Assembly: GCA_902760865.1 (NCBI GenBank)
Contig: CACWID010000012.1
Location: forward strand, 1 to 62,889
DNA from: an uncultured Bacteroidales bacterium
GTDB taxonomy: Bacteria > Bacteroidota > Bacteroidia > Bacteroidales > Muribaculaceae
DNA length: 62,889 bases
Direction: 5' to 3'
Shown here: positions 1-62,889 of the stretch, one piece after another
How the letters are laid out: each line of letters begins with the position of its first letter
Numbering within the stretch: position 1 is the stretch's first letter
Position numbers and translations under genes: made by a program
The notes under the pieces: model-generated
What the model was told of the DNA's origin: nothing
The model's input: the letters and a program-made list of their open reading frames with translations, nothing else
Database searches by the model: none

Positions 1-258
1 ACATTTCTGTTGTGCAAGAAATATGTACAATAAAATGAATTTTGTCGCTTTGCAAGCAAAATCCCACTAAACCCTATAGGTTGCGGATTTGAGGATTATT
101 AGATTGCTAGGCCCTCATATTTTGGTCAAAAAGTGGCTTTTTGTTGTCTTTTTAACATTTCGTTAAAGAATATTTTTATATATTTGCAGCCAATTATAAA
201 ATAATGTTGTGTTCGGCATTGCCCGCACATGACGATTGAAGTTTTTATCAAGTTATAT
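1..258. other. Upstream non-coding region
   Basis: AT-rich leader before the first gene. I see no open reading frame with coding character here. Apart from the promoter-like box at 179-186 nothing can be named. Confidence 0.5.
179..186 (+). promoter_or_regulatory. Bacteroidota-type -7 box (TATATTTG) for the serine palmitoyltransferase gene
   Basis: TATATTTG matches the Bacteroidota primary sigma factor -7 consensus TAnnTTTG. It would start transcription about 65 nt before the ATG at 259. No clean TTTG -33 box is visible. Confidence 0.55.
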
Positions 259-1446
259 ATGAACTTATTAGAGAACAAGTTAGCACGTTATCAGGAGCCG
301 CAGAAAGCAAAAGCTGCCGGCATCTATCCTTATTTTCGTGCCATCTCAAGCGAACAGGACACCGAGGTGCTGATGAACGGCAAGAAGGTGCTCATGTTCG
401 GATCCAACTGCTATTCTGGACTGGTCAATGACGAGCGCATCAAGCAAGCCGCCATCGAGGCCACACAGAAATACGGTACCGGCTGCGCCGGATCCCCCTT
501 CCTCAACGGAACGCTTGACCTCCACAAGCAGCTGGAGCGCAAGTTGGCCGACTATGAGGGCAAGGAGGATGCGATGATTTACAGCACCGGTTTCGGTGTG
601 AATTTGGGTGTCATCTCCACGCTGACCGGGCGTGAGGACTATATCTTGTGGGACGAGCAGGACCATGCCTCGATCATCGAGGGTCGACGTCTGTCGTTCT
701 CCAACTCGCTCAAATACAAGCACAACGACATGGCATCACTCGAGGCTCAGCTCAAGAAGTGTGAGCCCGACCGCGTGAAGCTCATTGTTACTGACGGCGT
801 CTTCTCGATGGAGGGTGACGTTTGCAAGCTCCCCGACATCGTGGACCTCGCCCACAAGTACAATGCCAGCATCATGGTCGATGAGGCCCACGGCATCGGT
901 GTGTTTGGTGAGGGCGGACGTGGCGTGTGTGACCATTTCGGCCTGCGTGACGAGGTGGACCTCATCATGGGCACCTTCTCCAAGTCGATTGCGTCGCTCG
1001 GCGGATTTATCGCTACCAGCAAGGTGATTACCAACTACCTGCGCCACCATTCCCGCAGCTACATCTTCACCGCCAGCATCACGCCGGCTTCGACAGCAGC
1101 TGCCATGAAGGCCATCGACATCATGCTCAATGAGCCCGAGCGTCAAGAGCACCTCTGGAAGATCACCCACGTGGCCCTGCAGGGATTTCGTGACATGGGT
1201 TGTGAAATCGGACATACCGAGACGCCCATCATCCCGCTGTTCATCCGCGACAACAACAAGACATTCGCTATCACGCGTGACCTCTTGAACGAGGGCATCT
1301 TCGTCAATCCCGTTGTCTCGCCTGCCGTGGCTCCCAACGACACGCTCATCCGCTTCAGCCTCATGGCCACCCACACCCACGAGCAGGTGGCCTTCGCCCT
1401 GGAGAAGATTCAGAAAGTGTTCCGTGCCTACAACTTGGTGCCCTGA
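259..1446 (+). CDS. spt: Serine palmitoyltransferase (alpha-oxoamine synthase family)
   Basis: PLP enzyme of the alpha-oxoamine synthase family (fold type I), about 395 aa. The best reading is serine palmitoyltransferase, which condenses L-serine with a fatty acyl-CoA to 3-ketosphinganine, the first step of Bacteroidales sphingolipid synthesis, in the cytoplasm. Visible hallmarks are the PLP-lysine motif GTFSKSIASLGG (K242), the DEAHGIGVFG loop (D208, H211) that holds the pyridine ring, the stacking histidine in WDEQDHAS (H136), and GSNCYSGL near the N-terminus. An in-frame ATG lies 30 nt upstream (229). I chose 259 because MNLLENKLARYQEPQKA aligns with family N-termini and the ten extra residues look like leader sequence. 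The paralogues BioF and Kbl share the fold; the absence of biotin genes nearby and the close match to the Bacteroides type favour SPT. Confidence 0.85.
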   Translation: MNLLENKLARYQEPQKAKAAGIYPYFRAISSEQDTEVLMNGKKVLMFGSNCYSGLVNDERIKQAAIEATQKYGTGCAGSPFLNGTLDLHKQLERKLADYEGKEDAMIYSTGFGVNLGVISTLTGREDYILWDEQDHASIIEGRRLSFSNSLKYKHNDMASLEAQLKKCEPDRVKLIVTDGVFSMEGDVCKLPDIVDLAHKYNASIMVDEAHGIGVFGEGGRGVCDHFGLRDEVDLIMGTFSKSIASLGGFIATSKVITNYLRHHSRSYIFTASITPASTAAAMKAIDIMLNEPERQEHLWKITHVALQGFRDMGCEIGHTETPIIPLFIRDNNKTFAITRDLLNEGIFVNPVVSPAVAPNDTLIRFSLMATHTHEQVAFALEKIQKVFRAYNLVP

Positions 1447-1485
1447 GAGCGCCCTGCACAGGAATCCTGAATACCGCATATCATG

Positions 1486-1526
1486 CCGAAACCTTTCCCT
1501 GTTGGGGCGGGTTTCGGTGTTTTATG
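1486..1526 (+). terminator. Rho-independent terminator-like hairpin
   Basis: Perfect 8-bp stem CCGAAACC (1486-1493) / GGTTTCGG (1510-1517) followed by TGTTTTATG, 40 nt after the preceding stop codon. Confidence 0.6.
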
Positions 1527-1579
1527 GGGCATAGACATTAGTTTTTCCGCACTTTCTTGAAAAAAAATCATAAAAACAC

Positions 1580-1609
1580 TTGTCCGTTAAAATTGTATTA
1601 GTAATTTCG
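1580..1609 (+). promoter_or_regulatory. Promoter: TTG (1580-1582), 19-bp spacer, TAATTTCG (1602-1609)
   Basis: Near-consensus Bacteroidota promoter (one mismatch, C for T, in the -7 box), placed 38 nt before the ATG at 1647. Confidence 0.5.
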
Positions 1610-1646
1610 CAACATCAAAAAATATTACAATAACGCTTGACCAATT

Positions 1647-2210
1647 ATGATTTACAGATTTGTCATCGTATCAGACGATATCGATAATTTCAAATTACAG
1701 ATTGCCATCGACTCAACCGCATCATTCATGCAGTTGCGTAACGTCATCCTCGATTCTGTCGGCTACAACAAGGATCAGATGGACTCATTTTACATCTGTG
1801 ACGACGAGTGGAACAAGGAGAAAGAAGTGACCTGTATGGATATGGGAACCGATTCCGATGAGGACATCTGGATCATGGACGATACACAGCTGGACGAGCT
1901 GCTCGAGGACGAAGGCCAGAGGATGAAGTTCGTTTTTGACTACATGACCGAAAGGTTCTTTAAAGTCAAGCTCAAAGAGGTTCTCCCTGGAAAGACGCTT
2001 CACGATCCCCTGTGCGAGAGCAAGATCGGCACGCCGCCCGCCGAGAATGTAGATATCAGCGAATTCATTACCATCCCCAAGATACCCGACGCCAACAACA
2101 TCGAGCCCATCGACGAGAGCGAGTTCTACGGCGACGAGGACTATAATGAAGACGAGATCTCAGACTTCGACGAGATCGACGGACTTGACAGTGACAATTA
2201 CAAGTTCTAA
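1647..2210 (+). CDS. Plasmid pRiA4b ORF-3-like (IS1096 passenger TnpR-like) protein
   Basis: A 187-aa soluble acidic protein. The first ~125 residues resemble the pRiA4b ORF-3 family (PF07929): a beta-strand opening, a segment of the type TFMQLRNVILDSVGYNKDQ, then FYICDDEWNKEKEVT, which matches the family's F-x-CDDEW...EIT signature. The last ~50 residues are a low-complexity Asp/Glu tail, common in Bacteroidales homologues. The biochemical function of the family is not established; despite the name there is no transposase or resolvase catalytic motif here. It stands alone between its own promoter and a lipoprotein gene. No signal peptide, so probably cytoplasmic. Confidence 0.65.
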   Translation: MIYRFVIVSDDIDNFKLQIAIDSTASFMQLRNVILDSVGYNKDQMDSFYICDDEWNKEKEVTCMDMGTDSDEDIWIMDDTQLDELLEDEGQRMKFVFDYMTERFFKVKLKEVLPGKTLHDPLCESKIGTPPAENVDISEFITIPKIPDANNIEPIDESEFYGDEDYNEDEISDFDEIDGLDSDNYKF

Positions 2211-2254
2211 GGAGGCGTCTTGAGGCCTATTGATGTGAAAAACCGGACATTTCC

Positions 2255-2285
2255 TTTGTCTCATCAATAAAAATAACTACTTTTG
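2255..2285 (+). promoter_or_regulatory. Promoter: TTTG (2255-2258), 19-bp spacer, TACTTTTG (2278-2285)
   Basis: Full match to the Bacteroidota -33/-7 pattern, about 34 nt before the lipoprotein ATG at 2319. It argues against the longer reading that starts with TTG at 2283, because that codon lies inside the -7 box. Confidence 0.7.
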
Positions 2286-2318
2286 TCGCACATTTTTAGA
2301 ATATATATTATAAGGCTC

Positions 2319-2651
2319 ATGAAAAAACTAGTTTTTCTCTTTTGTGCACTATCTGCCTTAACGATGTTCTCATGCATCAAGGGGCAACAGAACGACGATA
2401 ACAACGAGATGCAGAATGACTCGACCACAACGGCTGTTGACTCAACCATGCAGGTGACCGGAGTCGCAGTCGACGGAGCAATGAACAGCATCTCTCTGGT
2501 CGTGGATGGCGATACCGTAGATTTCAGCTATCCTGACCTTGACAACGACCACAGGGCATCCTGGGACATCGACGACACCGTGACTGTGCGTTACGTCGTC
2601 ACCCAGTATGGCGACAGTGTCACCGACGTCATCAACAATACCGACGCATGA
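2319..2651 (+). CDS. Small predicted lipoprotein of unknown function
   Basis: 110 residues. A lipoprotein signal peptide (MKK, hydrophobic LVFLFCALSALTMF, then S-C with C19 as the lipidated cysteine) is followed by a Gln/Asn/Asp-rich linker and a small beta-rich domain containing VDGDTVDFSYPDLDND and VRYVVTQYGDSVTDV. I do not recognise a named family. Many Bacteroidales encode similar short Asp-rich lipoproteins of unknown role. A promoter ends 34 nt upstream, and the gene is followed by tRNA-Gly with a 54-nt gap, so the two may share a transcript. Confidence 0.7.
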   Translation: MKKLVFLFCALSALTMFSCIKGQQNDDNNEMQNDSTTTAVDSTMQVTGVAVDGAMNSISLVVDGDTVDFSYPDLDNDHRASWDIDDTVTVRYVVTQYGDSVTDVINNTDA

Positions 2652-2705
2652 CCGATTACGCCGCTGGCCCGAACCACAGGCTGCGGCAGGAAATAATAAC
2701 ATGTT

Positions 2706-2778
2706 GCGGTAGTAGCTCAGTTGGTAGAGCATCAGCTTCCCAAGCTGAGGGCCGCGGGTTCGAGTCCCGTTTACCGCT
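2706..2778 (+). tRNA. tRNA-Gly (anticodon CCC)
   Basis: Full cloverleaf: acceptor GCGGTAG/TTACCGC (one G-U pair), D arm GCTC/GAGC, anticodon arm TCAGC/GCTGA with loop TTCCCAA giving anticodon CCC, T arm GCGGG/CCCGT around TTCGAGT, and discriminator U73 as expected for glycine tRNAs. CCA is not encoded (the sequence continues TCATG). Reads GGG codons. Confidence 0.95.
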
Positions 2779-2787
2779 CATGACTGA

Positions 2788-2825
2788 AAGCATTGGAGTT
2801 CAGATGTGAATTCCAATGCTTTTTC
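2788..2825 (+). terminator. Terminator after tRNA-Gly
   Basis: Perfect stem AGCATTGGA (2789-2797) / TCCAATGCT (2812-2820) followed by TTTTC, starting 11 nt after the tRNA. Confidence 0.8.
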
Positions 2826-2841
2826 TATTACTCTATCTGTC

Positions 2842-2860
2842 GCCCCTGATGGGGCTTTTA
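2842..2860 (+). terminator. Second short hairpin with T run
   Basis: GCCCC-TGAT-GGGGC followed by TTTTATT. It may be a back-up terminator for the tRNA transcript. The rest of 2860-2967 holds no recognisable gene. Confidence 0.4.
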
Positions 2861-2967
2861 TTCGTGTGGAGCTATCCAGTACAAGAGTTCCGCTTCGCTG
2901 CACTCCTACGTCCTACGGGCTTAGATGCATCAACGGAAGAGCTGATGACGTGTTCAGTTACAGGAGC

Positions 2968-3006
2968 ATAAAAAACAGGCGGCCCGCTGAGTGAACGGGC
3001 CGCCTG
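2968..3006 (-). terminator. Terminator of the amidase operon
   Basis: On the minus strand AGGCGGCCCG, a 9-nt loop and CGGGCCGCCT are followed by GTTTTTTATG. The 10-bp GC-rich stem lies 33 nt beyond the amidase stop codon. Confidence 0.85.
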
Positions 3007-3038
3007 GGTGTTTAGACGGGAATCTGTTGTCGATTCAT

Positions 3039-6000
3039 TTACTTGATGACCTTGACGCTGCTCTTGGTACCGTCGCTGTAGGTGCGAACGATGATGTTCA
3101 CGCCCTCAACAGGGTGACTGTACTCAATACCGCGGATGTCATAGTAGCGCTCGCTGACAATCGTCTTGTCGACGATGGTCTCGTTGACTGCAGTGGGAAT
3201 GATGATGACACTGAAATCTCCGCATGCGGGGGTCGTGTGGACATTCTCGTGAGTGGGCAGCGAGTAGATTCCGATATTGTCACCGGAACATACCAGGTTG
3301 CCAGCGTAGTCAAATGCCATCTGGAAGATGGATCCAGCACTGTTGCGGGCATCGGCCTTGTAGGAATACTTCGGCTCGATGATGGGAGTCGTGCCGTCCC
3401 AAGTCAGACCGAAGAACTGGAGCGTGCCGCTACCGTCGTTGATGACGAGCATGTCGCAAGCGTCATTAACGGCAAAGCCGGCACGGTCACTACCGTTGAG
3501 CATATCCTTGTAAGGTGCGCGACCCGAATTGAAGGTCACATTGCCCTCACTGTCAACAAACATGAGCGACGGAACACCTGCATCGTTGTTACCGGCACTG
3601 CGATACTGGGATACCCAAACGCCGCGGCCCTGGCCGTCGGCAACGACATTGCCGTTGGTGTTGAGCTGCCAAGCGCCGATATCGAAGTACTGCGAGGGAG
3701 CAGTAGCCCAGGTGTCAACCACGCTACCGTCGGGCTGGCCGATGTTGTAAACACCGACACCGTTGCCGAAGTCCTCAAGATATACATACAGCTTGGTGTC
3801 TGCACCCTGACCGCCAATGCCTACGCCAGGAGTAGAGGAACCTACATTCTCGCCGTTGTTGGTAATCAGACCACTGCTGGCACGGGTACCAACGAAGAAC
3901 TCGGTCCAAGTACCCTCGATGTTGCCGGGCTCGACAATGTAAACGCCCGAAGTGCCATCGCCCCAGTCGGGAACGTAGAGCTTACCCTGAGCGTCGATTG
4001 ACATGCGATAGTTGCTGCTCCAGGAGTGGCCACCGCGATAGAGGTCATCGGTAACACGCTGACCCATTGCGTCACAGACGTAGATACCATTGCTGGCGCT
4101 GCCACTTGCGGGACGGTGACCGGCATAGATGGTACCCATAGCGGGACTGCACGGTGACTTATCGACAGCGACAAAGAGCTGGCCGCCGCTGTAAATCTGC
4201 TCCTTGGGATTGATGCGCTGGATGGTGGTGATGTTCTCACCCTCGACGGTGACCGCCCAAGTGAGCGATTCGCCAGCAGCGCCAGGCAATTGAGCGTAAT
4301 CAAGGACGATACTGTTCTCACCGGCCTTCACGTCGGGAACCTCGACAGTGCCGACCTCTTCACCCTCACTGTCATAGAAGGTAATGTAGGCAGCCGTGGC
4401 ATCATCGTTGGCATTGAAGGTGAATTCGTAGCCGGCATTGGTGCTGCTAACTGCAAGACCATAAGCATAGATACCGGGCACAGCAGGTTGCTGGGTAGCA
4501 ATTGCCTGCCACTTGGTAATCTTGTTGTCCTGCATCAGGTACAGGTTGATGTCCTGTCCCTTGACGGCAGCGCCAGTGGACATAAACTGGCATATCATCG
4601 GGTCGAGGTCGGTATTGGTGGTAGCAACGAGGGCTGCCTGATCCATACCTGCGGTGATGTCATAGAGCTTGATGCCACCCACAGCTTCGGCCTCCATGTA
4701 GGGCGTAACCATGTACTGGCGCTTAGCATACTTGAAGAACGATACGCCCACGGCGGCAGCGTCGTCCTCGTCACTCTCGAAGCGGCCTTCAACACTGCTG
4801 TCCACACCATTGCTCTTGGCCGTAGCCACCTCCATCGGCAACGTCTTGTCGCCATCGAGGACCACATTGTCATCATCACGCGGCGAGAGCGTCACTACGG
4901 GCTCGCCGATCTTGGGCAACGTGAAGTTGCTCAGTGCGCTGATGGTTTGCTCAGTGTAGGTGGTGCTTGCAATCTGGTCATTGGTGATTGCCAACTTCAG
5001 GAACCTCATGCCGCCAACAGAACTGCTCATGTTGGTACCGATGATGGTCACGGTACATTCGCCAGAAGGACCGTCGATAGCCAATGCCTGCGGACGATAA
5101 CGGTAGAAGTTAGCAGAACTCTGTGTGGTTACCCACTGAACGGGATCGCTGTCAAAGTCTGTCCACTTGAACAGTCGCAGCGTGCCGCGGGTCAGTCCTG
5201 CATCTACATAGGTGTCACTGTACTGTGTCTGGACACTGTTCATGCCCACGAGCTGGCCGTCGGCAGCGAAGCAGATGTCATTCAGACGGCTGTAGAATCC
5301 GGCATTGTTAGGCTCACTCTCGGCGACGCCGTTGATGCTCAGTTCCTTAATGATAGCCTTCTGCACGTTGTTGATGAGGTAGAGGTGCGGGGTTCCGTCA
5401 GCCTCGGTCAGCACCACGGTGCTGTCACCACGAACGAGCATACGCTTGATGGTTCCCTCAAATTCATACTCGGTACCACCGTCATTCACGAGGTCAAGTT
5501 TCTCGGGAGCTTCAATATAACCGGGCAGGTCAGGCTCGGGGTAGTTTGGATAGAGGTCCTCGGGAACAACATAGTCAACTTCCTCAAGCATGGGCACGGC
5601 ATAGGTCGTCTTGTTGGCCTCGACAACGAGGTTGCCTGACGCCTTGTCGATATATTCACGCCACTGGTTGTCAACGGCAGCTACAGTGTAGTCGCCCAGG
5701 GGCTTGAAGCCCTCGGCCTCAACACCGATGGTGTAGGTTCCGGGTTCAAGGTTCTCGAACACGAATACACCATTATACAGTTCGTCGGTCGTGTAAGTGC
5801 CCACTACGTTGCCGTTCTTGTAGAGCGTGACAACAGCCCCGTTAATCGGAGCCCACTGGTCGATAGAGCCGGCATTGTAGGTGTACAGGTTGTGGATCAG
5901 GTGGTTGTGCATATCCTTCACGCTACCCATGATGTAGCCGGTGTTCTCGGGGTTGAGACCGAAGTATTCACCGATACCGCGGGCGATGCGGACACCCTCC

Positions 6001-6776
6001 TGATGGCAATAATCGATATTCAGGGCACGATGACGTGCGGGCTGGTAGGTGTGGAAATAACCCTCTACCAGGAAACCGGGCACGCCATGCTTCAGCACGC
6101 CCAGATAGCCGGTATAGGCCTGTCCCGTGTTGGGGTCAACGCGAGTCGATGAACTGCCATAGAAGTCTATATCGCCACGGGCGTTGGGACTGTTAGGACC
6201 ATAGTAGTTCATCACGTCGATCTCATTAGTGTAGAAAAGCGGCCAACAGGTCAAAGCCATGTCACGGCTGCCCGGAGCCAAGTCGCCCCCTGCGCCGTCA
6301 TGGCCACGATAGAGCATCAGCGGATAGTTGGTCGATGTGCCCTCGGTGGCGGCATTGGAGTGATGCGACAGGAACATGTCATAGTTGCCTATCTCGACTT
6401 CCTCACAGATTTCTGACAACGGACGGTTATAGATTTCGGCATCCTCAGCGCCTGCTACATAAGGGTACGGTCCGTTGAGCCACCTGGACATGGTGATGTT
6501 CTCGGCCTTGACGCCCATCTTGATAAGCGTGGCGCGCGTCTGGATAGACTTCCAAAGATTAGTGTTTGACTCATAGAAGCCGTTGGTGTCGGGACGACCG
6601 GTCTCGGCAAGCATCGGGTAGGGGATTGTCGCCATCGGGCGGTCGTTGGGCCCCCAGCTGCCATGACCCGGGTTGAGATAGATACGCACCTCGTCGGCTG
6701 TCTTAGCCTGCATTGCGCCGGCTGCCATGATGGCTGCTACGGCAAGTAATAATATCTTTTTCATAGCTGTCATCAT
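3039..6776 (-). CDS. Secreted N-acetylmuramoyl-L-alanine amidase (Amidase_3) with long beta-propeller-like region and C-terminal sorting domain
   Basis: 1245 residues. After a signal peptide (best start may be the internal MKKILLLAVAAIMAAGAMQA four residues in) comes an Amidase_3 zinc hydrolase domain (~30-275): LNPGHG (H38), FYESN (E69) and SHHSN (H138/H139) fit the zinc ligands and LVEGYF (E238) the catalytic glutamate, so peptidoglycan stem-peptide cleavage is the likely activity. Residues ~310-370 look like a carboxypeptidase-regulatory/SpaA-type beta domain (GAVVTLYKNGN, LEPGTYTIGVEAEGFKP). About 700 residues of WD/propeller-like repeats follow. The end (YYDIRGIEYSHPVEGVNI, then IVRTYSDGTKSSVKVIK) resembles a type IX secretion sorting domain. 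The start overlaps the upstream gene's stop as ATGA (6773-6776), so the pair is probably translationally coupled. Such a large non-catalytic part is unusual for an amidase. Confidence 0.8.
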   Translation of the reverse strand: MMTAMKKILLLAVAAIMAAGAMQAKTADEVRIYLNPGHGSWGPNDRPMATIPYPMLAETGRPDTNGFYESNTNLWKSIQTRATLIKMGVKAENITMSRWLNGPYPYVAGAEDAEIYNRPLSEICEEVEIGNYDMFLSHHSNAATEGTSTNYPLMLYRGHDGAGGDLAPGSRDMALTCWPLFYTNEIDVMNYYGPNSPNARGDIDFYGSSSTRVDPNTGQAYTGYLGVLKHGVPGFLVEGYFHTYQPARHRALNIDYCHQEGVRIARGIGEYFGLNPENTGYIMGSVKDMHNHLIHNLYTYNAGSIDQWAPINGAVVTLYKNGNVVGTYTTDELYNGVFVFENLEPGTYTIGVEAEGFKPLGDYTVAAVDNQWREYIDKASGNLVVEANKTTYAVPMLEEVDYVVPEDLYPNYPEPDLPGYIEAPEKLDLVNDGGTEYEFEGTIKRMLVRGDSTVVLTEADGTPHLYLINNVQKAIIKELSINGVAESEPNNAGFYSRLNDICFAADGQLVGMNSVQTQYSDTYVDAGLTRGTLRLFKWTDFDSDPVQWVTTQSSANFYRYRPQALAIDGPSGECTVTIIGTNMSSSVGGMRFLKLAITNDQIASTTYTEQTISALSNFTLPKIGEPVVTLSPRDDDNVVLDGDKTLPMEVATAKSNGVDSSVEGRFESDEDDAAAVGVSFFKYAKRQYMVTPYMEAEAVGGIKLYDITAGMDQAALVATTNTDLDPMICQFMSTGAAVKGQDINLYLMQDNKITKWQAIATQQPAVPGIYAYGLAVSSTNAGYEFTFNANDDATAAYITFYDSEGEEVGTVEVPDVKAGENSIVLDYAQLPGAAGESLTWAVTVEGENITTIQRINPKEQIYSGGQLFVAVDKSPCSPAMGTIYAGHRPASGSASNGIYVCDAMGQRVTDDLYRGGHSWSSNYRMSIDAQGKLYVPDWGDGTSGVYIVEPGNIEGTWTEFFVGTRASSGLITNNGENVGSSTPGVGIGGQGADTKLYVYLEDFGNGVGVYNIGQPDGSVVDTWATAPSQYFDIGAWQLNTNGNVVADGQGRGVWVSQYRSAGNNDAGVPSLMFVDSEGNVTFNSGRAPYKDMLNGSDRAGFAVNDACDMLVINDGSGTLQFFGLTWDGTTPIIEPKYSYKADARNSAGSIFQMAFDYAGNLVCSGDNIGIYSLPTHENVHTTPACGDFSVIIIPTAVNETIVDKTIVSERYYDIRGIEYSHPVEGVNIIVRTYSDGTKSSVKVIK

Positions 6777-7669
6777 TTAGTTACATTAATAATATAAGCC
6801 TCACCGGAAGGAGTGCTGAAGGCAATCTTGCCGGCAGTGGCGTGCGGATACATCGCGATAACATTATCGCCGGTCAGCGTCTGAACCTTGCCGTCGAGCG
6901 TGGCGGCAACGATGGTCGAGGCATAAATGTACTCGCCGTCATCCAGGTCCATCATGCCGATGACCGTGTTGTTGTCATACCATACGGGAGCGCGCATCTT
7001 GCCCACCTTGCGGACATTGCTGCCGTCGAGGTCGCAGACATAGGTGCCATGGGCTGCCTGATAATAGAGAACCTTGCTGCCGTCGGGCGACAAGGAAGCC
7101 CACATGTAGCTGTACTGGTCACCGTTGGGAGACAGGTTGCGGGTCTTGCCATTAACGGTAATCATCAGCTTGCCCTTGTTGATGGACAGCACCGGCAATT
7201 TCTGGGCCTTGGTCCCGGCGATGGCTTTGTTGCTGTATTTTCCCTTGTTGACAGCTCCGACGCTGGTAGCGTCAACGGCATAGCCCTGGAGGTCACGAGT
7301 GGGCTTAACCAACACCTGGCTGGCTCCGGTGCCCAGGTTGATACTCTTGAGCAATGACAGACGCAGGTGCTTGTCGTTGAATGAACTCTCGCGGAACACG
7401 ACTGTTTGGCCGTCAGGAGAGATTCTCACGTTGTGCCCTGAGCTGGGCGCGGTGCTCAGCACTTGGCTCTGGCTGGTGTTCAGGTCCAGCTTGGTGAGCC
7501 CTTGGTTGGTAGCACTGGTCAGCAACAGGTAGTCTCCCTGCGGACTGATCGCTGCCACCACGGCCTTGTCAGGCAGATTGACCTGCTCAATTGAGGTCAC
7601 ATTCAACACCTGACCCATCAGGCTCATCGAGAAACCTAACGCCATTGCGAATAGAATTTTTCTCATCAT
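6773..7669 (-). CDS. Secreted TolB/PD40-type beta-propeller protein
   Basis: About 298 residues with a signal peptide (MMRKILFAMALGFSMSLMGQ) followed by repeated PD40/TolB-like blades: AAISPQGDYLLLTS, RISPDGQTVVFRE and SLSPDGSKVLYYQ are the tell-tale SPDG turns. A reading frame ten codons longer exists (start 7699) but the signal peptide fits the ATG at 7669. No catalytic motif is seen, so it is probably a periplasmic binding or scaffold protein. Its last codon overlaps the start of the 1245-aa amidase by four bases (ATGA), which suggests coupled synthesis and possibly joint action on the cell wall. The propeller region of the amidase is built of similar elements. Confidence 0.7.
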   Translation of the reverse strand: MMRKILFAMALGFSMSLMGQVLNVTSIEQVNLPDKAVVAAISPQGDYLLLTSATNQGLTKLDLNTSQSQVLSTAPSSGHNVRISPDGQTVVFRESSFNDKHLRLSLLKSINLGTGASQVLVKPTRDLQGYAVDATSVGAVNKGKYSNKAIAGTKAQKLPVLSINKGKLMITVNGKTRNLSPNGDQYSYMWASLSPDGSKVLYYQAAHGTYVCDLDGSNVRKVGKMRAPVWYDNNTVIGMMDLDDGEYIYASTIVAATLDGKVQTLTGDNVIAMYPHATAGKIAFSTPSGEAYIINVTK

Positions 7670-7753
7670 GATGGTTAATTGGTTTTTGATGTTAAACAAT
7701 ATAGTTATTAAAACGGTTTATCAGAATTGGTTATGCATCCCTATAGACTGCAG

Positions 7754-7785
7754 CAAAGTAAGTTAAAATTTATGTATAAAACAAA
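7754..7785 (-). promoter_or_regulatory. Probable promoter of the propeller-amidase pair
   Basis: On the minus strand TTTG (7785-7782), 20-bp spacer, TTACTTTG (7761-7754). The -7 box has one mismatch to TAnnTTTG. The leader would be about 80 nt. Confidence 0.45.
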
Positions 7786-7877
7786 TAAAAACTGTTTAAA
7801 CTTATCAACAAGTCATTTATTTTTATCGCTTTAAGCGATAATTCTTAATGATTGGGCATTAAGAAGAAAAAAATGTA

Positions 7878-7885
7878 TAACTTTG
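7878..7885 (+). promoter_or_regulatory. -7 box TAACTTTG immediately before the ATG at 7893
   Basis: Perfect TAnnTTTG. Its last base lies only 8 nt before the start codon, so the transcript would have a leader of about 0-4 nt. A weak TTG at 7852-7854 could be the -33 element. Confidence 0.65.
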
Positions 7886-7892
7886 CCACCGA

Positions 7893-10091
7893 ATGTTAGA
7901 AACCCGAAGGCACGGACTCATATCGTGGCTGGCGTCGACGACCCTAACGGTTGCCGCCGTTGGCTTGTTTGTGTTGTCGTTAGGCAGTTGCAACCGTGAT
8001 GGCCAACAGATGGCTGGCGGCGTGATTGCCCAGAACGACGTGTTCACAATGACAGGGGACAGCATCCTCGAGGATACTGTCTATGCGACCGCTGCGGGAC
8101 CGGATTATATCAAAACTAATGTGTCACTGCAGGGCATTGAGGCAATAGCCCATCGGATGATGGGTGACAGTTCAGAAATACGTGTTCTTGCCGGCAAGAC
8201 CTGGCACGGCCGCAAACAACGCCCCGCCTTGATGCCGGAGTATTCCAGCCCCCAGCCGCTGGTCGATGCAACCTATAATATGTCGGTTGACCGTATTGCC
8301 GATGCCGTGTCGTCGTCAGGACGCTTCCTGGTCGGCAAGAGCAACTACAGCCGCCTGTATTGTTCCATCTATCTGTCACTGGCTGCCTTGAAGCCCCACC
8401 AGTCGATGGCGACCCTGCGGTCGATGGTGGACCGTGACAGTATCATCATGCAGCGAGAGGGGCAGTGGCCTGTCGTGAGCGACCACGTCGGATGGGCGAC
8501 TGCGGCATGGGAGGTCTACAAGACCACCGGCGACCGTGAGTGGCTTGCCTATTGCCGTCGCGTGATTGAAAAGACCCTGGGCATCAATCGTGCCGTGCTG
8601 CTTGACCAGCAGACGGGATTGATCCACGGTGCCGGTTACACGTCGTCGCGCCCGCTGGGTGTGCGCCGCATGACCTGGATGGGTTATAATGACCTCTTCG
8701 CCTGCATGTCACTGGGCAACAACATCCTGACCGCTCACGCCTATGCGGTACTCGGTGAGATGTGCGACGAGATGGGGATTGACAATGACTATCTGGACAA
8801 CGCCCGCCGCATCAAGGACGCCATCAACCAGCACCTGTGGAATGAAGACAGGGGATGCTACAGTTCCTTCCTGTACGGGATGGCTTTCCCGCGACAGGCT
8901 CCAACCGCCGACAATACGTCACAGGCGATGTGCGTGCTGTGGGGCATAGCCGACGACAAACGTGCTGAAAACCTGATCGCGCAGACGCCCGTATCAGAAC
9001 TGGGCGTAAATGTCACCTATCCGGCTGCAACAGCCATCGAACCCTATCTTGCCCATCCGTCATGGGCTACAACCCAGGCATTGTGGAATCTCGCCGCTGC
9101 TAGTGTGGGCAACGAGAACGCCCTGCGTCGCGGCTTGAGTGTATTGTGGCGCGCACAAGCCCTCTACGAGTCACACGACATCCATCTGGAGGGCGTTGAC
9201 ACCGACCACCTGGGCACCGGCGCCAGCAATGCTGCGATGATTCTTCGAGTAATCGTCGGCATGAACTTCAAGCCCGAGGGCATCGAGTTCCAGCCCACCG
9301 TGCCCGTCGGCCTGGGCGGCAAGAAAACGCTCAAGGGATTCAACTACCGTCGCGCCGTGCTGGACTTCACTGTCAACGGCACCGGTACAGAGATAGAAAA
9401 AATCACCGATAACGGCACTGTCCTCGAGAGTCCATTCCTCCCCAATGACATCTCCGGACATCATCACATCGTCATTACGCTTGCACCCGATAATCAAGGC
9501 AGCGGTCGCGTGACCATCCATCATGGAGAAATCATCCTGCCGCTGACTCCTGACATCACCTGGAGCGGTGACACCGGTCGTATTGAGAACTTTGTGCCCG
9601 GCACGAAATATCGCCTGACGATGAACGGGGAATCTGAAGTATTGTCCGACTCGATATTTGTCCTTCCACATGTCGATGGATTCACCGTATATTCGGTTGA
9701 GATTGCTGGGCGGTATGTGAACGGTTTCATGTCCAGGCCCTTGCTGCGTTACGGCCTTACGCCCCAGGTCGCATTTTATCCGCAGACCAGCAGCAGCGAC
9801 TCGGCCATTGTCGTGGTCAACGTGGCCCGAGGGGGTGACTATCTGCTCGACATCGGCTATCGCCCGACAGGTACGCTCGACGTGCGTCGTGTCTCAGTCA
9901 ATTCGCATCCCATGGGCACGGTTGTCATGGCTAGCGGTGCCAGCACAGACAGCCAAGACGGGCTGGCCTATAGCAACATGGTGTCGGTCAAGATGCTCAA
10001 GGGGGAGAACATTATCCGTTTTGACCAGATCCGGTTACCCAAATCGTTCACCACCTGTGAGCCAGTCCACGTGAGAATTATCAGCTTTTAA
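7893..10091 (+). CDS. Predicted lipoprotein with six-hairpin (alpha/alpha-barrel) glycosidase-like domain
   Basis: 732 residues. N-terminal lipoprotein signal with lipobox LGSC (C33). The central ~350 residues are helical and aromatic-rich with segments typical of (alpha/alpha)6-barrel glycosidases (VSDHVGWATAAWEVYKTTG, RRMTWMGYNDLFACM, LWNEDRGCYSSFLYG, HPSWATTQALWNLAAA), followed by a beta-sandwich C-terminal half (VGLGGKKTLKGFNYRRAVLDF) as in glycogen-debranching-like or amylo-alpha-1,6-glucosidase-like enzymes. I cannot assign a GH family or substrate. The start is fixed by the signal peptide and lies directly behind a promoter box. It precedes the Tricorn-like protease gene by 81 nt, so the two may share a transcript. 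Confidence 0.65.
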   Translation: MLETRRHGLISWLASTTLTVAAVGLFVLSLGSCNRDGQQMAGGVIAQNDVFTMTGDSILEDTVYATAAGPDYIKTNVSLQGIEAIAHRMMGDSSEIRVLAGKTWHGRKQRPALMPEYSSPQPLVDATYNMSVDRIADAVSSSGRFLVGKSNYSRLYCSIYLSLAALKPHQSMATLRSMVDRDSIIMQREGQWPVVSDHVGWATAAWEVYKTTGDREWLAYCRRVIEKTLGINRAVLLDQQTGLIHGAGYTSSRPLGVRRMTWMGYNDLFACMSLGNNILTAHAYAVLGEMCDEMGIDNDYLDNARRIKDAINQHLWNEDRGCYSSFLYGMAFPRQAPTADNTSQAMCVLWGIADDKRAENLIAQTPVSELGVNVTYPAATAIEPYLAHPSWATTQALWNLAAASVGNENALRRGLSVLWRAQALYESHDIHLEGVDTDHLGTGASNAAMILRVIVGMNFKPEGIEFQPTVPVGLGGKKTLKGFNYRRAVLDFTVNGTGTEIEKITDNGTVLESPFLPNDISGHHHIVITLAPDNQGSGRVTIHHGEIILPLTPDITWSGDTGRIENFVPGTKYRLTMNGESEVLSDSIFVLPHVDGFTVYSVEIAGRYVNGFMSRPLLRYGLTPQVAFYPQTSSSDSAIVVVNVARGGDYLLDIGYRPTGTLDVRRVSVNSHPMGTVVMASGASTDSQDGLAYSNMVSVKMLKGENIIRFDQIRLPKSFTTCEPVHVRIISF

Positions 10092-10172
10092 GTGTTCAAC
10101 ATATTTAATTACCATCAAGACAGCAATTCAGTTTAATACTTTAAAAACCATATATCTACAAATTACTTAACG

Positions 10173-13100
10173 ATGAAAAAGAACAGAATGTTTTTGATGG
10201 CAGCACTTGCTGCCGTGGCCTTGACAAGCCAAGCCGACGAGGGTCGCCTGCTGCGATTCCCCGGGACCAACGGCCGTGACGTAGCATTCAGTTATGCCGG
10301 TGACATCTACACGGTGCCCATCACGGGCGGTACAGCCCGTCGCCTCACCTCAGACAAGGGTTATGAGGCATTTGCGCGATTCAGTCCTGACGGACAGACC
10401 ATCGCTTTCACGGGTCAGTATGACGGCAACACCGAGGTGTACGTCATGCCCACCGTCGGCGGTGAACCGCGCCGTATCACCTTCTCGGCGAGCAACCCGC
10501 GTGATGACTGGGGTGACCGAATGGGCCCCAACAACATCACCATGACATGGACTCCCGATGGCCGTGGCGTCATCTACCGTAACCGCATCAGCGACAGCTT
10601 TGACGGCAAGCTGTGGTGTGCGCCCATCGATGGCGGCATGCCCCAGCAGCTGCCGTTGCCCGAGGGCGGCTTCTGCTGCTATAATGCTGATGGGACCAAG
10701 TTGGCTTATAACCGCGTCTTCCGTGAATTCCGCACCTGGAAGTACTACAAGGGCGGTATGGCTGACGACATCTGGATCTATGACACCCAGGCCCAGACGG
10801 TGACCAATATCACCGACAATATTGCCCAGGACATCGACCCGATGTGGATTGGCGACGAGATCTACTTCATGAGTGACCGCGACAACCGCATGAACATCTT
10901 CGTCTACAACACCCGCACCGGCAGCACCCAGAAGGTAACCGACTTCGCTGACTATGACGTGAAGTTTGCCAGCTGTGGCGGCGGCAAGATTGTGTTTGAG
11001 AACGGTGGCTACCTCTACGTGCTTGATCCCACGACCAAATGCAGCGAGAAGATTACCGTCTACCTCAACAGCGAGAACAACTTCGCCCGCGAGGAGCAGC
11101 GCAAGGTCAAGGACGACCTGACCGACGGCAGCCTGGCTCCCGACGGCAGCCGCATTGTCCTTAGCGCCCGCGGTGAGGTGTTTGACGTGCCTGCCAAGCA
11201 CGGCGTGACCCGTAATATCACCCACACTCCCGGCGTACACGAGCGTAACGCCAAGTGGAGTCCCGACGGCAAGAACATCGCCTACATCAGCGACCAGACA
11301 AGCGAGACCGAGCTGTGGATGCGCCCGGTGGGCGGTGATAAAGCCATCCAGCTGACCAAGGATAATGACACCTACATCCGTGACTTCGAGTGGAGCCCCG
11401 ACGGCAGCCAGATCGTCTATACTGACCGCAAGAACCGCATGATTCTGCTCAACGTCAAGACCCTGGCCAAGCAGACTCTGATGCAGGATGAGATGGGTGA
11501 GATTCCCACACCGACTTTCTCTCCTGACGGCAAATGGCTCACTTATTATCGCAGTGGCACCAACGAGTTCAATGTGGTGTACCTCTATAATCTGGTTGAG
11601 CGCAAGGAATATCCCGTGACCGACCGCTGGTACGAGAGTAATTCACCCGTGTTCAGCAGCGATGGCAAGTACCTCATCTTTGCCTCGGCCCGCGACTTCA
11701 ACCCCATCTACAGCAGCATCGAGTGGAACTTTGCCTACCGTGAGATGGAGGGTATCTATCTGGTGATGCTCGCCAAGGACACCCCTTCGCCTTTCCTGCC
11801 CAAGGATGACCAAGTGAATGCCGGTGACGAATCAAGCAAGGACAGTCCTAAGGATGCTCCTAAAGGCAAGAAGGGTAAAGCCAAAACACAGGCCGACCCC
11901 AATGCTGTCCGCATCGACATCGACGGCATCGGTAACCGTATTGTCAAGGTGCCCGTCGGCACCGGCAGCTACGGCAACTTTGTGTGCGACGGCAGTCACC
12001 TGTGGTACAGCGGACGCGGCAGTGTCCATGTGTACGACTTCGCCGAGCAGAAAGACGAGCTCGTGGCCGATCGTGCCATGATGATGCCCTCTGCCGACAT
12101 GAAGACGGCCGCCTTTATTAAGGGCGACAACCTCTACATCGCTCCGCTCTCGCCCCGCAAGGCAGACCTCAGCGAGGCCGTCAATCTTGACGACATGATT
12201 GCCACCGTGAACTACGACCAGGAGTGGGAGCAGATTTTCAACGAGGCCTGGCGTGCCTATCGCGACGGATTCTATCTCGAGAACATGCACGGCGTGGACT
12301 GGAAAGCCATGCATGACAAGTATGCCGTGTTCTTGCCCTATGTGAAGAATCGCTTGGATTTGACCTACGTCATCGGCGGCATGATCAGTGAACTGGCTGT
12401 GGGCCATGCCTATGTTGACGGCGGTGACCACATCATGATCGACGAGCACCACATCGGTATGCTGGGTGCAGAACTCGAGCCTGTTGCCAATGGCTACAAG
12501 ATCAAGAAGATCCTGCGTGGCGCTCCTGACCGCGAGGAGCTGCGCTCACCGCTGCTCGAGCCGGGCATGAACGTCAAGGAGGGTGACATCATCACTGCAG
12601 TGGACGGCGTGAGCACCCAGGGCGTGGGCAACATCTACACCTTGCTGCGCGACAAAGCCGGCGTGATGACCGAGCTGACCCTTGCCGACAACCGCAAGGT
12701 TGTTGTCAAGCCCATCCGTAACGAGTATCCCTTGTACCACTACGAGTGGGTACAGCACAACATTGACTACGTGAGCGAGAAGACCGGCGGCCGTGTGGGC
12801 TATGTCTATATCCCTGACATGGGTCCCGAGGGCCTGCGCGAGTTCTCACGCTACTTCTTTGCACAGACCGACAAGGAAGCTCTTATCATCGATGACCGTG
12901 GCAACGGCGGCGGCAACATCTCGCCGATGGTCATTGAGCGACTGCTCCGTCAGCCTTATCGCCTGACCATGTTCCGCGGCAGCAACTACAACGGCACCAC
13001 GCCCGAGCGCACGCTCGTCGGCCCCAAAGTGCTGCTGGTTAACAAGTACAGCGCCAGCGACGGTGACCTGTTCCCCTGGAGCTTCAAGGAGAACAAGATC

Positions 13101-13406
13101 GGTCCCGTGATCGGCACTCGTTCATGGGGCGGCATTGTCGGCATCAGTGGCTCGTTGCCCTATATGGACGGTACCGACATCCGCGTTCCGTTCTTCACCA
13201 ACTATGACACGCGCGGCAACTGGATCGTCGAGAACCACGGTGTGGATCCCGATATCCTCATTGACAATGACCCCGTCAAGGAGTTTAACGGAATCGACCA
13301 GCAGCTGGACAAGGCTATCGAGGTCATCCTCGAGCAGCTGAAGGACCGCCAGCCCATGCCCAAGACACCTGCGCCCCGCACGCTGAAGGACCTGGGCGTG
13401 AATTGA
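10173..13406 (+). CDS. Tricorn-like S41 family protease, secreted
   Basis: 1077 residues with signal peptide (MKKNRMFLMAALAAVALTSQA). Order: an N-terminal propeller made of PD40 blades (ARFSPDGQTIAFTG, KWSPDGKNIAYIS, EWSPDGSQIVYTD, TFSPDGKWLTYYR), a Lys/Asp-rich linker (~550-580), a second propeller remnant, a helical C1 domain (~685-750), a PDZ domain (~765-850) and the S41 catalytic C2 domain. Likely catalytic residues are H745 in AVGHAYV, S962 in NKYSASDGDLFPW and the neighbouring D963, close in number to archaeal Tricorn (H746, S965). Archaeal Tricorn is cytosolic, whereas the signal peptide here puts the protein in the periplasm, as in other Bacteroidota homologues. Probable role: degradation of peptides in the periplasm. 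Confidence 0.85.
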   Translation: MKKNRMFLMAALAAVALTSQADEGRLLRFPGTNGRDVAFSYAGDIYTVPITGGTARRLTSDKGYEAFARFSPDGQTIAFTGQYDGNTEVYVMPTVGGEPRRITFSASNPRDDWGDRMGPNNITMTWTPDGRGVIYRNRISDSFDGKLWCAPIDGGMPQQLPLPEGGFCCYNADGTKLAYNRVFREFRTWKYYKGGMADDIWIYDTQAQTVTNITDNIAQDIDPMWIGDEIYFMSDRDNRMNIFVYNTRTGSTQKVTDFADYDVKFASCGGGKIVFENGGYLYVLDPTTKCSEKITVYLNSENNFAREEQRKVKDDLTDGSLAPDGSRIVLSARGEVFDVPAKHGVTRNITHTPGVHERNAKWSPDGKNIAYISDQTSETELWMRPVGGDKAIQLTKDNDTYIRDFEWSPDGSQIVYTDRKNRMILLNVKTLAKQTLMQDEMGEIPTPTFSPDGKWLTYYRSGTNEFNVVYLYNLVERKEYPVTDRWYESNSPVFSSDGKYLIFASARDFNPIYSSIEWNFAYREMEGIYLVMLAKDTPSPFLPKDDQVNAGDESSKDSPKDAPKGKKGKAKTQADPNAVRIDIDGIGNRIVKVPVGTGSYGNFVCDGSHLWYSGRGSVHVYDFAEQKDELVADRAMMMPSADMKTAAFIKGDNLYIAPLSPRKADLSEAVNLDDMIATVNYDQEWEQIFNEAWRAYRDGFYLENMHGVDWKAMHDKYAVFLPYVKNRLDLTYVIGGMISELAVGHAYVDGGDHIMIDEHHIGMLGAELEPVANGYKIKKILRGAPDREELRSPLLEPGMNVKEGDIITAVDGVSTQGVGNIYTLLRDKAGVMTELTLADNRKVVVKPIRNEYPLYHYEWVQHNIDYVSEKTGGRVGYVYIPDMGPEGLREFSRYFFAQTDKEALIIDDRGNGGGNISPMVIERLLRQPYRLTMFRGSNYNGTTPERTLVGPKVLLVNKYSASDGDLFPWSFKENKIGPVIGTRSWGGIVGISGSLPYMDGTDIRVPFFTNYDTRGNWIVENHGVDPDILIDNDPVKEFNGIDQQLDKAIEVILEQLKDRQPMPKTPAPRTLKDLGVN

Positions 13407-13430
13407 CCCTATTGAGAATCAACAATTAAT

Positions 13431-13480
13431 GGCATCTGCCTTCATCCCTACAGAAGGGGTGTGAGGGCAGATGCCTGTCT
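13431..13480 (+). terminator. Hairpin after the Tricorn-like gene
   Basis: Perfect 10-bp stem GGCATCTGCC (13431-13440) / GGCAGATGCC (13466-13475). Only a weak T run follows, so termination efficiency is uncertain. Confidence 0.55.
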
Positions 13481-13544
13481 CATAGAAACCCCAAAAACGG
13501 GAAAAAGCCGAAAAAAGGCAAAAAAGTCAAGAAAAAAGCTCGTT

Positions 13545-13578
13545 TTTGCTTGTAGGTCAGGATTTTTTTGTACCTTTG
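13545..13578 (+). promoter_or_regulatory. rpsA promoter: TTTG (13545-13548), 22-bp spacer, TACCTTTG (13571-13578)
   Basis: Perfect -7 box with a TTTG -33 box. The transcript would start near 13583 and carry a roughly 60-nt leader. Confidence 0.7.
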
Positions 13579-13586
13579 CAGTCGCG

Positions 13587-13610
13587 CTTTTCGGGAACGA
13601 GTCCGAAAAG
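13587..13610 (+). promoter_or_regulatory. Hairpin in the rpsA 5' leader
   Basis: Perfect 8-bp stem CTTTTCGG (13587-13594) / CCGAAAAG (13603-13610) with an 8-nt loop, beginning a few bases after the predicted transcription start and 32 nt before the ATG. It may be a control element for S1 synthesis; the role is inferred only from position. Confidence 0.5.
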
Positions 13611-13642
13611 GCTGTTTAACTAACTTATTATTAACAATTTAA

Positions 13643-15460
13643 ATGAGCGAAGAATTAAAAAATTCTCCAATCGCCGATTTCGATTGGGACGCCTATGAAA
13701 AAGGCGAGACCAAAAGAGACAAATCTTTTGAGGAACTGGAAAAAACCTACGACAACTCCCTGAACAAGTTCCAGGAGGACGAAGTGACCGAAGGTACCGT
13801 CATCTCGATTAACAAGCGCGAGGTGGTAGTTAACATCGGTGCTAAGTCGGACGGCATCATTCCCGTTAGCGAATTCCGTTACAACCCCGACCTGAAGGTG
13901 GGCGACACCGTTGAGGTGTACGTTGAGAACCGTGAGGACAAGAAGGGTCAGCTGGTACTGTCGCACCGTCGTGCACGTCAGGCCAAGAGCTGGGATCGCG
14001 TTAACGAAGCGCTTGAGAACAACGAGGTCATCAAGGGTTACATCAAGTGCCGCACCAAGGGTGGTATGATCGTCGATGTATTTGGCATCGAGGCCTTCCT
14101 GCCCGGTTCGCAGATTGACGTACGCCCCATCCGCAACTACGATGACTACGTTGACAAGACCATGGAGTTCAAGATCGTGAAGATCAACCAGGACTTCCGC
14201 AATGTTGTTGTGAGCCACAAGGCCCTCATCGAGGCTGAGCTCGAACAGCAGAAGAAAGAGATCATGTCCAAGCTCGAGAAGGGTCAGGTACTCGAGGGTA
14301 CCGTCAAGAACATCACCAACTACGGTGTGTTCATCGACCTGGGTGGCGTGGATGGTCTGATTCACATCACCGACCTGTCGTGGGGCCGTGTCAACAACCC
14401 CGCCGACATCGTTCAACCCGAGCAGAAGCTCAACGTGGTTATTCTCGACTTCAATGAGGAGAAGAACCGCATCGCTTTGGGTCTGAAGCAGCTCCAGCCG
14501 CATCCCTGGGATGCTCTGGATCCCGACCTCAAGGTGGGCGACCACATCAAGGGCAAGGTTGTCGTTATGTACGACTACGGTGCATTTGTTGAGGTGGCTC
14601 CCGGTGTTGAGGGCCTGATTCACGTGAGTGAGATGAGCTGGTCACAGCGCCTGCGTCCCGCCCAGGACTTCATGAAGGTGGGCGACGAGGTAGAGGCCGT
14701 TATCCTGGCTCTGGACCGCGAGGACCGCAAGATGTCGCTTGGCGTTAAGCAGCTGACCAACGATCCTTGGGACACCATCGAGGAGAAGTACCCCGTTGGC
14801 TCGAAGCACACTGCTAAGGTGCGCAACTTCACCAACTTCGGTATCTTTGTTGAGATGGAAGAGGGCGTTGAGGGTCTGATCCACATCAGCGACCTGTCAT
14901 GGACCAAGAAGATCAAGCACCCGAGTGAGTTCACCAAGGTTGATGCTCCCATCGACGTTGTCGTTCTCGACATCGACAAGGAGAACCGTCGCCTGAGCCT
15001 CGGCCACAAGCAGCTCGAGGAGAACCCCTGGGAGACCTACGAGACCATCTTCACCCGTGGCAGCGTGCACGAGGGTACCATCAGCGAGCTCACCGAGCGT
15101 GGCGGCCAGATCCGTCTGGATCCCTACGGCGTTGAGGGCTTTGCAACTCCCAAGCACCTGACCAAGGAAGACGGTACCACCGCTAAGCAGGGCGAGACCC
15201 TGATGTTCAAGGTTATCGACTTCAACAAGGACAGCAAGCACATCATTCTGTCTCACAGCCGCATCTTTGAGGATGAGCAGCGCAGTGAGGCTCGCAAGGC
15301 ACGCCGTCAGGCTGCTGCCAGCAAGCCCGCCGCCGAGGCCGCTCCCGCCGCTCCCCAGGTAGAGAAGACTACCCTGGGTGACGTGACCGACCTGGCTGCC
15401 CTCAAGGCTCAGCTCGAGCAGAACGAGAACAAGGAAGATGCTCCCAAGACTGAGGAGTAA
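13643..15460 (+). CDS. rpsA: 30S ribosomal protein S1
   Basis: 605 residues built of S1 RNA-binding domains in tandem. Typical S1 segments recur: EGTVISINKREVVVNIGAKSDG, GTVKNITNYGVFIDLGGVDGLIH, GKVVVMYDYGAFVEVAPGVEGLIH and RNFTNFGIFVEMEEGVEGLIH. The central repeats give the HISDLSW-type ending expected for the mRNA-binding domains. The acidic N-terminus and the Ala/Pro/Glu-rich C-terminal tail are usual for Bacteroidota S1. It helps the 30S subunit load mRNAs, which matters in a phylum that mostly lacks Shine-Dalgarno pairing. It has its own promoter and terminator (15487-15522), so it is monocistronic. Confidence 0.97.
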   Translation: MSEELKNSPIADFDWDAYEKGETKRDKSFEELEKTYDNSLNKFQEDEVTEGTVISINKREVVVNIGAKSDGIIPVSEFRYNPDLKVGDTVEVYVENREDKKGQLVLSHRRARQAKSWDRVNEALENNEVIKGYIKCRTKGGMIVDVFGIEAFLPGSQIDVRPIRNYDDYVDKTMEFKIVKINQDFRNVVVSHKALIEAELEQQKKEIMSKLEKGQVLEGTVKNITNYGVFIDLGGVDGLIHITDLSWGRVNNPADIVQPEQKLNVVILDFNEEKNRIALGLKQLQPHPWDALDPDLKVGDHIKGKVVVMYDYGAFVEVAPGVEGLIHVSEMSWSQRLRPAQDFMKVGDEVEAVILALDREDRKMSLGVKQLTNDPWDTIEEKYPVGSKHTAKVRNFTNFGIFVEMEEGVEGLIHISDLSWTKKIKHPSEFTKVDAPIDVVVLDIDKENRRLSLGHKQLEENPWETYETIFTRGSVHEGTISELTERGGQIRLDPYGVEGFATPKHLTKEDGTTAKQGETLMFKVIDFNKDSKHIILSHSRIFEDEQRSEARKARRQAAASKPAAEAAPAAPQVEKTTLGDVTDLAALKAQLEQNENKEDAPKTEE

Positions 15461-15486
15461 TTCTTGACCAATCGAAATCGAAATCG

Positions 15487-15522
15487 CCGGCATTCTGTCA
15501 TCGGTACAGGATGCCGGTTTTC
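15487..15522 (+). terminator. rpsA terminator
   Basis: Stem CCGGCATTCTGT (15487-15498) / ACAGGATGCCGG (15506-15517), one G-U pair, then TTTTC. Confidence 0.85.
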
Positions 15523-15622
15523 TTTATGGTTTCCGGTTATTCCGGATGGGGAAATACATCGTGAAAAATGCCTATCATAAGGGCTAAAGAGCCTATGAAG
15601 TCTGAAAATCAAGCAATTTTTG

Positions 15623-15682
15623 TAAGTTTGCATAAATATTTGCCGAAATATTTCCGTAATTGAAAAAATAGAAGTACTTTTG
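15623..15682 (+). promoter_or_regulatory. Two candidate promoters of the hydBAC operon
   Basis: TAAGTTTG at 15623-15630 and TACTTTTG at 15675-15682 both match TAnnTTTG. Neither has an ideal -33 TTTG. They would give leaders of roughly 115 and 63 nt before the GTG start at 15750. Confidence 0.55.
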
Positions 15683-15749
15683 ACCCCTTGAAAACCGTAC
15701 ATAAACAAATTCACAACCATATAACTAATAACTAATTCATTTCTACAAC

Positions 15750-17657
15750 GTGAAAATACTTTCTATTAACGACCTCAACAACTTGAGGAAGCGTGCGCAA
15801 CAGGCATTGGCGCTGCGCGAGGAAAGTTCTGACAAGGAGTCAGAGCAGTGTTGTGGTCTTGCAACGGGAGCCGAACACCTGCAGGTGCTCTGCTGTGGCG
15901 GTACTGGTTGCAAAGCATCCAACAGCCACAAAATCGTTGATAACTTGAAAGCTGCCGTCGAGGAGAATGGTATCGCCGATAAGGTGGATGTCATCACGAC
16001 CGGTTGCTTCGGTTTCTGCGAGAAGGGTCCCATCGTGAAAATCATCCCCGACAACACTTTCTACACCCAGGTGAAGCCCGAGGATGCTGCCGAGATCGTC
16101 AAGGAGCACATCATCGGTGGTCGCCGCGTAGAGCGTCTGCTCTATGTTGACCCCAAGACCAACAAGACGGTGAGCGACAGCAAGCACATGGACTTCTATC
16201 GCAAGCAGATGCGTATCGCTCTGCGTAACTGCGGCCTTATCGATCCCGAGAACATTGAGGAGTACATTGCCCGTGACGGTTACCAGGGTATCGCTAACGC
16301 ACTTCTCAACCAGACCCCCGAAGAGGTGATTGAGGTCATCAAGGCCTCGGGCCTGCGTGGTCGTGGTGGCGCCGGCTTCCCCACCGGTATGAAGTGGGGC
16401 TTTGCCCGCGGTTATGACGCCGACGAGAAGTATGTAGTCTGCAACGCTGATGAGGGCGACCCCGGTGCATTCATGGACCGCTCCATCATGGAGGGTGACC
16501 CCAACTCGGTGATTGAGGCAATGACCGTCTGCGGTTACTGCATCAACTCCCACAAGGGTCTGATCTACATCCGTGCTGAGTATCCCCTGGCTGTTCACCG
16601 CCTGAAGATCGCTATCCAGCAGGCTCGCGAGTACGGTCTGCTTGGCAAGAAGATCCTGGGAACTGACTTTGACTTTGATATTGAGATCCGCTACGGTGCT
16701 GGTGCATTCGTCTGCGGTGAGGAGACCGCTCTAATCCACTCGATGGAGGGTAAGCGCGGTGAGCCCACCCTGAAGCCGCCGTTCCCCGCCGAGGCCGGTT
16801 ACAACATGAAGCCGACCAACGTGAACAACGTTGAGACCCTGGCCAACGTGCCTATTATCTTGACCAAGGGTGCTGACTGGTTCTCCTCGATCGGTACCGA
16901 GAAGAGCAAGGGTACCAAGGTATTCGCTCTGGCCGGTAAGATCAACAACGTGGGCCTTATCGAGGTTCCCATGGGTACCACCCTGCGTGAGATCATCTAC
17001 GACATCGGTGGTGGCGTGAAGAACGGTAAGGAGTTCAAGGCCGTGCAGACTGGTGGCCCCTCGGGTGGCTGCTTGACTCAGAAGCACCTTGACACTCCCA
17101 TCGATTATGAGCACCTCGCTGCATCGGGCTCGATGATGGGTTCCGGTGGTATGATCGTCATGGACGAGGACGACTGTATGGTCAGCGTGGCCAAGTTCTA
17201 CCTCGAGTTCACCTGCGACGAGAGCTGTGGTAAGTGCACCCCGTGCCGCATCGGTAACAAGCGTATGCTTGAGATCCTTACCCGCATTACCGAGGGCAAG
17301 GGAACTATGGAAGACCTGGAGCACCTCAAGGTGCTGGGCGAGACCATCAAGGATACTGCCCTGTGCGGTCTGGGCCAGACCTCTCCCAATCCTGTGTTAT
17401 CGACCATCAACAACTTCTGGGACGAATATGTGGAGCACGTGAAACAGCACACCTGCCGCGCTAAGCAGTGCAAGGCCCTTGTGACCTACAGCATTGAAGC
17501 CTCCAAGTGTAAGGGTTGCGGTGCTTGCGCCCGCAAGTGCCCCGCTAACGCCATCATGGGCGACATTCGCAAACCTCACATTATTAACCCCTTCGAGTGC
17601 ATCCGCTGCGGTATGTGTAAGTCTAATTGCCGCTTCGACGCCATCTCGGTTTATTAA
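15750..17657 (+). CDS. hydB: NAD-dependent electron-bifurcating [FeFe] hydrogenase, subunit HydB (NuoF-like)
   Basis: 635 residues; GTG start. Domains in order: thioredoxin-like [2Fe-2S] (~40-130; C49-x4-C54 and C86-x3-C90), NuoF-type FMN/NADH domain (~175-420; GLRGRGGAGFPTGMKW at 202-216, CNADEGDPGAFMDR, GAGAFVCGEETAL), SLBB-like segment, [4Fe-4S] site ESCGKCTPC (C493, C496, C499, plus C539), and a C-terminal 2x[4Fe-4S] ferredoxin (C587/590/593/597 and C617/620/623/627). In the HydABC complex it holds the flavin where NADH and ferredoxin electrons are split or merged. The gene leads the operon, 14 nt before hydA. The domains at its two ends recur in the hydrogenase at 20448-22250. Confidence 0.93.
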   Translation: MKILSINDLNNLRKRAQQALALREESSDKESEQCCGLATGAEHLQVLCCGGTGCKASNSHKIVDNLKAAVEENGIADKVDVITTGCFGFCEKGPIVKIIPDNTFYTQVKPEDAAEIVKEHIIGGRRVERLLYVDPKTNKTVSDSKHMDFYRKQMRIALRNCGLIDPENIEEYIARDGYQGIANALLNQTPEEVIEVIKASGLRGRGGAGFPTGMKWGFARGYDADEKYVVCNADEGDPGAFMDRSIMEGDPNSVIEAMTVCGYCINSHKGLIYIRAEYPLAVHRLKIAIQQAREYGLLGKKILGTDFDFDIEIRYGAGAFVCGEETALIHSMEGKRGEPTLKPPFPAEAGYNMKPTNVNNVETLANVPIILTKGADWFSSIGTEKSKGTKVFALAGKINNVGLIEVPMGTTLREIIYDIGGGVKNGKEFKAVQTGGPSGGCLTQKHLDTPIDYEHLAASGSMMGSGGMIVMDEDDCMVSVAKFYLEFTCDESCGKCTPCRIGNKRMLEILTRITEGKGTMEDLEHLKVLGETIKDTALCGLGQTSPNPVLSTINNFWDEYVEHVKQHTCRAKQCKALVTYSIEASKCKGCGACARKCPANAIMGDIRKPHIINPFECIRCGMCKSNCRFDAISVY

Positions 17658-17671
17658 AATTCGATAGCATC

Positions 17672-19441
17672 ATGGAAGAAAAGAATATGATCACTTTGAC
17701 GATTGATAAACACGAGGTTACTGTTCCCGCAGGGACCATGCTGCTCGACGCTGCCAAGACCGTCGGCATCAGCATTCCCACCCTGTGCCACATCGACCTG
17801 GAGGGCACCTGTGTCCAGAACATGCCCGCCTCGTGCCGCATTTGCGTTGTGGAGATTGAAGGCCGTCGCAACCTGGCTCCCGCCTGCGCTACCCGCGTGA
17901 CTCCGGGTATGGTGGTTCACACCAATAGCGCCCGCGTGATCCGCGCCCGCAAGACCGTTGCCGAGCTGATGCTCAGCGACCATCCCAACGATTGCTTGAC
18001 CTGCCCCAAGTGCAGTGACTGTGAGTTGCAGCGTCTGGTTATGCGCTTCAACATCCGCAGGATGCCCTATAACGGTGGCGAACAGAGCGAGCGCAAGCAG
18101 GAGTTGACTCCCGCTATCTCGCGCAACATGGAGAAGTGTGTTTACTGCCGCCGTTGCGAGAGCGTCTGCAACAATGTTCAGTCTGTCGGCGTGCTGAGCG
18201 CTATCCGTCGTGGTTTCAACACCACCATCGCTCCCACCTTCGACAAGATGTTCACCGACACCAACTGTACCTATTGCGGTCAGTGTGTTGCCGTTTGTCC
18301 CACTGGCGCCCTTACCGAGCATGACTACACCAACCAGCTCATGGACGACCTGACCGACCCCGACAAGGTGGTTGTGGCTCAGCCTGCTCCCGCCGTGCGC
18401 TTCGCACTGGGCGAGGAATTCGGCATGAAGCCCGGTACTATCGTGACGGGCAAGTTGGCTACCGCATTGCGCGACCTGGGCTTTGACTATGCATTTGATA
18501 CCGACTTCGCTGCCGACCTCACCATCATGGAGGAGGGCACCGAGATCCTGCAACGCCTGAACAAGTTCCTTGCTGGCGATAAGGATGTGAAGTTGCCGAT
18601 CATGACTTCGTGCTGCCCCGCTTGGGTGAACTTCTATGAGCACGAGTATCCCGACCTGCTCGAGTATCCCTCGACTGCCAAGTCGCCCGCTCAGATGTTC
18701 GGTGCTGTTGCCAAGACCTACTGGGCCGAGAAGATGGGTATCCCCCGCGAGAAACTCGTGGTCGTTTCTATCATGCCCTGCTTGGCCAAGAAGTATGAGG
18801 CTGGCCGTGAAGAGTTCAAGGTGAATGGCAATCCCGATGTGGATTACAGCATCTCGACCCGTGAGCTCGGTCGCCTGATCAAGCGCGCCAACATCGACTT
18901 CGTCAACCTGCCTGACAGCGACTTTGACTCGCCCCTCGGCGAATCGACCGGTGCTGGTGCCATCTTCGGCATCACTGGCGGTGTGATGGAGGCTGCATTG
19001 CGTACCGTCTATGAGGTACACACCGGCAAGACCCTGCCTCACCTCGAGTTCAACGAGGTGCGTGGCTTCGAGGGCATCAAGGAGGCTACCATCGACCTGA
19101 ACGGCTTTGAGCTGAAGGTCTGCGTAGCTCACACCCTGAGCAATGCCCGCAAGGTGATGGACGCCCTGCGTGCCGGCAAGCTCAACTACCATGTGGTTGA
19201 GGTAATGGCATGTCCCGGTGGTTGCATCGGTGGTGCAGGTCAGCCCTACCACCATGGCAACATCGAGATCCTCAAGGCCCGTGCTGCTGCCGTTTACCGT
19301 GAGGACGAAGGCAAGGCCCTGCGCAAGAGCCACGAGAACCCCGACATCCAGAAACTCTACAAGGAATTCCTGGGCGAGCCCTGTGGCGAGAAGTCTCACC
19401 ACCTGCTTCACACGCATTATTTCGATAAGTCCATTCATTAA
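17672..19441 (+). CDS. hydA: [FeFe] hydrogenase catalytic subunit HydA (group A, bifurcating type)
   Basis: 589 residues from the ATG at 17672. A longer frame from 17627 overlaps hydB and adds 15 residues with no family match. Order: plant-type [2Fe-2S] domain (cysteines near 39-72), His-ligated [4Fe-4S] (H104-x3-C108-x2-C111-x5-C117), 2x[4Fe-4S] (CVYCRRCESVC at 156-166; CTYCGQCVAVC at 199-209), then the H-cluster domain with all three signatures: L1 TSCCPAW (C314 proton relay, C315), L2 MPCLAKKYE (C370), L3 MACPGGCIGGAGQP (C514, C518). The C-terminal small-subunit-like region is present. It makes or oxidises H2 using electrons passed through HydB. It needs the HydE/F/G maturases; hydF and hydG are nearby. 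Confidence 0.95.
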   Translation: MEEKNMITLTIDKHEVTVPAGTMLLDAAKTVGISIPTLCHIDLEGTCVQNMPASCRICVVEIEGRRNLAPACATRVTPGMVVHTNSARVIRARKTVAELMLSDHPNDCLTCPKCSDCELQRLVMRFNIRRMPYNGGEQSERKQELTPAISRNMEKCVYCRRCESVCNNVQSVGVLSAIRRGFNTTIAPTFDKMFTDTNCTYCGQCVAVCPTGALTEHDYTNQLMDDLTDPDKVVVAQPAPAVRFALGEEFGMKPGTIVTGKLATALRDLGFDYAFDTDFAADLTIMEEGTEILQRLNKFLAGDKDVKLPIMTSCCPAWVNFYEHEYPDLLEYPSTAKSPAQMFGAVAKTYWAEKMGIPREKLVVVSIMPCLAKKYEAGREEFKVNGNPDVDYSISTRELGRLIKRANIDFVNLPDSDFDSPLGESTGAGAIFGITGGVMEAALRTVYEVHTGKTLPHLEFNEVRGFEGIKEATIDLNGFELKVCVAHTLSNARKVMDALRAGKLNYHVVEVMACPGGCIGGAGQPYHHGNIEILKARAAAVYREDEGKALRKSHENPDIQKLYKEFLGEPCGEKSHHLLHTHYFDKSIH

Positions 19442-19464
19442 TCGACTAAAACAACACTAACGAT

Positions 19465-19959
19465 ATGAAGAAGAAAGAAGAAATCAAACTGGCGTGTACC
19501 GTTGTTCAACAGGTTGAGGAAATCTGCGACAAGCACGGCAACAAGCCCGGTGAACTGATCAACGTGCTGCACGAGTGCCAGGCACTGCACGGCTATCTCC
19601 CTGAGGAGATGCAGCGCATCATCGCCCGCAAGCTGGGTATTCCGGCCTCCAAGGTCTATGGCGTGGTGACGTTCTACTCGTTCTTCACCATGACTCCCAA
19701 GGGCAAGCACCCGATTTCAGTATGCTTGGGTACCGCATGCTACGTGCGCGGTTCAGAGCGTCTGCTTGAGGAGATCAAGCGCATCCTCAACATTGAGGTA
19801 GGCGAGACCACTCCCGACGGCAAGTTCTCGCTCGACTGCCTGCGCTGCGTGGGCGCCTGCGGTCTGGCTCCCGTTGTCATGATCGGCGAGCACGTCTATG
19901 GCCGTCTCGACGTCAAGGACATCCGTCAGATCCTCGAGACCACCGCTGCACAGGACTAA
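19465..19959 (+). CDS. hydC: [FeFe] hydrogenase subunit HydC (NuoE-like [2Fe-2S] protein)
   Basis: 164 residues, thioredoxin-like NuoE family. Helical N-terminus (GELINVLHECQALHGYLPEE), then KVYGVVTFYSFF, and four [2Fe-2S] cysteines in CLGTACYVRG and CLRCVGACGLAP. It passes electrons between HydB and ferredoxin or the rest of the HydABC complex. It lies 23 nt behind hydA and is followed by a strong terminator, so the operon is hydB-hydA-hydC. Confidence 0.92.
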   Translation: MKKKEEIKLACTVVQQVEEICDKHGNKPGELINVLHECQALHGYLPEEMQRIIARKLGIPASKVYGVVTFYSFFTMTPKGKHPISVCLGTACYVRGSERLLEEIKRILNIEVGETTPDGKFSLDCLRCVGACGLAPVVMIGEHVYGRLDVKDIRQILETTAAQD

Positions 19960-19985
19960 TACACCAGCAAAAAAACTAACTTTCC

Positions 19986-20025
19986 AGAGCAGGATTTCCC
20001 GACAAGGGTTATCCTGCTCTTTTTC
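19986..20025 (+). terminator. Terminator of the hydBAC operon
   Basis: Perfect 10-bp stem AGAGCAGGAT (19986-19995) / ATCCTGCTCT (20011-20020) followed by TTTTT. Confidence 0.88.
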
Positions 20026-20102
20026 TGTGGTCGCGATATCAGGCAGGCCATCTTGAAAAAAAGCGGGGGGGAAATGTTAAAATTGTGTTAAAGCACAGCC
20101 GC

Positions 20103-20110
20103 TAATTTTG
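20103..20110 (+). promoter_or_regulatory. -7-like box TAATTTTG in the gap between the two hydrogenase loci
   Basis: Perfect TAnnTTTG, 36 nt before the ATG of a short open frame (20146-20304). No good -33 box is visible. Confidence 0.35.
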
Positions 20111-20145
20111 TTATTGTTTTGATATCTAGATAATTGACGCAATAT

Positions 20146-20304
20146 ATGGGTAGCATTAGGGAGACGGCACTCAAGGGGCAAGTGATTTATAGAATGCTAC
20201 ACGCTGCAAAAGTATCAGGAGTCATGAAGAAGCACAATGACAAAATGCAAACCAGGCGTGTGTCGCCAAGTGTGCCTTTCGATTTTAATCGGCCTGATGG
20301 TTGA
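20146..20304 (+). CDS. Possible 52-aa small protein or gene remnant
   Basis: Open frame of 52 codons (start MGSIRETALKGQVIYRMLHA, end PFDFNRPDG) in the 488-bp gap between hydC and the second hydrogenase. It is basic, with no signal peptide or membrane segment. Its codon use is less GC-rich at third positions than the neighbours'. It lies behind a promoter-like box, but I recognise no family. It could be a small protein, the N-terminal stump of a decayed gene, or chance. Confidence 0.22.
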   Translation: MGSIRETALKGQVIYRMLHAAKVSGVMKKHNDKMQTRRVSPSVPFDFNRPDG

Positions 20305-20352
20305 CGTAGTAGTTATTGACGGAGGCTAATTGTGAAAAAAATGATACACCTG

Positions 20353-20383
20353 TTGTGAAGTTGTCAGAAAAAATGTAATTTTG
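20353..20383 (+). promoter_or_regulatory. Promoter of the chimeric hydrogenase: TTG (20353-20355), 20-bp spacer, TAATTTTG (20376-20383)
   Basis: Good -33/-7 pair. With the terminator at 19986-20025 it shows that this gene is a separate transcription unit from hydBAC. The leader would be about 60 nt. Confidence 0.65.
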
Positions 20384-20447
20384 TAACCACATTCAAGAAA
20401 CTATCGTTTTCCATAACGGTTAACCGCTAATATTATTCAGGCAATCA

Positions 20448-22250
20448 ATGGATATAAAACACAACGAGTCAGCGAATAAGGACACTGAAAATAATGAAGC
20501 CCGTGATTTACAGTCCTATGGGCTTTCTGCATCCGACCATGTGCAGGTTTTGTGTTGTAGCGGCTCGGCATGCTACAAATCCGGCAGCTTAAAAATCATT
20601 GATCAATTCATCCGCTTGATTGAGGAGTACGGATTGGGCAGTCGTGTTGATGTGGTAGCCACTGGTTGCTTTGGATTCTGTGCCAAGGGGCCGATTGTCA
20701 GGATTATGCCTGACAATACGACCTATGTCCATGTTCATCCCGAGGATGTAGAAGATATCGTCAAGACCCATATCATTGGCGGTAGTCTGCTTGACAGCCT
20801 TCAGTATGTGGATTTCACCGCCCATCAATTGATGGATGACTCCAAGCACTGGAGTTCCTATCCCAAGCAGTTGTCGATGGATGCCATGTTGCATGACTAC
20901 ATCTACGAGATCGGTGGCAAGAAATTCCTGTCGGTGCTGTCTTATGAAATCAACTCCGAGAAGTGCAAGGGATGTAGTGCCTGTAAACGCAATTGCCCCA
21001 GCAGCGCTATCGTGGGAGACTTGAGGCACCCTCATCTCATCAATCCCTATAAATGCACCTGCTGCGGCCATTGTACCACTAAGTGCCGTTTTGATGCCAT
21101 CCACGGTCCCGTAGGAGCCTTGTGCGAGCGCAATTATGTGGAAGACCTGCTTGTCGATGTCGCCGACCCTGACAAGATTGTCGTTGCCCAGACAGCTCCC
21201 GCCGTGAGATATGCGCTCGGAGAGGAGTTCGGTATGCCTCCAGGCACGATTGTGACGGGCAAGATGGTCACGGCCCTGCGCAAGGTGGGCGTGGATTATG
21301 TGTTCGACACCGATTTTGGCGCCGACATTACCATCATGGAGGAGGCAGCCGAGGTTGTTGACCGCTTGAGGAAATTCATTGCCGGTGACCGTAATGTGAA
21401 GATTCCTATCACCACATCATGTTGCCCGGCATGGGTGAATTTCTACGAGAACGAATATCCCGACCTGCGTGAGTATCCGTCAACCTGCAAGTCTCCGGCA
21501 CAGATGCTTGGTGCAGTGCTCAAGACTTACTGGGCTCAGCGCATGGGCATTCCGCGTGAAAATCTTGTGGTCGTTTCGATCATGCCCTGCATCTCCAAGA
21601 AGTATGAATGCGCTCGCGACGAGTTTGTCAACGAGGGAACGCCCGATGTGGACTATTCGATCACGACAATAGAGCTGGCCGAGCTGATTCGGCGGATGAA
21701 CATCAACTTTGACCAGTTGCGTGACACGGAATTTGACTCGCCGCTGGGTGACCCCTCGGGAGCCGGTGCAATCTTCGGCACGACGGGCGGTGTGATGGAA
21801 GCGGTTTTGCGCACGGTCTATGAGGAGTTTACAGGCCGGACCCTTCAGCATATAGAGTTTGAGCAAGTCCGTGGACTTGACGGTATCCGTGAAGCGGTCA
21901 TCGACCTGGATGGTTTTGAGCTCAAGGTATGTGTTGTCAACACCCTGGCCAATGCCCGGATGGTGATGGATAAGTTGCGTGCAGGAGAACTGGAATATCA
22001 TGTCATCGAAGTCATGGCATGTCCTGGCGGATGCATTGGCGGTACCGGACAGCCTTACCACCACGGCGACATAGAGGTCATCAAGGCCCGACAGCGTGCC
22101 ATCTACAGCGAAGACGTCGGCAAGCGCCTGCGCAAGAGCCACGAGAATCCTGTCATTATTCGCCTCTACAATGAGTTCCTGGGAGAGCCCTTGCATGGCC
22201 GTGCACATGAGCTCCTCCACACCAAGTATCGCGACAAGTCAATCCTTTGA
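20448..22250 (+). CDS. Chimeric single-chain [FeFe] hydrogenase (HydB ends fused to the HydA H-cluster domain)
   Basis: 600 residues. After a ~30-residue polar start: a thioredoxin-like [2Fe-2S] domain (~32-125; C37-x4-C42 and C74-x3-C78) closely resembling the N-terminus of HydB; a linker still HydB-like to ~145 (DDSKHWSSYPKQ); a 2x[4Fe-4S] ferredoxin (C173/176/179/183 and C203/206/209/213) resembling the HydB C-terminus; then the H-cluster domain: TSCCPAW (C325, C326), MPCISKKYE (C381), MACPGGCIGGTGQP (C525, C529). The NADH/FMN domain of HydB and all N-terminal clusters of HydA are missing. HydB-like sequence ends at CRFDAI and HydA-like sequence resumes at the PVGAL segment. All catalytic-site residues are kept, so it is probably active, with ferredoxin or another small carrier as partner rather than NADH. 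The deposited family name, if any, is unknown to me. Confidence 0.85.
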   Translation: MDIKHNESANKDTENNEARDLQSYGLSASDHVQVLCCSGSACYKSGSLKIIDQFIRLIEEYGLGSRVDVVATGCFGFCAKGPIVRIMPDNTTYVHVHPEDVEDIVKTHIIGGSLLDSLQYVDFTAHQLMDDSKHWSSYPKQLSMDAMLHDYIYEIGGKKFLSVLSYEINSEKCKGCSACKRNCPSSAIVGDLRHPHLINPYKCTCCGHCTTKCRFDAIHGPVGALCERNYVEDLLVDVADPDKIVVAQTAPAVRYALGEEFGMPPGTIVTGKMVTALRKVGVDYVFDTDFGADITIMEEAAEVVDRLRKFIAGDRNVKIPITTSCCPAWVNFYENEYPDLREYPSTCKSPAQMLGAVLKTYWAQRMGIPRENLVVVSIMPCISKKYECARDEFVNEGTPDVDYSITTIELAELIRRMNINFDQLRDTEFDSPLGDPSGAGAIFGTTGGVMEAVLRTVYEEFTGRTLQHIEFEQVRGLDGIREAVIDLDGFELKVCVVNTLANARMVMDKLRAGELEYHVIEVMACPGGCIGGTGQPYHHGDIEVIKARQRAIYSEDVGKRLRKSHENPVIIRLYNEFLGEPLHGRAHELLHTKYRDKSIL

Positions 22251-22289
22251 TAGCTCTGTTCCTAAGATTGCGGTTATAGCAGCTCGCCA

Positions 22290-23492
22290 TCATGGGAGGG
22301 AAACCTTTCCCAGGATGCCCTTGATGTGTGCTATGGTGATGCCGTAGTTGGTCATCGGTGTGCCCTGGCGGCGACATTGCATCACACGCGAGAGCATGAA
22401 CTTGCTATTGAACATGCAACCGCCACAATGGATGACGAGGTCATAGCCGGTCACATCCTTCGGGAAATCCTTGCCCGCCACAATGTCGATGCCCAGACCA
22501 TCTCCCACACGTTGACGCAGCAGGCGCGGAATCTTCACCCTGCCAATGTCCTCGGCTAGCGGGGCATGGGTGCAGGCTTCGGCTATGAGCACCCGGGACT
22601 GTTCGTTCAGGCGGTCGATGGCCATCGCGCTCCTGATGAAGAAACGGATGTCGCCCTTATGGGCCGCCATGAGCACCGAGAAGGAGGTGAGCAGGCAGCC
22701 TTCGGGCCTTTTCTTCTCCACGATGTCAAACACTTGCGAGTCGGTGATGATGAGTCGTGGAGGTTCCTTCAGTGCTGCCAGGGTGCTGTCGATATCCTCG
22801 GTCGTGCAGCAGATGGCGATGCAGCGCTTGTCCATCAGGTCGCGCAGTGTCTGCACCTGGGGCAGGATGAGACGCCCCTTGGGGGCCTGCGGATCCTGTG
22901 GCATGACCAGCAGCACGGTGTCGCCCGCCTGGGCAAGATTGCCGGTCAATGACTGTTTCTCACTTTCAGGCATGAGCCCTGCCAGAGTATTCCGCAGCAG
23001 GTCAAGACCTGTGCCGTTGATGGCGCTCACGGGGATGGCGTCACAGCCCAGCCGCTTAGCGATGTCGGCGAGTAGGGTAGTGGGCGCTTCGTTCATCAGG
23101 TCCACCTTGTTCAGCACGGCGACAAACGGAACATTGGCTTGTTTGAGCGACACAGCCCACGACGCCTCGTCGTCGAGCGATGTGCCGTCGGTGACGATAA
23201 TCGCGATGTCGGTCTGCTTGATGACCTCACGGGTGCGCTCGGTGCGCAGGTCACCCACCTTGCCGCTGTCGTCGAAACCAGCCGTGTCGATGAGCACACA
23301 TGGCCCTAACGGCAAAATCTCCATCGATTTCATCACCGGGTCGGTCGTCGTGCCCGGAACATCGCTCACCAGAGCCACCTGCTGCCCCGTGAGGGCATTG
23401 ATGAGCGACGACTTGCCCGCATTGCGCCTTCCGAACAGCGCAATGTGCAACCGCTCACTCTGCGGCGCCCTGTTAAATGCATTATCTACCAT
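22290..23492 (-). CDS. hydF: [FeFe] hydrogenase maturation GTPase HydF
   Basis: 400 residues. N-terminal GTPase domain: P-loop GRRNAGKSS (21-29), DTAG (69-72), NKVD (128-131). Middle dimerisation domain, then a C-terminal cluster domain with the HydF signature C307-x-H309-x46-C356-x2-C359 (EACTHAP and HCGGCMFN). It is the scaffold that carries the assembling 2Fe subcluster and delivers it to apo-HydA. It is transcribed toward the chimeric hydrogenase and ends 40 bp from it. Upstream on the same strand is hydG, separated by 106 bp that contain a long inverted repeat. Confidence 0.95.
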   Translation of the reverse strand: MVDNAFNRAPQSERLHIALFGRRNAGKSSLINALTGQQVALVSDVPGTTTDPVMKSMEILPLGPCVLIDTAGFDDSGKVGDLRTERTREVIKQTDIAIIVTDGTSLDDEASWAVSLKQANVPFVAVLNKVDLMNEAPTTLLADIAKRLGCDAIPVSAINGTGLDLLRNTLAGLMPESEKQSLTGNLAQAGDTVLLVMPQDPQAPKGRLILPQVQTLRDLMDKRCIAICCTTEDIDSTLAALKEPPRLIITDSQVFDIVEKKRPEGCLLTSFSVLMAAHKGDIRFFIRSAMAIDRLNEQSRVLIAEACTHAPLAEDIGRVKIPRLLRQRVGDGLGIDIVAGKDFPKDVTGYDLVIHCGGCMFNSKFMLSRVMQCRRQGTPMTNYGITIAHIKGILGKVSLP

Positions 23493-23508
23493 GTTAAACG
23501 ACAGAATT

Positions 23509-23593
23509 AAGAAAAAGAAAACAATAAATACAATAATTACAATTGATTAAAAATCAGCAATTTGTACTTATTGTACTTATTGTTTTCTTTTTG
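23509..23593. repeat. Long imperfect inverted repeat between hydG and hydF
   Basis: Left arm from about 23512 (AAAAAGAAAACAATAA, then ATACAATAATTACAATTG) and right arm to about 23592 (CAATTTGTACTTATTGTAC, then TTATTGTTTTCTTTTT) are complementary over some 30 bases with two or three mismatches and one bulge. It fills most of the 106-bp gap. In RNA it would be a strong A/U-rich hairpin that could protect or separate the hydG and hydF messages. A related half-arm occurs at about 60818-60842. Confidence 0.65.
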
Positions 23594-23598
23594 GTGGT

Positions 23599-25014
23599 TT
23601 AGAAGTAGAAGTCGCGCTGGCCGGCAGCAATCTCCTGGATGTGCTTGGCGGCGATTTCGCGCACTCGCTCATTCGATATCTTGGCCAGTTCCTGCTCGAT
23701 GAGGGCGTTACCCTTGGCAACGGTGTCCGCGCTGGCAAAGTCCATGAGGTATTCCTTGAGCGTCATCAGCGCGTTGGGCGTGCAGATGTCACCGATCTTG
23801 CCGGCTTTGCACAGTTCCATGAAACGGTCGCCCGTGCGGCCCGAACGGTAACATGCGGTGCAGAAGCTGGGCAGGTAACCGATGGAGAGCAGCCAGTTGA
23901 TGACCTCGTCGAGGGTGCGTGTGTCGCTCACATCAAACTGTGCCGTCTCGTCGTGGCGCTCGACGGTGGTGTAACCGCCGACACTGGTGCGGCTGCCACC
24001 GCTGATCTGGGAAACGCCCAGGTCAAGCACCTTGGCGCGCACGCTCTGGCTCTCGCGGGTGGAGATGATCATGCCGGTGTAGGGCACGGCCAGGCGAATG
24101 ACAGCGATGATGCGGCAGAAGATCTCGTCGGGCAGCACGTCGGGGAACTCGTCGAGGGTGATGTCCTCGGCGGGGCAGATGCGCGGCACGCTGATGGTGT
24201 GCGGGCCGACGCCGAACTTGGCCTCCAGATGCTCGGCATGCATGAGCAGGCCGACAAAGTCATAGCGGTAGGTTGTCAGGCCATAAAGCACACCGATGCC
24301 CACGTCGTCACAGCCGCCCAATTGGGCACGGTCCATGGCCTCGGTGTGATAGCAGTAGTTGCTCTTGGGGCCCGTGGGATGCAGTGCCTCGTAGTTCTTG
24401 CGGTTGTAGGTTTCCTGGAACAGGATATAGGTACCGATGCCGGCGGCCTTGAGCTTCTCGTAAGCCTCGACCTCGGTCGCGGCGATGTTCACGTTCAGGC
24501 GGCGGATTTCACCATTGCCCACCTTGGTATTATAGATGGTGTGAATCGACTCCAGAATGTACTCCAGCGGGTTCATCACGGGGTGCTCGCCAGCCTCGAG
24601 AGCGATGCGCTTGTGGCCCATCTTGACCAAGGCCTCGACCTCGGCGCGGATCTCATCCTGCGACAGTTTCTTGCGAGGGATGGTCTTGTTCTTGGCATGG
24701 TAGGGGCAATAGACGCACCCGTTGATGCAATAGTTAGACAGATAAAGCGGGGCGAACATCACAATGCGGTTGCCGTAGAAGCGGCGCTTCACGTCCTTGG
24801 CCAGTTGCTCGTAGCGCTCAATCAGGTCTGGCTGGTCACAGTCCAGCAGGACCGCAGCCTCGCGGTGGGTCAGGCCCTTACACAGGGCGGCTTTATCGAT
24901 AATCTGTTCTATCAGAGCACGGTTGCTCTTATTCTTCTCAGCGTAGGATAGAGTCTCCAGTATCTCGCTATCGTCGATGAATTCATCGGCATGGTTAGAC
25001 TTGACGTTATACAT
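23599..25014 (-). CDS. hydG: [FeFe] hydrogenase maturase HydG (radical SAM tyrosine lyase)
   Basis: 471 residues. Radical-SAM motif C96-x3-C100-x2-C103 in YLSNYCINGCVYC, and the HydG-specific C-terminal auxiliary cluster motif C385-x2-C388-x22-C411, which separates it from ThiH. It splits tyrosine to supply the CO and CN ligands of the H-cluster. Its own promoter lies on the minus strand (TATATTTG at 25057-25050). Downstream is hydF. The third maturase, HydE, is not found anywhere in the window and must lie elsewhere. Confidence 0.95.
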   Translation of the reverse strand: MYNVKSNHADEFIDDSEILETLSYAEKNKSNRALIEQIIDKAALCKGLTHREAAVLLDCDQPDLIERYEQLAKDVKRRFYGNRIVMFAPLYLSNYCINGCVYCPYHAKNKTIPRKKLSQDEIRAEVEALVKMGHKRIALEAGEHPVMNPLEYILESIHTIYNTKVGNGEIRRLNVNIAATEVEAYEKLKAAGIGTYILFQETYNRKNYEALHPTGPKSNYCYHTEAMDRAQLGGCDDVGIGVLYGLTTYRYDFVGLLMHAEHLEAKFGVGPHTISVPRICPAEDITLDEFPDVLPDEIFCRIIAVIRLAVPYTGMIISTRESQSVRAKVLDLGVSQISGGSRTSVGGYTTVERHDETAQFDVSDTRTLDEVINWLLSIGYLPSFCTACYRSGRTGDRFMELCKAGKIGDICTPNALMTLKEYLMDFASADTVAKGNALIEQELAKISNERVREIAAKHIQEIAAGQRDFYF

Positions 25015-25049
25015 GATATTTAATAGTAGCTATTAGTTGTTACAATCTG

Positions 25050-25078
25050 CAAATATAATAAAAAGTTGTCAGTTGCAA
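25050..25078 (-). promoter_or_regulatory. hydG promoter: TTG (25078-25076), 18-bp spacer, TATATTTG (25057-25050)
   Basis: Perfect -7 box on the minus strand, about 36 nt before the hydG ATG. It diverges from the lptD promoter 85 bp away. Confidence 0.7.
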
Positions 25079-25119
25079 TCGATGTCCTGCTAAAAAAAGA
25101 TAATTAAACAAAAACTTGC

Positions 25120-25149
25120 TTGTGGTGATGCCGATTTGCACTATCTTTG
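25120..25149 (+). promoter_or_regulatory. lptD promoter: TTG (25120-25122), 19-bp spacer, TATCTTTG (25142-25149)
   Basis: Perfect -7 box. Transcription would start near 25154, leaving a leader of about 20 nt before the TTG start at 25177. Confidence 0.7.
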
Positions 25150-25176
25150 CATGTTTATTGGTAAAAATCCGGGATA

Positions 25177-27912
25177 TTGACTACCAGAGGTCTCCATATC
25201 ATATTGGTTTTGGTAACAGCTATTGCCTTGTTACCAGCTATTTTGCATGGGCAGGTCATTACGGGCAACACGCTTGACCTGACCCAGGTGGTTGACTCTG
25301 TCGCCAGGAGTGAGAGTGACACGATTGCAAAAGAAGATGTCGTTTCACGCCAGACCGATTCTGTGAGCCGCTTTGTCAAACGGCAGGTGGACCTTGACCA
25401 CGTCGTTGAGTTCAACGCCAAAGACAGCATCATCCTGACGGGGCGCAACCATGCCGTGATGTACGGCGGCAGCAAGATCCTGTATGGAGACATCGACATG
25501 AGCGCCTCCCAGATCACGATGGACATGGACAGCAGCCAGGTACAGGCCATCGGTGTAGCTGACAGCGTAGGCGAACTGGTGGGCAGTCCGGTATTCAAGG
25601 ACCAGAGCGGTGAGTATGAGTCACGTGTGATGAAATATAACTTCAAGACCAAGCGCGGCTATATCACCGACATCGTCACCGAGCAAGGCGAAGGCTACCT
25701 CACCGGCGGCATCACCAAGAAGACCGAGGACGACTATTATTACATCAAGGACGGACGTTACACTACCTGTGATGACCATGAGCATCCTCACTTCTATTTC
25801 CAGCTCACCAAGGCCAAAGTGAAGCCCAAGAAGAACGTGGTGACAGGACCAGCCTTCATGGTGCTTGAGGACCTGCCGCTACCCATTGCGGTGCCGTTCG
25901 GCTACTTCCCCTTCAGCGAGAAGTACCAGAGCGGTATCTTGGTACCCACCTTCGGTGAGGATTACAACCGCGGCTTCTACCTGCGCAACGGCGGTTACTA
26001 CCTGGCCCTCGGTCAGCACGCCGACCTAGCGCTGACAGGAGAAATCTACACGCGCGGCTCATGGGGCGTGTCAGCCCAGTCGTCCTATAGCTGGCGTTAC
26101 CGGTTCTCGGGCTCGTTCAGCGTCAATTATCTCACGACGGTGACCGGTGAGAAGGGCGACCCTGACTACAACAAGATGCACAATTTCCAGGTAGTGTGGA
26201 GCCATAGCCAGAACCAGAAGGCGAACCCGTACCTGACCTTCTCGGCCAGCGTGAACTTCGCTACCACCGGCTACGCCCGCAACAGCCTGAACACCTATTA
26301 TACCAGTGCCTTCACCGAGAACACCAAGAGCAGTACCGTCAACCTGACCTATAAGATACCCAACAGCAAGTGGACGATCTCGACCAATGCCAATGTATCA
26401 CAACGCACTGCCGACTCGACAATCACCGTTTCTTTCCCGAACATCACCATCAACCTGAGTCAGACGGCGCCGTTCAAGCGCAAGCGTGTCGTGGGCGACG
26501 AGCGGTGGTATGAGAAAATCAAGATCAGTTACTCGGGACGTTTCCAGAATTCACTGACTGCCAAGCAGAATGAGTTCCTGCACAAGAATCTGGTCAAGGA
26601 CTGGCGCAACGGCATGAGCCACACTGTGCCCGTCCAGGCGACCTTCAACGTGATGAAGTACTTTAACATCACGCCCAGCTTCACGATGAACGACCGCATG
26701 TACACCAGCAAGATACGGCAGCAATGGGATCCCAATGCCAGTGCTGTCGTGAGGGACACGACCTACGGATTCTACAACATTTTCGACTTCAACTTCGGCG
26801 TGTCGGTGAGCACAAAGGTGTATGGCTTCTTCAAACCCATGAAATTCCTGGGGAAGCTGAGTGAAAAATTGCAGATGGTGCGCCACGTGATGACACCCTC
26901 GATCTCGTTCTCGGCGACGCCTGACTTTGGTGACCCCTTCTGGGGATACTACGGCAACTATGAGCGCGTTTATAATGACGGCAGGGTGGAACCTGTTAGA
27001 TACAGCTATTTCCAGCACGGGTTATATGGCAGCGCGCCTAACGGCAAGTCGGGAACAATCATGTTCAATATCGCCAATAACCTGGAAGCCAAGATCAAAA
27101 GCGATAACGACAGCACTGGCTTCAAGAAGATATCGCTTATCGAGAACCTCACCTTGACCCAATCGTGTAACCTGGCTGCCGACTCGCTCAAGTGGAGTAA
27201 CCTCAACACCAGCATCATGCTGCGTCTGATCAAGGGATTCAACCTCAACTTGAGTGCCACTTGGGACGTCTACAAGTATGCCTTGAACGAGAACGGGACT
27301 CCGGTGAGGATCAACAAGCTGCGCCTGTTTAACGGCGGTGGCTGGGGACGCCTGTCGAGCACGGGAACATCGTTTTCATATACGTTTAACAACGACACCT
27401 TCCGCCGCAAGAAGGATCAGAACAAGTCACGCACCGACCAGCAGCCGCCAAATCAGAACAATAACAATAGTCAAGACGGCGAACAGGAAGAAGATCAGAA
27501 AAGAACCGGCTCCACGACCGACCTTGAACTCATTGACGGCTACGCCAAGTGGGACTGCCCATGGAGCCTGACCGTCAACTACTCGTTGTCCTACGGTTAC
27601 GGCAAGTTCAATTACAAGAAGCTTGAATATGACGGCAAATGGACCCAGAACCTGAGCCTCAACGCCACCATACGCCCCACAAAGAACTGGTCATTCAATG
27701 CATCGGCCAGCTACAACTTTGACACCCATAAGATTGCCTATATGAACTGCCGTATCTCGCGAACGATGCACTGCTTCGAGATGAGCGCCAGCTTTGTACC
27801 CGTGGGCCCCTACAAGAGTTACAATTTCCACATCGCCGTCAAGTCGTCCATCCTGCAGGATGTGAAGTATGACAAGCACTCAAGCATGAACAATGGCGTC
27901 ACCTGGTATTAA
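25177..27912 (+). CDS. lptD: LPS assembly outer-membrane protein LptD
   Basis: 911 residues; the best start is TTG at 25177, since the preceding frame is closed and the signal peptide (LHIILVLVTAIALLPAILHG) starts there. N-terminal OstA-like beta-jellyroll (~60-200: VEFNAKDSIILTGRNHAVMY, EYESRVMKYNFKTKRGYI), the conserved DDYYYIKDGRYTTCDDHEHPH segment, then a large outer-membrane beta-barrel with LptD-type PFGYFP and YQSGILVPTFGEDY. A Gln/Asn/Lys-rich insert lies near 745-785. It inserts lipopolysaccharide into the outer leaflet with LptE. It overlaps the next gene by 20 bp. Confidence 0.85.
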   Translation: MTTRGLHIILVLVTAIALLPAILHGQVITGNTLDLTQVVDSVARSESDTIAKEDVVSRQTDSVSRFVKRQVDLDHVVEFNAKDSIILTGRNHAVMYGGSKILYGDIDMSASQITMDMDSSQVQAIGVADSVGELVGSPVFKDQSGEYESRVMKYNFKTKRGYITDIVTEQGEGYLTGGITKKTEDDYYYIKDGRYTTCDDHEHPHFYFQLTKAKVKPKKNVVTGPAFMVLEDLPLPIAVPFGYFPFSEKYQSGILVPTFGEDYNRGFYLRNGGYYLALGQHADLALTGEIYTRGSWGVSAQSSYSWRYRFSGSFSVNYLTTVTGEKGDPDYNKMHNFQVVWSHSQNQKANPYLTFSASVNFATTGYARNSLNTYYTSAFTENTKSSTVNLTYKIPNSKWTISTNANVSQRTADSTITVSFPNITINLSQTAPFKRKRVVGDERWYEKIKISYSGRFQNSLTAKQNEFLHKNLVKDWRNGMSHTVPVQATFNVMKYFNITPSFTMNDRMYTSKIRQQWDPNASAVVRDTTYGFYNIFDFNFGVSVSTKVYGFFKPMKFLGKLSEKLQMVRHVMTPSISFSATPDFGDPFWGYYGNYERVYNDGRVEPVRYSYFQHGLYGSAPNGKSGTIMFNIANNLEAKIKSDNDSTGFKKISLIENLTLTQSCNLAADSLKWSNLNTSIMLRLIKGFNLNLSATWDVYKYALNENGTPVRINKLRLFNGGGWGRLSSTGTSFSYTFNNDTFRRKKDQNKSRTDQQPPNQNNNNSQDGEQEEDQKRTGSTTDLELIDGYAKWDCPWSLTVNYSLSYGYGKFNYKKLEYDGKWTQNLSLNATIRPTKNWSFNASASYNFDTHKIAYMNCRISRTMHCFEMSASFVPVGPYKSYNFHIAVKSSILQDVKYDKHSSMNNGVTWY

Positions 27913-28525
27913 ATCAATCGTCCTGGTGGTAGCCATGTGGATCTCGCTTTCCCTCGCCGGCCAAGAGTTGTTGCCGAGGGAGGGTGACCTGCTGTTCTGC
28001 TGTAGCGACACCGCCAATGCCATTACGGCCGTCACGAGCGGAGTGGGGGAGATGCCCATCGACCACGTCGGCATCGTCCACCGCGTCGGCGGTGACGAGG
28101 GGCCGCTTTTTGTCATCGAGGCCGTTAAGCCCTGTGTCCGCCTCGTGGCGCTTGACGAGTTCCTTGACGAAAACGGACAGGTGATACTGGCGCGGGTCAA
28201 TGCGGACCTTGATGTGGAATCGTCGGTAACACAATGCCTTGGCATGGTGGGGCGGCCCTATGATGACCTCTATCTGCCGGGGGACAGTGCGATTTATTGC
28301 AGCGAACTGGTTCAGATGAACTATATTGACACGAGCGGCAAACTCATTTTCGGCACGATACCCATGTCATTTCACGACGCTTCGGGCAGCATCACCGAGT
28401 ATTGGAAGGATTTTTACTCAAGTCGAGGCATGCGCGTGCCTGAGGGCGAGCCCGGCACCAACCCCGGAGAACTCTCGCGTCGTCCCCAAGTCACCATCCT
28501 CGGCAAATACCCCAAAGGATTATGA
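27893..28525 (+). CDS. YiiX/YebB-like NlpC/P60-type cysteine hydrolase, exported
   Basis: 210 residues with signal peptide (IKSIVLVVAMWISLSLAGQ). The fold signatures are EGDLLFC near the N-terminus, the permuted-papain histidine in IDHVGIVHR and the catalytic cysteine in AIYCSELVQMNY. This is the YiiX/YebB-like group (PF05708) of permuted NlpC/P60 enzymes, which act as lipid/amide hydrolases or peptidases; the substrate is unknown. It starts inside the end of lptD (20-bp overlap) and its stop overlaps the next start as ATGA, so lptD, this gene and the EFR1 gene form one operon. Confidence 0.8.
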   Translation: MASPGIKSIVLVVAMWISLSLAGQELLPREGDLLFCCSDTANAITAVTSGVGEMPIDHVGIVHRVGGDEGPLFVIEAVKPCVRLVALDEFLDENGQVILARVNADLDVESSVTQCLGMVGRPYDDLYLPGDSAIYCSELVQMNYIDTSGKLIFGTIPMSFHDASGSITEYWKDFYSSRGMRVPEGEPGTNPGELSRRPQVTILGKYPKGL

Positions 28526-29316
28526 TTTTCTATTTCTCAGGTACCGGCAACACCCGTTTTATCGCCTCACAATTGTCTGAAGCCACTGGTGAGCGACTCA
28601 TTCCCATTGCCACGGCAGTGTTGGACGGCAAGTATGATTACGAATTGGCAGCCAGCGAGCGAATCGGCTTTTGTTTCCCCATTCATGGTTGGCGGCCCCC
28701 GTTCATCGTCAGGGACTTTGTCAAGCGCCTGCAACTCAAGGGTTATCAGGGAAACTACTGCTACGGTTTTGCCACATGCGGCGATGACGTCGGTCTGGCA
28801 TTTGACTACCTGCGCGAGGACCTGCTATCGGCTGGCATCACGCTTGACAGCGCCTTCTCGGTCATCATGCCCGAGACCTATAATTTCCCTGTCATCGACC
28901 AGATTGACACTCCCGAGAATGCCAGGCGCAAGATTGCTGACGCCAAGGATCGATTATCTCGTCTGCTGCCCGCTGTCGTCGAGTGCCGACGTGGGGTGAC
29001 CGACGTCAACGAGAGCCGGTGGCCACGCATCAACAGCCGGCTGCTGGGCTCATTCTTTGTCAAGCATTGGGTCACCGATGCCAAGTTCACGGTCGATGCC
29101 GAGGCCTGCCTGCGATGCGGCAAGTGCCGGCAAGTGTGTCCTGTGGGCAATATCGAGTGCCCAGAAGGCAAGCTGCCGCGGTGGCGCCACAACGGGTTGT
29201 GCACGACCTGTTTTGCCTGCTATCACCACTGTCCGGCCCATGCCATTGACTTCGCGGGCCGCACTCGTGGCAAACGTCAATACTATTTTGATAAAAACCT
29301 GACTTCAGAGAACTGA
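28522..29316 (+). CDS. EFR1-type flavodoxin-ferredoxin fusion protein
   Basis: 264 residues. N-terminal flavodoxin-like domain with the FMN phosphate loop FSGTGNT (5-11) and a later FATCGDDVG loop; C-terminal 2x[4Fe-4S] ferredoxin (CLRCGKCRQVCPVGN and CTTCFACYHHCPAHA). This is the EFR1 family ferrodoxin architecture. It is a soluble electron carrier or small oxidoreductase; the partners are unknown. Placement behind lptD and a cysteine hydrolase (ATGA overlap) is odd for a redox protein, but the hydrogenase island lies next door and may be a partner source. Confidence 0.85.
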   Translation: MIFYFSGTGNTRFIASQLSEATGERLIPIATAVLDGKYDYELAASERIGFCFPIHGWRPPFIVRDFVKRLQLKGYQGNYCYGFATCGDDVGLAFDYLREDLLSAGITLDSAFSVIMPETYNFPVIDQIDTPENARRKIADAKDRLSRLLPAVVECRRGVTDVNESRWPRINSRLLGSFFVKHWVTDAKFTVDAEACLRCGKCRQVCPVGNIECPEGKLPRWRHNGLCTTCFACYHHCPAHAIDFAGRTRGKRQYYFDKNLTSEN

Positions 29317-29334
29317 CTTCTGAAAACTTTTTAG

Positions 29335-29342
29335 TACATTTG
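29335..29342 (+). promoter_or_regulatory. -7 box TACATTTG for the LysE gene
   Basis: Perfect TAnnTTTG, 19 nt after the EFR1 stop. It means that the TTG at 29340, which lies inside the box, cannot be the start of the exporter. Confidence 0.6.
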
Positions 29343-29369
29343 CAGGTTATAACTGAAGAACCTCATCAT

Positions 29370-30029
29370 TTGGGTACTATCATATCCATAATAATCGGCT
29401 GTGTGTCAATAGGTATCATCCTGTCGGCACCGATGGGTCCTATCGGAATCCTATGCATCCAGCGCACCCTTAACAATGGCCGTCATTCAGGCCTGTTTAC
29501 GGGTGTCGGAGCCGCCATCAGCGACCTGTTCTATTGTCTGCTGGTGGGACTGGGCATCTCGCTGGTGACCGATTTCATTGCCGATCATGTGAATGTGCTG
29601 CAGATCATCGGCAGTGTGATACTGATTGTCTATGCAGTTTACATGATTTTCCACAACCCGGTGAGCCAGATCAAAGAGAACATCGATCAGCGCAACGACC
29701 ACTGGCGCGACATGGTGACGGGCTTCCTCTTCACGCTGAGCAACCCGCTCATCATGTTCCTGATCATCCCGTTGTTTGCCCGCTTCGGTTTCCCGCTTCC
29801 CGAATACAAATTCTACCACATCATCATCGGCTATGCCTTTATCGTGGTGGGGGCCTTGCTGTGGTGGGCCGTGATTACCTTCTTTGTCGATAAGGTGCGC
29901 ACCCACTTCAACATCCGCTCGATGTGGCTCATCAACCGCATCATCGGCTCCATCATCATTGTGCTCTCCTGCTACGGCCTTGTCACAGGCGTCATCGCCT
30001 ACCTGCACGAGCTGAACATCCTGACGTAA
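29370..30029 (+). CDS. LysE/RhtB family exporter
   Basis: About 219 residues with six hydrophobic segments, starting with IISIIIGCVSIGIILSAPMGPIGILCIQRTL, the LysE-family opening (G/A-P-x-GP). Later segments are GAAISDLFYCLLVGLGISL, FLFTLSNPLIMFLIIPLF and AFIVVGALLWWAVITFF. The family exports amino acids or other small solutes across the inner membrane; the substrate here is unknown. The start is uncertain: I use TTG at 29370, because the upstream TTG lies in the promoter; GTG at 29403 is an alternative but cuts into the first helix. Confidence 0.75.
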   Translation: MGTIISIIIGCVSIGIILSAPMGPIGILCIQRTLNNGRHSGLFTGVGAAISDLFYCLLVGLGISLVTDFIADHVNVLQIIGSVILIVYAVYMIFHNPVSQIKENIDQRNDHWRDMVTGFLFTLSNPLIMFLIIPLFARFGFPLPEYKFYHIIIGYAFIVVGALLWWAVITFFVDKVRTHFNIRSMWLINRIIGSIIIVLSCYGLVTGVIAYLHELNILT

Positions 30030-30148
30030 TACCACTGTCTTCGCGGTTTTTAATCGGCTTGGCGGCCGAAAAATAAACAAAATTTTAAATAAAAATTAAA
30101 CAAGAGGACATTTTTATTTAATCATCATTTTTTGTTAGCTTGGCTCCC

Positions 30149-30210
30149 GTAGCATCAACGCCCCCTGGCCCCCTCTAATCTTAGAGGGGGAATTGATAAT
30201 GTGTTGATGG
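30149..30210. repeat. Dispersed repeat: GC-rich block with CCCCTCTAA/TTAGAGGGG hairpin
   Basis: AGCATCAACGCCCCCTGGCC precedes the palindrome CCCCTCTAATCTTAGAGGGG (30171-30190). Same module as at 32770, 34014, 39186, 48603, 48791 and 48987. Nothing else is recognised between the LysE gene and the buk terminator. Confidence 0.75.
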
Positions 30211-30239
30211 ACAATAGATGATGATATCAAACTTAATGT

Positions 30240-30280
30240 AAAAATAGAGGCAAGACATTCACCAAGGTGAACGTCTTGCC
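30240..30280 (-). terminator. Terminator of ptb-buk
   Basis: 15-bp stem GGCAAGACATTCACC (30249-30263) / GGTGAACGTCTTGCC (30266-30280) with one mismatch. On the minus strand it is followed by TCTATTTTTAC. Confidence 0.8.
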
Positions 30281-30303
30281 CGTATTTCAAGGGAGTGATA
30301 GGC

Positions 30304-31359
30304 TTAATATTTCTTTACCTCGATCTCGCCATTGAGGACGGCGGCTGCATTGGCAGCCAGGGCCGACATCTCGTCTTCGCCGGGATATACGTGGACGGGG
30401 GCCATCCAGCCGATGCGTTTCTTCAACTCCTCGACCATATAATTCCAATAGGCGATACCGCCAGTGATGATGATGGCATCCATCTTGCCGCACAGCACAG
30501 CGCCCTTCTCGGCGATGGCCTTAGCAATATGATAGATCATGGCATCAACAACGAGTTTAGCATGCTCGTCGCCATCGTCGATCATCTTCTGGACCTGAAT
30601 CATGTCGGTGGTACCCAGGTGAGAGAATACGCCACCCTTACCCGAGATCATCTTGAGGATTTCCTCCTTGGTATATTCGCCGCTGAAGCACAGGTTCACC
30701 AGAGCTTTAGCAGGCAGGCTGCCGGCGCGCTCGGGCGAGAACGGACCCTCGCCGTCCAGAGCGTTGTTCACGTCAACGGCACGGCCGTGGTCGTGGGCTG
30801 CTACCGAGATGCCGCCGCCCAGGTGGGCAACGATGAGGTTCAGGTCCTCATAGCGCAGGCCATTCTCCTTAGCGTAGCGACGTGCGATGGCGCGCTGGTT
30901 CAAGGCATGCCAGATGCTCTCGCGCTTGAACATCGCGAGACCGCAGATGCGTGCATAGTCGTTCAACTCGTCGGTGACAACGGGGTCGGCGATATAGCAG
31001 GGGCAGTCGAGGCCCTTGGCAATCTCGCGAGCGATGACGCAACCCAGGTCGCAGGCATGCTGGTGTTCGCTGGCATAGGTAGCCTGGATCATGTCCTCAT
31101 CGACAGCATACACGCCACCGGGCAGGGGCTTGGTTAAGCTGCCACGAGCGACGATGGCATCAAACTTGACGGGAATGCCCGCCTTCTCGAGTTCGCTCAG
31201 GATCATCTTGCGGCGGAAATCGAACTGGTCGGTAATCTTGGCAAACGGGGCGAGTTCTTCGGCTGAGTGACGGATAACTTTGATCAGACGAGGTTCACCA
31301 TCCTCTACGACAGCCATTTTGGTAGAGGTTGAACCGGGGTTGATAACTAAAATGATCAT
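30304..31359 (-). CDS. buk: Butyrate kinase
   Basis: 351 residues, ASKHA fold acyl kinase. ILVINPGSTSTKMAVVE is the phosphate-1 motif, VAHLGGGISVAAHDHGR is the adenosine/phosphate-2 region shared with acetate kinases, and IIITGGIAYW is the adenosine motif. Length and sequence fit Buk rather than AckA (about 400 aa). It converts butyryl-phosphate (or isobutyryl/isovaleryl-phosphate) plus ADP to the acid plus ATP. The gene follows ptb by 42 nt on the minus strand. In Bacteroidales this pair is often tied to branched-chain acid formation; no butyrate-synthesis genes are visible in the window. Confidence 0.92.
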   Translation of the reverse strand: MIILVINPGSTSTKMAVVEDGEPRLIKVIRHSAEELAPFAKITDQFDFRRKMILSELEKAGIPVKFDAIVARGSLTKPLPGGVYAVDEDMIQATYASEHQHACDLGCVIAREIAKGLDCPCYIADPVVTDELNDYARICGLAMFKRESIWHALNQRAIARRYAKENGLRYEDLNLIVAHLGGGISVAAHDHGRAVDVNNALDGEGPFSPERAGSLPAKALVNLCFSGEYTKEEILKMISGKGGVFSHLGTTDMIQVQKMIDDGDEHAKLVVDAMIYHIAKAIAEKGAVLCGKMDAIIITGGIAYWNYMVEELKKRIGWMAPVHVYPGEDEMSALAANAAAVLNGEIEVKKY

Positions 31360-31401
31360 TTCTGGTTTATTGATTGTGATATTAGTATTACGGTTAGTGG
31401 A

Positions 31402-32313
31402 TTATTCGGCTGCCATCGTTGCTACGGCAAGGCTGTAGAACTTGGACTGGGCGCTGTCGGCACGCGAGGGAACCACGGCGGGGCACTTGGCACCCAGCAG
31501 CAGACCAGCGGTGCTGGCACCAGCAAACAGGGTAATGGCTTTATAGAACACGTTACCGGCCTCGATGTCGGGCATGATGAGCACGTCGCTGTCACCCATC
31601 AGGGGCGAAGTCAGGCCCTTGGCCTCCATGGCGTGCATGCTGCATGCGCACTTGGCGTCGAGCGGTCCGTCGACGATGCACTTGCCGAGCTCGCCGTTCT
31701 TGGCCATCTCGATAATCACGGGGTAATCCTCGGTGAAGGGGAAGTGCTTGCCGTTGACCTTCTCGGTGCAGTGGATGAGGGCCACCTTGGGCTCCTCGAT
31801 ACCGAAATTGCGTGCTACGTTAGACATGTACTTCACCATCTCGATGCGCTGCTCGCGGTTGGGATAGGGAATCACGGCAGCATCGGTGAAGATGAGGAAC
31901 TTGTGGTAGCTGGGAATCGAGGCCACTGCAGCGTGGGTGAGCACGTTGCCCTTGGGCAGGATACCGGTCTCCTTGTTCAAGACGGCGCGCAGCAGGTTGT
32001 CGGTGTTGATGAGACCCTTCATGAGCACGTCGGCTTTGTCTTCACGCACGAGGGCGACGGCCTTGGCGGCAGCGTCGTCGGCATCGGTAGCGTCCACATA
32101 GCTGATGTTGTCGGCAAAGGGCTTCAGCGCTTCGTTGGCACGAAGCTTTTCCTCACAACCCACAAAGACGGCCTGAATGAAGCCGGCTTCCAGTGCCTGG
32201 GCACAAGCGGCGGGGGTTTTCTCATCGGCGGCCCAAACGACGGCCACGCGTTTCTTCACATTGTTCTCTTTGAGATGAGCAATCAGCTCGTCAAAATTCT
32301 TAATGGTATTCAT
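31402..32313 (-). CDS. ptb: Phosphate butyryltransferase
   Basis: 303 residues of the phosphate acetyl/butyryl transferase family (PF01515). Seen: RVAVVWAADEKTPAAC, DVLMKGLINTDNLLRAVLN, THAAVASIPSYHKFLIFTDAA, DGPLDAKCACS, and near the end LFAGASTAGLLLGAKCPAVVPSRADS. It exchanges CoA for phosphate on butyryl-CoA or branched acyl-CoA, feeding Buk. It is transcribed from a minus-strand promoter that diverges from tatA. Confidence 0.92.
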   Translation of the reverse strand: MNTIKNFDELIAHLKENNVKKRVAVVWAADEKTPAACAQALEAGFIQAVFVGCEEKLRANEALKPFADNISYVDATDADDAAAKAVALVREDKADVLMKGLINTDNLLRAVLNKETGILPKGNVLTHAAVASIPSYHKFLIFTDAAVIPYPNREQRIEMVKYMSNVARNFGIEEPKVALIHCTEKVNGKHFPFTEDYPVIIEMAKNGELGKCIVDGPLDAKCACSMHAMEAKGLTSPLMGDSDVLIMPDIEAGNVFYKAITLFAGASTAGLLLGAKCPAVVPSRADSAQSKFYSLAVATMAAE

Positions 32314-32354
32314 TAATAATTAATGTATAAAAGAAGTTAATGGTTTCTGATGCC

Positions 32355-32386
32355 CAAAATTACTACATTTTTAGAACATAGGACAA
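32355..32386 (-). promoter_or_regulatory. ptb promoter: TTG (32386-32384), 21-bp spacer, TAATTTTG (32362-32355)
   Basis: Perfect -7 box on the minus strand, 42 nt from the ptb ATG. Confidence 0.65.
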
Positions 32387-32415
32387 TTTTTTTTCAACAA
32401 GATGAAAAAAATGAC

Positions 32416-32423
32416 TACATTTG
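32416..32423 (+). promoter_or_regulatory. tatA -7 box TACATTTG
   Basis: Perfect TAnnTTTG, 36 nt before the ATG at 32460. It excludes the TTG at 32421 as a start. It is back-to-back with the ptb promoter. Confidence 0.65.
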
Positions 32424-32459
32424 CAATCATTAAGAGAACATTTTAATCAAGTAATCGAT

Positions 32460-32681
32460 ATGACAATGAACGGAATCTTATGTTTTTTAAACCTGGGAAC
32501 GGGTGAAATCATCCTTATTGTCGCAGTGATCCTGCTGCTGTTCGGCGGCAGAAAGATTCCCGAGCTCATGCGTGGCCTGGGTAAGGGCGTGAAGAGCTTC
32601 AAGCAGGGGATGAACGAGGTCGAGGACGAGCTCAAGAAGCCCCTTGACGAACTCGACAAAAAAGACGCCCCCAAAGAGTAA
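32460..32681 (+). CDS. tatA: Twin-arginine translocase subunit TatA/E
   Basis: 73 residues (start possibly two codons later at 32466). One N-terminal transmembrane helix [27 protein letters not shown] with the FGGRKIPEL hinge, followed by an amphipathic helix and a charged tail, as in TatA. It forms the pore for folded proteins. tatC lies downstream, but 209 bp away rather than adjacent, because a repeat element sits between them. Confidence 0.93.
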
Positions 32682-32699
32682 CTTGCGCGATTTATTCCT

Positions 32700-32820
32700 T
32701 GAGACGCAAGATTTTGCGTCTCTACAGCGGTCGATGGGGATTGGCTCACTTAGCGTCAACGCCCCCCGGCCCCCTCTAATCTTAGAGGGGGAGTTGCTGC
32801 AGATTTTGCGTCTCTACAGA
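32700..32820. repeat. Composite palindromic repeat inserted between tatA and tatC
   Basis: GAGACGCAAGATTTTGCGTC palindrome (32701-32722), then AGCGTCAACGCCCCCCGGCC, the CCCCTCTAATCTTAGAGGGG hairpin (~32771-32790), then a half palindrome AGATTTTGCGTCTCTACAG (32801-32819). Modules and order match those at 33.8 and 48.5 kb. Confidence 0.85.
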
Positions 32821-32890
32821 TGAGGCAGTACAGATGCTCGCGTGGTAAAATGGCTTGTTGTCACGGTTGAAGGATAGCTGAAAAAGATTG

Positions 32891-33718
32891 ATGGCAGAAG
32901 GGGATCATTTAGAGGAGATGTCGTTCTGGGATCACATCGACGCCCTGCGTGGGGTGCTGGTGCGGATGGTCGTGGTCCTTGTGGCAGTGACGCTGGGGCT
33001 GTTCTTCGTCATGCCGTCGATATTTGACAAGGTCATCCTTGCTCCCTGTCATGGCGACTTTGTGCTCTACCGCCTGTTCGAGCAGATGACGGCGTCGGTG
33101 CCCTGGTTGCCTCAGTTCACCACGGCGGGCTTTGAGGTCGAGCTGATCAACATCAAACTGGCTTCCCAGTTTTTCATCCACATGTCCTCATCCTTCTGGC
33201 TGGCCCTGGTGCTGACCTTCCCGCTCATGTTGTACTTCCTGTGGACATTCATCGCCCCGGCGCTCTATCCCCGTGAGAAGCGAGGCGTGAAAACGGCCTT
33301 CCTGATCGGTTGCCTGATGTTCTTCATCGGCGTGGCAGTGGGCTATTTTGTCGTTTTTCCCGTCACGCTGCGCTTCCTGGCCGACTATCACGTCAGCCAG
33401 CTGGTGCCCAACCAGATATCGCTGGACAGCTACATGGACACCTTCCTGATGCTTATCTTCGTGATGGGTGTTATCTTTGAGCTTCCGCTAGTGGCGTGGC
33501 TACTCGGCTCGCTGGGAGCGCTTCACCGCGGATTCTTCAGGACCTATCGCCGGCATGCCGTCATCGTGCTGCTGGCCCTGGCAGCCATCATTACCCCAAC
33601 CGGCGACCCGTTCACCCTGATGGTCGTGTTCCTGCCCATCTATCTGCTCTATGAGATCAGTGCCTATCTTGTACCCAAGTCGCCGGAAATCGACACGGAG
33701 AGCTTAACTGCAGATTGA
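32891..33718 (+). CDS. tatC: Twin-arginine translocase subunit TatC
   Basis: 275 residues, six transmembrane helices. TatC hallmarks: MSFWDHIDALRGVLVRM at the N-terminus (the family's F-x-H-L-x-E-L-R region), PLMLYFLWTFIAPALYPREKR after helix 2 and FELPLVAWLLGSLG. It recognises the twin-arginine signal. I start at ATG 32891; the TTG one codon upstream is less likely. The C-terminal tail is short and charged. Confidence 0.93.
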   Translation: MAEGDHLEEMSFWDHIDALRGVLVRMVVVLVAVTLGLFFVMPSIFDKVILAPCHGDFVLYRLFEQMTASVPWLPQFTTAGFEVELINIKLASQFFIHMSSSFWLALVLTFPLMLYFLWTFIAPALYPREKRGVKTAFLIGCLMFFIGVAVGYFVVFPVTLRFLADYHVSQLVPNQISLDSYMDTFLMLIFVMGVIFELPLVAWLLGSLGALHRGFFRTYRRHAVIVLLALAAIITPTGDPFTLMVVFLPIYLLYEISAYLVPKSPEIDTESLTAD

Positions 33719-33752
33719 TCGTACGAACACGGCCTCAGCTGGGATTCTGATT

Positions 33753-34035
33753 TGTAGAGACGCAAAATCTTGCGTCTCTTAGCGTTAGGCGATACAATTA
33801 TACGAACCGGAGACGCAAGATTTTGCGTCTCTACAGGGGCGGCACAAATGCATTTTGTAGCGTCAACGCCCCCCGGCCACGGATGACTTGTAGAGACGCA
33901 AAATTTTGCGTCTCTTAGCGTTAGGCGATACATTCTTCTGTAAAGGAGACCCAAGATTTTGCGTCTCTACAGGGGCGGCACAACTGCATCTTGTAGCGAC
34001 AACGCCCCCTGGGCTCCTCTAGTCTTAGAGGGGGA
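33753..34035. repeat. Two tandem composite palindromic repeats
   Basis: Four GAGACGC...GCGTCTC palindromes in A-B-A-B order (33754-33781, 33809-33836, 33890-33917, 33945-33972; unit period about 136 bp), each A/B pair separated by a ~28-nt spacer beginning AGCGTTAGGCGATACA, followed by the CAACGCCCCC block and the CTCCTCTAGTCTTAGAGGGG hairpin. The region 34036-34208 up to the next promoter shows nothing I can name. Confidence 0.9.
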
Positions 34036-34208
34036 TTTTTGGGGTTCTTGTGCATGAACATATCTTGACTTGATTTAATCTTGGAAGGGGGGAGAAGATG
34101 GTAGTATTAATGATTGATAACCGTAAATCCCCACTGAAATACTGCTACTGAAATTGGTAGTTTTTGTCAGATTTCTGCAACAATATCGTAAATTATTTCT
34201 AAAAATGA

Positions 34209-34237
34209 TTGCAGTTATAAAATTTGTAGTAAATTTG
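34209..34237 (+). promoter_or_regulatory. Promoter: TTG (34209-34211), 18-bp spacer, TAAATTTG (34230-34237)
   Basis: Good -33/-7 pair. It predicts a long leader of about 175 nt before the ATG at 34417. Confidence 0.65.
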
Positions 34238-34291
34238 CGCTACATAAATTAACCAAAAAAATTATAACCAAAATTCTGATTCTGATTTTCT

Positions 34292-34357
34292 ATGAAACCT
34301 ACAAAGAAATCTATTTCTCTGAAGTCTTATGGAATTGAAAGAATGAGAAGAGAATAA
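34292..34357 (+). CDS. Possible 21-aa leader peptide
   Basis: ATG-initiated frame of 21 codons (MKPTKKSISLKSYGIE, then RMRRE, stop TAA) inside the predicted 5' leader of the adhesin gene, ending 59 nt before its ATG. Very basic (8 Lys/Arg). It could be a regulatory upstream frame or chance; the sequence offers no more. Confidence 0.2.
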   Translation: MKPTKKSISLKSYGIERMRRE

Positions 34358-34416
34358 AATGATTTTTTAGTGTTAACTCCATTTATATTATTAACTAAAC
34401 TAAATTATTAATTTTT

Positions 34417-36018
34417 ATGAAGAAATTATTATTCTTAGTGTTAAGTATGGCTGTTGCAGTTTCTGCTTCAGCAGGTGTTACTGCATCGAAGATCCAGAAG
34501 AACTCGATGGCTCCCACCAAGCAGTCCGTAATGGTACAGCAGGAACGTCACGCCAATGGTCCGATCTTCTCGACCCCGGCTCCCAAGTTCAAAGCTCCCG
34601 CTAAGGCTGACATCCCCGCTGGCATGGCCATGGTAACTCTCACCGCAGGTGACGTTTGGCAGGATGGCTCTGGCTACCAGATGCTTCTTGATGCTGATGC
34701 TACCGCCTATGGCACCATCATCCCCGAGACCGGAGCTCTGACCACGAGCGGCAACGCGAGCGATGCTACCTACGCAGAGTTTGAGTACAAGATTCCGGAG
34801 AATGCAGACGGCGCTCTGAACACGGCAAACATCGTGATCAATAACAGCGTATCGATCCTCGTTCCCGCCGGCACCTATGACTGGTGCATCACCAACCCGA
34901 CTCCCGGTGACCGCATGTGGATCGCTTCTGCCCAAGGTTCTATCGGCGGCCGCTATGATGACTTCGAGTTTGCTGAGGGTGCTACCTATGTGTTTGAGGT
35001 TTACTTGAGCGGTTCAAACGATGCTGTTGACCTCACCATTCTTGAGCCCGGTGTTGCTCTGACCACTCCCGAGAACCTGGCTGTTGCTCCCGATGTTAAC
35101 AGTGCAGATGTAACCTGGACCGACACCGATGACCTGATGTGGAACCTGCGCTACAGGCCCTACAAGGAGGGTGCAGGCTTCTTCTGTGACTTCGAGGGTG
35201 AGGTTGCTGATTGGGCCGAGGGCTGGATTCTCCTCGACCGCGATGGTGACGGTAAGAGCTGGAGTGTATTCGGTTTGGAGGATGGTAGCGATAGCTGGTT
35301 GACTTCTGCCAGCTATGACTCCAGTGGTGCTCTGACTCCTGACAACTACCTGGTAACTCCCTACATTGAGCTGGGCGGAAACTTGACATTCGACGTTTGG
35401 GCTCAGGATCCCTCTTGGCCCGCTGAGCACTATGCTGTTTACCTGTTCTTAGAGGACATGAATACTCTTGAGGAAATCTACTGGGCTGACTTTATTGAGA
35501 TCTATCCTGAGACTGAGCTTGATGCAGAGCGTCACACCATTACCATTGACCTGTCAGAGTATGCTGGTCAGAAGGGTCACATCGCCTTCCGTCACTTCAA
35601 CGTTACCGACATGTTCCGCATCAACATCGACAACGTTATGGTTGGCGACGGTGTAGGTCCCGAGCCTTGGGTAGTAGTTGAGGGTCTGGAAGCAACCGCT
35701 TACACCATCGCTGGCCTGACTGCCGAGACCACCTATGAGGTACAGGTACAGGCTGCTGGTAGCGCTGCAACTTCGGCATGGACCGAGACTGTACTCTTCA
35801 CCACCCTGGCTGAGAGCGCATATATGCGTGGCGACGTTAACAACGACGGCGTTGTTGCCATTGCCGATGTTACCACCCTGATCAACCACGTGCTGATGAA
35901 CGACTTCAACGACAGTGAGAGCTTCAACAGCGAGAACGCTGACTGCAACCTGGATGGCAAGTGGAACATCAGCGATGTTACCGCTCTGATCAACTACATC
36001 CTGAGCAAGCAGTGGTAA
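34417..36018 (+). CDS. Secreted gingipain-adhesin-like protein with dockerin-type tail
   Basis: 533 residues. Signal peptide (MKKLLFLVLSMAVAVSASA); DUF2436-like domain as in Porphyromonas gingipains (~70-212: TLTAGDVWQDGSGYQMLLD, EFEYKIPENADG, PAGTYDWCITNPTPGDRMWI); first half of a fibronectin III domain (~214-250); a 'cleaved adhesin' jelly-roll (~253-411: CDFEGEVADWAEGWILLDRD, PDNYLVTPYIELGGNLTFDV); second half of the FN3 domain (~417-464, ending TVLFTT); dockerin-type calcium-binding repeats (~471-533: GDVNNDGVVAIADVTTLIN and NLDGKWNISDVTALINYIL). No peptidase domain is present, unlike gingipains. Probably a surface or secreted adhesion or binding protein. The leader is long, and a strong terminator follows. 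Confidence 0.8.
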   Translation: MKKLLFLVLSMAVAVSASAGVTASKIQKNSMAPTKQSVMVQQERHANGPIFSTPAPKFKAPAKADIPAGMAMVTLTAGDVWQDGSGYQMLLDADATAYGTIIPETGALTTSGNASDATYAEFEYKIPENADGALNTANIVINNSVSILVPAGTYDWCITNPTPGDRMWIASAQGSIGGRYDDFEFAEGATYVFEVYLSGSNDAVDLTILEPGVALTTPENLAVAPDVNSADVTWTDTDDLMWNLRYRPYKEGAGFFCDFEGEVADWAEGWILLDRDGDGKSWSVFGLEDGSDSWLTSASYDSSGALTPDNYLVTPYIELGGNLTFDVWAQDPSWPAEHYAVYLFLEDMNTLEEIYWADFIEIYPETELDAERHTITIDLSEYAGQKGHIAFRHFNVTDMFRINIDNVMVGDGVGPEPWVVVEGLEATAYTIAGLTAETTYEVQVQAAGSAATSAWTETVLFTTLAESAYMRGDVNNDGVVAIADVTTLINHVLMNDFNDSESFNSENADCNLDGKWNISDVTALINYILSKQW

Positions 36019-36052
36019 TCCCACCTAATTGATCGCAAGATCAATGCCAATT

Positions 36053-36085
36053 ACAGGCTCCCTCAAGGGGGCCTGTTTTTTTTTC
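36053..36085 (+). terminator. Strong terminator after the adhesin-like gene
   Basis: ACAGGCTCCC-TCAA-GGGGGCCTGT hairpin (36053-36076) followed by eight T's. Confidence 0.9.
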
Positions 36086-36110
36086 GTGCTGGAGTGAGGT
36101 CATGGCTTAT

Positions 36111-36312
36111 GTAGAGACGCAAAATCTTGCGTCTCCCCTGCGACAACTCAAGGCTGTGTCATAATTGTGACTCGGTAATATAACCGTGCTATCGCACGGG
36201 AAATCTTGTGCAAACCGAATGCAAACGAGCTTGCTCGATTTGTTGAGGTGCAGCCAAGATTATTCAAATTAATCAAATTATAAAATTAATATTGATACTA
36301 TTATCATAATAA
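36111..36312. repeat. Palindrome plus MITE-like element, copy 1
   Basis: GAGACGCAAAATCTTGCGTC palindrome (36111-36137), then an element with GTCATAATTGTGACTCGG, ATAACCGTGCTATCGCACGG hairpin and an AT-rich core (AAATTAATATTGATACTATT). The first ~90 bp are nearly the exact reverse complement of 36690-36780. Part of the core differs from the other copies. Confidence 0.8.
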
Positions 36313-36352
36313 ACGTGAGTCCGTCGAAAACAAGTTGAAGATGCTAAATTCC

Positions 36353-36525
36353 TCCCCTAAGATAGGGGAGGTGGAGCGTAGCGCCGGAGGAGTATGATTA
36401 ATGCTTTGGGTGCATCAACGCCCCCGGCCACGGATGACTTGTAGAGACGCAAAATTTTGCGTCTCTTAGCGTTAGGCGTGACATTCTTCTGTACGGGAGA
36501 CGCAAGATTTTGCGTCTCTACAGGG
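36353..36525. repeat. Palindromic repeat cluster
   Basis: CTCCCCTAAGATAGGGGAG hairpin (36354-36372), then the CATCAACGCCCCCGGCCACGG block and two GAGACGC...GCGTCTC palindromes (36441-36468 and 36495-36522) with the same spacer as at 33.8 kb. Confidence 0.85.
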
Positions 36526-36570
36526 ACGTTGGATTGGCTCACGTAGCTTCAACACCACCCTCGGGGATGT

Positions 36571-36835
36571 GCGTCATAATTCAACGGCTTGAACTATCAC
36601 CGCCCTGCGGGCGGGAAATTAAACAAATTTTTAAATTAAAATTGATACTATTATCATATTAATAAAAATTTTATAATTAATTTGATTAATTTCCCGTGCG
36701 GTAGCACGGTTATATTACCATGTCACAATTATGACACAGCCCCATGTCGCAGGGGAGACGCAAGATTTTGCGTCTCTACAGGGGCGGCACAAATGCATCT
36801 TGGGGCGTCAACGCCACCTCCTCTAAGATTTGAGG
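36571..36835. repeat. MITE-like element copy 2 (inverted) with palindromes
   Basis: GCGTCATAATTCAACGG at one end and ACAATTATGACACAGCCCC at the other enclose CACCGCCCTGCGGGCGGG and CCGTGCGGTAGCACGG hairpins and a ~70-bp AT-rich core (36612-36688). It is followed by a GAGACGC...GCGTCTC palindrome (36753-36780) and a degenerate CTCCTC/GAGGGGG hairpin ending at the antiporter stop codon. No coding potential is seen in 36086-36843. Confidence 0.85.
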
Positions 36836-36843
36836 GGGAGTTT

Positions 36844-39084
36844 TTACTTGAGGGAGGCGAGTTGCTTTGGGTTGCCGACGATCCAGAGGATGTCACCGGG
36901 GCGGAAGGTGAGGTCGGGGGTGGGGGAGATGTAATCGTCGGGGCCGCGCTGGACGGCGACGAGCAGTGCGCCGTAGTCCTCGCGCAGGCGGGCGTTCTCA
37001 AGCTTGACACCGACGATGGATGAGTGTTCGCCGATGGCAAAGTGTATGAACCGGACGTCGTTGTCAGGAGTGTCGATGACGTTGTGCTGAGCCTCGACCA
37101 GGGGCAGCATGCGCTGTATCTGTTCCTCGGTGCCGATGACGCCCAACAGGTCGCCCGGGAAAATGCGCATCTCTCCGGAGGGTACGGGATGCAACTTACC
37201 GGCGCGCTGGATGTTGACGAGATTGACGCCGTAGCGGGTGCGCAGGTCAAGGTTGCGCAACCTGTCACCGACGAAGGGACAATCGTGGCCCACAATCATA
37301 TAGGCCAGGTGGAGGTCACTCACCAGGTTGTTCCCATGGCCGGTGCGGTTGTTCTCTCGCTGATTGATATTGTTGATGAATCGGCGCTCAATGCGGTCGA
37401 TGCGACGACGCAGGGGGGATGGCAAGAGCATCAGCACCGTAATGGTGGCGAGCACAAGCAAAATCGCTGCTACGACAGATGTGGCGCTGGGGTAGATGCC
37501 CTGGAGAATGACGGCGATAAAGATGGCAGACAGCACGGCACTGATAATGATCATGACGACGAAGGGGACATAGGATACCGTGCCATTGTCCTCGACCAGC
37601 TGGTTATACTCGTCGCGCTTGACCGAGGGCAGAATCATGGAGGCAATGAAAGGGCCGATGATGGAGATTGTCAGCGCCACACTCGCCAACCGGGCCCACA
37701 CGCCACCGCCCAGCCATCGCATGACCAGCGGCATCAGGTAGGTGCGGCAGAGGACAATAGCGGCAATGATGACGACCGAATAGACGATGAGGCGAATCAT
37801 GTAGCGGGAAACGATGGCCTTCCACAGGAGGGCGGTCCTGCTGCTCTCGCTCTCGCTGGCCACGTGGCTGTAGCCGTTGAGCAGGCGTGTCCAGCTCTTG
37901 GGCAGAATGCGGTAGAGGGCATTGTAGCAGGGCTCGGCGCGCTTGATGAAGAAGGGGGTGGTGAACGTCGTGATGACCGACACCGCCACGATGATGGGAT
38001 AGATGCTCGCGTCGAGCACACCCAGGCTGGTGCCCAAGGTAGCGATGATGAAGGAGAACTCACCGATCTGGGTCAGCGAGAAACCCGACTCCATGGCCAG
38101 CTTGAGCGGCTGCCCGGTGGCAAGCATGCCGAAGGTGCCGAACACGATCATGCCCACGATGACCACGACAGCCAGGAGGGCTATGACGCCCCAGTGGCGG
38201 GTCATCACAGCGGGGTTGACCATCATGCCCACCGAGATGAAGAAGACGGCCCCGAAGAGGTCCTTGACGGGCGAAATAAGGCGCTCGATGCGCTCAGCCT
38301 CGATGGTGCCGGCAAGGATGGAACCCATGACAAAGGCCCCCAATGCCGCCGAGAAACCCGACCCGACAGAAAACAGCACCATGGCAAAACACAGTCCCAC
38401 GGAGATGATGAGCATCTGCTCGTCGCTGATGTATCGCTTAAAGCGCTTGAACAGCGTGGGTAGCATGAAAATGCCCACCGTGAACCACATGATGAGGAAG
38501 AAGCACAGCTTGAGGATGCTGCCGACCATGTCCTGACCCTTGACGCTGTTGTTCAGGGCGATGGACGATAGAATCACCATCAGCACCACGGCAAAGAGGT
38601 CCTCGACGATGAGGACGGCAAAAGTCATGGGGACGAAGCGGCGTTGCCGCATGTTCAGGTCGGTCAAGGCCTTGATAATGATGGTGGTCGATGACATCGA
38701 TATCATGCCACCGAGGAAGATGCTGTTGACCACCCCGAAGCCGAGATACCGGCCGACGACATAGCCCAGACTCATCATGCCCGCGACAATGATCAGCGCC
38801 GTGAGAATGGCAGAGCCGCCCACGTCGATCAGCTTCTTGAAGCTGAATTCCAGTCCCAGGGAGAACAACAGGAAGATGATGCCGATCTGGGCCCAAAACT
38901 CGATGTTGGCCTCGATGGCCACCGAGGGGAGCAAGGTGAAATGCGGACTTGCCAGAAATCCGGCGACGATGTAGCCCAGCACGACTGGTTGCTTGAGCAT
39001 CTTGAAGACGACGGTTGCTATGGCTCCCAGGATGAGAATGAGCGCCAAGTCGCTGATCAGGCTGTTAATATCAATACCTTCCAT
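36844..39084 (-). CDS. CPA2 family cation:proton antiporter (KefB-like) with two TrkA-C domains
   Basis: 746 residues. N-terminal Na+/H+ exchanger domain of 12-13 transmembrane helices (QPVVLGYIVAGFLASPH, IIFLLFSLGLEFSFKKL, GGMISMSSTTIIIKAL, VEDLFAVVLMVIL, KDLFGAVFFISVGMMVNP), then additional helices (~430-575), and two cytoplasmic TrkA-C-like beta domains (~605-670: VGDRLRNLDLRTRYGVNLVNIQR; ~680-746: VGVKLENARLREDYGALLVAVQR). It exchanges K+ or Na+ for protons; the TrkA-C pair probably binds a nucleotide or other ligand that gates transport. It is monocistronic, with a -7 box at 39157-39150 near a repeat. Confidence 0.88.
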   Translation of the reverse strand: MEGIDINSLISDLALILILGAIATVVFKMLKQPVVLGYIVAGFLASPHFTLLPSVAIEANIEFWAQIGIIFLLFSLGLEFSFKKLIDVGGSAILTALIIVAGMMSLGYVVGRYLGFGVVNSIFLGGMISMSSTTIIIKALTDLNMRQRRFVPMTFAVLIVEDLFAVVLMVILSSIALNNSVKGQDMVGSILKLCFFLIMWFTVGIFMLPTLFKRFKRYISDEQMLIISVGLCFAMVLFSVGSGFSAALGAFVMGSILAGTIEAERIERLISPVKDLFGAVFFISVGMMVNPAVMTRHWGVIALLAVVVIVGMIVFGTFGMLATGQPLKLAMESGFSLTQIGEFSFIIATLGTSLGVLDASIYPIIVAVSVITTFTTPFFIKRAEPCYNALYRILPKSWTRLLNGYSHVASESESSRTALLWKAIVSRYMIRLIVYSVVIIAAIVLCRTYLMPLVMRWLGGGVWARLASVALTISIIGPFIASMILPSVKRDEYNQLVEDNGTVSYVPFVVMIIISAVLSAIFIAVILQGIYPSATSVVAAILLVLATITVLMLLPSPLRRRIDRIERRFINNINQRENNRTGHGNNLVSDLHLAYMIVGHDCPFVGDRLRNLDLRTRYGVNLVNIQRAGKLHPVPSGEMRIFPGDLLGVIGTEEQIQRMLPLVEAQHNVIDTPDNDVRFIHFAIGEHSSIVGVKLENARLREDYGALLVAVQRGPDDYISPTPDLTFRPGDILWIVGNPKQLASLK

Positions 39085-39149
39085 TATTATTCTCTTATTA
39101 ATTATTTAACGTGGGTTAGACAAATCGTTAGGGTGAGGCGTTCGTGCTA

Positions 39150-39157
39150 CAAACATA
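39150..39157 (-). promoter_or_regulatory. -7 box TATGTTTG for the antiporter gene
   Basis: Perfect TAnnTTTG on the minus strand, about 65 nt before the ATG at 39084. The sequence just upstream of it is the dispersed GCGTCAACGCC repeat. Confidence 0.5.
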
Positions 39158-39164
39158 TATCATC

Positions 39165-39212
39165 TGGTAGCGTCAACGCCATCCGGCCCCCTCTAATCTT
39201 AGAGGGGGAGTT
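39165..39212. repeat. Dispersed GC-rich repeat with CCCCTCTAA/TTAGAGGGG hairpin
   Basis: GTAGCGTCAACGCCATCCGG, then CCCCCTCTAATCTTAGAGGG (39187-39206) and GGAGTTGCTG. It sits between the antiporter and MgtC genes. Confidence 0.8.
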
Positions 39213-39261
39213 GCTGGTGTAGGCATTTAAAGATATTATTTTCATCGGGGCTCACCTTGAT

Positions 39262-39978
39262 TTACATGTTCATCTCGTTGGTGATGGTGATCGAGACGGC
39301 ATTGCTCTGTTCCTTGATGGTCTTGAACATCGCGGGGACATCGACGTTGCTCTTGCTGCGCACCATGAAGTTGACGATAGTGAGTTGGTTGTCGTATTCA
39401 AACTTCATGAACTCGTCGCTGATGTGGACGTCATTGGCCACCATGATGTCGCGCAGGGGCTGGATGTCGTCGAGGATGCCGTGCATCTTGACGCGTATGA
39501 TCTTGGTCTCCCACAGGAAATTGTGGCGTTGCTCGATGCGCTCGATATTGACCAGGATGAAGATGATGAGCAGGGTAGCGATGATGCTGATGAGGTACAT
39601 ACCAGCCCCGACAGCCAGACCGATACACGCCGAAATCCAGATACCGGCCGCCGTCGTCAGACCGCGCACGGAACCCTTCATCTGGATGATGGCACCGGCA
39701 CCGAGGAAGCCGACACCGCTGACCACCTGTGCCGCGATGCGGCCGGGGTCACCGTTCTTCAACCCCATGTATTCCTGGGGAATATATATAGAAATGAGCA
39801 TGGCGAGCGTAGCGCCCATGGAGATGAGGGCAAAGGTGCGGAGTCCTGCGATCTGCCCCTTGCGACGGCGCTCCATGCCGATGACGGCTCCCAGGACGAG
39901 GCTCAGCACCAGCTTGGTAATAGCACCCACGAGATTGACGTCGGGACTGATGATTGCCTGATAAATGTTGTCGAACAT
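39262..39978 (-). CDS. MgtC/SapB family membrane protein
   Basis: 238 residues from the ATG at 39978. A frame 13 codons longer starts upstream of the promoter box and is rejected. N-terminal MgtC domain with four or five transmembrane helices and the family motif VLGAVIGMERRRKGQIAGLRTFALISMGA followed by GVGFLGAGAIIQ and RGLTTAAGIWISACIGLAVG; C-terminal ACT-like cytoplasmic domain (~150-238). The family is linked to Mg2+ stress and modulation of ATP synthase in pathogens; the role in Bacteroidota is unclear. Confidence 0.88.
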   Translation of the reverse strand: MFDNIYQAIISPDVNLVGAITKLVLSLVLGAVIGMERRRKGQIAGLRTFALISMGATLAMLISIYIPQEYMGLKNGDPGRIAAQVVSGVGFLGAGAIIQMKGSVRGLTTAAGIWISACIGLAVGAGMYLISIIATLLIIFILVNIERIEQRHNFLWETKIIRVKMHGILDDIQPLRDIMVANDVHISDEFMKFEYDNQLTIVNFMVRSKSNVDVPAMFKTIKEQSNAVSITITNEMNM

Positions 39979-40005
39979 AACAGAATCAATATTTGTTGTA
40001 AAATG

Positions 40006-40036
40006 CAAAGTTAGCATTTTTAGGGTACACCTGCAA
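40006..40036 (-). promoter_or_regulatory. mgtC-like promoter: TTG (40036-40034), 20-bp spacer, TAACTTTG (40013-40006)
   Basis: Perfect -7 box, about 28 nt from the ATG at 39978. It diverges from the promoter at 40058-40065. Confidence 0.65.
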
Positions 40037-40057
40037 CCGTTAGAGCATAAAAATCAT

Positions 40058-40065
40058 TATATTTG
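40058..40065 (+). promoter_or_regulatory. -7 box TATATTTG for the EEP-family gene
   Basis: Perfect TAnnTTTG, 33 nt before the ATG at 40098. Confidence 0.6.
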
Positions 40066-40097
40066 CAGCTGTTAATCACCAAAACTATGACATCGAT

Positions 40098-41021
40098 ATG
40101 AAACGAATCTTTTTTATCGTCTCGCTGTTACTACTGACAGCAACGCAATTATCGGCCCAAATGCTTATCGGATCGTATAATATCCGCTACAAGAACAATG
40201 GCGACAGCATCAACGGCAACGTGTGGGCAAAACGCTGCCAGGTCATCTGCGACCAGGTGAACTTCATGTCTCCCGACATCATCGGCACCCAGGAGGTCCT
40301 GTGCGGACAGCTCCATGACATGCTCTCGCTGCTTGACGGATATGACTACATCGGGGCCGGCCGTGACGACGGGAAGACGGCGGGCGAATATGCCGCCATC
40401 ATCTACAAGACGGACCGCGTCAGGCTGCTGGACCAGGGCAACTTCTGGCTCAGTGAGACGCCCGACCGTCCGGGCCTCGGGTGGGATGCCGCATGTGTGC
40501 GCATCTGCACGTGGGGCAAGTTCGCTGGACAGCATGCGACCAACGATGAGGCCTTCTACTTCTTCAACCTGCACATGGACCACGTGGGCGTGACAGCCCG
40601 CCGTGAGGCCGCAAAGCTCATCGTGAGCAAAATCCGTGAAATCGCCCATGGGGCACCCGTCATCGTCACGGGCGACTTCAACGTGGACCAGAATGATGAA
40701 ATCTACGGCATTTTCACAGACTCGGGCCTGCTCAAGGATTCCTACGGTGCCACACGCCTGCGGTTTGCCGAGAACGGGACGTTCAACTCCTTTGACACCG
40801 ATCTGTTTACCGAAAGCCGCATCGACCACATCTTCGTGTCGCCGGCCGTGGATGTGGACTCTTACGGCGTGCTGACCAACAGCTACTGGACTGCCAACGA
40901 CGAATCCTCGGCCCAGCTCAAGGGGCATGACGCACCGCAGCAGATCAACTTCAGCCGCTATTCCCGCCGTCAGCCTTCAGACCACTATCCGGTGTTTGTC
41001 CGCCTCTCGCTCCCCAAGTGA
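40098..41021 (+). CDS. Exported endonuclease/exonuclease/phosphatase family hydrolase
   Basis: 307 residues with signal peptide (MKRIFFIVSLLLLTATQLSA). EEP fold motifs: GSYNIRY, PDIIGTQEVL (metal-binding Glu), NLHMDHVG, VIVTGDFNVDQND (catalytic Asp/Asn), ESRIDHIFVSP and the final QPSDHYPVFVRL (SDH His). Bacteroidales carry several such exported EEP proteins; the substrate (nucleic acid, sugar phosphate, phospholipid) cannot be told from sequence. It stands alone between divergent mgtC and a MITE-like repeat. Confidence 0.88.
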   Translation: MKRIFFIVSLLLLTATQLSAQMLIGSYNIRYKNNGDSINGNVWAKRCQVICDQVNFMSPDIIGTQEVLCGQLHDMLSLLDGYDYIGAGRDDGKTAGEYAAIIYKTDRVRLLDQGNFWLSETPDRPGLGWDAACVRICTWGKFAGQHATNDEAFYFFNLHMDHVGVTARREAAKLIVSKIREIAHGAPVIVTGDFNVDQNDEIYGIFTDSGLLKDSYGATRLRFAENGTFNSFDTDLFTESRIDHIFVSPAVDVDSYGVLTNSYWTANDESSAQLKGHDAPQQINFSRYSRRQPSDHYPVFVRLSLPK

Positions 41022-41031
41022 TTTCCCGATG

Positions 41032-41228
41032 GAGGCTGTGCCATAATTGCGACTCGGTAATATAACCGTGCTATCGCACGGGAAATTAAACAAATTGTAA
41101 AATTAATATTGATAATATTATCATATTAATAAGAATTTTATAATAAATTTGATTAATTTGGCTTCGCCGAGCTAAAGCTTCCCGCCCGCAGGGCGGTTAT
41201 AGTTCTAGCAGTTGAATTATGACACATC
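41032..41228. repeat. MITE-like element, copy 3
   Basis: GGCTGTGCCATAATTGCGAC at one end and TTGAATTATGACACATCC at the other form imperfect terminal inverted repeats around ATAACCGTGCTATCGCACGG and CCCGCCCGCAGGGCGG hairpins and the AT-rich core. It is closely related to 36571-36743 in opposite orientation. It fills the gap before the dxr promoter. Confidence 0.85.
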
Positions 41229-41248
41229 CTCTATTAAGAAAAATTGTG

Positions 41249-41278
41249 TTGGAGTTTGTGAGAAAATATGTAACTTTG
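41249..41278 (+). promoter_or_regulatory. dxr promoter: TTG (41249-41251), 19-bp spacer, TAACTTTG (41271-41278)
   Basis: Perfect -7 box with good spacing. Transcription would start within a few bases of the first ATG (41287), so the leader is at most about 13 nt. Confidence 0.7.
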
Positions 41279-41286
41279 CAGTTTTG

Positions 41287-42456
41287 ATGGAACGCATGAT
41301 ACAGAAACGGAATATCGCGGTGCTGGGCAGCACGGGGTCTATCGGGCGGCAGACGCTTGATATCATTGAAGAATACCCCCAGCTGTTCAGGGCATGGCTG
41401 TTAGTGGCCCGGAGCAGTGCCGACCTGCTGATTGCCCAGGCGCGGCAGATGCGCCCGCACATGGTCATCATTGCAGATGAACAGTACTATGACTACGTGC
41501 GCGACGCCCTTGAAGACACCGACATCGAGGTGGCAACGGGCAGTGCAGCGATTGCCCAGGCAGTGACAGCCCCCGAGATTGATACCGTGGTGACCGCCAT
41601 GGTGGGGTACAGTGGCCTGGAATCAACCATTACCGCCATCAAGGCCGGCAAGCGCATCGCCCTGGCCAACAAGGAGACGCTGGTAGTGGCGGGAGAGCTG
41701 ATTGACCGCCTCATGATGGAGTCGCCGGGCAGCGTGCTCTATCCGGTTGACAGCGAGCACGGTGCATTCTACCAGTGCCTGGTCGGCGAGCGCAAAGAGG
41801 ACATCGAGCGCCTGTTGCTCACCGCCTCGGGCGGCCCATTCCGGACACTGCCCAAGGAACGCCTGGAGCACGTCACCGCGGCCGACGCCCTCAAGCATCC
41901 CAACTGGTCGATGGGCGCCAAGATCACCATCGACTCGGCGACGATGATGAACAAGGGCTTTGAGATGATCGAGGCACGCTGGCTGTTCGGAGTGTTGCCC
42001 GACAGAATCGAGATTCTGGTTCATCCCCAGTCTATTATCCACTCGATGGTGGCCTTCAAGGACGGCTCGGTGAAGGCACAGTTAGGCCTGCCAGACATGC
42101 ACCTGCCCATCCGCTACGCGCTGGGTCTGCCCGACGGGCGCCTGGCTAGCGACTGCCGCAAGATGACCATCGAGGACATGGCAACACTCACGTTTGAGCG
42201 TCCGGACTATGACAAGTTCCCGCTGCTGCGCACGGCCTATGCCGCTGCCGACCAGGGTGGTATCGCCCCGTGTGTGATGAACGCCGCCAACGAGATTGCC
42301 GTTGCCGCCTTCCTTCAAGACAAGATTCGGTTCACCGATATCTATCATATCATTGAAAAAACAATGGAGCGGGCTCCACATGTCGAGCATCCCAGCTATG
42401 AGGACTACGTGACGAGCAATACCGAGGCCCGCGAGTATGCCACAACACTAATTTAA
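41287..42456 (+). CDS. dxr: 1-deoxy-D-xylulose-5-phosphate reductoisomerase
   Basis: About 389 residues (386 if the ATG at 41296 is used). A longer frame from 41212 would start upstream of the promoter. NADPH-binding GSTGSIGRQTLDII at the N-terminus, LANKETLVVAG, PVDSEHGAFYQCL (metal-binding Asp/Glu), LTASGGPFR, HPNWSMGAKITIDSATMMNKG and IEILVHPQSIIHSMV are diagnostic Dxr segments. It converts DXP to MEP in the non-mevalonate isoprenoid pathway. It is followed by rseP with a 36-nt gap, an arrangement common in Bacteroidota. Confidence 0.96.
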   Translation: MERMIQKRNIAVLGSTGSIGRQTLDIIEEYPQLFRAWLLVARSSADLLIAQARQMRPHMVIIADEQYYDYVRDALEDTDIEVATGSAAIAQAVTAPEIDTVVTAMVGYSGLESTITAIKAGKRIALANKETLVVAGELIDRLMMESPGSVLYPVDSEHGAFYQCLVGERKEDIERLLLTASGGPFRTLPKERLEHVTAADALKHPNWSMGAKITIDSATMMNKGFEMIEARWLFGVLPDRIEILVHPQSIIHSMVAFKDGSVKAQLGLPDMHLPIRYALGLPDGRLASDCRKMTIEDMATLTFERPDYDKFPLLRTAYAAADQGGIAPCVMNAANEIAVAAFLQDKIRFTDIYHIIEKTMERAPHVEHPSYEDYVTSNTEAREYATTLI

Positions 42457-42492
42457 TCAACTAGAAAACAAGGGACTAGAAACAAACAACAA

Positions 42493-43914
42493 ATGAGTAC
42501 TACATTTTGGATCAAAGCTCTCGAGCTGATTCTGGCACTGGGCATCCTGGTGATGATCCACGAATTTGGACACTACTTTTTCGCCCGTGTGTTCGGAGTG
42601 TGGGTAGAGAAATTCTACCTCTTCTTCAATCCATGGTTAACCATTGCGAAATGGAAACCCGGCAAATACTTCAAGTGGTTCTCACACGGCAATGAAATGG
42701 CCGTTGCCGGCGAGAACGACCTCAACGAGAATAAGAAATCATGGCGTGCCACCGAGTACGGACTGGGGTGGCTACCCCTGGGCGGCTATTGCTCCATCGC
42801 CGGCATGATCGACGAGTCGATGAACACCGAGGCCATGAAGGAGCCCGCCAAGTCTTGGGAATTCCGCAGCAAGCCGGCATGGCAGCGCCTGCTCATCATG
42901 CTGGGCGGCGTGCTGTTCAACTTCCTGCTGGCTATCGTCATCTACGCCGGCATCGTCTATAGCGTTGGCGAGGAGTATGTCAAGTTCTCCGATGCCACCA
43001 GCGGTATGATTTATTGCGACAGCGCCCACAAGGTCGGTTTTGTGGACGGAGATATCCCCCTGAGTGCTGACGACAAGGAACTCGTGCGTCCCGATGCCGG
43101 CAGCCTGCAGGCCATGTTGACATGCCATCAGGTCAAGGTGCTGCGCAACCACAAGGACACCATTGCCATCAGCATCCCCGACAACTTCATCTTCCAGGTG
43201 AACAGTGATGCCGAAAAGGGACATCCGTTCATGATTTACTGCATGCCCCTGATCGTCGATCAGGTGCAGCCGCGCATGGGCGGTGAGAAAGCCGGCCTGA
43301 TGAAAGGCGACCGCCTGCTGGCGGTGAATGACGTTCCCACGCCAGACATCACCTCCTTCTCGGAGGAGCTTGCTAAATACAAGAACAAGAATGTGACCCT
43401 GCGCTATCAGCGCGGCAACCAGGAGCTCACGGCAGTGGATGTTCCCATCGACGGCAACGGCATGCTGGGCATCACCAAGGAGCTTGACCCGTCCAAGATT
43501 TTCAAGAGCACGGTCATCCACTACAACTTGCTGCAGTCGATTCCCCGCGGCATCGAGATGGGCTGGGACAAGATGGTCAACTATGTGAAGCAGCTCAAGT
43601 ATGTCTTCACCCCCGAGGGAGCACAGAGCCTGGGCGGTTTCGGTGCCATCGGCAGCATATTCCCCGAGAAGTGGAACTGGCTGGACTTCTGGAACATCAC
43701 CGCTCTGATCTCGGTCATCCTGGCCGTGATGAACATCCTGCCCATCCCCGCATTGGACGGTGGTCACGTGCTGTTCCTGCTCTATGAGATCATTACCGGC
43801 CGCCAGCCGAGTCTCAAGTTTATGGAGAAGGCACAGATGGTGGGTATGGCCCTGCTCATCGCCCTGCTCCTGTTTGCTAATGGTAACGACATCTACAGAT
43901 ATTTCTTTAAATGA
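42493..43914 (+). CDS. rseP: Site-2 protease RseP (RIP metalloprotease)
   Basis: 473 residues. First transmembrane helix contains the zinc motif VMIHEFGHYFFAR (H23, E24, H27); two PDZ-like regions in the middle (~150-330, e.g. PRMGGEKAGLMKGDRLLAVND); C-terminal LDG motif MNILPIPALDGGHVLFLLYE completing the active site, and a last helix. It cleaves anti-sigma factors and signal-peptide remnants within the inner membrane. Its stop overlaps the next start (ATGA, 43911-43914). Confidence 0.95.
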   Translation: MSTTFWIKALELILALGILVMIHEFGHYFFARVFGVWVEKFYLFFNPWLTIAKWKPGKYFKWFSHGNEMAVAGENDLNENKKSWRATEYGLGWLPLGGYCSIAGMIDESMNTEAMKEPAKSWEFRSKPAWQRLLIMLGGVLFNFLLAIVIYAGIVYSVGEEYVKFSDATSGMIYCDSAHKVGFVDGDIPLSADDKELVRPDAGSLQAMLTCHQVKVLRNHKDTIAISIPDNFIFQVNSDAEKGHPFMIYCMPLIVDQVQPRMGGEKAGLMKGDRLLAVNDVPTPDITSFSEELAKYKNKNVTLRYQRGNQELTAVDVPIDGNGMLGITKELDPSKIFKSTVIHYNLLQSIPRGIEMGWDKMVNYVKQLKYVFTPEGAQSLGGFGAIGSIFPEKWNWLDFWNITALISVILAVMNILPIPALDGGHVLFLLYEIITGRQPSLKFMEKAQMVGMALLIALLLFANGNDIYRYFFK

Positions 43915-45092
43915 CCTATAAAACCGTAACTCTCAAGCGCGGCAAGGAAGAATCGCTGCAGCGCTTTCATCCCTGGGTATTCTCGGGCGCCATTGCCGCG
44001 GCCGATGACACGATTGAGGAAGGCGACCTGGTGACTGTCTATGCCCATGACGGGACCCTCATCGGCAACGGCCACAGCCAGATCGGCAGCATCGCCGTGA
44101 GGATGCTCACCTTTGACGACACGGCCATCGACGAGGCCTTCTATGAACAGCGTCTGACCGATGCCTACAGGATGCGCGAATCCCTGGGCCTGCAGCGGGA
44201 AGACAACAATGCCTTCCGTCTTGTGCATGGCGAGGGCGACTTCCTGCCCGGCCTTGTGGTGGACATCTACGGTCCCACGGCCGTGATGCAGGCCCACTCA
44301 CCCGGCATGCACTTTGCCCGCGACATCATCGCCAAGGCACTGACCCGATTGCCCGGCATCCGCAACGTCTATTACAAGAGCGAGACCACCTTGCCCTACA
44401 AGGCTCACCTCGACCCGGTGAACGACTATATCATCGGCAGCATGGAGACTGACGAAGCGCTGGAAAACGGTCTGCGTTTCCATGTCGATTGGCTGAAGGG
44501 CCAGAAGACCGGCTTCTTTGTCGATCAGCGCGAGAACCGTCGCCTGCTTGAGCACTACAGCCATGGGCGCCGTGTGCTCAACATGTTCTGCTACACCGGC
44601 GGCTTCTCGGTCTATGCCTTGAGGGGTGGGGCAGAGCTGGTTCACTCGGTCGACAGTTCGGCCAAGGCCGTCCGCCTCACCGATGACAACGTGTCGCTGA
44701 ACTTCGGCAGCGAGGACGCTCGTCACCGGTCATTTGCCGAGGATGCATTCAAGTTCCTTGACAATATGGAAGCGGATTCCTATGACCTTATCATCCTGGA
44801 TCCGCCGGCATTTGCCAAGCACAAGAGCGCCCTGCGCAATGCCCTCGTGGGCTACCGTCGCCTCAATGCCAAGGCGCTGGAAAAAATGCCTCACGGCAGC
44901 ATCCTGTTCACCTTCTCCTGCTCCCAGGCCGTGAACAAGGAGCAGTTCCGCCTGGCAGTGTTCAGCGCAGCGGCCCAGACACGCCGCCGTGTGCGCATCC
45001 TGCACCAACTGACCCAGCCGGCCGACCATCCCATCAACATCTATCATCCTGAGGGAGAGTACCTCAAGGGATTGGTCCTCTATGTGGAATAG
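43911..45092 (+). CDS. rlmI: Class I SAM-dependent rRNA large-subunit methyltransferase (RlmI-like)
   Basis: 393 residues. N-terminal PUA domain (KRGKEESLQRFHPWVFSGAI, GDLVTVYAHDGTLIGNGH), central RlmI-type strand region, then a Rossmann methyltransferase: NMFCYTGGFSVYA (SAM motif I), SVDSSAKAV (motif II), LIILDPPAFAKHKSAL (motif IV) and LFTFSCSQ. Related to RlmI, which makes m5C1962 in 23S rRNA; the exact base is inferred. It is translationally coupled to rseP by ATGA overlap. Confidence 0.85.
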   Translation: MTYKTVTLKRGKEESLQRFHPWVFSGAIAAADDTIEEGDLVTVYAHDGTLIGNGHSQIGSIAVRMLTFDDTAIDEAFYEQRLTDAYRMRESLGLQREDNNAFRLVHGEGDFLPGLVVDIYGPTAVMQAHSPGMHFARDIIAKALTRLPGIRNVYYKSETTLPYKAHLDPVNDYIIGSMETDEALENGLRFHVDWLKGQKTGFFVDQRENRRLLEHYSHGRRVLNMFCYTGGFSVYALRGGAELVHSVDSSAKAVRLTDDNVSLNFGSEDARHRSFAEDAFKFLDNMEADSYDLIILDPPAFAKHKSALRNALVGYRRLNAKALEKMPHGSILFTFSCSQAVNKEQFRLAVFSAAAQTRRRVRILHQLTQPADHPINIYHPEGEYLKGLVLYVE

Positions 45093-45143
45093 AAGTCCCG
45101 ATCAGAATATTTTATCAACCAAAACATATTTCAAAAAACTAAG

Positions 45144-45596
45144 ATGAAGAAATTATCAATCCTTTTTGCAGCCGTGGCTCTGCTGGCCATGACCGCATGC
45201 AATGAGAAGCCTGCCAAGTCGGCTGACGACGCCCAGCCCGCAACCAGCGAGCAAGTTGATACCGCCCAAGCAAAGAATGCGGCCAAAGTGGACGTGGACC
45301 GTGCCAAGCCCACCGAGGACGGAAAGGACCACATCGTCGCTGAGTTTGCCAACAAGGACTACCAGGTCCGCATTGAGAATCTCGCTGACGGCACCTATCG
45401 CGTCAGCTTGTGGAAGGTCGGTCAGGACAAGAGCAGCAAGCCCGAACGTGTAGCCGAGTCCAAGAATTGTGTCATGAAGGACAACAATTACCTGATGAAG
45501 ACCGATGACGGCACTATCTATATCATCAATGCCCAGCCCGGCTCGGAGCAGCTGACCATCATGAAGGAGAATGAGATGATCTATCCCAAGATGTAA
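45144..45596 (+). CDS. Predicted lipoprotein of unknown function
   Basis: 150 residues. Lipoprotein signal with C19 after ALLAMTA, an Ala/Lys/Asp-rich spacer (~20-55), then a beta-rich domain (VAEFANKDYQVRIENLADGTYRVSLWK ... MKTDDGTIYIINAQPGSEQL) in which the charge pattern suggests a small exposed sandwich. No family recognised. It lies 52 nt after rlmI and 15 nt before another lipoprotein gene, so it is likely co-transcribed with the latter. Confidence 0.7.
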   Translation: MKKLSILFAAVALLAMTACNEKPAKSADDAQPATSEQVDTAQAKNAAKVDVDRAKPTEDGKDHIVAEFANKDYQVRIENLADGTYRVSLWKVGQDKSSKPERVAESKNCVMKDNNYLMKTDDGTIYIINAQPGSEQLTIMKENEMIYPKM

Positions 45597-45610
45597 CTGA
45601 CGACCAAGAT

Positions 45611-46357
45611 ATGAAAAAGACTGCATCGATAGTACTTACCTTGCTGTTGTGCATGGTGATGACATCCTGCTCCAAAACCGCGAGAGAGGAAAAGCGCTTG
45701 CTGAAGGGGATGATGAGTGAAAACTACGAGACCTCGGCCAAGGCCCTCAGCGAATTCATCACATGGATGCAGACCGACAAGGCCACCATGAACCATGACT
45801 TCCAGCTCATGCGTGAGAAGTTGGGCATGAAGATAGTCAACAGTCCCGACAGCCTGGTGCGCTGCTACAGCTGGGTGACAGGACAGTTTGAAAACAACGC
45901 ATCCTATGCCAACATTATTCAATGGATGACCGAGGGCCATTTTGTCGGCTATAGCGGACCCATTGACCACCTGCTGGCAGGTCGTGAGGCCAATCTCAAG
46001 GCCCAGGAGACGCTGGCCCACAGCATCGACACCATCTTCGAGATCCGTTTCGGTAAGCAGCCTGTTTACCTGATAGCCCAGTCCTACACTAACCGCAAGG
46101 GCTTCAGGCGTGCCTATGTGTCGGCTTCTACCATCGCAGCCCTGAGTCTCAGGCTGTTGCCGTTCTTCTTTGACGGTACCGAGATTGCCGGTAACAATGA
46201 GTTCATCGATGAGGCAAACGTCCCCATCGGAGACCTGTTCAAGTGGGACGAGAAGAACCGTCTGTTCTATGCCTATCAGGTAGATGACAGCAGCCGTCTC
46301 ATCCCGGGCCAGTACACCATCTATAAGCTGGGCGAGAAGAATTTCGTCAAGCAATGA
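45611..46357 (+). CDS. Predicted lipoprotein of unknown function
   Basis: 248 residues. Lipoprotein signal with C20 after TLLLCMVMTS. The mature part is helical at first (AREEKRLLKGMMSENYETSAKALSEFITWMQTD) and then mixed, with FEIRFGKQPVYLIAQSYTNRKGFRRAYVSASTIAALS. I recognise no family. Its stop codon overlaps an ATG of the next frame (46354), but the peptidase signal peptide starts 48 nt later. The three genes 45144, 45611 and 46405 form a likely operon. Confidence 0.7.
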   Translation: MKKTASIVLTLLLCMVMTSCSKTAREEKRLLKGMMSENYETSAKALSEFITWMQTDKATMNHDFQLMREKLGMKIVNSPDSLVRCYSWVTGQFENNASYANIIQWMTEGHFVGYSGPIDHLLAGREANLKAQETLAHSIDTIFEIRFGKQPVYLIAQSYTNRKGFRRAYVSASTIAALSLRLLPFFFDGTEIAGNNEFIDEANVPIGDLFKWDEKNRLFYAYQVDDSSRLIPGQYTIYKLGEKNFVKQ

Positions 46358-46404
46358 TTCAGAAACCGATACAGAAAACCAACCGCTTATTTAATACTAA
46401 AAAG

Positions 46405-48405
46405 ATGAGAAAAATGATTATTGCCGCTATTGCCACGGCGGCGCTATCAACAACTGCAATGGCTCAGAACAATAACTTTGACTACTCGGTGGACCGATTT
46501 GCCGACATCGAGGTGCTGCGCTACCAGGTGCCCGGTTTCGAGGACCTGTCGCTCCAGCAGAAGGAGCTGGTATATTACCTCACCGAGGCTGCACTCAACG
46601 GTCGCGACATCCTCTTTGACCAGAACTGCAAGTACAACCTGATGGTGCGCCAGACCCTTGAGGAAATCTACCGCAATTACAAGGGCAGCAAGGATGACAA
46701 GGACTACGTTGCCTTCATGAAGTACCTGAAGCAGGTGTGGTTCGGCAACGGCATCCATCACCATTACTCCATGGACAAGTTCACCCCCGAATTCAGCAAG
46801 GACTTCTTTGACAAGCAGTTTGCAGCACTGCCCGGTGCAAAGAACCGCGCCGCTGACAAGAAGGTGCTCGACCGCATCCTCTTTGACCCGTCATTCATGG
46901 CCAAGCGCGTCAACCAGGCCGACGGCGAGGACCTGATTCTCACGTCAGCCTGCAACATGTATGAGGGCGTGACCCAGCAGGAGGTCGAGGACTTCTACAA
47001 TAACCTCAAGGACACCACCGACCTGACTCCCATATCGTGGGGCCTGAACTGCAAGGTGGTCAAGAAGAACGGCAAGGTGGTCGAGGAGCCCTACAAAGTG
47101 GGCGGACTCTACAGCAAGGCCATCGAGCGCATCGTCTATTGGCTCCAGAAGGCCGCCGGTGTAGCCGAGAACGAGGGCCAGCGCGCCTATATCAACGAGC
47201 TGATCAAGTTCTACCAGACCGGTTCGTTGAAGACCTTCGACGACTACAGTATCATGTGGGCCGAGGAGACCAAGAGCGACGTGGACTTCATCAACGGCTT
47301 TATCGAGAGCTATGGCGATCCCCTGGGCATGACCGGTTCATGGGAGGGCATGGTCAACTTCAAGGACAAAGCCGCCTCGCGCCGCAGCAAGCTCATCAGC
47401 GATAACGCCCAGTACTTCGAGAGCAACTCTCCCGTTGACGACCGCTTCAAGAAGAAAGAGGTCAAGGGCGTGAGCGCCAAGGTCATCACCGCAGCCATCC
47501 TGGCTGGTGACAGCTATCCCTCAACGCCCATCGGCATCAACCTGCCTAACAGCAACTGGATCCGTGCCGCCCATGGCTCGAAGTCGGTCAGCATCGACAA
47601 CATCACCGATGCCTATAACAAGGTGGCTGCCGGTACCGGTTTCAACGAGGAGTTTGCCTACAGCAACGTTGAGGTCGAGCTGATGAAGAAGTATCTCGAC
47701 ATCGCCGACGCTCTGCACACCGACCTGCACGAGTGCCTGGGTCATGCCTCCGGACAACTGCTGCCCGGCGTTGACCAGGATGCTCTGAAGGCCTACGGTT
47801 CTTCGCTCGAGGAAGGCCGCGCCGACCTGTTTGCGCTCTATTATCTGGCTGATCCCAAGCTCGTTGAGCTCGGAATCTTCCCCAACATGGACACCTATAA
47901 GGCCGAGTACTATAAGTATATCATGAACGGCCTGATGACCCAGTTGACCCGCATCGAGCCGGGTAAGGACATCGAGGAGGCCCACATGCGCAACCGCAAG
48001 TTCATCAGCGAGTGGTGCTATCAGCACGGCAAGAAGGACAACGTCATCGAGTATGTGAAGCGTGATGGCAAGACCTACATCCGTGTCAATGACTATGAGA
48101 AGCTCCGTGGCCTGTTCGCCCAGCTCCTCGCCGAGGTGCAGCGCATCAAGAGTGAGGGTGACTACGAGGCCGGTCGCCAGCTGGTGGAGACCTACGGTGT
48201 GAAGGTTGATCCCGCCATCCACAAGGAGGTTCTCGCCCGCTATGAGGGCTTGAATATCGCCCCCTACAAGGGCTTTGTCAACCCCATCTACACTCCCGTG
48301 TATGACAAGAACGGCAAGCTCATTGACGTGAAGATTTCTTACACCGAGGGCTACATCGACCAAATGTTGCGCTACGGTCAGGACTATTCTCCGCTGACCC
48401 ATTAA
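46405..48405 (+). CDS. Exported dipeptidyl-peptidase III family metallopeptidase (M49)
   Basis: About 666 residues from the ATG at 46405, which begins a clear signal peptide (MRKMIIAAIATAALSTTAMAQ); the in-frame ATG at 46354 adds 17 residues with no export logic. Zinc-binding motif HECLGH (H442, catalytic E443, H447), the M49 HExxGH type with one residue more than HExxH, and the second motif EEGRAD (~469-474), giving the third ligand Glu. Other family segments: WFGNGIHHHYSMDK, TPIGINLPNSNWIRAAHGSKSV and EFAYSNVEVELMKKY. It releases dipeptides from oligopeptides, probably in the periplasm. A strong terminator follows. Confidence 0.88.
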   Translation: MRKMIIAAIATAALSTTAMAQNNNFDYSVDRFADIEVLRYQVPGFEDLSLQQKELVYYLTEAALNGRDILFDQNCKYNLMVRQTLEEIYRNYKGSKDDKDYVAFMKYLKQVWFGNGIHHHYSMDKFTPEFSKDFFDKQFAALPGAKNRAADKKVLDRILFDPSFMAKRVNQADGEDLILTSACNMYEGVTQQEVEDFYNNLKDTTDLTPISWGLNCKVVKKNGKVVEEPYKVGGLYSKAIERIVYWLQKAAGVAENEGQRAYINELIKFYQTGSLKTFDDYSIMWAEETKSDVDFINGFIESYGDPLGMTGSWEGMVNFKDKAASRRSKLISDNAQYFESNSPVDDRFKKKEVKGVSAKVITAAILAGDSYPSTPIGINLPNSNWIRAAHGSKSVSIDNITDAYNKVAAGTGFNEEFAYSNVEVELMKKYLDIADALHTDLHECLGHASGQLLPGVDQDALKAYGSSLEEGRADLFALYYLADPKLVELGIFPNMDTYKAEYYKYIMNGLMTQLTRIEPGKDIEEAHMRNRKFISEWCYQHGKKDNVIEYVKRDGKTYIRVNDYEKLRGLFAQLLAEVQRIKSEGDYEAGRQLVETYGVKVDPAIHKEVLARYEGLNIAPYKGFVNPIYTPVYDKNGKLIDVKISYTEGYIDQMLRYGQDYSPLTH

Positions 48406-48431
48406 TCATCAGCAGGAATAATTGATCAACA

Positions 48432-48473
48432 AGAGATGCCCACCGGCGTGACTGGTGGGCATCTCTTATTTTG
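48432..48473 (+). terminator. Terminator after the M49 peptidase gene
   Basis: Perfect 13-bp stem AGAGATGCCCACC (48432-48444) / GGTGGGCATCTCT (48454-48466) followed by TATTTTG. Confidence 0.9.
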
Positions 48474-48480
48474 TTCGGTC

Positions 48481-49095
48481 TGTTGACGCAAGTTTTTGCG
48501 TCTCTTTTCGTCAGGAGTTACATTTATTCTACACGGAGACGCAAGATTTTGCGTCTCTACAGGGGCGCTGGGGATTGACTACCTTAGCATCAACGCTCCC
48601 CGGCCCCCTCTAATCTTAGAGGGGGAGTTGATAACGCGCTGATTGATAATCAATAACTTCGTCAAACTCATTATCGTCATGTAGAGACACAAAATTTTGC
48701 GTCTCTTATCGTAAGGAGTTACATTTTTTCTACACGGAGACGCAAGATTTTGCGTCTCTACAAGGGCGCTAGTTGACTACCATAGCATCAACCCTCTAAT
48801 CTAGAGGGGGGAGTTGATAACGTGCTGATTGACAATCAATAACTGTGTCGAACTCACAATTCTCATGTAGAGACGCAAAATTTTGCGTCTCTTATCGTCA
48901 GGAGTTACATTTATTCTACACAGAGACGCAAGATTTTGCGTCTCTACAAGGGCGCTGGTTGACTACCTTAGCATCAACGCCCCCCGGCCCCCTCTAATCT
49001 TAGAGGGGGTGTTGATAACGCACTGATTGACAATCAATAACTTTGTCAAACTCATTATCGTCATGTAGAGACGCAAGATTTTGCGTCTCTACAAG
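48481..49095. repeat. Tandem array of ~190-bp composite palindromic units
   Basis: About 3.2 copies with palindrome A at 48482 (degenerate), 48681, 48867 and 49065 (spacings 199, 186, 198 bp). Each unit holds: palindrome A (GAGACGC...GCGTCTCTTA), ~27-nt spacer (CGTCAGGAGTTACATTTATT), palindrome B (GGAGACGCAAGATTTTGCGT), AGCATCAACGCCCCCCGGCC-type block, CCCCTCTAATCTTAGAGGGG hairpin, and GATTGACAATCAATAACT (itself a GATTG/CAATC inverted repeat). The last partial unit ends 15 nt from the stop codon of the endonuclease I gene. Confidence 0.92.
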
Positions 49096-49109
49096 TTATC
49101 AGGATCTAC

Positions 49110-50915
49110 TCAGCGAGAAGGCTTTGTCAATATGATATTGATCAGTCGGGTAACATCAGCGATATTCACCTCGTTGTCGCCGTTCACGTCAGGATTACCC
49201 AGCACGACAGCATTGGGATTGAGTATGGCGTTGATGAGTGCCGTTACATCAGCAATGTTGATATCGCCGTCTCCATTCACGTCGCCGATGAGGGCGCCTG
49301 CCAAGGTAACATGCTCTATATTGGACCAGACGCTCTCGGTGCCATCGGTGTAGATGGCCTTGACATAATACTCATAAATGCCACTTGTGAGTGCCTGGAC
49401 GAGATAACAGGTGTCAGTGATGCCGCTGACGTTGCGCCAAGTCGAGTCACCCTCTTCTTCGATTTCGCGCAACCTGATCGGATGCTGTATGAGGTCCCCG
49501 TTATAGATGTCCACATGAGAGACATAAAAACGCTTTTTGGTGGCTATCGCGGACAACTTGATGTTCTTATCGGAACAACCATAAAGCACAACGGTATAGT
49601 CGGCGGGAGTATCGCTCAATGTGACTGTCTCGCTGACATCACCGCACGACACAATCACCGAACTGCCGTCGCTACCAGCGGCACCAATCCAGTTCTTGGC
49701 ATTGAATACGACAGTAACGGTGTTGCCAAGTTCCAACTCAGGGCTTTCCAGATAGCCCACAGCGGTGGACGTGCCGACCTTCAGGCTCTGGTCGGCTGCC
49801 ACATATACTTTATAGCCAGTCCAGCCGAGATTGTCAGTATAGTTGTCAAGCGATTCGCAGATGTCTTTATTGCCGTCTTCTGATGCCTGGACGTTGGAGA
49901 AATTCTCGGACATTATCAGCGTGACAAGCTCTTCATCAACACCGGCAATGCGGTTGACCTTGAGATTATAGCTTGAGACATCACCACCGGGTGACCAATC
50001 GGCACGGAACGAAGAGCCTGTCACGGCCGAGGTGTCAACAGCATACATCACGGGGAGAAGTTTCTCGATGGGTTCAGGAGTGTCCTGACCGGTCCAGGCC
50101 GTGTTCTGCTTGGTGCCCCAGATGTACTCGGCCAGCTCGGGGTGATCGACAAAGGGGTTGCGGTTGCCCTGCTCGGAGTAAACGGCCTCGTTACGCTTGA
50201 TTTCCTTCTGGCTCACGGGGTCGGCGCGGTGCCACTCCATCAGGAGTTGCATGGACCAGTCCGAGAAAGCCTTGTAGCCGTTAGAACTGTCAAGCTGACC
50301 GCTACCGGGCCAAGTGCCCACAACGCTCTTGTAGCAGGTGACCATATAGAAGTAGATGCGAGCGAAGTCGCCCTTGTACTCGTCATCGGGTTCAAAGACA
50401 GTTGAGGTATAGCCGTTATAGGTGCTGGTGCCCAACTTGCCCTTCATAGTGACGTGCAGTTCCTCGTTAGTATAGGTGACACCACCGGCGCACACGCCGT
50501 AAGGGTTGTTGCTGCGTCGCTGGTTGACGAAGGCGTCCGTCGGGATAAGCATCGTCAAGTCGGTATACATCGGGTCAACATCACCGCCGAACCAGCTCTT
50601 GGGGAAAGAGTGCTCACGATTGATGCCCTCACCGACGTAGCTGGCGCCGGCCACATGGTCAGAGTTGTGGTCATACTTACAGTCGCTATACATGTCGATA
50701 TAGTAACCGTCATCACCCACGTCGGTGACATCATAGGCTGTCCACATATAGTTGTAGGACAACTTGGTGTGAGTGTAGATAATGCCTTCGAGAGCCGTCA
50801 TCAAGGCCTCGTCTTGCTTGCCCAATGCATTGTTGTAATAGCCATCAGGAACATCGGCCCATGCCATTACACTTGTCAGCAACATGATGGCAAGTGGAGT
50901 AATCGTTTTTTTCAT
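49110..50915 (-). CDS. Secreted endonuclease I family nuclease with split FN3/jelly-roll and dockerin-type tail
   Basis: 601 residues. Signal peptide (MKKTITPLAIMLLTSVMAWA); endonuclease I domain (~25-280) with the beta-beta-alpha metal motif INREHSFPKSWFG (H102) and NQRRSNNPYG; first half of an FN3 domain (~292-325); a jelly-roll-like domain (~334-473: MSENFSNVQ, LESPELELGNTVTVVFNAK, VSHVDIYNG); second half of FN3 (~488-540: VQALTSGIYEYYVKAIYTDG); dockerin-type repeats (~544-601: GDVNGDGDINIADVTALINA and PDVNGDNEVNIADVTRLINI). It degrades DNA outside the cell or in the periplasm. It is last in the lptF/G-like, ribBA, HD order on the minus strand, 32 nt after the HD gene. Confidence 0.85.
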   Translation of the reverse strand: MKKTITPLAIMLLTSVMAWADVPDGYYNNALGKQDEALMTALEGIIYTHTKLSYNYMWTAYDVTDVGDDGYYIDMYSDCKYDHNSDHVAGASYVGEGINREHSFPKSWFGGDVDPMYTDLTMLIPTDAFVNQRRSNNPYGVCAGGVTYTNEELHVTMKGKLGTSTYNGYTSTVFEPDDEYKGDFARIYFYMVTCYKSVVGTWPGSGQLDSSNGYKAFSDWSMQLLMEWHRADPVSQKEIKRNEAVYSEQGNRNPFVDHPELAEYIWGTKQNTAWTGQDTPEPIEKLLPVMYAVDTSAVTGSSFRADWSPGGDVSSYNLKVNRIAGVDEELVTLIMSENFSNVQASEDGNKDICESLDNYTDNLGWTGYKVYVAADQSLKVGTSTAVGYLESPELELGNTVTVVFNAKNWIGAAGSDGSSVIVSCGDVSETVTLSDTPADYTVVLYGCSDKNIKLSAIATKKRFYVSHVDIYNGDLIQHPIRLREIEEEGDSTWRNVSGITDTCYLVQALTSGIYEYYVKAIYTDGTESVWSNIEHVTLAGALIGDVNGDGDINIADVTALINAILNPNAVVLGNPDVNGDNEVNIADVTRLINIILTKPSR

Positions 50916-50947
50916 GTCTTTATAGATATTAAATGTTAATTTGTAGT

Positions 50948-51577
50948 TCAGTTGTTAATTGACTCATAGATGCGGTCAAACAGACGGCGGAATTTCGGTT
51001 CATCAGCAAGAATCTGTCTGAACTCTTCAAGCCGGCGGGCATTGGCGCTCTCGGGAATCCATAGTTTGAGGTAACCGCCGTAGTCATACTTCTCGTGCAT
51101 GTGGTCCATCAACCGCCGGTACTGTCCCTCACGGTCCAGTCCGGGCTCGTGCTTCATGCCGTACTGTAGAGCGCGGCGCACGATGGTCTCGCCGTCGATG
51201 ATACGGTCGGCCTCGGCAACGATGCGGCCATAGATGGTGCGGGGCTCGTGCTTGCTCGAGGCACGATGGTCCTCGGCCGCCTCGGCGATGGTGTTGATTT
51301 CCTCATCGCTGAACCACTGGCGCAGGCGCTCATCTTCACGCACAATGGCTGCACTGTGCACATGGTGCAACTCGCGTCCATAGGCCAGCCCCAGGTCATG
51401 ATAGGCCGCGGCGACAAGCAACATGCATCGGTCAACCTGAGGATAGAACTCGGCCAGCTGCAGTGCCTGCGAGATGACCGTGCGGGCATGGTCAGTGCCA
51501 TGGCCGGCATCGAAGTGTTCATATCGAGGAATGATTTCCCGCTCCATGAAGTCGTTGATGACATCAAACTGCCTCAT
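50948..51577 (-). CDS. HD domain phosphohydrolase
   Basis: 209 residues from the ATG at 51577, 4 nt after the ribBA stop; the longer frame (51682) only reads through ribBA in another frame. HD-superfamily metal motif: H30 in GHGTDHARTV, H60-D61 in AAAYHDLGLA, H in AAEDHRAS and D in VAEADRI. Typical of YfbR/uncharacterised HD hydrolases acting on nucleotides or phosphoesters; the substrate is unknown. Tight coupling to ribBA suggests co-expression, and one speculative role is in flavin or nucleotide salvage. Confidence 0.82.
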   Translation of the reverse strand: MRQFDVINDFMEREIIPRYEHFDAGHGTDHARTVISQALQLAEFYPQVDRCMLLVAAAYHDLGLAYGRELHHVHSAAIVREDERLRQWFSDEEINTIAEAAEDHRASSKHEPRTIYGRIVAEADRIIDGETIVRRALQYGMKHEPGLDREGQYRRLMDHMHEKYDYGGYLKLWIPESANARRLEEFRQILADEPKFRRLFDRIYESINN

Positions 51578-51581
51578 CGCC

Positions 51582-52796
51582 TCAATCCACCTTGTGCAGG
51601 TCATGTCCCATGCGGGACTTCTTGGTGTGCATATAGAACTCGTTGTATCGGTTGGGCTGCACCTCGATGGGGACATTCTCAACCACTTCCAGTCCGTAAC
51701 TCTCGAGGCCCACGCGCTTGACGGGGTTGTTGGTCATCAGGCGCATCTTGGTCACACCCAGAATACGCAGGATGTTGGCCCCCACGCCATAGTCACGCTC
51801 ATCGGGCTTGAAGCCGAGGTGCAGGTTGGCGTCAACGGTATCCATTCCGCCCTCCTGGAGCTTGTATGCCTTGATTTTGTTCATCAGACCGATGCCACGG
51901 CCCTCCTGGTTCATATAGACGAGCAGCCCCTTGCCTTCTTTCTCAATCATCTGCATGGCCATGTGCAGCTGCTCGCCGCACTCGCAACGCATCGAGCCGA
52001 AAATGTCTCCCGTGGCGCACGACGAGTGCACGCGCACCAGGATGGGTTCGTCGGGGCGCCATTCACCCTTGATGAGGGCAATATGCTCCAGTCCGTTGTT
52101 GATCTGCCTGAAGGGGATGAGCTTGAAGTGGCCGTACTGTGTGGGCAGGTCCACCTCGTCACCGACCTCAACAACCTTCTCGGTGCGCAACCGGTAAGCA
52201 ATCAGGTCTTTAATCGTGATGATGGGCATATCGAAGCGTTTGGCAACCTCCATCAGTTGCGGCAGTCGGGCCATCGTGCCGTCGGGATTGATGATCTCGA
52301 TGAGAGCAGCGGCAGGGTAGAGGCCGGCTATGCGCATCAGGTCGATGGATGCCTCGGTGTGACCGGCACGTTTGAGCACGCCCTTTTCCACGGCACGCAG
52401 CGGATTGATATGTCCCGGGCGCCCGAAGTCCTGAGGCTTGCTCTTGGGGTCGGCCAGCGCCCTGATGGTCATGGCGCGGTCGTGCATCGACACGCCCGTG
52501 GTGCAACCTTCCAGCAGGTCAACGGTCACAGTGAACGGGGTTCCCAGCATCGAGGTATTGTCATCAACCTGCATATTCAGGTCGAGCTCATGGCAACGCT
52601 CGGTCGTGATGGGAGCGCAAAGCACGCCTCGGCCTTCGCGCATCATGAAATTGACCTTCTCCTCGGTGATTTTCTCGGCGGCGATGATAAAGTCGCCTTC
52701 ATTCTCTCGGTCCTCATCGTCAACGACGATGACAAACTCGCCGCGTTTGAGCTGTTCTACAGCCTCGTCAATGGTATTCAGTTTGAATTCTTCCAT
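51582..52796 (-). CDS. ribBA: Bifunctional 3,4-dihydroxy-2-butanone-4-phosphate synthase / GTP cyclohydrolase II
   Basis: 404 residues. RibB half (~1-205): [55 protein letters not shown] and [17 protein letters not shown]. RibA half (~210-404): [27 protein letters not shown] with the zinc cysteines, [11 protein letters not shown] and [19 protein letters not shown]. Both halves keep their metal and catalytic residues, so both steps that start riboflavin synthesis are encoded. No FMN riboswitch fits in the 66-bp upstream gap. It is probably transcribed with the upstream permease gene. Confidence 0.96.
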
Positions 52797-52862
52797 TATG
52801 TAGTTTTATGTTTTTGTTCTTAGCCTATTATACAGCAAACTAATTCATCAGACATGAGTTAA

Positions 52863-54800
52863 TCAGTTGTATTCAGCCTCGCGATTGTATTCTCCGTTGA
52901 AGATGGCCTCCAACTGGTCGCAAGTTTTGGCCGTCTGGCGTATGTCGCGTTTCAGGTTCTTCTGATGCCTCAATCCCACAAGCCATACAGGCAGGCCGAT
53001 TGGGAACAATGCGGCAATCACAGTGCCGACCGTCTTGTTGCCGACCGGGCAATAGGTGAGCAGCTGGCGGATGATGGGATAGTCCATCGCCTTGTTGAGC
53101 ACCATCTGGTCACGGGAATTGGACAGGTAATCCACCACGCGGTCCACGTGCTCGGCCAGCGCCTTGATGGCGGCTTTATCATAGCCCTGTTGCCAGTAGT
53201 CGATGTAACGCTGACGACCGGGATAGCGATCCAGGAATTGCTGGCATGCAGCCTTGAGGTCAGCAATCTGGGCAAGTGCTTCGTCTGGCACGACCTCGTT
53301 GATGATGACCTCCTTGGCCTCGAGTTTGCGGGTCTGATGGAGGCCAGTGAAGCGGCGAATCAGGTTGAGCCATGCGTCGGGATTGAAGACCGCCGAGTCG
53401 TTGACGGCCTTGTGCGTAAGGAAGATGCCCAAGGGCAACAACACCGCAGAACTGAGCCAGATACCCTGCCATACCTCCCAGCGGCCATCACGCGCCAGTT
53501 TGTAGCCACTGTTGTCAATCACATAGTAGATAATAAACAGAATGACAGACACCACGATGGGCATACCCAGGCCGCCCTTTCGGATGATGGCACCCAGCGG
53601 AGCGCCGATGAAGAAGAAGATGAGACACGCCAGCGAAAGCGTGAACTTCTTCATCAGCTCAATCTGGTGACGACGAATGACGAAATTGTCGTCGTTGATG
53701 GTATAACCCTGGAACTGAAGGTCCTGTAATGCAGAGTTGGTGCGCATCATTGCCTGGTTGATAAGTAGCTGCTGCTCGTTCACGGGCATGTCGTTGATCA
53801 ACTCGTTGATGTCAACCGGCTTGTCCAGACGGACTTCCTTGACCTGCTCGACAGAGGCTTTGCCATCGTGATATACCGTGCGCTGAAGCGGAATGCCACA
53901 GACGGGCTGGGTGCGGAACCGATCGATGATCAATGCTGCCGCCGAATCAACTTTCAGCTTAACCGAGTCGATGGTCTGCTGCAGTTCAGTGATATTCTTA
54001 CCCACGTATTGCGAGCGCATCGTTTCATCATCCATTCGGGTGAAATTGGCGTCATAAGGAATCAGAATCTCCTTATCGTGGAAAGTCTCACGGCGATACA
54101 GGTCACCGCCCATGCCGCTTACGCCGCCTCCGCCCTTCATTTCCTCATACCAGGAACCCTTGTACAGCGTCAAGACCAAGTGGCGCTTGTCCTCGGTCAT
54201 ACTCAGGCGTCCGGAGTCGGCAGCCACGATTCGCGGGTACATCGAGCCAAGAGAGACATCATAGATGAGCATGTCATAGAGCATATCACGCTCCTTGTCC
54301 TTGCGCTTGACATAGATGTTATAGCCGGGAATCTGGCTATAGACGGCCCCTTCAGGGATGTCCAGGGTGGGGGAGGTCTGTCGCATGGAGAAGAGCAGCG
54401 TCCACATCTTGACCTGGGACTTGGGCAACGCATTGTTCATGAAGAAAAAGGCCCCGATAGCGACAAACACCATCAGAATGGCGATCGGCTTCATGATAGT
54501 GGTCAGCGAGATGCCCGACGACTTCAAGGCCGTGAGCTCGACGTGTTCGCCCAGGTCTCCGAAGGTCATCAGTGCCGCCAACAGGATGCTCAACGGTAAT
54601 GCGAGCGGCAGCAACGACAAGGCAGCATGGAAGAACAGCTCGGCAATGAGATCCATGCTCAGGCCCTTACCCACCAGCTCATCGATGTAACGCCACAGGA
54701 ACTGCATGATGACGATAAACAGACAGATACAGAAAGTCATCAGGAACCTCGGCAGGAACCTTGACAGCATGAATGTATATAGCCTCTTTATCTTGAACAT
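52863..54800 (-). CDS. LptF/LptG family (YjgP/YjgQ) permease
   Basis: 645 residues. N-terminal helices (MLSRFLPRFLMTFCICLFIVIMQFLWRYIDELVGKGL), the family segment GDLGEHVELTALKSSGISLTTIMKPI, a periplasmic beta-jellyroll domain (~120-370), more helices (LACLIFFFIGAPLGAIIRKGG, VSVILFIIYYVI) and a cytoplasmic or peripheral C-terminal extension (~470-645) that ordinary LptF/G (~360 aa) lack. It extracts LPS from the inner membrane together with LptB. The long C-terminal part is common in Bacteroidota but its function is not known. Confidence 0.85.
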   Translation of the reverse strand: MFKIKRLYTFMLSRFLPRFLMTFCICLFIVIMQFLWRYIDELVGKGLSMDLIAELFFHAALSLLPLALPLSILLAALMTFGDLGEHVELTALKSSGISLTTIMKPIAILMVFVAIGAFFFMNNALPKSQVKMWTLLFSMRQTSPTLDIPEGAVYSQIPGYNIYVKRKDKERDMLYDMLIYDVSLGSMYPRIVAADSGRLSMTEDKRHLVLTLYKGSWYEEMKGGGGVSGMGGDLYRRETFHDKEILIPYDANFTRMDDETMRSQYVGKNITELQQTIDSVKLKVDSAAALIIDRFRTQPVCGIPLQRTVYHDGKASVEQVKEVRLDKPVDINELINDMPVNEQQLLINQAMMRTNSALQDLQFQGYTINDDNFVIRRHQIELMKKFTLSLACLIFFFIGAPLGAIIRKGGLGMPIVVSVILFIIYYVIDNSGYKLARDGRWEVWQGIWLSSAVLLPLGIFLTHKAVNDSAVFNPDAWLNLIRRFTGLHQTRKLEAKEVIINEVVPDEALAQIADLKAACQQFLDRYPGRQRYIDYWQQGYDKAAIKALAEHVDRVVDYLSNSRDQMVLNKAMDYPIIRQLLTYCPVGNKTVGTVIAALFPIGLPVWLVGLRHQKNLKRDIRQTAKTCDQLEAIFNGEYNREAEYN

Positions 54801-55043
54801 CGTAACAATTCAACAGTATCAGTCGGCAAAATTACAAAATACTTTTCACTTTACGGTTTTATATACCGTGAATTAAGCTAATTAAACGTATCAAAATGAC
54901 CTCACGCTAAGACGCCAAGACGCTAAGTTTTTTTTATGTGCTATTGAGTAATAGGCAATCGTCGCCAAAGACGCGACCATAAATAGCTATAAAACAAAAG
55001 ATTAGCTTTATAGTATTCAACGATTGCGTGAAGTACTGATGAT
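54801..55043. other. Intergenic region with short direct repeats
   Basis: Contains a minus-strand promoter box (54827-54834) and an alternating direct repeat CGCTAAGACGCCAAGACGCT (54905-54924), with a weaker echo at 54963-54978 (GTCGCCAAAGACGCGA). No gene is seen. Confidence 0.6.
54827..54834 (-). promoter_or_regulatory. -7 box TAATTTTG for the LptF/G-ribBA-HD-nuclease set
   Basis: Perfect TAnnTTTG on the minus strand, about 27 nt before the ATG at 54800. No clean -33 box. Confidence 0.6.
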
Positions 55044-55496
55044 TTAGGGATTGATGCCTAATTGTGAATTATAGTACTTGGGATTGCCTGTCACCTCCCG
55101 GCCCACGAAGGGCGGGAGCGAGAAGCGGTAGTCCTCGCTGGGCACTTCAAGCTCGGCAATTACCAGTCCCTCAAGGTTGCCGTGGAACTTGTCCACCTCC
55201 CATCGGTTACCGTCGTGCATGACGATATAACGTGTCTTTTCAATCACTGGAGGCTCACACAGCGACATCAATCGCACTGCATCATCCAGCGGTATCTCGT
55301 ATTCAAACTCAGGGTGGGCCGCACCGTCCCCTTTGCCCTTAATCGTAATAAATCCCTGGTCGTCGCGCACCCGAACCCGAACCGTCCTCTCGGGGTTCCT
55401 TGAGAGGAAACCCTGACGGATCGTGCTGTTGCTCTCGGAAAGACGCTTGTAGGAGTCGTCCTTGACCAAATATTTGTGTTCAATCTCTATTCCCAT
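55044..55496 (-). CDS. CYTH domain protein (triphosphate tunnel metalloenzyme)
   Basis: 150 residues. The N-terminal EIEHK (E4-I5-E6-H7-K8) matches the ExExK signature of CYTH enzymes; further beta strands contribute charged tunnel residues: TVRVRVRDDQGFITIKGKG, EFEYEIPLDDA, EKTRYIV, WEVDKFHGNLEGLVIAELEV. Probable inorganic triphosphatase; adenylate-cyclase activity is also known in the family. An ATG two codons upstream (55502) is possible. It is flanked by its own intergenic regions. Confidence 0.85.
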   Translation of the reverse strand: MGIEIEHKYLVKDDSYKRLSESNSTIRQGFLSRNPERTVRVRVRDDQGFITIKGKGDGAAHPEFEYEIPLDDAVRLMSLCEPPVIEKTRYIVMHDGNRWEVDKFHGNLEGLVIAELEVPSEDYRFSLPPFVGREVTGNPKYYNSQLGINP

Positions 55497-55586
55497 AATC
55501 ATTTAACGTAATTCCAGCCCGATTATTTTGCCCATGTCGTAATACATTTTTAGGCCCAAACAGGGGTCTCGCATCCGAAAAAAACG

Positions 55587-55594
55587 TAATTTTG
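55587..55594 (+). promoter_or_regulatory. -7 box TAATTTTG immediately before the GTG at 55602
   Basis: Perfect TAnnTTTG ending 8 nt before the start codon, so the transcript would be leaderless or nearly so. Confidence 0.6.
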
Positions 55595-55601
55595 CATTTT
55601 T

Positions 55602-58139
55602 GTGAGAGAAACATTACGGCATATTGTTGTTGTGTTCATGCTGGCAATCGGGTTGTCGGCAGTAGCTCAGCATGCCCCATTGACACAGATTACCGGCATG
55701 GTCCGTGACTCTGTGACCCGGGACGGCATTGCCTATGCCTCAATCTCGCTCGTCGGGACCGATGAGGGCACTCTGGCGACCGACAAGGGCGGATTCACCA
55801 TCAACAGCCGCGCCAAATTCTCCAAGCTGCGCGTCACGGCGATGGGCTACAAGCCCAAAGAGGTAAATATCAAATACGGTCAGGGCAGCGTCATTGTCAT
55901 TGACCTGACAGCCACAGGAGTGGAACTGAGCGAGGTGGTGGTGCACAAGGGGAAGGAGAAGTATTCCAAGAAGAACAATCCCGCCGTCGAGATGATCAAG
56001 AAACTACGGCAACGCCGAGACGACAACGACCCGCTGCGCCATCCCCACTACGGATACTCGCTGTATGAACGGATGATGGTGGGATTTGGAGACCTGGACA
56101 ACCTGATGAGCCGCCCCGAGGATCAGAAATGGATTGACGAGTATGCCGACACATCGTTGCTCACCGGCAAGCGGGTCCTGCCATTCTCCATCAAGGAGAC
56201 CGTCGCCCGTGATTACCACAGCCTGGACCCCAAATCACACAAGCGGCACATCCTGGGGGTCAGGAGTGCCGGCATCGATGAGCGTCTGGACCAGGAGAAC
56301 GTCAAGAAGGTGCTTGACGACTTCATGGGCGAGATAGACATCTTCCAGAACGACGTGACCCTGCTCTCCAACCGCTTTGTCAGCCCATTGTCACGCATCG
56401 CCGTCGACTTCTACAAGTACTACCTCAACGACACGGTCATGGTGGATGGCGAGCGGTGCGCGGTATTGAGTTTTGTGCCTTTCACCCCACAGACCTTCGG
56501 TTTCCTTGGTCGGCTGTACGTCTCTCTCGAAGATACCACCATGTTCATCAAGCGAGTGACCATGGGCGTTCCTCATGACATCAACCTCAACTATGTCGAG
56601 GGCATGAGCATCGTCCAGGACTTTGAACGCGCAACCGACGGGTCGCGCCTCAAGGTTCGTGACCATGTCGAGGTAAGTCTCAAGCTGATGCCCGGTTTGC
56701 CGGTGATGTTTGCCCGCCGTGAAACGACCTATCGTGACCATAACTTTGAGCGCCCTGAGGGTGGCGTGTTCAGTTTCAAGGGCGAACAGAGCACCGACGG
56801 AAGCGCAGCCTATATGCCCGATGAATTCTGGCAAGAATACCGTCCCGCCGAAGTGCGCACCACAGCCACGACGATGAAGGGGCTGATGCAACGTCTGAGG
56901 GGGTCCAAGCTGTTCTATTGGGCCGAGCAGATCATCATCACGCTTGTCAATGGCTATGTGCCGACGGCCAAAGTCAGCAAGTTTGACATCGGTCCGCTCA
57001 ACACGATCATCAGCGGCAACTCGCTCGAGGGCGTTCGCCTGCGCCTAGGCGGCATGACCAATGTCAACCTGAGCCGCCACTGGTTTGCCCGCGGCTATCT
57101 GGCCTATGGCACCCGGGACGAGAAATTCAAGTACATGGGGTCGTTAGAGTACTCCTTCACCGCCAAGAAGTCGTTTGACCAGGAGTTTCCCATCCACAGC
57201 ATCAAGCTCATACACAAGTATGACGTCGACAAGCTGTCACAGCATTACCTGTACACCAATCAGGACAACGTTTTCCTCACGCTGAGGCGTCACAAGGACG
57301 TGAGGATGCAATACCTGCGCTCCACCCAGCTGCTTTACCGCCGAGAGTGGTATAACCATTTCTCCATCGCGCTGGGCATCGAGCATAACATCCATGAAGC
57401 GACACAGTATGTGCCGTTTGCCTATGGAGACGGCAGCAGCCGGCAACGATACACCCAGGCGGGATTTACGGCCCAGGTGCGCTTTGCACCCGGAGAGACA
57501 TTCTATCAGGCGCGCTCCTACCGCATACCCATCAATATGGATGCACCCATCCTAACGCTGACACAGACGTATATGCCCAAGGGGTTCATGGGCAGCCTCC
57601 ACGAGCTCAACAAGACCGAACTGGGCCTGCAGAAGCGCTTCTGGTTCTCGGCATTCGGCTATGCAGACGTCATTGTCAAGGGCGAAAAGGTGTGGAGCCA
57701 AGTCGCTTACCCGGATCTGCTCATGCCTAATGTCAACCTGAGCTACACTATCCAGCCCGAGAGCTATGCGTTGCTGAAGCCGATGGAGTTCATCAACGAC
57801 CAGGCGCTGTCCTGGGACCTGACCTATTGGGGCAACGGCGTGCTGATGAACCGTTTGCCGCTGATCAAGCGGCTGCGGCTGCGCGAGGTCATCTCACTGC
57901 GCGGCCTCTGGGGAAGCCTCAGCGACAAGAACAACCCTGCACACAGCAGTGACGTGTTCCTTTTCCCGACCGATGCCCTTTGCCAACCGATGGGGAACAC
58001 GCCCTATATGGAGGCCGGAGTAGGCCTTGATAACATCCTCACCATCCTGCGAGTGGACTACGTCTGGCGCCTCACTTACCGCGAACATGCAGGCACCGAC
58101 CGTCACGGCGTCCGAATCCAGTTGCATTTCAATTTCTAA
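55602..58139 (+). CDS. DUF5686 outer-membrane protein with carboxypeptidase-regulatory-like domain
   Basis: 845 residues; GTG start is forced by a stop codon 15 nt upstream in frame and by the signal peptide (RHIVVVFMLAIGLSAVAQ). CarboxypepD_reg-like domain (~28-105: ITGMVRDSVTRDGIAYASISL, ATDKGGFTINSRAKFSKLRV) followed by the DUF5686 region, ending in a likely beta-barrel (FSALGIEHN-type strands and a final strand VRIQLHFNF with terminal Phe). The family is widespread in Bacteroidota outer membranes; the function is not established. The arrangement resembles a TonB-dependent receptor without a plug domain. Confidence 0.82.
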   Translation: MRETLRHIVVVFMLAIGLSAVAQHAPLTQITGMVRDSVTRDGIAYASISLVGTDEGTLATDKGGFTINSRAKFSKLRVTAMGYKPKEVNIKYGQGSVIVIDLTATGVELSEVVVHKGKEKYSKKNNPAVEMIKKLRQRRDDNDPLRHPHYGYSLYERMMVGFGDLDNLMSRPEDQKWIDEYADTSLLTGKRVLPFSIKETVARDYHSLDPKSHKRHILGVRSAGIDERLDQENVKKVLDDFMGEIDIFQNDVTLLSNRFVSPLSRIAVDFYKYYLNDTVMVDGERCAVLSFVPFTPQTFGFLGRLYVSLEDTTMFIKRVTMGVPHDINLNYVEGMSIVQDFERATDGSRLKVRDHVEVSLKLMPGLPVMFARRETTYRDHNFERPEGGVFSFKGEQSTDGSAAYMPDEFWQEYRPAEVRTTATTMKGLMQRLRGSKLFYWAEQIIITLVNGYVPTAKVSKFDIGPLNTIISGNSLEGVRLRLGGMTNVNLSRHWFARGYLAYGTRDEKFKYMGSLEYSFTAKKSFDQEFPIHSIKLIHKYDVDKLSQHYLYTNQDNVFLTLRRHKDVRMQYLRSTQLLYRREWYNHFSIALGIEHNIHEATQYVPFAYGDGSSRQRYTQAGFTAQVRFAPGETFYQARSYRIPINMDAPILTLTQTYMPKGFMGSLHELNKTELGLQKRFWFSAFGYADVIVKGEKVWSQVAYPDLLMPNVNLSYTIQPESYALLKPMEFINDQALSWDLTYWGNGVLMNRLPLIKRLRLREVISLRGLWGSLSDKNNPAHSSDVFLFPTDALCQPMGNTPYMEAGVGLDNILTILRVDYVWRLTYREHAGTDRHGVRIQLHFNF

Positions 58140-58243
58140 ACTGCCGTTATTCAGCTGATTACACCCAGCCAAAATCTTAAAACGATTATTGGCACAGTTC
58201 TTGTCACCTCCTAGTGACGAGTGTTTTATTATTGAAAAGAATT

Positions 58244-58360
58244 ATGAAAAAGACAGAATCTATCACCACTCCCACGAGAGCTCATCAGCTCCCGCCGCAT
58301 GCTTATCACCCCAACCCCTCACTCAATCTCAATCGCCGTGGCTACATCGCCATGCCGTGA
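58244..58360 (+). CDS. Possible 38-aa small protein
   Basis: ATG frame starting MKKTESITTPTRAHQLPP and ending NRRGYIAMP. Pro/His-rich with no hydrophobic segment. Codons are C-ending as in neighbouring genes, and the frame is followed after 8 nt by a strong hairpin (58369-58420), so it would be the last frame of a short transcript. A small inverted repeat GTCAC-CTCCTA-GTGAC lies just upstream (58203-58218). I recognise no family. Confidence 0.3.
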   Translation: MKKTESITTPTRAHQLPPHAYHPNPSLNLNRRGYIAMP

Positions 58361-58368
58361 GGCAAAAA

Positions 58369-58424
58369 GAAACCTGTGGATGACAATTACTGACAAATTG
58401 TCACCCACAGCTGAGGTTTCTTAT
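58369..58424. terminator. Bidirectional terminator between converging genes
   Basis: Long hairpin GAAACCTGTGG-A-TGACAATT / AATTGTCA-C-CCACAGCTGAGGTTTC (58369-58420), T-rich on the plus side (TTTCTTAT) and A-rich before it (CAAAAAGAAA), so it can serve both the plus-strand unit and nfnB. Confidence 0.75.
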
Positions 58425-58469
58425 AAGAGTGAGAGAGCGCTTTACGTCTCTCTGACAATCATTTGTGCT

Positions 58470-59927
58470 TTAGCCAAGCAGGGCGTTAGCCATGTTGAGG
58501 GCGGCACGACGGCCGTCACCCATAGCGAGGATCACGGTAGCACCGCCACGCACGATGTCACCACCGGCATAGAGGTCACCTACCGATGACTGCATGGTCT
58601 CCTCGTTAACAACGATAGTGTTGCGCTTGCTGATGTCCAGACCGGGAATCGAACGGGGCACGAGTTGGTTGGGCGAAACGCCGACAGCAACGATGACCAG
58701 GTCAACGGGGATTTCCTCGATGGCACCCTCAATGGGCACAGGACTGCGACGGCCCGAAGCATCGGGTTCGCCCAGTTCCATCTTCTGCACCTTCATCGCA
58801 ACCACGCGGCCCTTGTCATCACCGATGTACTCGATGGGGTTGTGCAGGGTCTTGAACTCGACGCCTTCTTCCTTGGCATGGCCTACCTCCTCACGACGGG
58901 CAGGCATCTCCTCCTCGCTGCGGCGATAGATGAGGATGACGCGCTCGGTACCCATGCGCAGGGCGGTACGGGTCGAGTCCATAGCAGTGTTACCGCCACC
59001 GATAACGGCGATGGTCTTGCCACGCAGCACGGGGGTATCACCACCACGACCGGCTTCCATCAGGTTGATGCGGGTCAGGTACTCGTTGCTCGACATGATG
59101 CCGTTGAGGTTCTCACCTGGGATATTCATGAAGCGGGGGAAGCCGGCGCCAGAGCCGACGAACACGCCCTTGAAGCCCATCTCGTGCAGGTCCTCATAGC
59201 TGATGGTCTTGCCCACCAGGCAGTCCTTCACAAACTCAACGCCCATCTTCCTCAGGCCCTCGATCTCGTAGTCAACGATGTGGTTGGGCAAACGGAACTC
59301 GGGAATACCATACTTCAGCACACCACCGATCTCGTGCAGAGCCTCAAATACAGTCACGCTGAAGCCCTTCTTGGCCATATCACCAGCAAACGACAGTCCC
59401 GAGGGACCACTGCCGATAACAGCGACCTTGATGCCGTTGGCGGGAGCCATGGCGGGTACCTCCTGGGGCAGGTTGTCACGCTGCCAGTCGGCGGCGAAGC
59501 GCTCCAGATAACCGATAGCCACGGCCGGGTGTTTCATCTTGGTGTGGATGCAGCGCGACTCGCACTGTTTCTCCTGGGGACATACGCGGCCACACACTGC
59601 GGGCAGCGAACTGGTCTCCTTAAGCGTTGCAGCGGCCTCGCCGAACTCGCCACGCTCGATGTTCTTGATGAACTTGGGGATATTGATATTCACGGGGCAA
59701 CCGGTCACACACTGCGGGTTAGCGCAGTCCAGGCAACGGCTGGCCTCAACTACGGCCTGCTCGACGCTGATGCCCTGGTTCACCTCTTCGTTGCAGGTGA
59801 TACGGTATTTGGGGTCAAGTTGCGGCATCTCCACGCGGGGGATAGCGGTGCGCTCCTTAGGAGTCTTAGAGTTACGCAAATCGATGCGCCACTGTTCGTT
59901 ACGAGAATCCATATTATTCTGTTCCAT
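58470..59927 (-). CDS. nfnB: NfnB-type NAD(P)H oxidoreductase (GltD-like flavoprotein)
   Basis: 485 residues. N-terminal Fe-S domain with two cysteine sets (C65-x2-C68-x4-C73-x3-C77, and C112, C116, C122, C126), FAD-binding VAVIGSGPSGLSFAGDMAKKG, NAD(P)-binding TIAVIGGGNTAMDSTRTALRMG and GDIVRGGATVILAMGDGR near the C-terminus, the GltD/NfnB layout. Often annotated as glutamate synthase small subunit, but no large subunit is present. The preceding gene is a NfnA partner, so the pair is best read as NADH-dependent ferredoxin:NADP+ oxidoreductase, which bifurcates NADPH electrons to NAD+ and ferredoxin. Confidence 0.87.
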   Translation of the reverse strand: MEQNNMDSRNEQWRIDLRNSKTPKERTAIPRVEMPQLDPKYRITCNEEVNQGISVEQAVVEASRCLDCANPQCVTGCPVNINIPKFIKNIERGEFGEAAATLKETSSLPAVCGRVCPQEKQCESRCIHTKMKHPAVAIGYLERFAADWQRDNLPQEVPAMAPANGIKVAVIGSGPSGLSFAGDMAKKGFSVTVFEALHEIGGVLKYGIPEFRLPNHIVDYEIEGLRKMGVEFVKDCLVGKTISYEDLHEMGFKGVFVGSGAGFPRFMNIPGENLNGIMSSNEYLTRINLMEAGRGGDTPVLRGKTIAVIGGGNTAMDSTRTALRMGTERVILIYRRSEEEMPARREEVGHAKEEGVEFKTLHNPIEYIGDDKGRVVAMKVQKMELGEPDASGRRSPVPIEGAIEEIPVDLVIVAVGVSPNQLVPRSIPGLDISKRNTIVVNEETMQSSVGDLYAGGDIVRGGATVILAMGDGRRAALNMANALLG

Positions 59928-60010
59928 TTTTATTCTTTCTATATTTCTAGTTGATAGTCATTAGAAAGCGGATGCCAATTCCTAATTCCTAACTTCTAAT
60001 TCCTAACTAA

Positions 60011-60793
60011 TTATTGTGCCCCCTTGAGGCGCATCATCAACTCGTCAAAATCAATCTCATGGGCATTGAACTCGGGACCCTCGACGCAAACAAAGCGCGT
60101 CTTGCCGCCCACAGTCACGCGGCAAGCGCCGCACATGCCGGTACCGTCGACCATGATGGCATTGAGCGAAGCCTCGGTGGGCACCTCATACTTCTTGGTC
60201 AACAGGGCACAGAACTTCATCATGATGGCGGGACCGATGGTCACGCAGTAGTCCACCTTCTCGCGCTTGAGCACTTCTTCCATACCCACGGTGACAACAC
60301 CCTTGTTGCCATAGCTGCCGTCATCGGTCATGATGATTACCTCATCACTGGCTGCGCGTACCTCGTCCTCAAGGATGATGAGGTCCTTGGTACGACCTGC
60401 AAGCACGCTGATCACGCGGTTGCCAGCTTCTTTCATGGCACGGATAATGGGGAGTAGGGGAGCGGTACCCACACCACCACCGGCACACAGCACGGTGCCA
60501 TACTTCTCGATGTGAGTGGCCTGGCCCAGGGGACCTACCACGTCATTCAGGAACTCACCAGGCTCCAGGGCACAGATCTTGCGCGTGCTGTCGCCCACAC
60601 TCTGGATCACCAGGGTGATGGTGCCGGCCTTGGGGTCACTGTCGGCGATGGTCAAGGGAATGCGTTCTCCTTTTTCGCCGGCGCGGACAATCACGAAGTG
60701 GCCTGCACGGCGGGACTTGGCGATGAGGGGAGCCTCAACGACAAGCTTCGTCACGTTAGCAGAAAACTGCTCTTTACTAACGACTTTGTTCAT
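60011..60793 (-). CDS. nfnA: NfnA-type ferredoxin-NADP reductase subunit (sulfide/dihydroorotate dehydrogenase-like)
   Basis: 260 residues. FAD domain with RIPLTIAD and VGPLG; NAD-binding VLCAGGGVGTAPLLPIIRAM; C-terminal [2Fe-2S] site D216-x4-C221-x2-C224-x11-C236 (VDGTGMCGACRVTVGGKTRF). The Asp-plus-three-Cys pattern is the one known for NfnA of the NfnAB complex. SudB/PyrK are close relatives, and sulfide dehydrogenase remains a possible alternative name. It lies between fprA (54 nt) and nfnB (83 nt) on the minus strand. Confidence 0.87.
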   Translation of the reverse strand: MNKVVSKEQFSANVTKLVVEAPLIAKSRRAGHFVIVRAGEKGERIPLTIADSDPKAGTITLVIQSVGDSTRKICALEPGEFLNDVVGPLGQATHIEKYGTVLCAGGGVGTAPLLPIIRAMKEAGNRVISVLAGRTKDLIILEDEVRAASDEVIIMTDDGSYGNKGVVTVGMEEVLKREKVDYCVTIGPAIMMKFCALLTKKYEVPTEASLNAIMVDGTGMCGACRVTVGGKTRFVCVEGPEFNAHEIDFDELMMRLKGAQ

Positions 60794-60815
60794 TTGTTTT
60801 TAGTTAATTAGTTGA

Positions 60816-60842
60816 TTGTATTTATTGTACTTATTGTTTTCC
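60816..60842. repeat. Half copy of the hydG-hydF inverted-repeat arm
   Basis: Plus-strand TATTTATTGTACTTATTGTT then TTCCTTTT, matching the right arm at 23570-23592, in the gap between fprA and nfnA. No partner arm is present, so no hairpin forms here. Confidence 0.5.
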
Positions 60843-60847
60843 TTTTA

Positions 60848-62035
60848 TTATAGCGCTGCGGCAAACTCTTTACCGAACTGGCGGCTCTGCTCCAGAGCAT
60901 CCTGGTCGGGAACCCACTGGGCGCGGATACCGTCGTTAACGGGCTCGATGCCGGCTGCCTTCAGGTGCTCGGTGATGAGCTTGGGGGCCTCACCGCTCCA
61001 GCCGAAACTACCGAAGGCGGCACCTTTTTTCTTCTTCAGCTTCATGCCCTTGAGCATCTCCAGGATGCCTGCGATGGCATAGCTGTAGCCGTTGTTGATG
61101 GTGGGAGAGCCTACGAGCACGGCGCGCGAGTGGAACACCTCGGTGAGGATGTCGTTCTTGTCGTTGAGCGCGGCGTTGTAAATCTTGACGGTTGTCGTGG
61201 GCGACTGCTCGCGGATGCCCTCGGCAATAGCCTGGGCCATCAGGCGGGTGCTCTGCCACATGGTGTCATAGACGATGGTCACCTGATCCTCCTGATAGTT
61301 GTCGCTCCATTGCAGGTATTTCTCAATAATCAAACCCGGGTTGTTGCGCCAGATGATGCCGTGGCTCGGGCAGATCATCTTCAAGGGCAGATTCATACCC
61401 ACCACTTCCTTCACCTTGCGGTTACACAGCGGGCTGAAGGGGGCGATGATGTTGGCATAGTATTTCTCAGCCTCCTGCAGCACCTCGGCCATGCACACCT
61501 GGTCGTCGTAGAGCGACTCGGTTGCATAGTGCTGACCGAAACCGTCGTTACTGAACAGGATATCCTCACCGCCCAGGTAGCAGAACATGGTGTCGGGCCA
61601 GTGCAGCATCGTGGCTTCAATAAAGGTGAGCGAGGTGTCACCCAATAAGAGTTTGTCACCAGTCTTGACGTTGACAAAGTTCCAGTCCATGTGATAATGG
61701 CCACGGATGATAGCCTCGCCCTTGGCGGTGCAATAGATAGGCGTGTCAGGGATTTCACGCATGAGGTCAACGAGAGCGCCGCTATGGTCTATCTCGTTGT
61801 GACACATCACGATATAGTCAATCTCGTTGAGGTCAATCTCTTTCTTCAGATTGGCAACAAATTCACGGCTGTAGGGCAGCCATGACGTGTCGATCAACAC
61901 ATTCTTCTTGTCACGGATCAGGTAGGAGTTGTAACTCGAGCCACGATGGGTGGACAATTCGTCACCATGGAAGGTCTTCAATTCCCAGTCCACTTTTCCA
62001 ACCCAAGTCACTCTATCGGTCAGTTTCTTAGCCAT
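60848..62035 (-). CDS. fprA: FprA family A-type flavoprotein (flavodiiron O2/NO reductase)
   Basis: 395 residues. Metallo-beta-lactamase-like diiron domain with H79-x-E81-x-D83-H84 (CHNEIDHSG), H145 (LHWPD), D164 (FSNDGFG) and H225 (CPSHGIIWR), practically the ligand numbering known from rubredoxin:oxygen oxidoreductase. C-terminal flavodoxin domain (~252-395: IVYDTMWQSTRLMAQAIAEGI; GSPTINNGYSYAIAG). It reduces O2 to water (or NO) as an anaerobe's defence. It is the first gene of an operon with nfnA and nfnB, which may supply the electrons through a ferredoxin or rubredoxin. Confidence 0.93.
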   Translation of the reverse strand: MAKKLTDRVTWVGKVDWELKTFHGDELSTHRGSSYNSYLIRDKKNVLIDTSWLPYSREFVANLKKEIDLNEIDYIVMCHNEIDHSGALVDLMREIPDTPIYCTAKGEAIIRGHYHMDWNFVNVKTGDKLLLGDTSLTFIEATMLHWPDTMFCYLGGEDILFSNDGFGQHYATESLYDDQVCMAEVLQEAEKYYANIIAPFSPLCNRKVKEVVGMNLPLKMICPSHGIIWRNNPGLIIEKYLQWSDNYQEDQVTIVYDTMWQSTRLMAQAIAEGIREQSPTTTVKIYNAALNDKNDILTEVFHSRAVLVGSPTINNGYSYAIAGILEMLKGMKLKKKKGAAFGSFGWSGEAPKLITEHLKAAGIEPVNDGIRAQWVPDQDALEQSRQFGKEFAAAL

Positions 62036-62082
62036 TGGTCTATAGTATAGTCAGTTAATAAGTTGATTTCCAAAATATCCCG

Positions 62083-62115
62083 CAAAGGTACTGCTTTTTA
62101 TTCACAATGGCCCAA
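62083..62115 (-). promoter_or_regulatory. fprA promoter: TTTG-like box (62115-62113), spacer, TACCTTTG (62090-62083)
   Basis: Perfect -7 box on the minus strand, about 48 nt before the fprA ATG. The -33 element (TTG/TTTT) is approximate. Confidence 0.6.
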
Positions 62116-62228
62116 AAAATCCAATAATTTTCTTTTTATTATGTGTTAGAGACTGAGCTGTCAAAAAGCAATTCATGGATTATGAAAAGAAAACCACTAA
62201 TTTGCTGGTTCACAGTAAAACCGTTTGA

Positions 62229-62266
62229 CAAAACAAAAACAAGTGGAAGGACCAATCCCTCCACTC
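62229..62266 (-). terminator. Terminator of the serpin gene
   Basis: On the minus strand AGTGGAGGGA-TTGG-TCCTTCCACT followed by TGTTTTTGTTTTG, about 52 nt after the serpin stop codon. The rest of 62036-62317 has no gene. Confidence 0.85.
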
Positions 62267-62317
62267 ATAGGGCTTATGCAAGCCAAGTAAACTGTAATAA
62301 AAAATTATGGTTTTGAA

Positions 62318-62889
62318 TCAGTTGCCGCAGTAGGTGCCGATGAAGAAGATGCTGCGGGTGCTCTCCTCGAGTATGAAATACAGGAAGGGGCGGTTGGCAT
62401 GGAACTCGGCTTTTTCATAGTGCTGTGGTCCGGGGGATGTTACTCCCATCGTCGCAACGGTCACTGCCGAGGCTTTGGCTCCGTCCTCGTCGACTTCGAT
62501 CTTGGCCTTCTGCTTCATCATGGATACAAACAGCCTCGTGTCAGACATGTTTGAGAAGTCGGCACTGGCCGTGAACGCCGATTTGATGCCCATGGGCTCG
62601 AGGACATCTATCAGATCGATGTCGCTCACGATTTCAAACCGCGGCATGAGAATATCCACCTCGTGGGGCGTCATGTCGATGGCGTCCAGATGGTCGGTCA
62701 ATTCCTGCTGGCTCATCTCGCGGATGAGGTCGCCCGTGGTCTTCCCCTCGGCAGGCAGCATGACATACATGCTGTAGCCGTCACTGCCAAAGGGTATGCG
62801 CAGCATGGAGCACAACTCGCTCTCGCAGCCCTGTGCGATGGCCTTGCGGTGCATGAGTTCACGCGTCACGATAGATCCGTCAGGCAAGG
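62318..62889 (-). CDS. Serpin family protein (C-terminal part; 5' end outside the window)
   Basis: 189 codons of the C-terminal half are visible; the frame is open to the window edge. Serpin features: PFGSDGYSMYVMLP (strand 6B/4C-type region), VDILMPRFEIVSDIDL (family 'P-KF-I' segment), ADFSNMSDTRLFVSMMKQKAKIEVDEDG (breach and hinge), then the reactive-centre hinge GAKASAVTVATM with small residues at P12-P9, which is the pattern of inhibitory serpins, and the closing ANRPFLYFILEESTRSIFFIG. The reactive loop would fall around 147-165 of the visible part. Probably a secreted or lipid-anchored protease inhibitor; the N-terminal signal cannot be seen. Confidence 0.9.
   Translation of the reverse strand, partial: LPDGSIVTRELMHRKAIAQGCESELCSMLRIPFGSDGYSMYVMLPAEGKTTGDLIREMSQQELTDHLDAIDMTPHEVDILMPRFEIVSDIDLIDVLEPMGIKSAFTASADFSNMSDTRLFVSMMKQKAKIEVDEDGAKASAVTVATMGVTSPGPQHYEKAEFHANRPFLYFILEESTRSIFFIGTYCGN

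Follow-up and report, generated by a model that had tools for sequence, protein, structure and literature searches.

A chimeric [FeFe] hydrogenase uniting both ends of HydB with the catalytic domain of HydA, probably ferredoxin-linked and non-bifurcating

The gene analyzed here lies in a 62,889-nucleotide stretch of DNA (the window) and, judged from its sequence, encodes a group A [FeFe] hydrogenase with an architecture unnamed in family libraries and open literature. It is best read as a ferredoxin-linked, non-bifurcating enzyme, and is probably a stand-alone, single-chain, flavin-free and NADH-independent group A hydrogenase in which a HydB-derived ferredoxin site would feed the H-cluster directly.

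Domain architecture and class assignment

The features of the locus are collected in Table 1. The Pfam matches of the chimera were 2Fe-2S_thioredx, Fer4, Fe_hyd_lg_C and Fe_hyd_SSU, and its parts were ordered as the N-terminal thioredoxin-like (Trx-like) [2Fe-2S] domain of HydB, the C-terminal 2x[4Fe-4S] ferredoxin (Fd) of HydB and the H-cluster (H) domain of HydA. BLASTP against the window's own proteins aligned chimera residues 7–142 to HydB 25–154 (~48–49% identity over 137–139 columns), residues 158–218 to the ferredoxin at the C-end of HydB, 572–632 (54% over 61 aa), and residues 169–599 to HydA 152–588 (64% over 444 columns, ferredoxin included). The alignment to HydB breaks between its residues 154 and 572; HydB ~155–571 (~417 aa) and the first ~209 aa of HydA are absent. 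The HydB domains Complex1_51K, SLBB and NADH_4Fe-4S and the HydA domains Fer2_4 and NADH-G_4Fe-4S_3 were not among the Pfam matches of the chimera. The sequence-only reading had assigned the three parts to these same sources, with loss of a ~430-residue NADH/FMN/SLBB module of HydB, close in size to the gap found, and of the [2Fe-2S] and His-[4Fe-4S] clusters of HydA, all of which the alignments and the Pfam scan bear out. Its placing of the junction just behind the last cluster cysteine can be refined: C213 is still trailed by the HydB residues RFDAIH. The scar consists of the HydB tail CRFDAIH followed by PVGAL, which in HydA itself comes directly after the last cysteine. HydC was rejected as the source of the Trx-like part, its match being only 25% over 75 aa and that of HydB far stronger.

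Table 1. Features of the chimera locus (positions in the window)
Feature	Positions	Strand	Evidence or remark
hydB, source of the Trx-like and ferredoxin modules of the chimera	15750..17657	+	ORF, Pfam, NCBIfam
hydA, parent of the H domain	17672..19441	+	NF040763 (NADH-dependent group A6), 881.9 bits, cut-off 765
hydC, NuoE-like	19465..19959	+	ends 488 nt upstream of the chimera
Putative Bacteroidota-type promoter	20353..20383	+	TTG (20353-20355) N20 TAATTTTG (20376-20383), 64 nt before ATG
Chimeric [FeFe] hydrogenase gene	20448..22250	+	ORF, ATG start, 600 aa, no internal stop
Trx-like [2Fe-2S] domain derived from the N-terminal end of HydB, aa 31-121	20538..20810	+	BLASTP, conserved Cys
Linker, aa 122-166; site where HydB ~155-571 (NADH/FMN/SLBB/4Fe-4S, hinge) is missing	20811..20945	+	BLASTP break
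2x[4Fe-4S] ferredoxin domain derived from the C-terminal end of HydB (equivalent to B3/B4), aa 167-219	20946..21104	+	BLASTP, Fd tree, 8 ligand Cys
Fusion scar HG-PVGAL, aa 219-225	21102..21122	+	chimera rows aligned with those of HydA and HydB
H-cluster catalytic domain, aa 221-600, from HydA	21108..22247	+	BLASTP, H-domain trees, H-cluster Cys
hydF maturase, convergent with the chimera	22290..23492	-	39 nt between; TIGR03918, 535 bits
hydG maturase	23599..25014	-	TIGR03955, 844.2 bits

Concerning class, the chimera passed TIGR02512 ([FeFe] hydrogenase, group A) with 466.5 bits (cut-off 405.95), the sole model over its cut-off among the NCBIfam matches listed. It stayed below the cut-offs of NF040763 (580.8 bits against 765, with model positions 186–571 alone matched) and NF040762 (clostridial ferredoxin hydrogenase; 403.7 against 900). 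The Pfam scan of the chimera detected neither the N-terminal [2Fe-2S] and His-[4Fe-4S] domains of a group A3 HydA, nor the FMN/NADH domain Complex1_51K of HydB/NuoF, nor an SLBB domain before the ferredoxin as in CbA5H-like SLBB-Fd-H proteins, nor the PAS or other signalling domains of sensory group C. The Trx-Fd-H string was not named in the family libraries, nor was it found described in open full-text literature (titles, abstract starts, passages). The possibility, raised beforehand, that the architecture was already a named class was thus confirmed neither by the NCBIfam matches listed nor by that literature.

Origin of the chimera

In the H-domain trees, the chimeras formed one clade joined to the HydA of the host genus with full support, apart from other Bacteroidales HydA. 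Their place within the genus HydA side was supported with 100/100 (against 9 outgroup rows), and five of the 20 genus HydA rows formed the sister group of the clade (99/95). An AU test of a genus HydA group excluding the chimeras gave p 0.046, for a group chosen after the first tree was seen, so that the exact branching point is provisional. A quick ferredoxin tree of few columns placed the chimeras with the genus HydB ferredoxin (97), apart from the HydA ferredoxins (100), and in the tree of the N-terminal part plus ferredoxin they joined HydB on a long branch, flagged by the tree program. The trees place the parts with the genus's own HydB and HydA, and their transfer from other Bacteroidales was rejected on that account. 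Trees of the separate parts had been named in advance as the test that could overturn the proposed origin, a tandem duplication of hydBA plus internal deletions; this origin was upheld and is supported by the grouping of the parts with genus HydB and HydA, away from other Bacteroidales HydABC. In an ancestor within the host genus, hydB-hydA would have been copied beside the original operon; two deletions in the copy, one of ~417 aa comprising the NADH/FMN/SLBB/4Fe-4S core of HydB together with its hinge, the other of ~209 aa comprising the N-terminal [2Fe-2S]/His-[4Fe-4S]/own-ferredoxin part of HydA, would then have joined both HydB ends to the H domain.

Distribution and selection

The chimera was found in 57 of 101 genomes of the host genus, two of these being partial matches. 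The genus consists of gut bacteria, several members coming from ruminants. Genome searches covered Bacteroidota by even draws from the larger groups, and no further carriers were seen in samples of 397 genomes of the family (outside the genus), 393 of the order and 395 of the phylum, the best seven candidates per genome being scored for order and family and the best five for the phylum. In the phylum search, one locus was read from each of 20 of the 49 matched genomes (that of the window included); none was Trx-Fd-H, and all were ordinary HydA-type frames with an N-terminal [2Fe-2S] stretch, as judged by eye. Among plasmids, 30 records matched, and one of the 15 listed (Phocaeicola) had a place covering over 80% of the query; it was rejected as a carrier, the match lying in three pieces across 3.7 kb of an unannotated record and being taken for separate genes. 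A scan of viral contigs found no relative. The scan of genome contigs worked with the patterns of a single protein and reached close relatives only.

HydB was also matched in 49 of the 57 carriers, and HydA lay on the chimera's contig in at least three of the other eight (G688, G697 and G712, with loci L089, L067 and L075, respectively). Since 18 of 75 genomes with a match had HydB and lacked the chimera, the latter is dispensable.

The chimeras split into two divergent groups (54–60% and 76–87% identity over the first 240 aa). Their median dN/dS was 0.054 (20 group 1 loci, with 59 of the 190 pairs suitable for the estimate), with 0.040 for HydA and 0.036 for HydB, and they evolve faster than HydA (median dN 0.084 versus 0.027). 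On these comparisons, the chimera is widespread in one genus, old there and under purifying selection. A chance or pseudogene origin was rejected in view of the 57/101 genomes and the dN/dS of ~0.05. That the gene is a decaying duplicate or an assembly artefact, an idea to which its birth by duplication and deletion and the fact that the titled loci are all MAG or uncultured records lend something, is scarcely credible and already contradicted by conservation: the same incidence and dN/dS, the two divergent groups and the invariant cysteines described below.

Promoter and gene neighbourhood

The chimera was predicted to have its own promoter, and the pattern TTG-N20-TAATTTTG was indeed present upstream of 38 of 53 chimera loci, against a mean of 0.69 and a maximum of 4 in 300 mononucleotide shuffles, figures that concern related loci and a relaxed pattern composed after viewing the window. 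A stricter pattern, tried earlier, matched 7/53 loci and missed the window's promoter. The name given to the promoter follows the Bacteroidota consensus. Upstream, hydC lay within 650 nt in 34/53 loci, while hydBAC was not seen in the stretch fetched around the chimera in L100, L103, L104, L107 and L114. Ten neighbouring frames at unlinked or interrupted loci were scanned with Pfam for a functional partner gene, and none was found; the frames were LRR_5/dockerin, S41 peptidase, CstA, Indigoidine_A, methyltransferase, Mur ligase and trypsin/PDZ, with one lacking a match.

These data bear on the reading of the chimera as an accessory or exchange subunit, whose HydB-derived ends would bind to HydABC, the two sharing electrons. 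The co-occurrence with HydB or HydA in the carriers and the frequent proximity of hydC would fit it, but the HydA N-terminal domains, which form the route from HydB into HydA, are missing, the chimera has its own promoter and hydBAC is not nearby in at least five loci, so that this role seems improbable.

The own genome contains PFOR and HydE; no rnfC over the cut-off was found in it, nor did any third [FeFe] hydrogenase score above 36 bits with TIGR02512. With PFOR present and neither rnfC over the cut-off nor a third [FeFe] hydrogenase, a ferredoxin outlet would be useful.

Conserved residues

The 53 aligned chimera rows (52 distinct sequences, L085 and L106 being identical) all kept the H-cluster motif cysteines C325, C326, C381, C525 and C529, so the ligands are intact as first claimed. 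Equally invariant (53/53) were the ferredoxin cysteines C173, C176, C179, C183, C203, C206, C209 and C213 and the Trx cysteines C36, C37, C42, C74 and C78. The window chimera carries the motifs TSCCPAW, MPCxxKKxE and CPGGCIGG, and T322, C347 and T533 are changes in or adjoining the H-cluster motifs; Cys347 is invariant in the chimeras and Ala in the HydA rows. C388 was rejected as a chimera-only cysteine, Cys occurring there also in 40/57 genus and 11/20 outgroup HydA rows.

An H2 or redox sensor or regulator, with the H domain detecting H2 and the Trx-like [2Fe-2S] end relaying the signal to a partner, might be suspected from the own promoter, the dispensability, the faster evolution and the three changes just mentioned. 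Such a role is unlikely: the window chimera retains all three motifs, no regulator was among the ten neighbours scanned with Pfam and, unlike the group C sensor as described in passages of PMC6776011, the chimera has no PAS, kinase or phosphatase domain among its Pfam matches.

Position 383 is Ser in 31/31 group 1 rows and Ala in 22/22 group 2 rows, and in the 77 HydA rows Ala is the second of the two residues that follow MPC. Position 383 presumably corresponds to Ser357 of CpI, an enzyme that produces H2. An H2-uptake enzyme reducing ferredoxin or another acceptor, for example as a detoxification partner, would agree with the changes in or near the H-cluster motifs; Ser383 in group 1 argues against it, a weak point given Ala in all of group 2 and in the HydA rows. 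In passages of PMC11926857, a [FeFe] hydrogenase fused in nature to rubrerythrin shows a strong bias towards H2 oxidation, but a second catalytic domain is absent from our chimera (Pfam), and we consider the uptake role very unlikely.

The window HydB has the bifurcating-type motifs GGPSG and DPG[AE]xMDR plus the hinge motif H-x5-C-x4-C (motifs counted over 77 HydB rows), the criteria being taken from passages of PMC7311640 and PMC8880783. The hinge motif, with the spacing of PMC8880783, occurs in 76/77 HydB rows. It also matches the Trx part of 36/53 chimeras by chance spacing, and the count of hinge loss rests instead on cysteines before the ferredoxin: the preceding 40 aa contain none in 53/53 chimeras. 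The hinge cysteines of HydB are thus lost, and the mobile arm looks fixed.

Structure models

AlphaFold model 2 of the chimera had a pLDDT of 83.3, falling under 50 in the linker (131–150 and 154–158). It was superimposed on five linked Desulfovibrio Fd+H chains with TM 0.80–0.82 (target-normalised) and rmsd 2.8–3.0 over 438–442 columns, a fit that may have been coached, as regards ferredoxin docking, by the 21 of 111 alignment rows that were HydA Fd+H stretches. In model 1, built without those rows, residues 121–227 were disordered. The ferredoxin is modelled as docked on the H domain in the manner of the Desulfovibrio hydrogenase. The top Foldseek matches by E-value were CbA5H chains (rmsd 8.7–11.8 over longer stretches).

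Comparison with known systems

The electron-bifurcating group A3 HydABC (T. maritima, T. kivui, A. woodii) is the source of all three modules, the genus's own HydABC being the parent. The chimera differs from it in being a single chain that lacks the FMN/NADH/SLBB module, the hinge cysteines and the HydA N-terminal clusters, and consequently the proposed bifurcation routes could not operate in it. CbA5H of C. beijerinckii (SLBB + Fd + H) is the best solved-structure match by sequence and Foldseek E-value, and both proteins place an accessory N-terminal domain before Fd+H; that of CbA5H is an SLBB domain with zinc (passages of PMC13397568), whereas the chimera has the Trx-like [2Fe-2S] domain and no SLBB match. 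In the Desulfovibrio enzymes DdH/DvH (Fd + H), two [4Fe-4S] clusters lead straight to the H-cluster, a wiring that the model suggests for the chimera as well; these enzymes lack a Trx-like domain, are periplasmic (PDB molecule name) and have a ferredoxin of presumably different origin. The fused hydrogenase of Nyctotherus ovalis and Syntrophus HydAB are likewise natural fusions of Hyd subunits, but in passages of PMC7311640 they keep the NADH/flavin part, lost in the chimera, and are NADH-dependent and non-bifurcating. CperHydR ([FeFe] hydrogenase-rubrerythrin) is also a natural chimera with a new end, in its case a second catalytic domain (PMC11926857, in part), while ours adds electron-transfer domains only.

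Both the ferredoxin docking place on HydABC and the block on H2 formation from ferredoxin without NADH are discussed as proposals in passages of PMC9499530 and PMC8880783. The chimera, keeping candidate ferredoxin modules and the H-cluster without flavin and hinge, would isolate the docking question in one chain. In addition, rumen studies infer that group A3 [FeFe] hydrogenases are the main H2 producers (PMC9562222, in part). A ferredoxin-only paralog in a genus with some members from ruminants might be mis-binned with A3 through H-domain similarity and, if truly such, would differ from A3 in energetics.

Proposed working

As to redox partner, direction and physiological role, we infer the following. 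Soluble reduced ferredoxin would deliver its electrons to the 2x[4Fe-4S] domain at the iron-sulfur end derived from HydB, where the Trx-like [2Fe-2S] domain may serve in docking or gating. Electrons would cross the 2x[4Fe-4S] domain, now in place of HydA's own ferredoxin domain, straight to the H-cluster, and H2 would be formed without NADH or flavin. The chimera would thus be a ferredoxin-only valve alongside the NADH+ferredoxin-confurcating HydABC. The C-terminal B3/B4 domain of HydB has been proposed as the ferredoxin site in passages of PMC9499530, where it is called speculative, and PMC8880783; the latter also states that trimeric HydABC oxidises ferredoxin only with NADH present. One BfuB sub-type, which does not bifurcate, has neither B5 nor B3B4 (PMC11406978, in part); the chimera keeps both modules and loses the NADH wiring.

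The faster evolution (median dN) and the changes T322, C347 and T533 suggest that bias or role may have shifted. A more specific scheme, which we regard as tentative and rather doubtful, is that the presumed ferredoxin arm of HydB (B5 + B3/B4) was cut from the flavin, freed of the hinge and wired to the H-cluster. An enzyme that couples NADH and ferredoxin would thereby have become one that is uncoupled and takes ferredoxin only; the Trx-like [2Fe-2S] domain would act in docking or gating, and the invariant Cys347 would retune the H-cluster surroundings.

As a separate observation, the Trx-like [2Fe-2S] domain is under strong selection in the chimera, though its cluster in the parent complex, the N-terminal [2Fe-2S] (B5) of HydB, is termed a dead end in a passage of PMC8880783.

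Architecture of the chimera and its join

The window is contig 12 of genome G000 (3.35 Mb, 95% complete), and the chimera lies in it between hydC and hydF. By Pfam it contains, besides ferredoxin clusters and a thioredoxin-like [2Fe-2S] domain, both the H-cluster and the small-subunit domain. When compared with the window's own proteins, residues 7-142 matched HydB 25-154 (49%), residues 158-218 matched HydB 572-632 (54%) and residues 169-599 matched HydA 152-588 (64% over 444 columns). The mosaic proposed in the sequence-only reading, with both ends of HydB attached to the H-cluster domain of HydA, is confirmed by these domains and matches. A TIGR02512 search of G000 gave, besides HydA and the chimera, no frame above 36 bits.

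Features of the window at and around the chimera
Feature	Position	Strand	Remark
hydC	19465-19959	+	upstream of chimera
Chimera	20448-22250	+	600 codons; between hydC and hydF
C205 codon	21060-21062	+	non-ligand Cys
C347 codon	21486-21488	+	non-ligand Cys
hydF	22290-23492	-	maturation gene, convergent with chimera
hydG	23599-25014	-	maturation gene, beyond hydF

Past the last ferredoxin cysteine the chimera reads CRFDAIHG-PVGALCERNY. HydB ends in CRFDAISVY in the window; some genomes of the genus have CKFDAIHVF or a CRFDAIHVF-like end instead. The HydA segment after the cysteine is C-PTGALTEHDY in the window and C-PVGALTERDY in several genomes. In the alignment, the HydB-type and HydA-type segments are both present in the chimera, in tandem, and the join is for this reason interpreted as the scar of an end-to-end fusion; gradual change of a single ferredoxin would not be expected to produce such a tandem.

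In another locus (L069:3678-7358) an 11-nt difference from the window at the gene boundary joins hydB and hydA into a single frame of 1226 aa. It could be a same-genus parallel, either natural or an assembly error of an uncultured record.

Descent

A quick tree of the H domain (128 rows) recovered the 53 chimeras as a single clade (SH-aLRT 99), which grouped with the 56 HydA rows of the genus (support 100), 19 outgroup rows standing apart. A careful tree of a chosen subset (44 rows: 20 genus HydA, 15 chimeras, 9 outgroup) grouped genus HydA with the chimeras (100/100) and the chimeras with a five-row HydA lineage (99/95); forcing genus HydA into one group cost 7.97 log units (p-AU 0.046). In a quick ferredoxin tree with few columns, the chimeras went with 57 genus HydB (97), away from 75 HydA ferredoxins (100). 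In the tree of the N-terminal plus ferredoxin parts they were one clade (100/100); a long branch connected it with HydB, next to the genus rows and away from the outgroup rows. Taken together, these trees support a single duplication inside the genus, spread by mostly vertical inheritance with losses. The earlier proposal of a hydBA duplication is well supported, the parts grouping with HydB or HydA of the genus.

The HydA of loci L085/L106, L088, L124, L130 and L151 is a divergent HydABC lineage within the genus, sister to the chimera clade, yet the L085 chimera belongs to group 2 of the two divergent chimera groups; a paralog of older date or an exchange of genes may be behind this. Among 20 outgroup loci taken, the HydA nearest by identity (71%) were those of two genomes from other families (G059 and G008; L131 and L134). 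Since matches in the family sample were also confined to the genus, its hydABC may have entered from outside, or been lost elsewhere in the family.

Distribution

The chimera was found in 57 of 101 genomes of the genus (G728 and G788 matched in part only); 18 had HydB without it, and in 26 both were unmatched at E ≤ 1e-30. Group 1 comprises 32 genomes including the window's, the other 31 being at 76-87% identity to the window chimera over the first 240 residues, and group 2 comprises 24 at 54-60%; the G788 chimera was placed in neither. Concerning wider samples, a query with the HydB N-part matched at E ≤ 1e-12 no genus but its own (1/30) in 397 genomes of the family, and the 220- and 320-residue queries were matched over their whole length solely by the window's own genome in 393 genomes of the order and 395 of the phylum, respectively. 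Of the 30 loci that a pattern search picked up in 84,980 species genomes, 29 carry the chimera and one (L088) has HydABC without it. Their record titles name Prevotellaceae, Porphyromonadaceae, Bacteroidales or Muribaculaceae and, where a source is given, goat, sheep or roe deer; the RUG isolates among them are presumably rumen genomes.

Conservation and structure model

The cysteines of the thioredoxin-like domain, the ferredoxin and the H cluster were invariant in 53 chimera rows, the last in line with the earlier claim of intact H-cluster ligands. In 20 group 1 loci, the chimera had a median dN/dS of 0.054 (from the 59 usable pairs among 190), HydA one of 0.040 and HydB one of 0.036; by chimera domain it was 0.039 (thioredoxin-like), 0.050 (ferredoxin), 0.041 (H) and 0.474 (N-tail). 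The chimera evolved faster than HydA (median dN 0.084 versus 0.027). Fixed differences from genus HydA (at least 95% on each side) were N229, T322, N335, R341, C347, T406 and T533. C388 was rejected as such because, although it is invariant in chimeras, 40 of 57 genus HydA rows have Cys at this position too. Two non-ligand cysteines are C205 (50/53 chimera rows) and C347 (53/53; Ala in every HydA row, 56 of the genus and 19 of the outgroup). The H-cluster motifs split the groups, with S383/A524 in 31/31 group 1 rows and A383/S524 in 22/22 group 2 rows.

AlphaFold model 2, from an alignment (A2) of 111 rows, had a mean pLDDT of 83.3, with residues 171-220 at about 78-90. By E-value, Foldseek ranked CbA5H chains first (526-570 columns including the N-domain, at rmsd 8.7-11.8), followed by five linked Desulfovibrio chains (438-442 columns, rmsd 2.8-3.0, target TM 0.80-0.82). 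The latter match suggests that the HydB-type ferredoxin can, as modelled, occupy the position of the Desulfovibrio hydrogenase ferredoxin. This calls for caution, since the alignment contained 21 HydA ferredoxin-plus-H rows, and in model 1, without such rows, the ferredoxin part was disordered.

Comparison with known hydrogenases and possible function

By model score the chimera is a group A [FeFe] hydrogenase. It differs from the HydA of HydABC, CbA5H-type SLBB enzymes, PAS-bearing sensor hydrogenases and the Nyctotherus fused NADH-dependent hydrogenase. Full-text literature searches listed no paper whose consulted text describes the string thioredoxin-like [2Fe-2S], HydB-type ferredoxin and H domain; the texts consulted include a review of [FeFe] diversity (PMC8924675) and PMC6288185, PMC12578642, PMC13397568, PMC11926857, PMC9562222 and PMC6776011. 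Judged from sequence, its architecture is a new variant that is old within a single genus.

According to the NiFe-HydABCSL structure paper (PMC8880783), HydB has at its N-terminus a thioredoxin-like domain holding a single [2Fe-2S] cluster (B5), called a dead end; the C-terminal ferredoxin-like domain (B3, B4) is regarded as the likeliest place of electron transfer to ferredoxin. Ahead of this domain lies the B2 site, of a His and Cys residues. For Thermotoga maritima HydB, where the N-terminal [2Fe-2S] is named B1 and lies near HydC's cluster, a further paper (PMC9499530) reports zinc at the B2-equivalent site and proposes this site as the hinge of the mobile C-terminal domain, in a scheme that it calls speculative. 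B5 and B3/B4 are stated to distinguish bifurcating HydB from a non-bifurcating sub-type (PMC11406978); other authors hold that cluster number alone is not diagnostic (PMC7311640).

The chimera retains the B5 and B3/B4 domains and lacks FMN, the NADH site and the intervening cluster domain. The hinge motif H-x5-C-x4-C is present in 76 of 77 HydB rows, and all 53 chimeras are devoid of Cys in the 40 residues ahead of the ferredoxin. The bifurcating-type motifs GGPSG and DPG[AE]xMDR occur in 57/57 genus HydB rows. It seems reasonable to interpret from this combination that electrons would pass from ferredoxin through the fixed HydB-type ferredoxin domain to the H cluster, on a route uncoupled from NADH, making the chimera a functionally plausible candidate for a ferredoxin-only hydrogenase. 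A ferredoxin valve would be useful to the window's genome, since PFOR (a source of reduced ferredoxin) and HydE are present and no RnfC was over the cut-off.

Upstream region and neighbouring genes

The pattern TTG-N18..22-TAnnTTTG occurs within 250 nt upstream of the chimera in 38 of 53 loci, the window counted, compared with a mean of 0.69 and a maximum of 4 in 300 shufflings; a stricter pattern, tried earlier, was found in 7/53 and missed the window. When 29 upstream regions of group 1 were aligned, conserved columns stood out at TTG and GTAATTTTGT.

Gene order was counted in 53 fetched chimera loci, the window excluded. hydC lay within 650 nt upstream in 34, 2-5 kb away in 7 and was not found in 12 (contig ends, short frames, or elsewhere); hydF was convergent at -4 to 153 nt in 32. 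In L127, L129 and L153, hydC and hydF are separated by 81, 69 and 75 nt with no chimera between, so its absence from that site is real there.

Several group 2 loci have, next to hydG, a further frame that is radical-SAM-like (22-26% to HydG; e.g., L091:14566-15687 and L104:13717-14781) and probably represents hydE. The window's genome carries its hydE on a different contig (C33). Genes for BspA-type LRR plus dockerin proteins lie between hydC and the chimera in three loci (L074:6410-9658, L089:3395-6967 and L092:5734-7758); two of them carry an FGE-sulfatase domain, and that of L092 ends 38 nt ahead of the likely chimera start.
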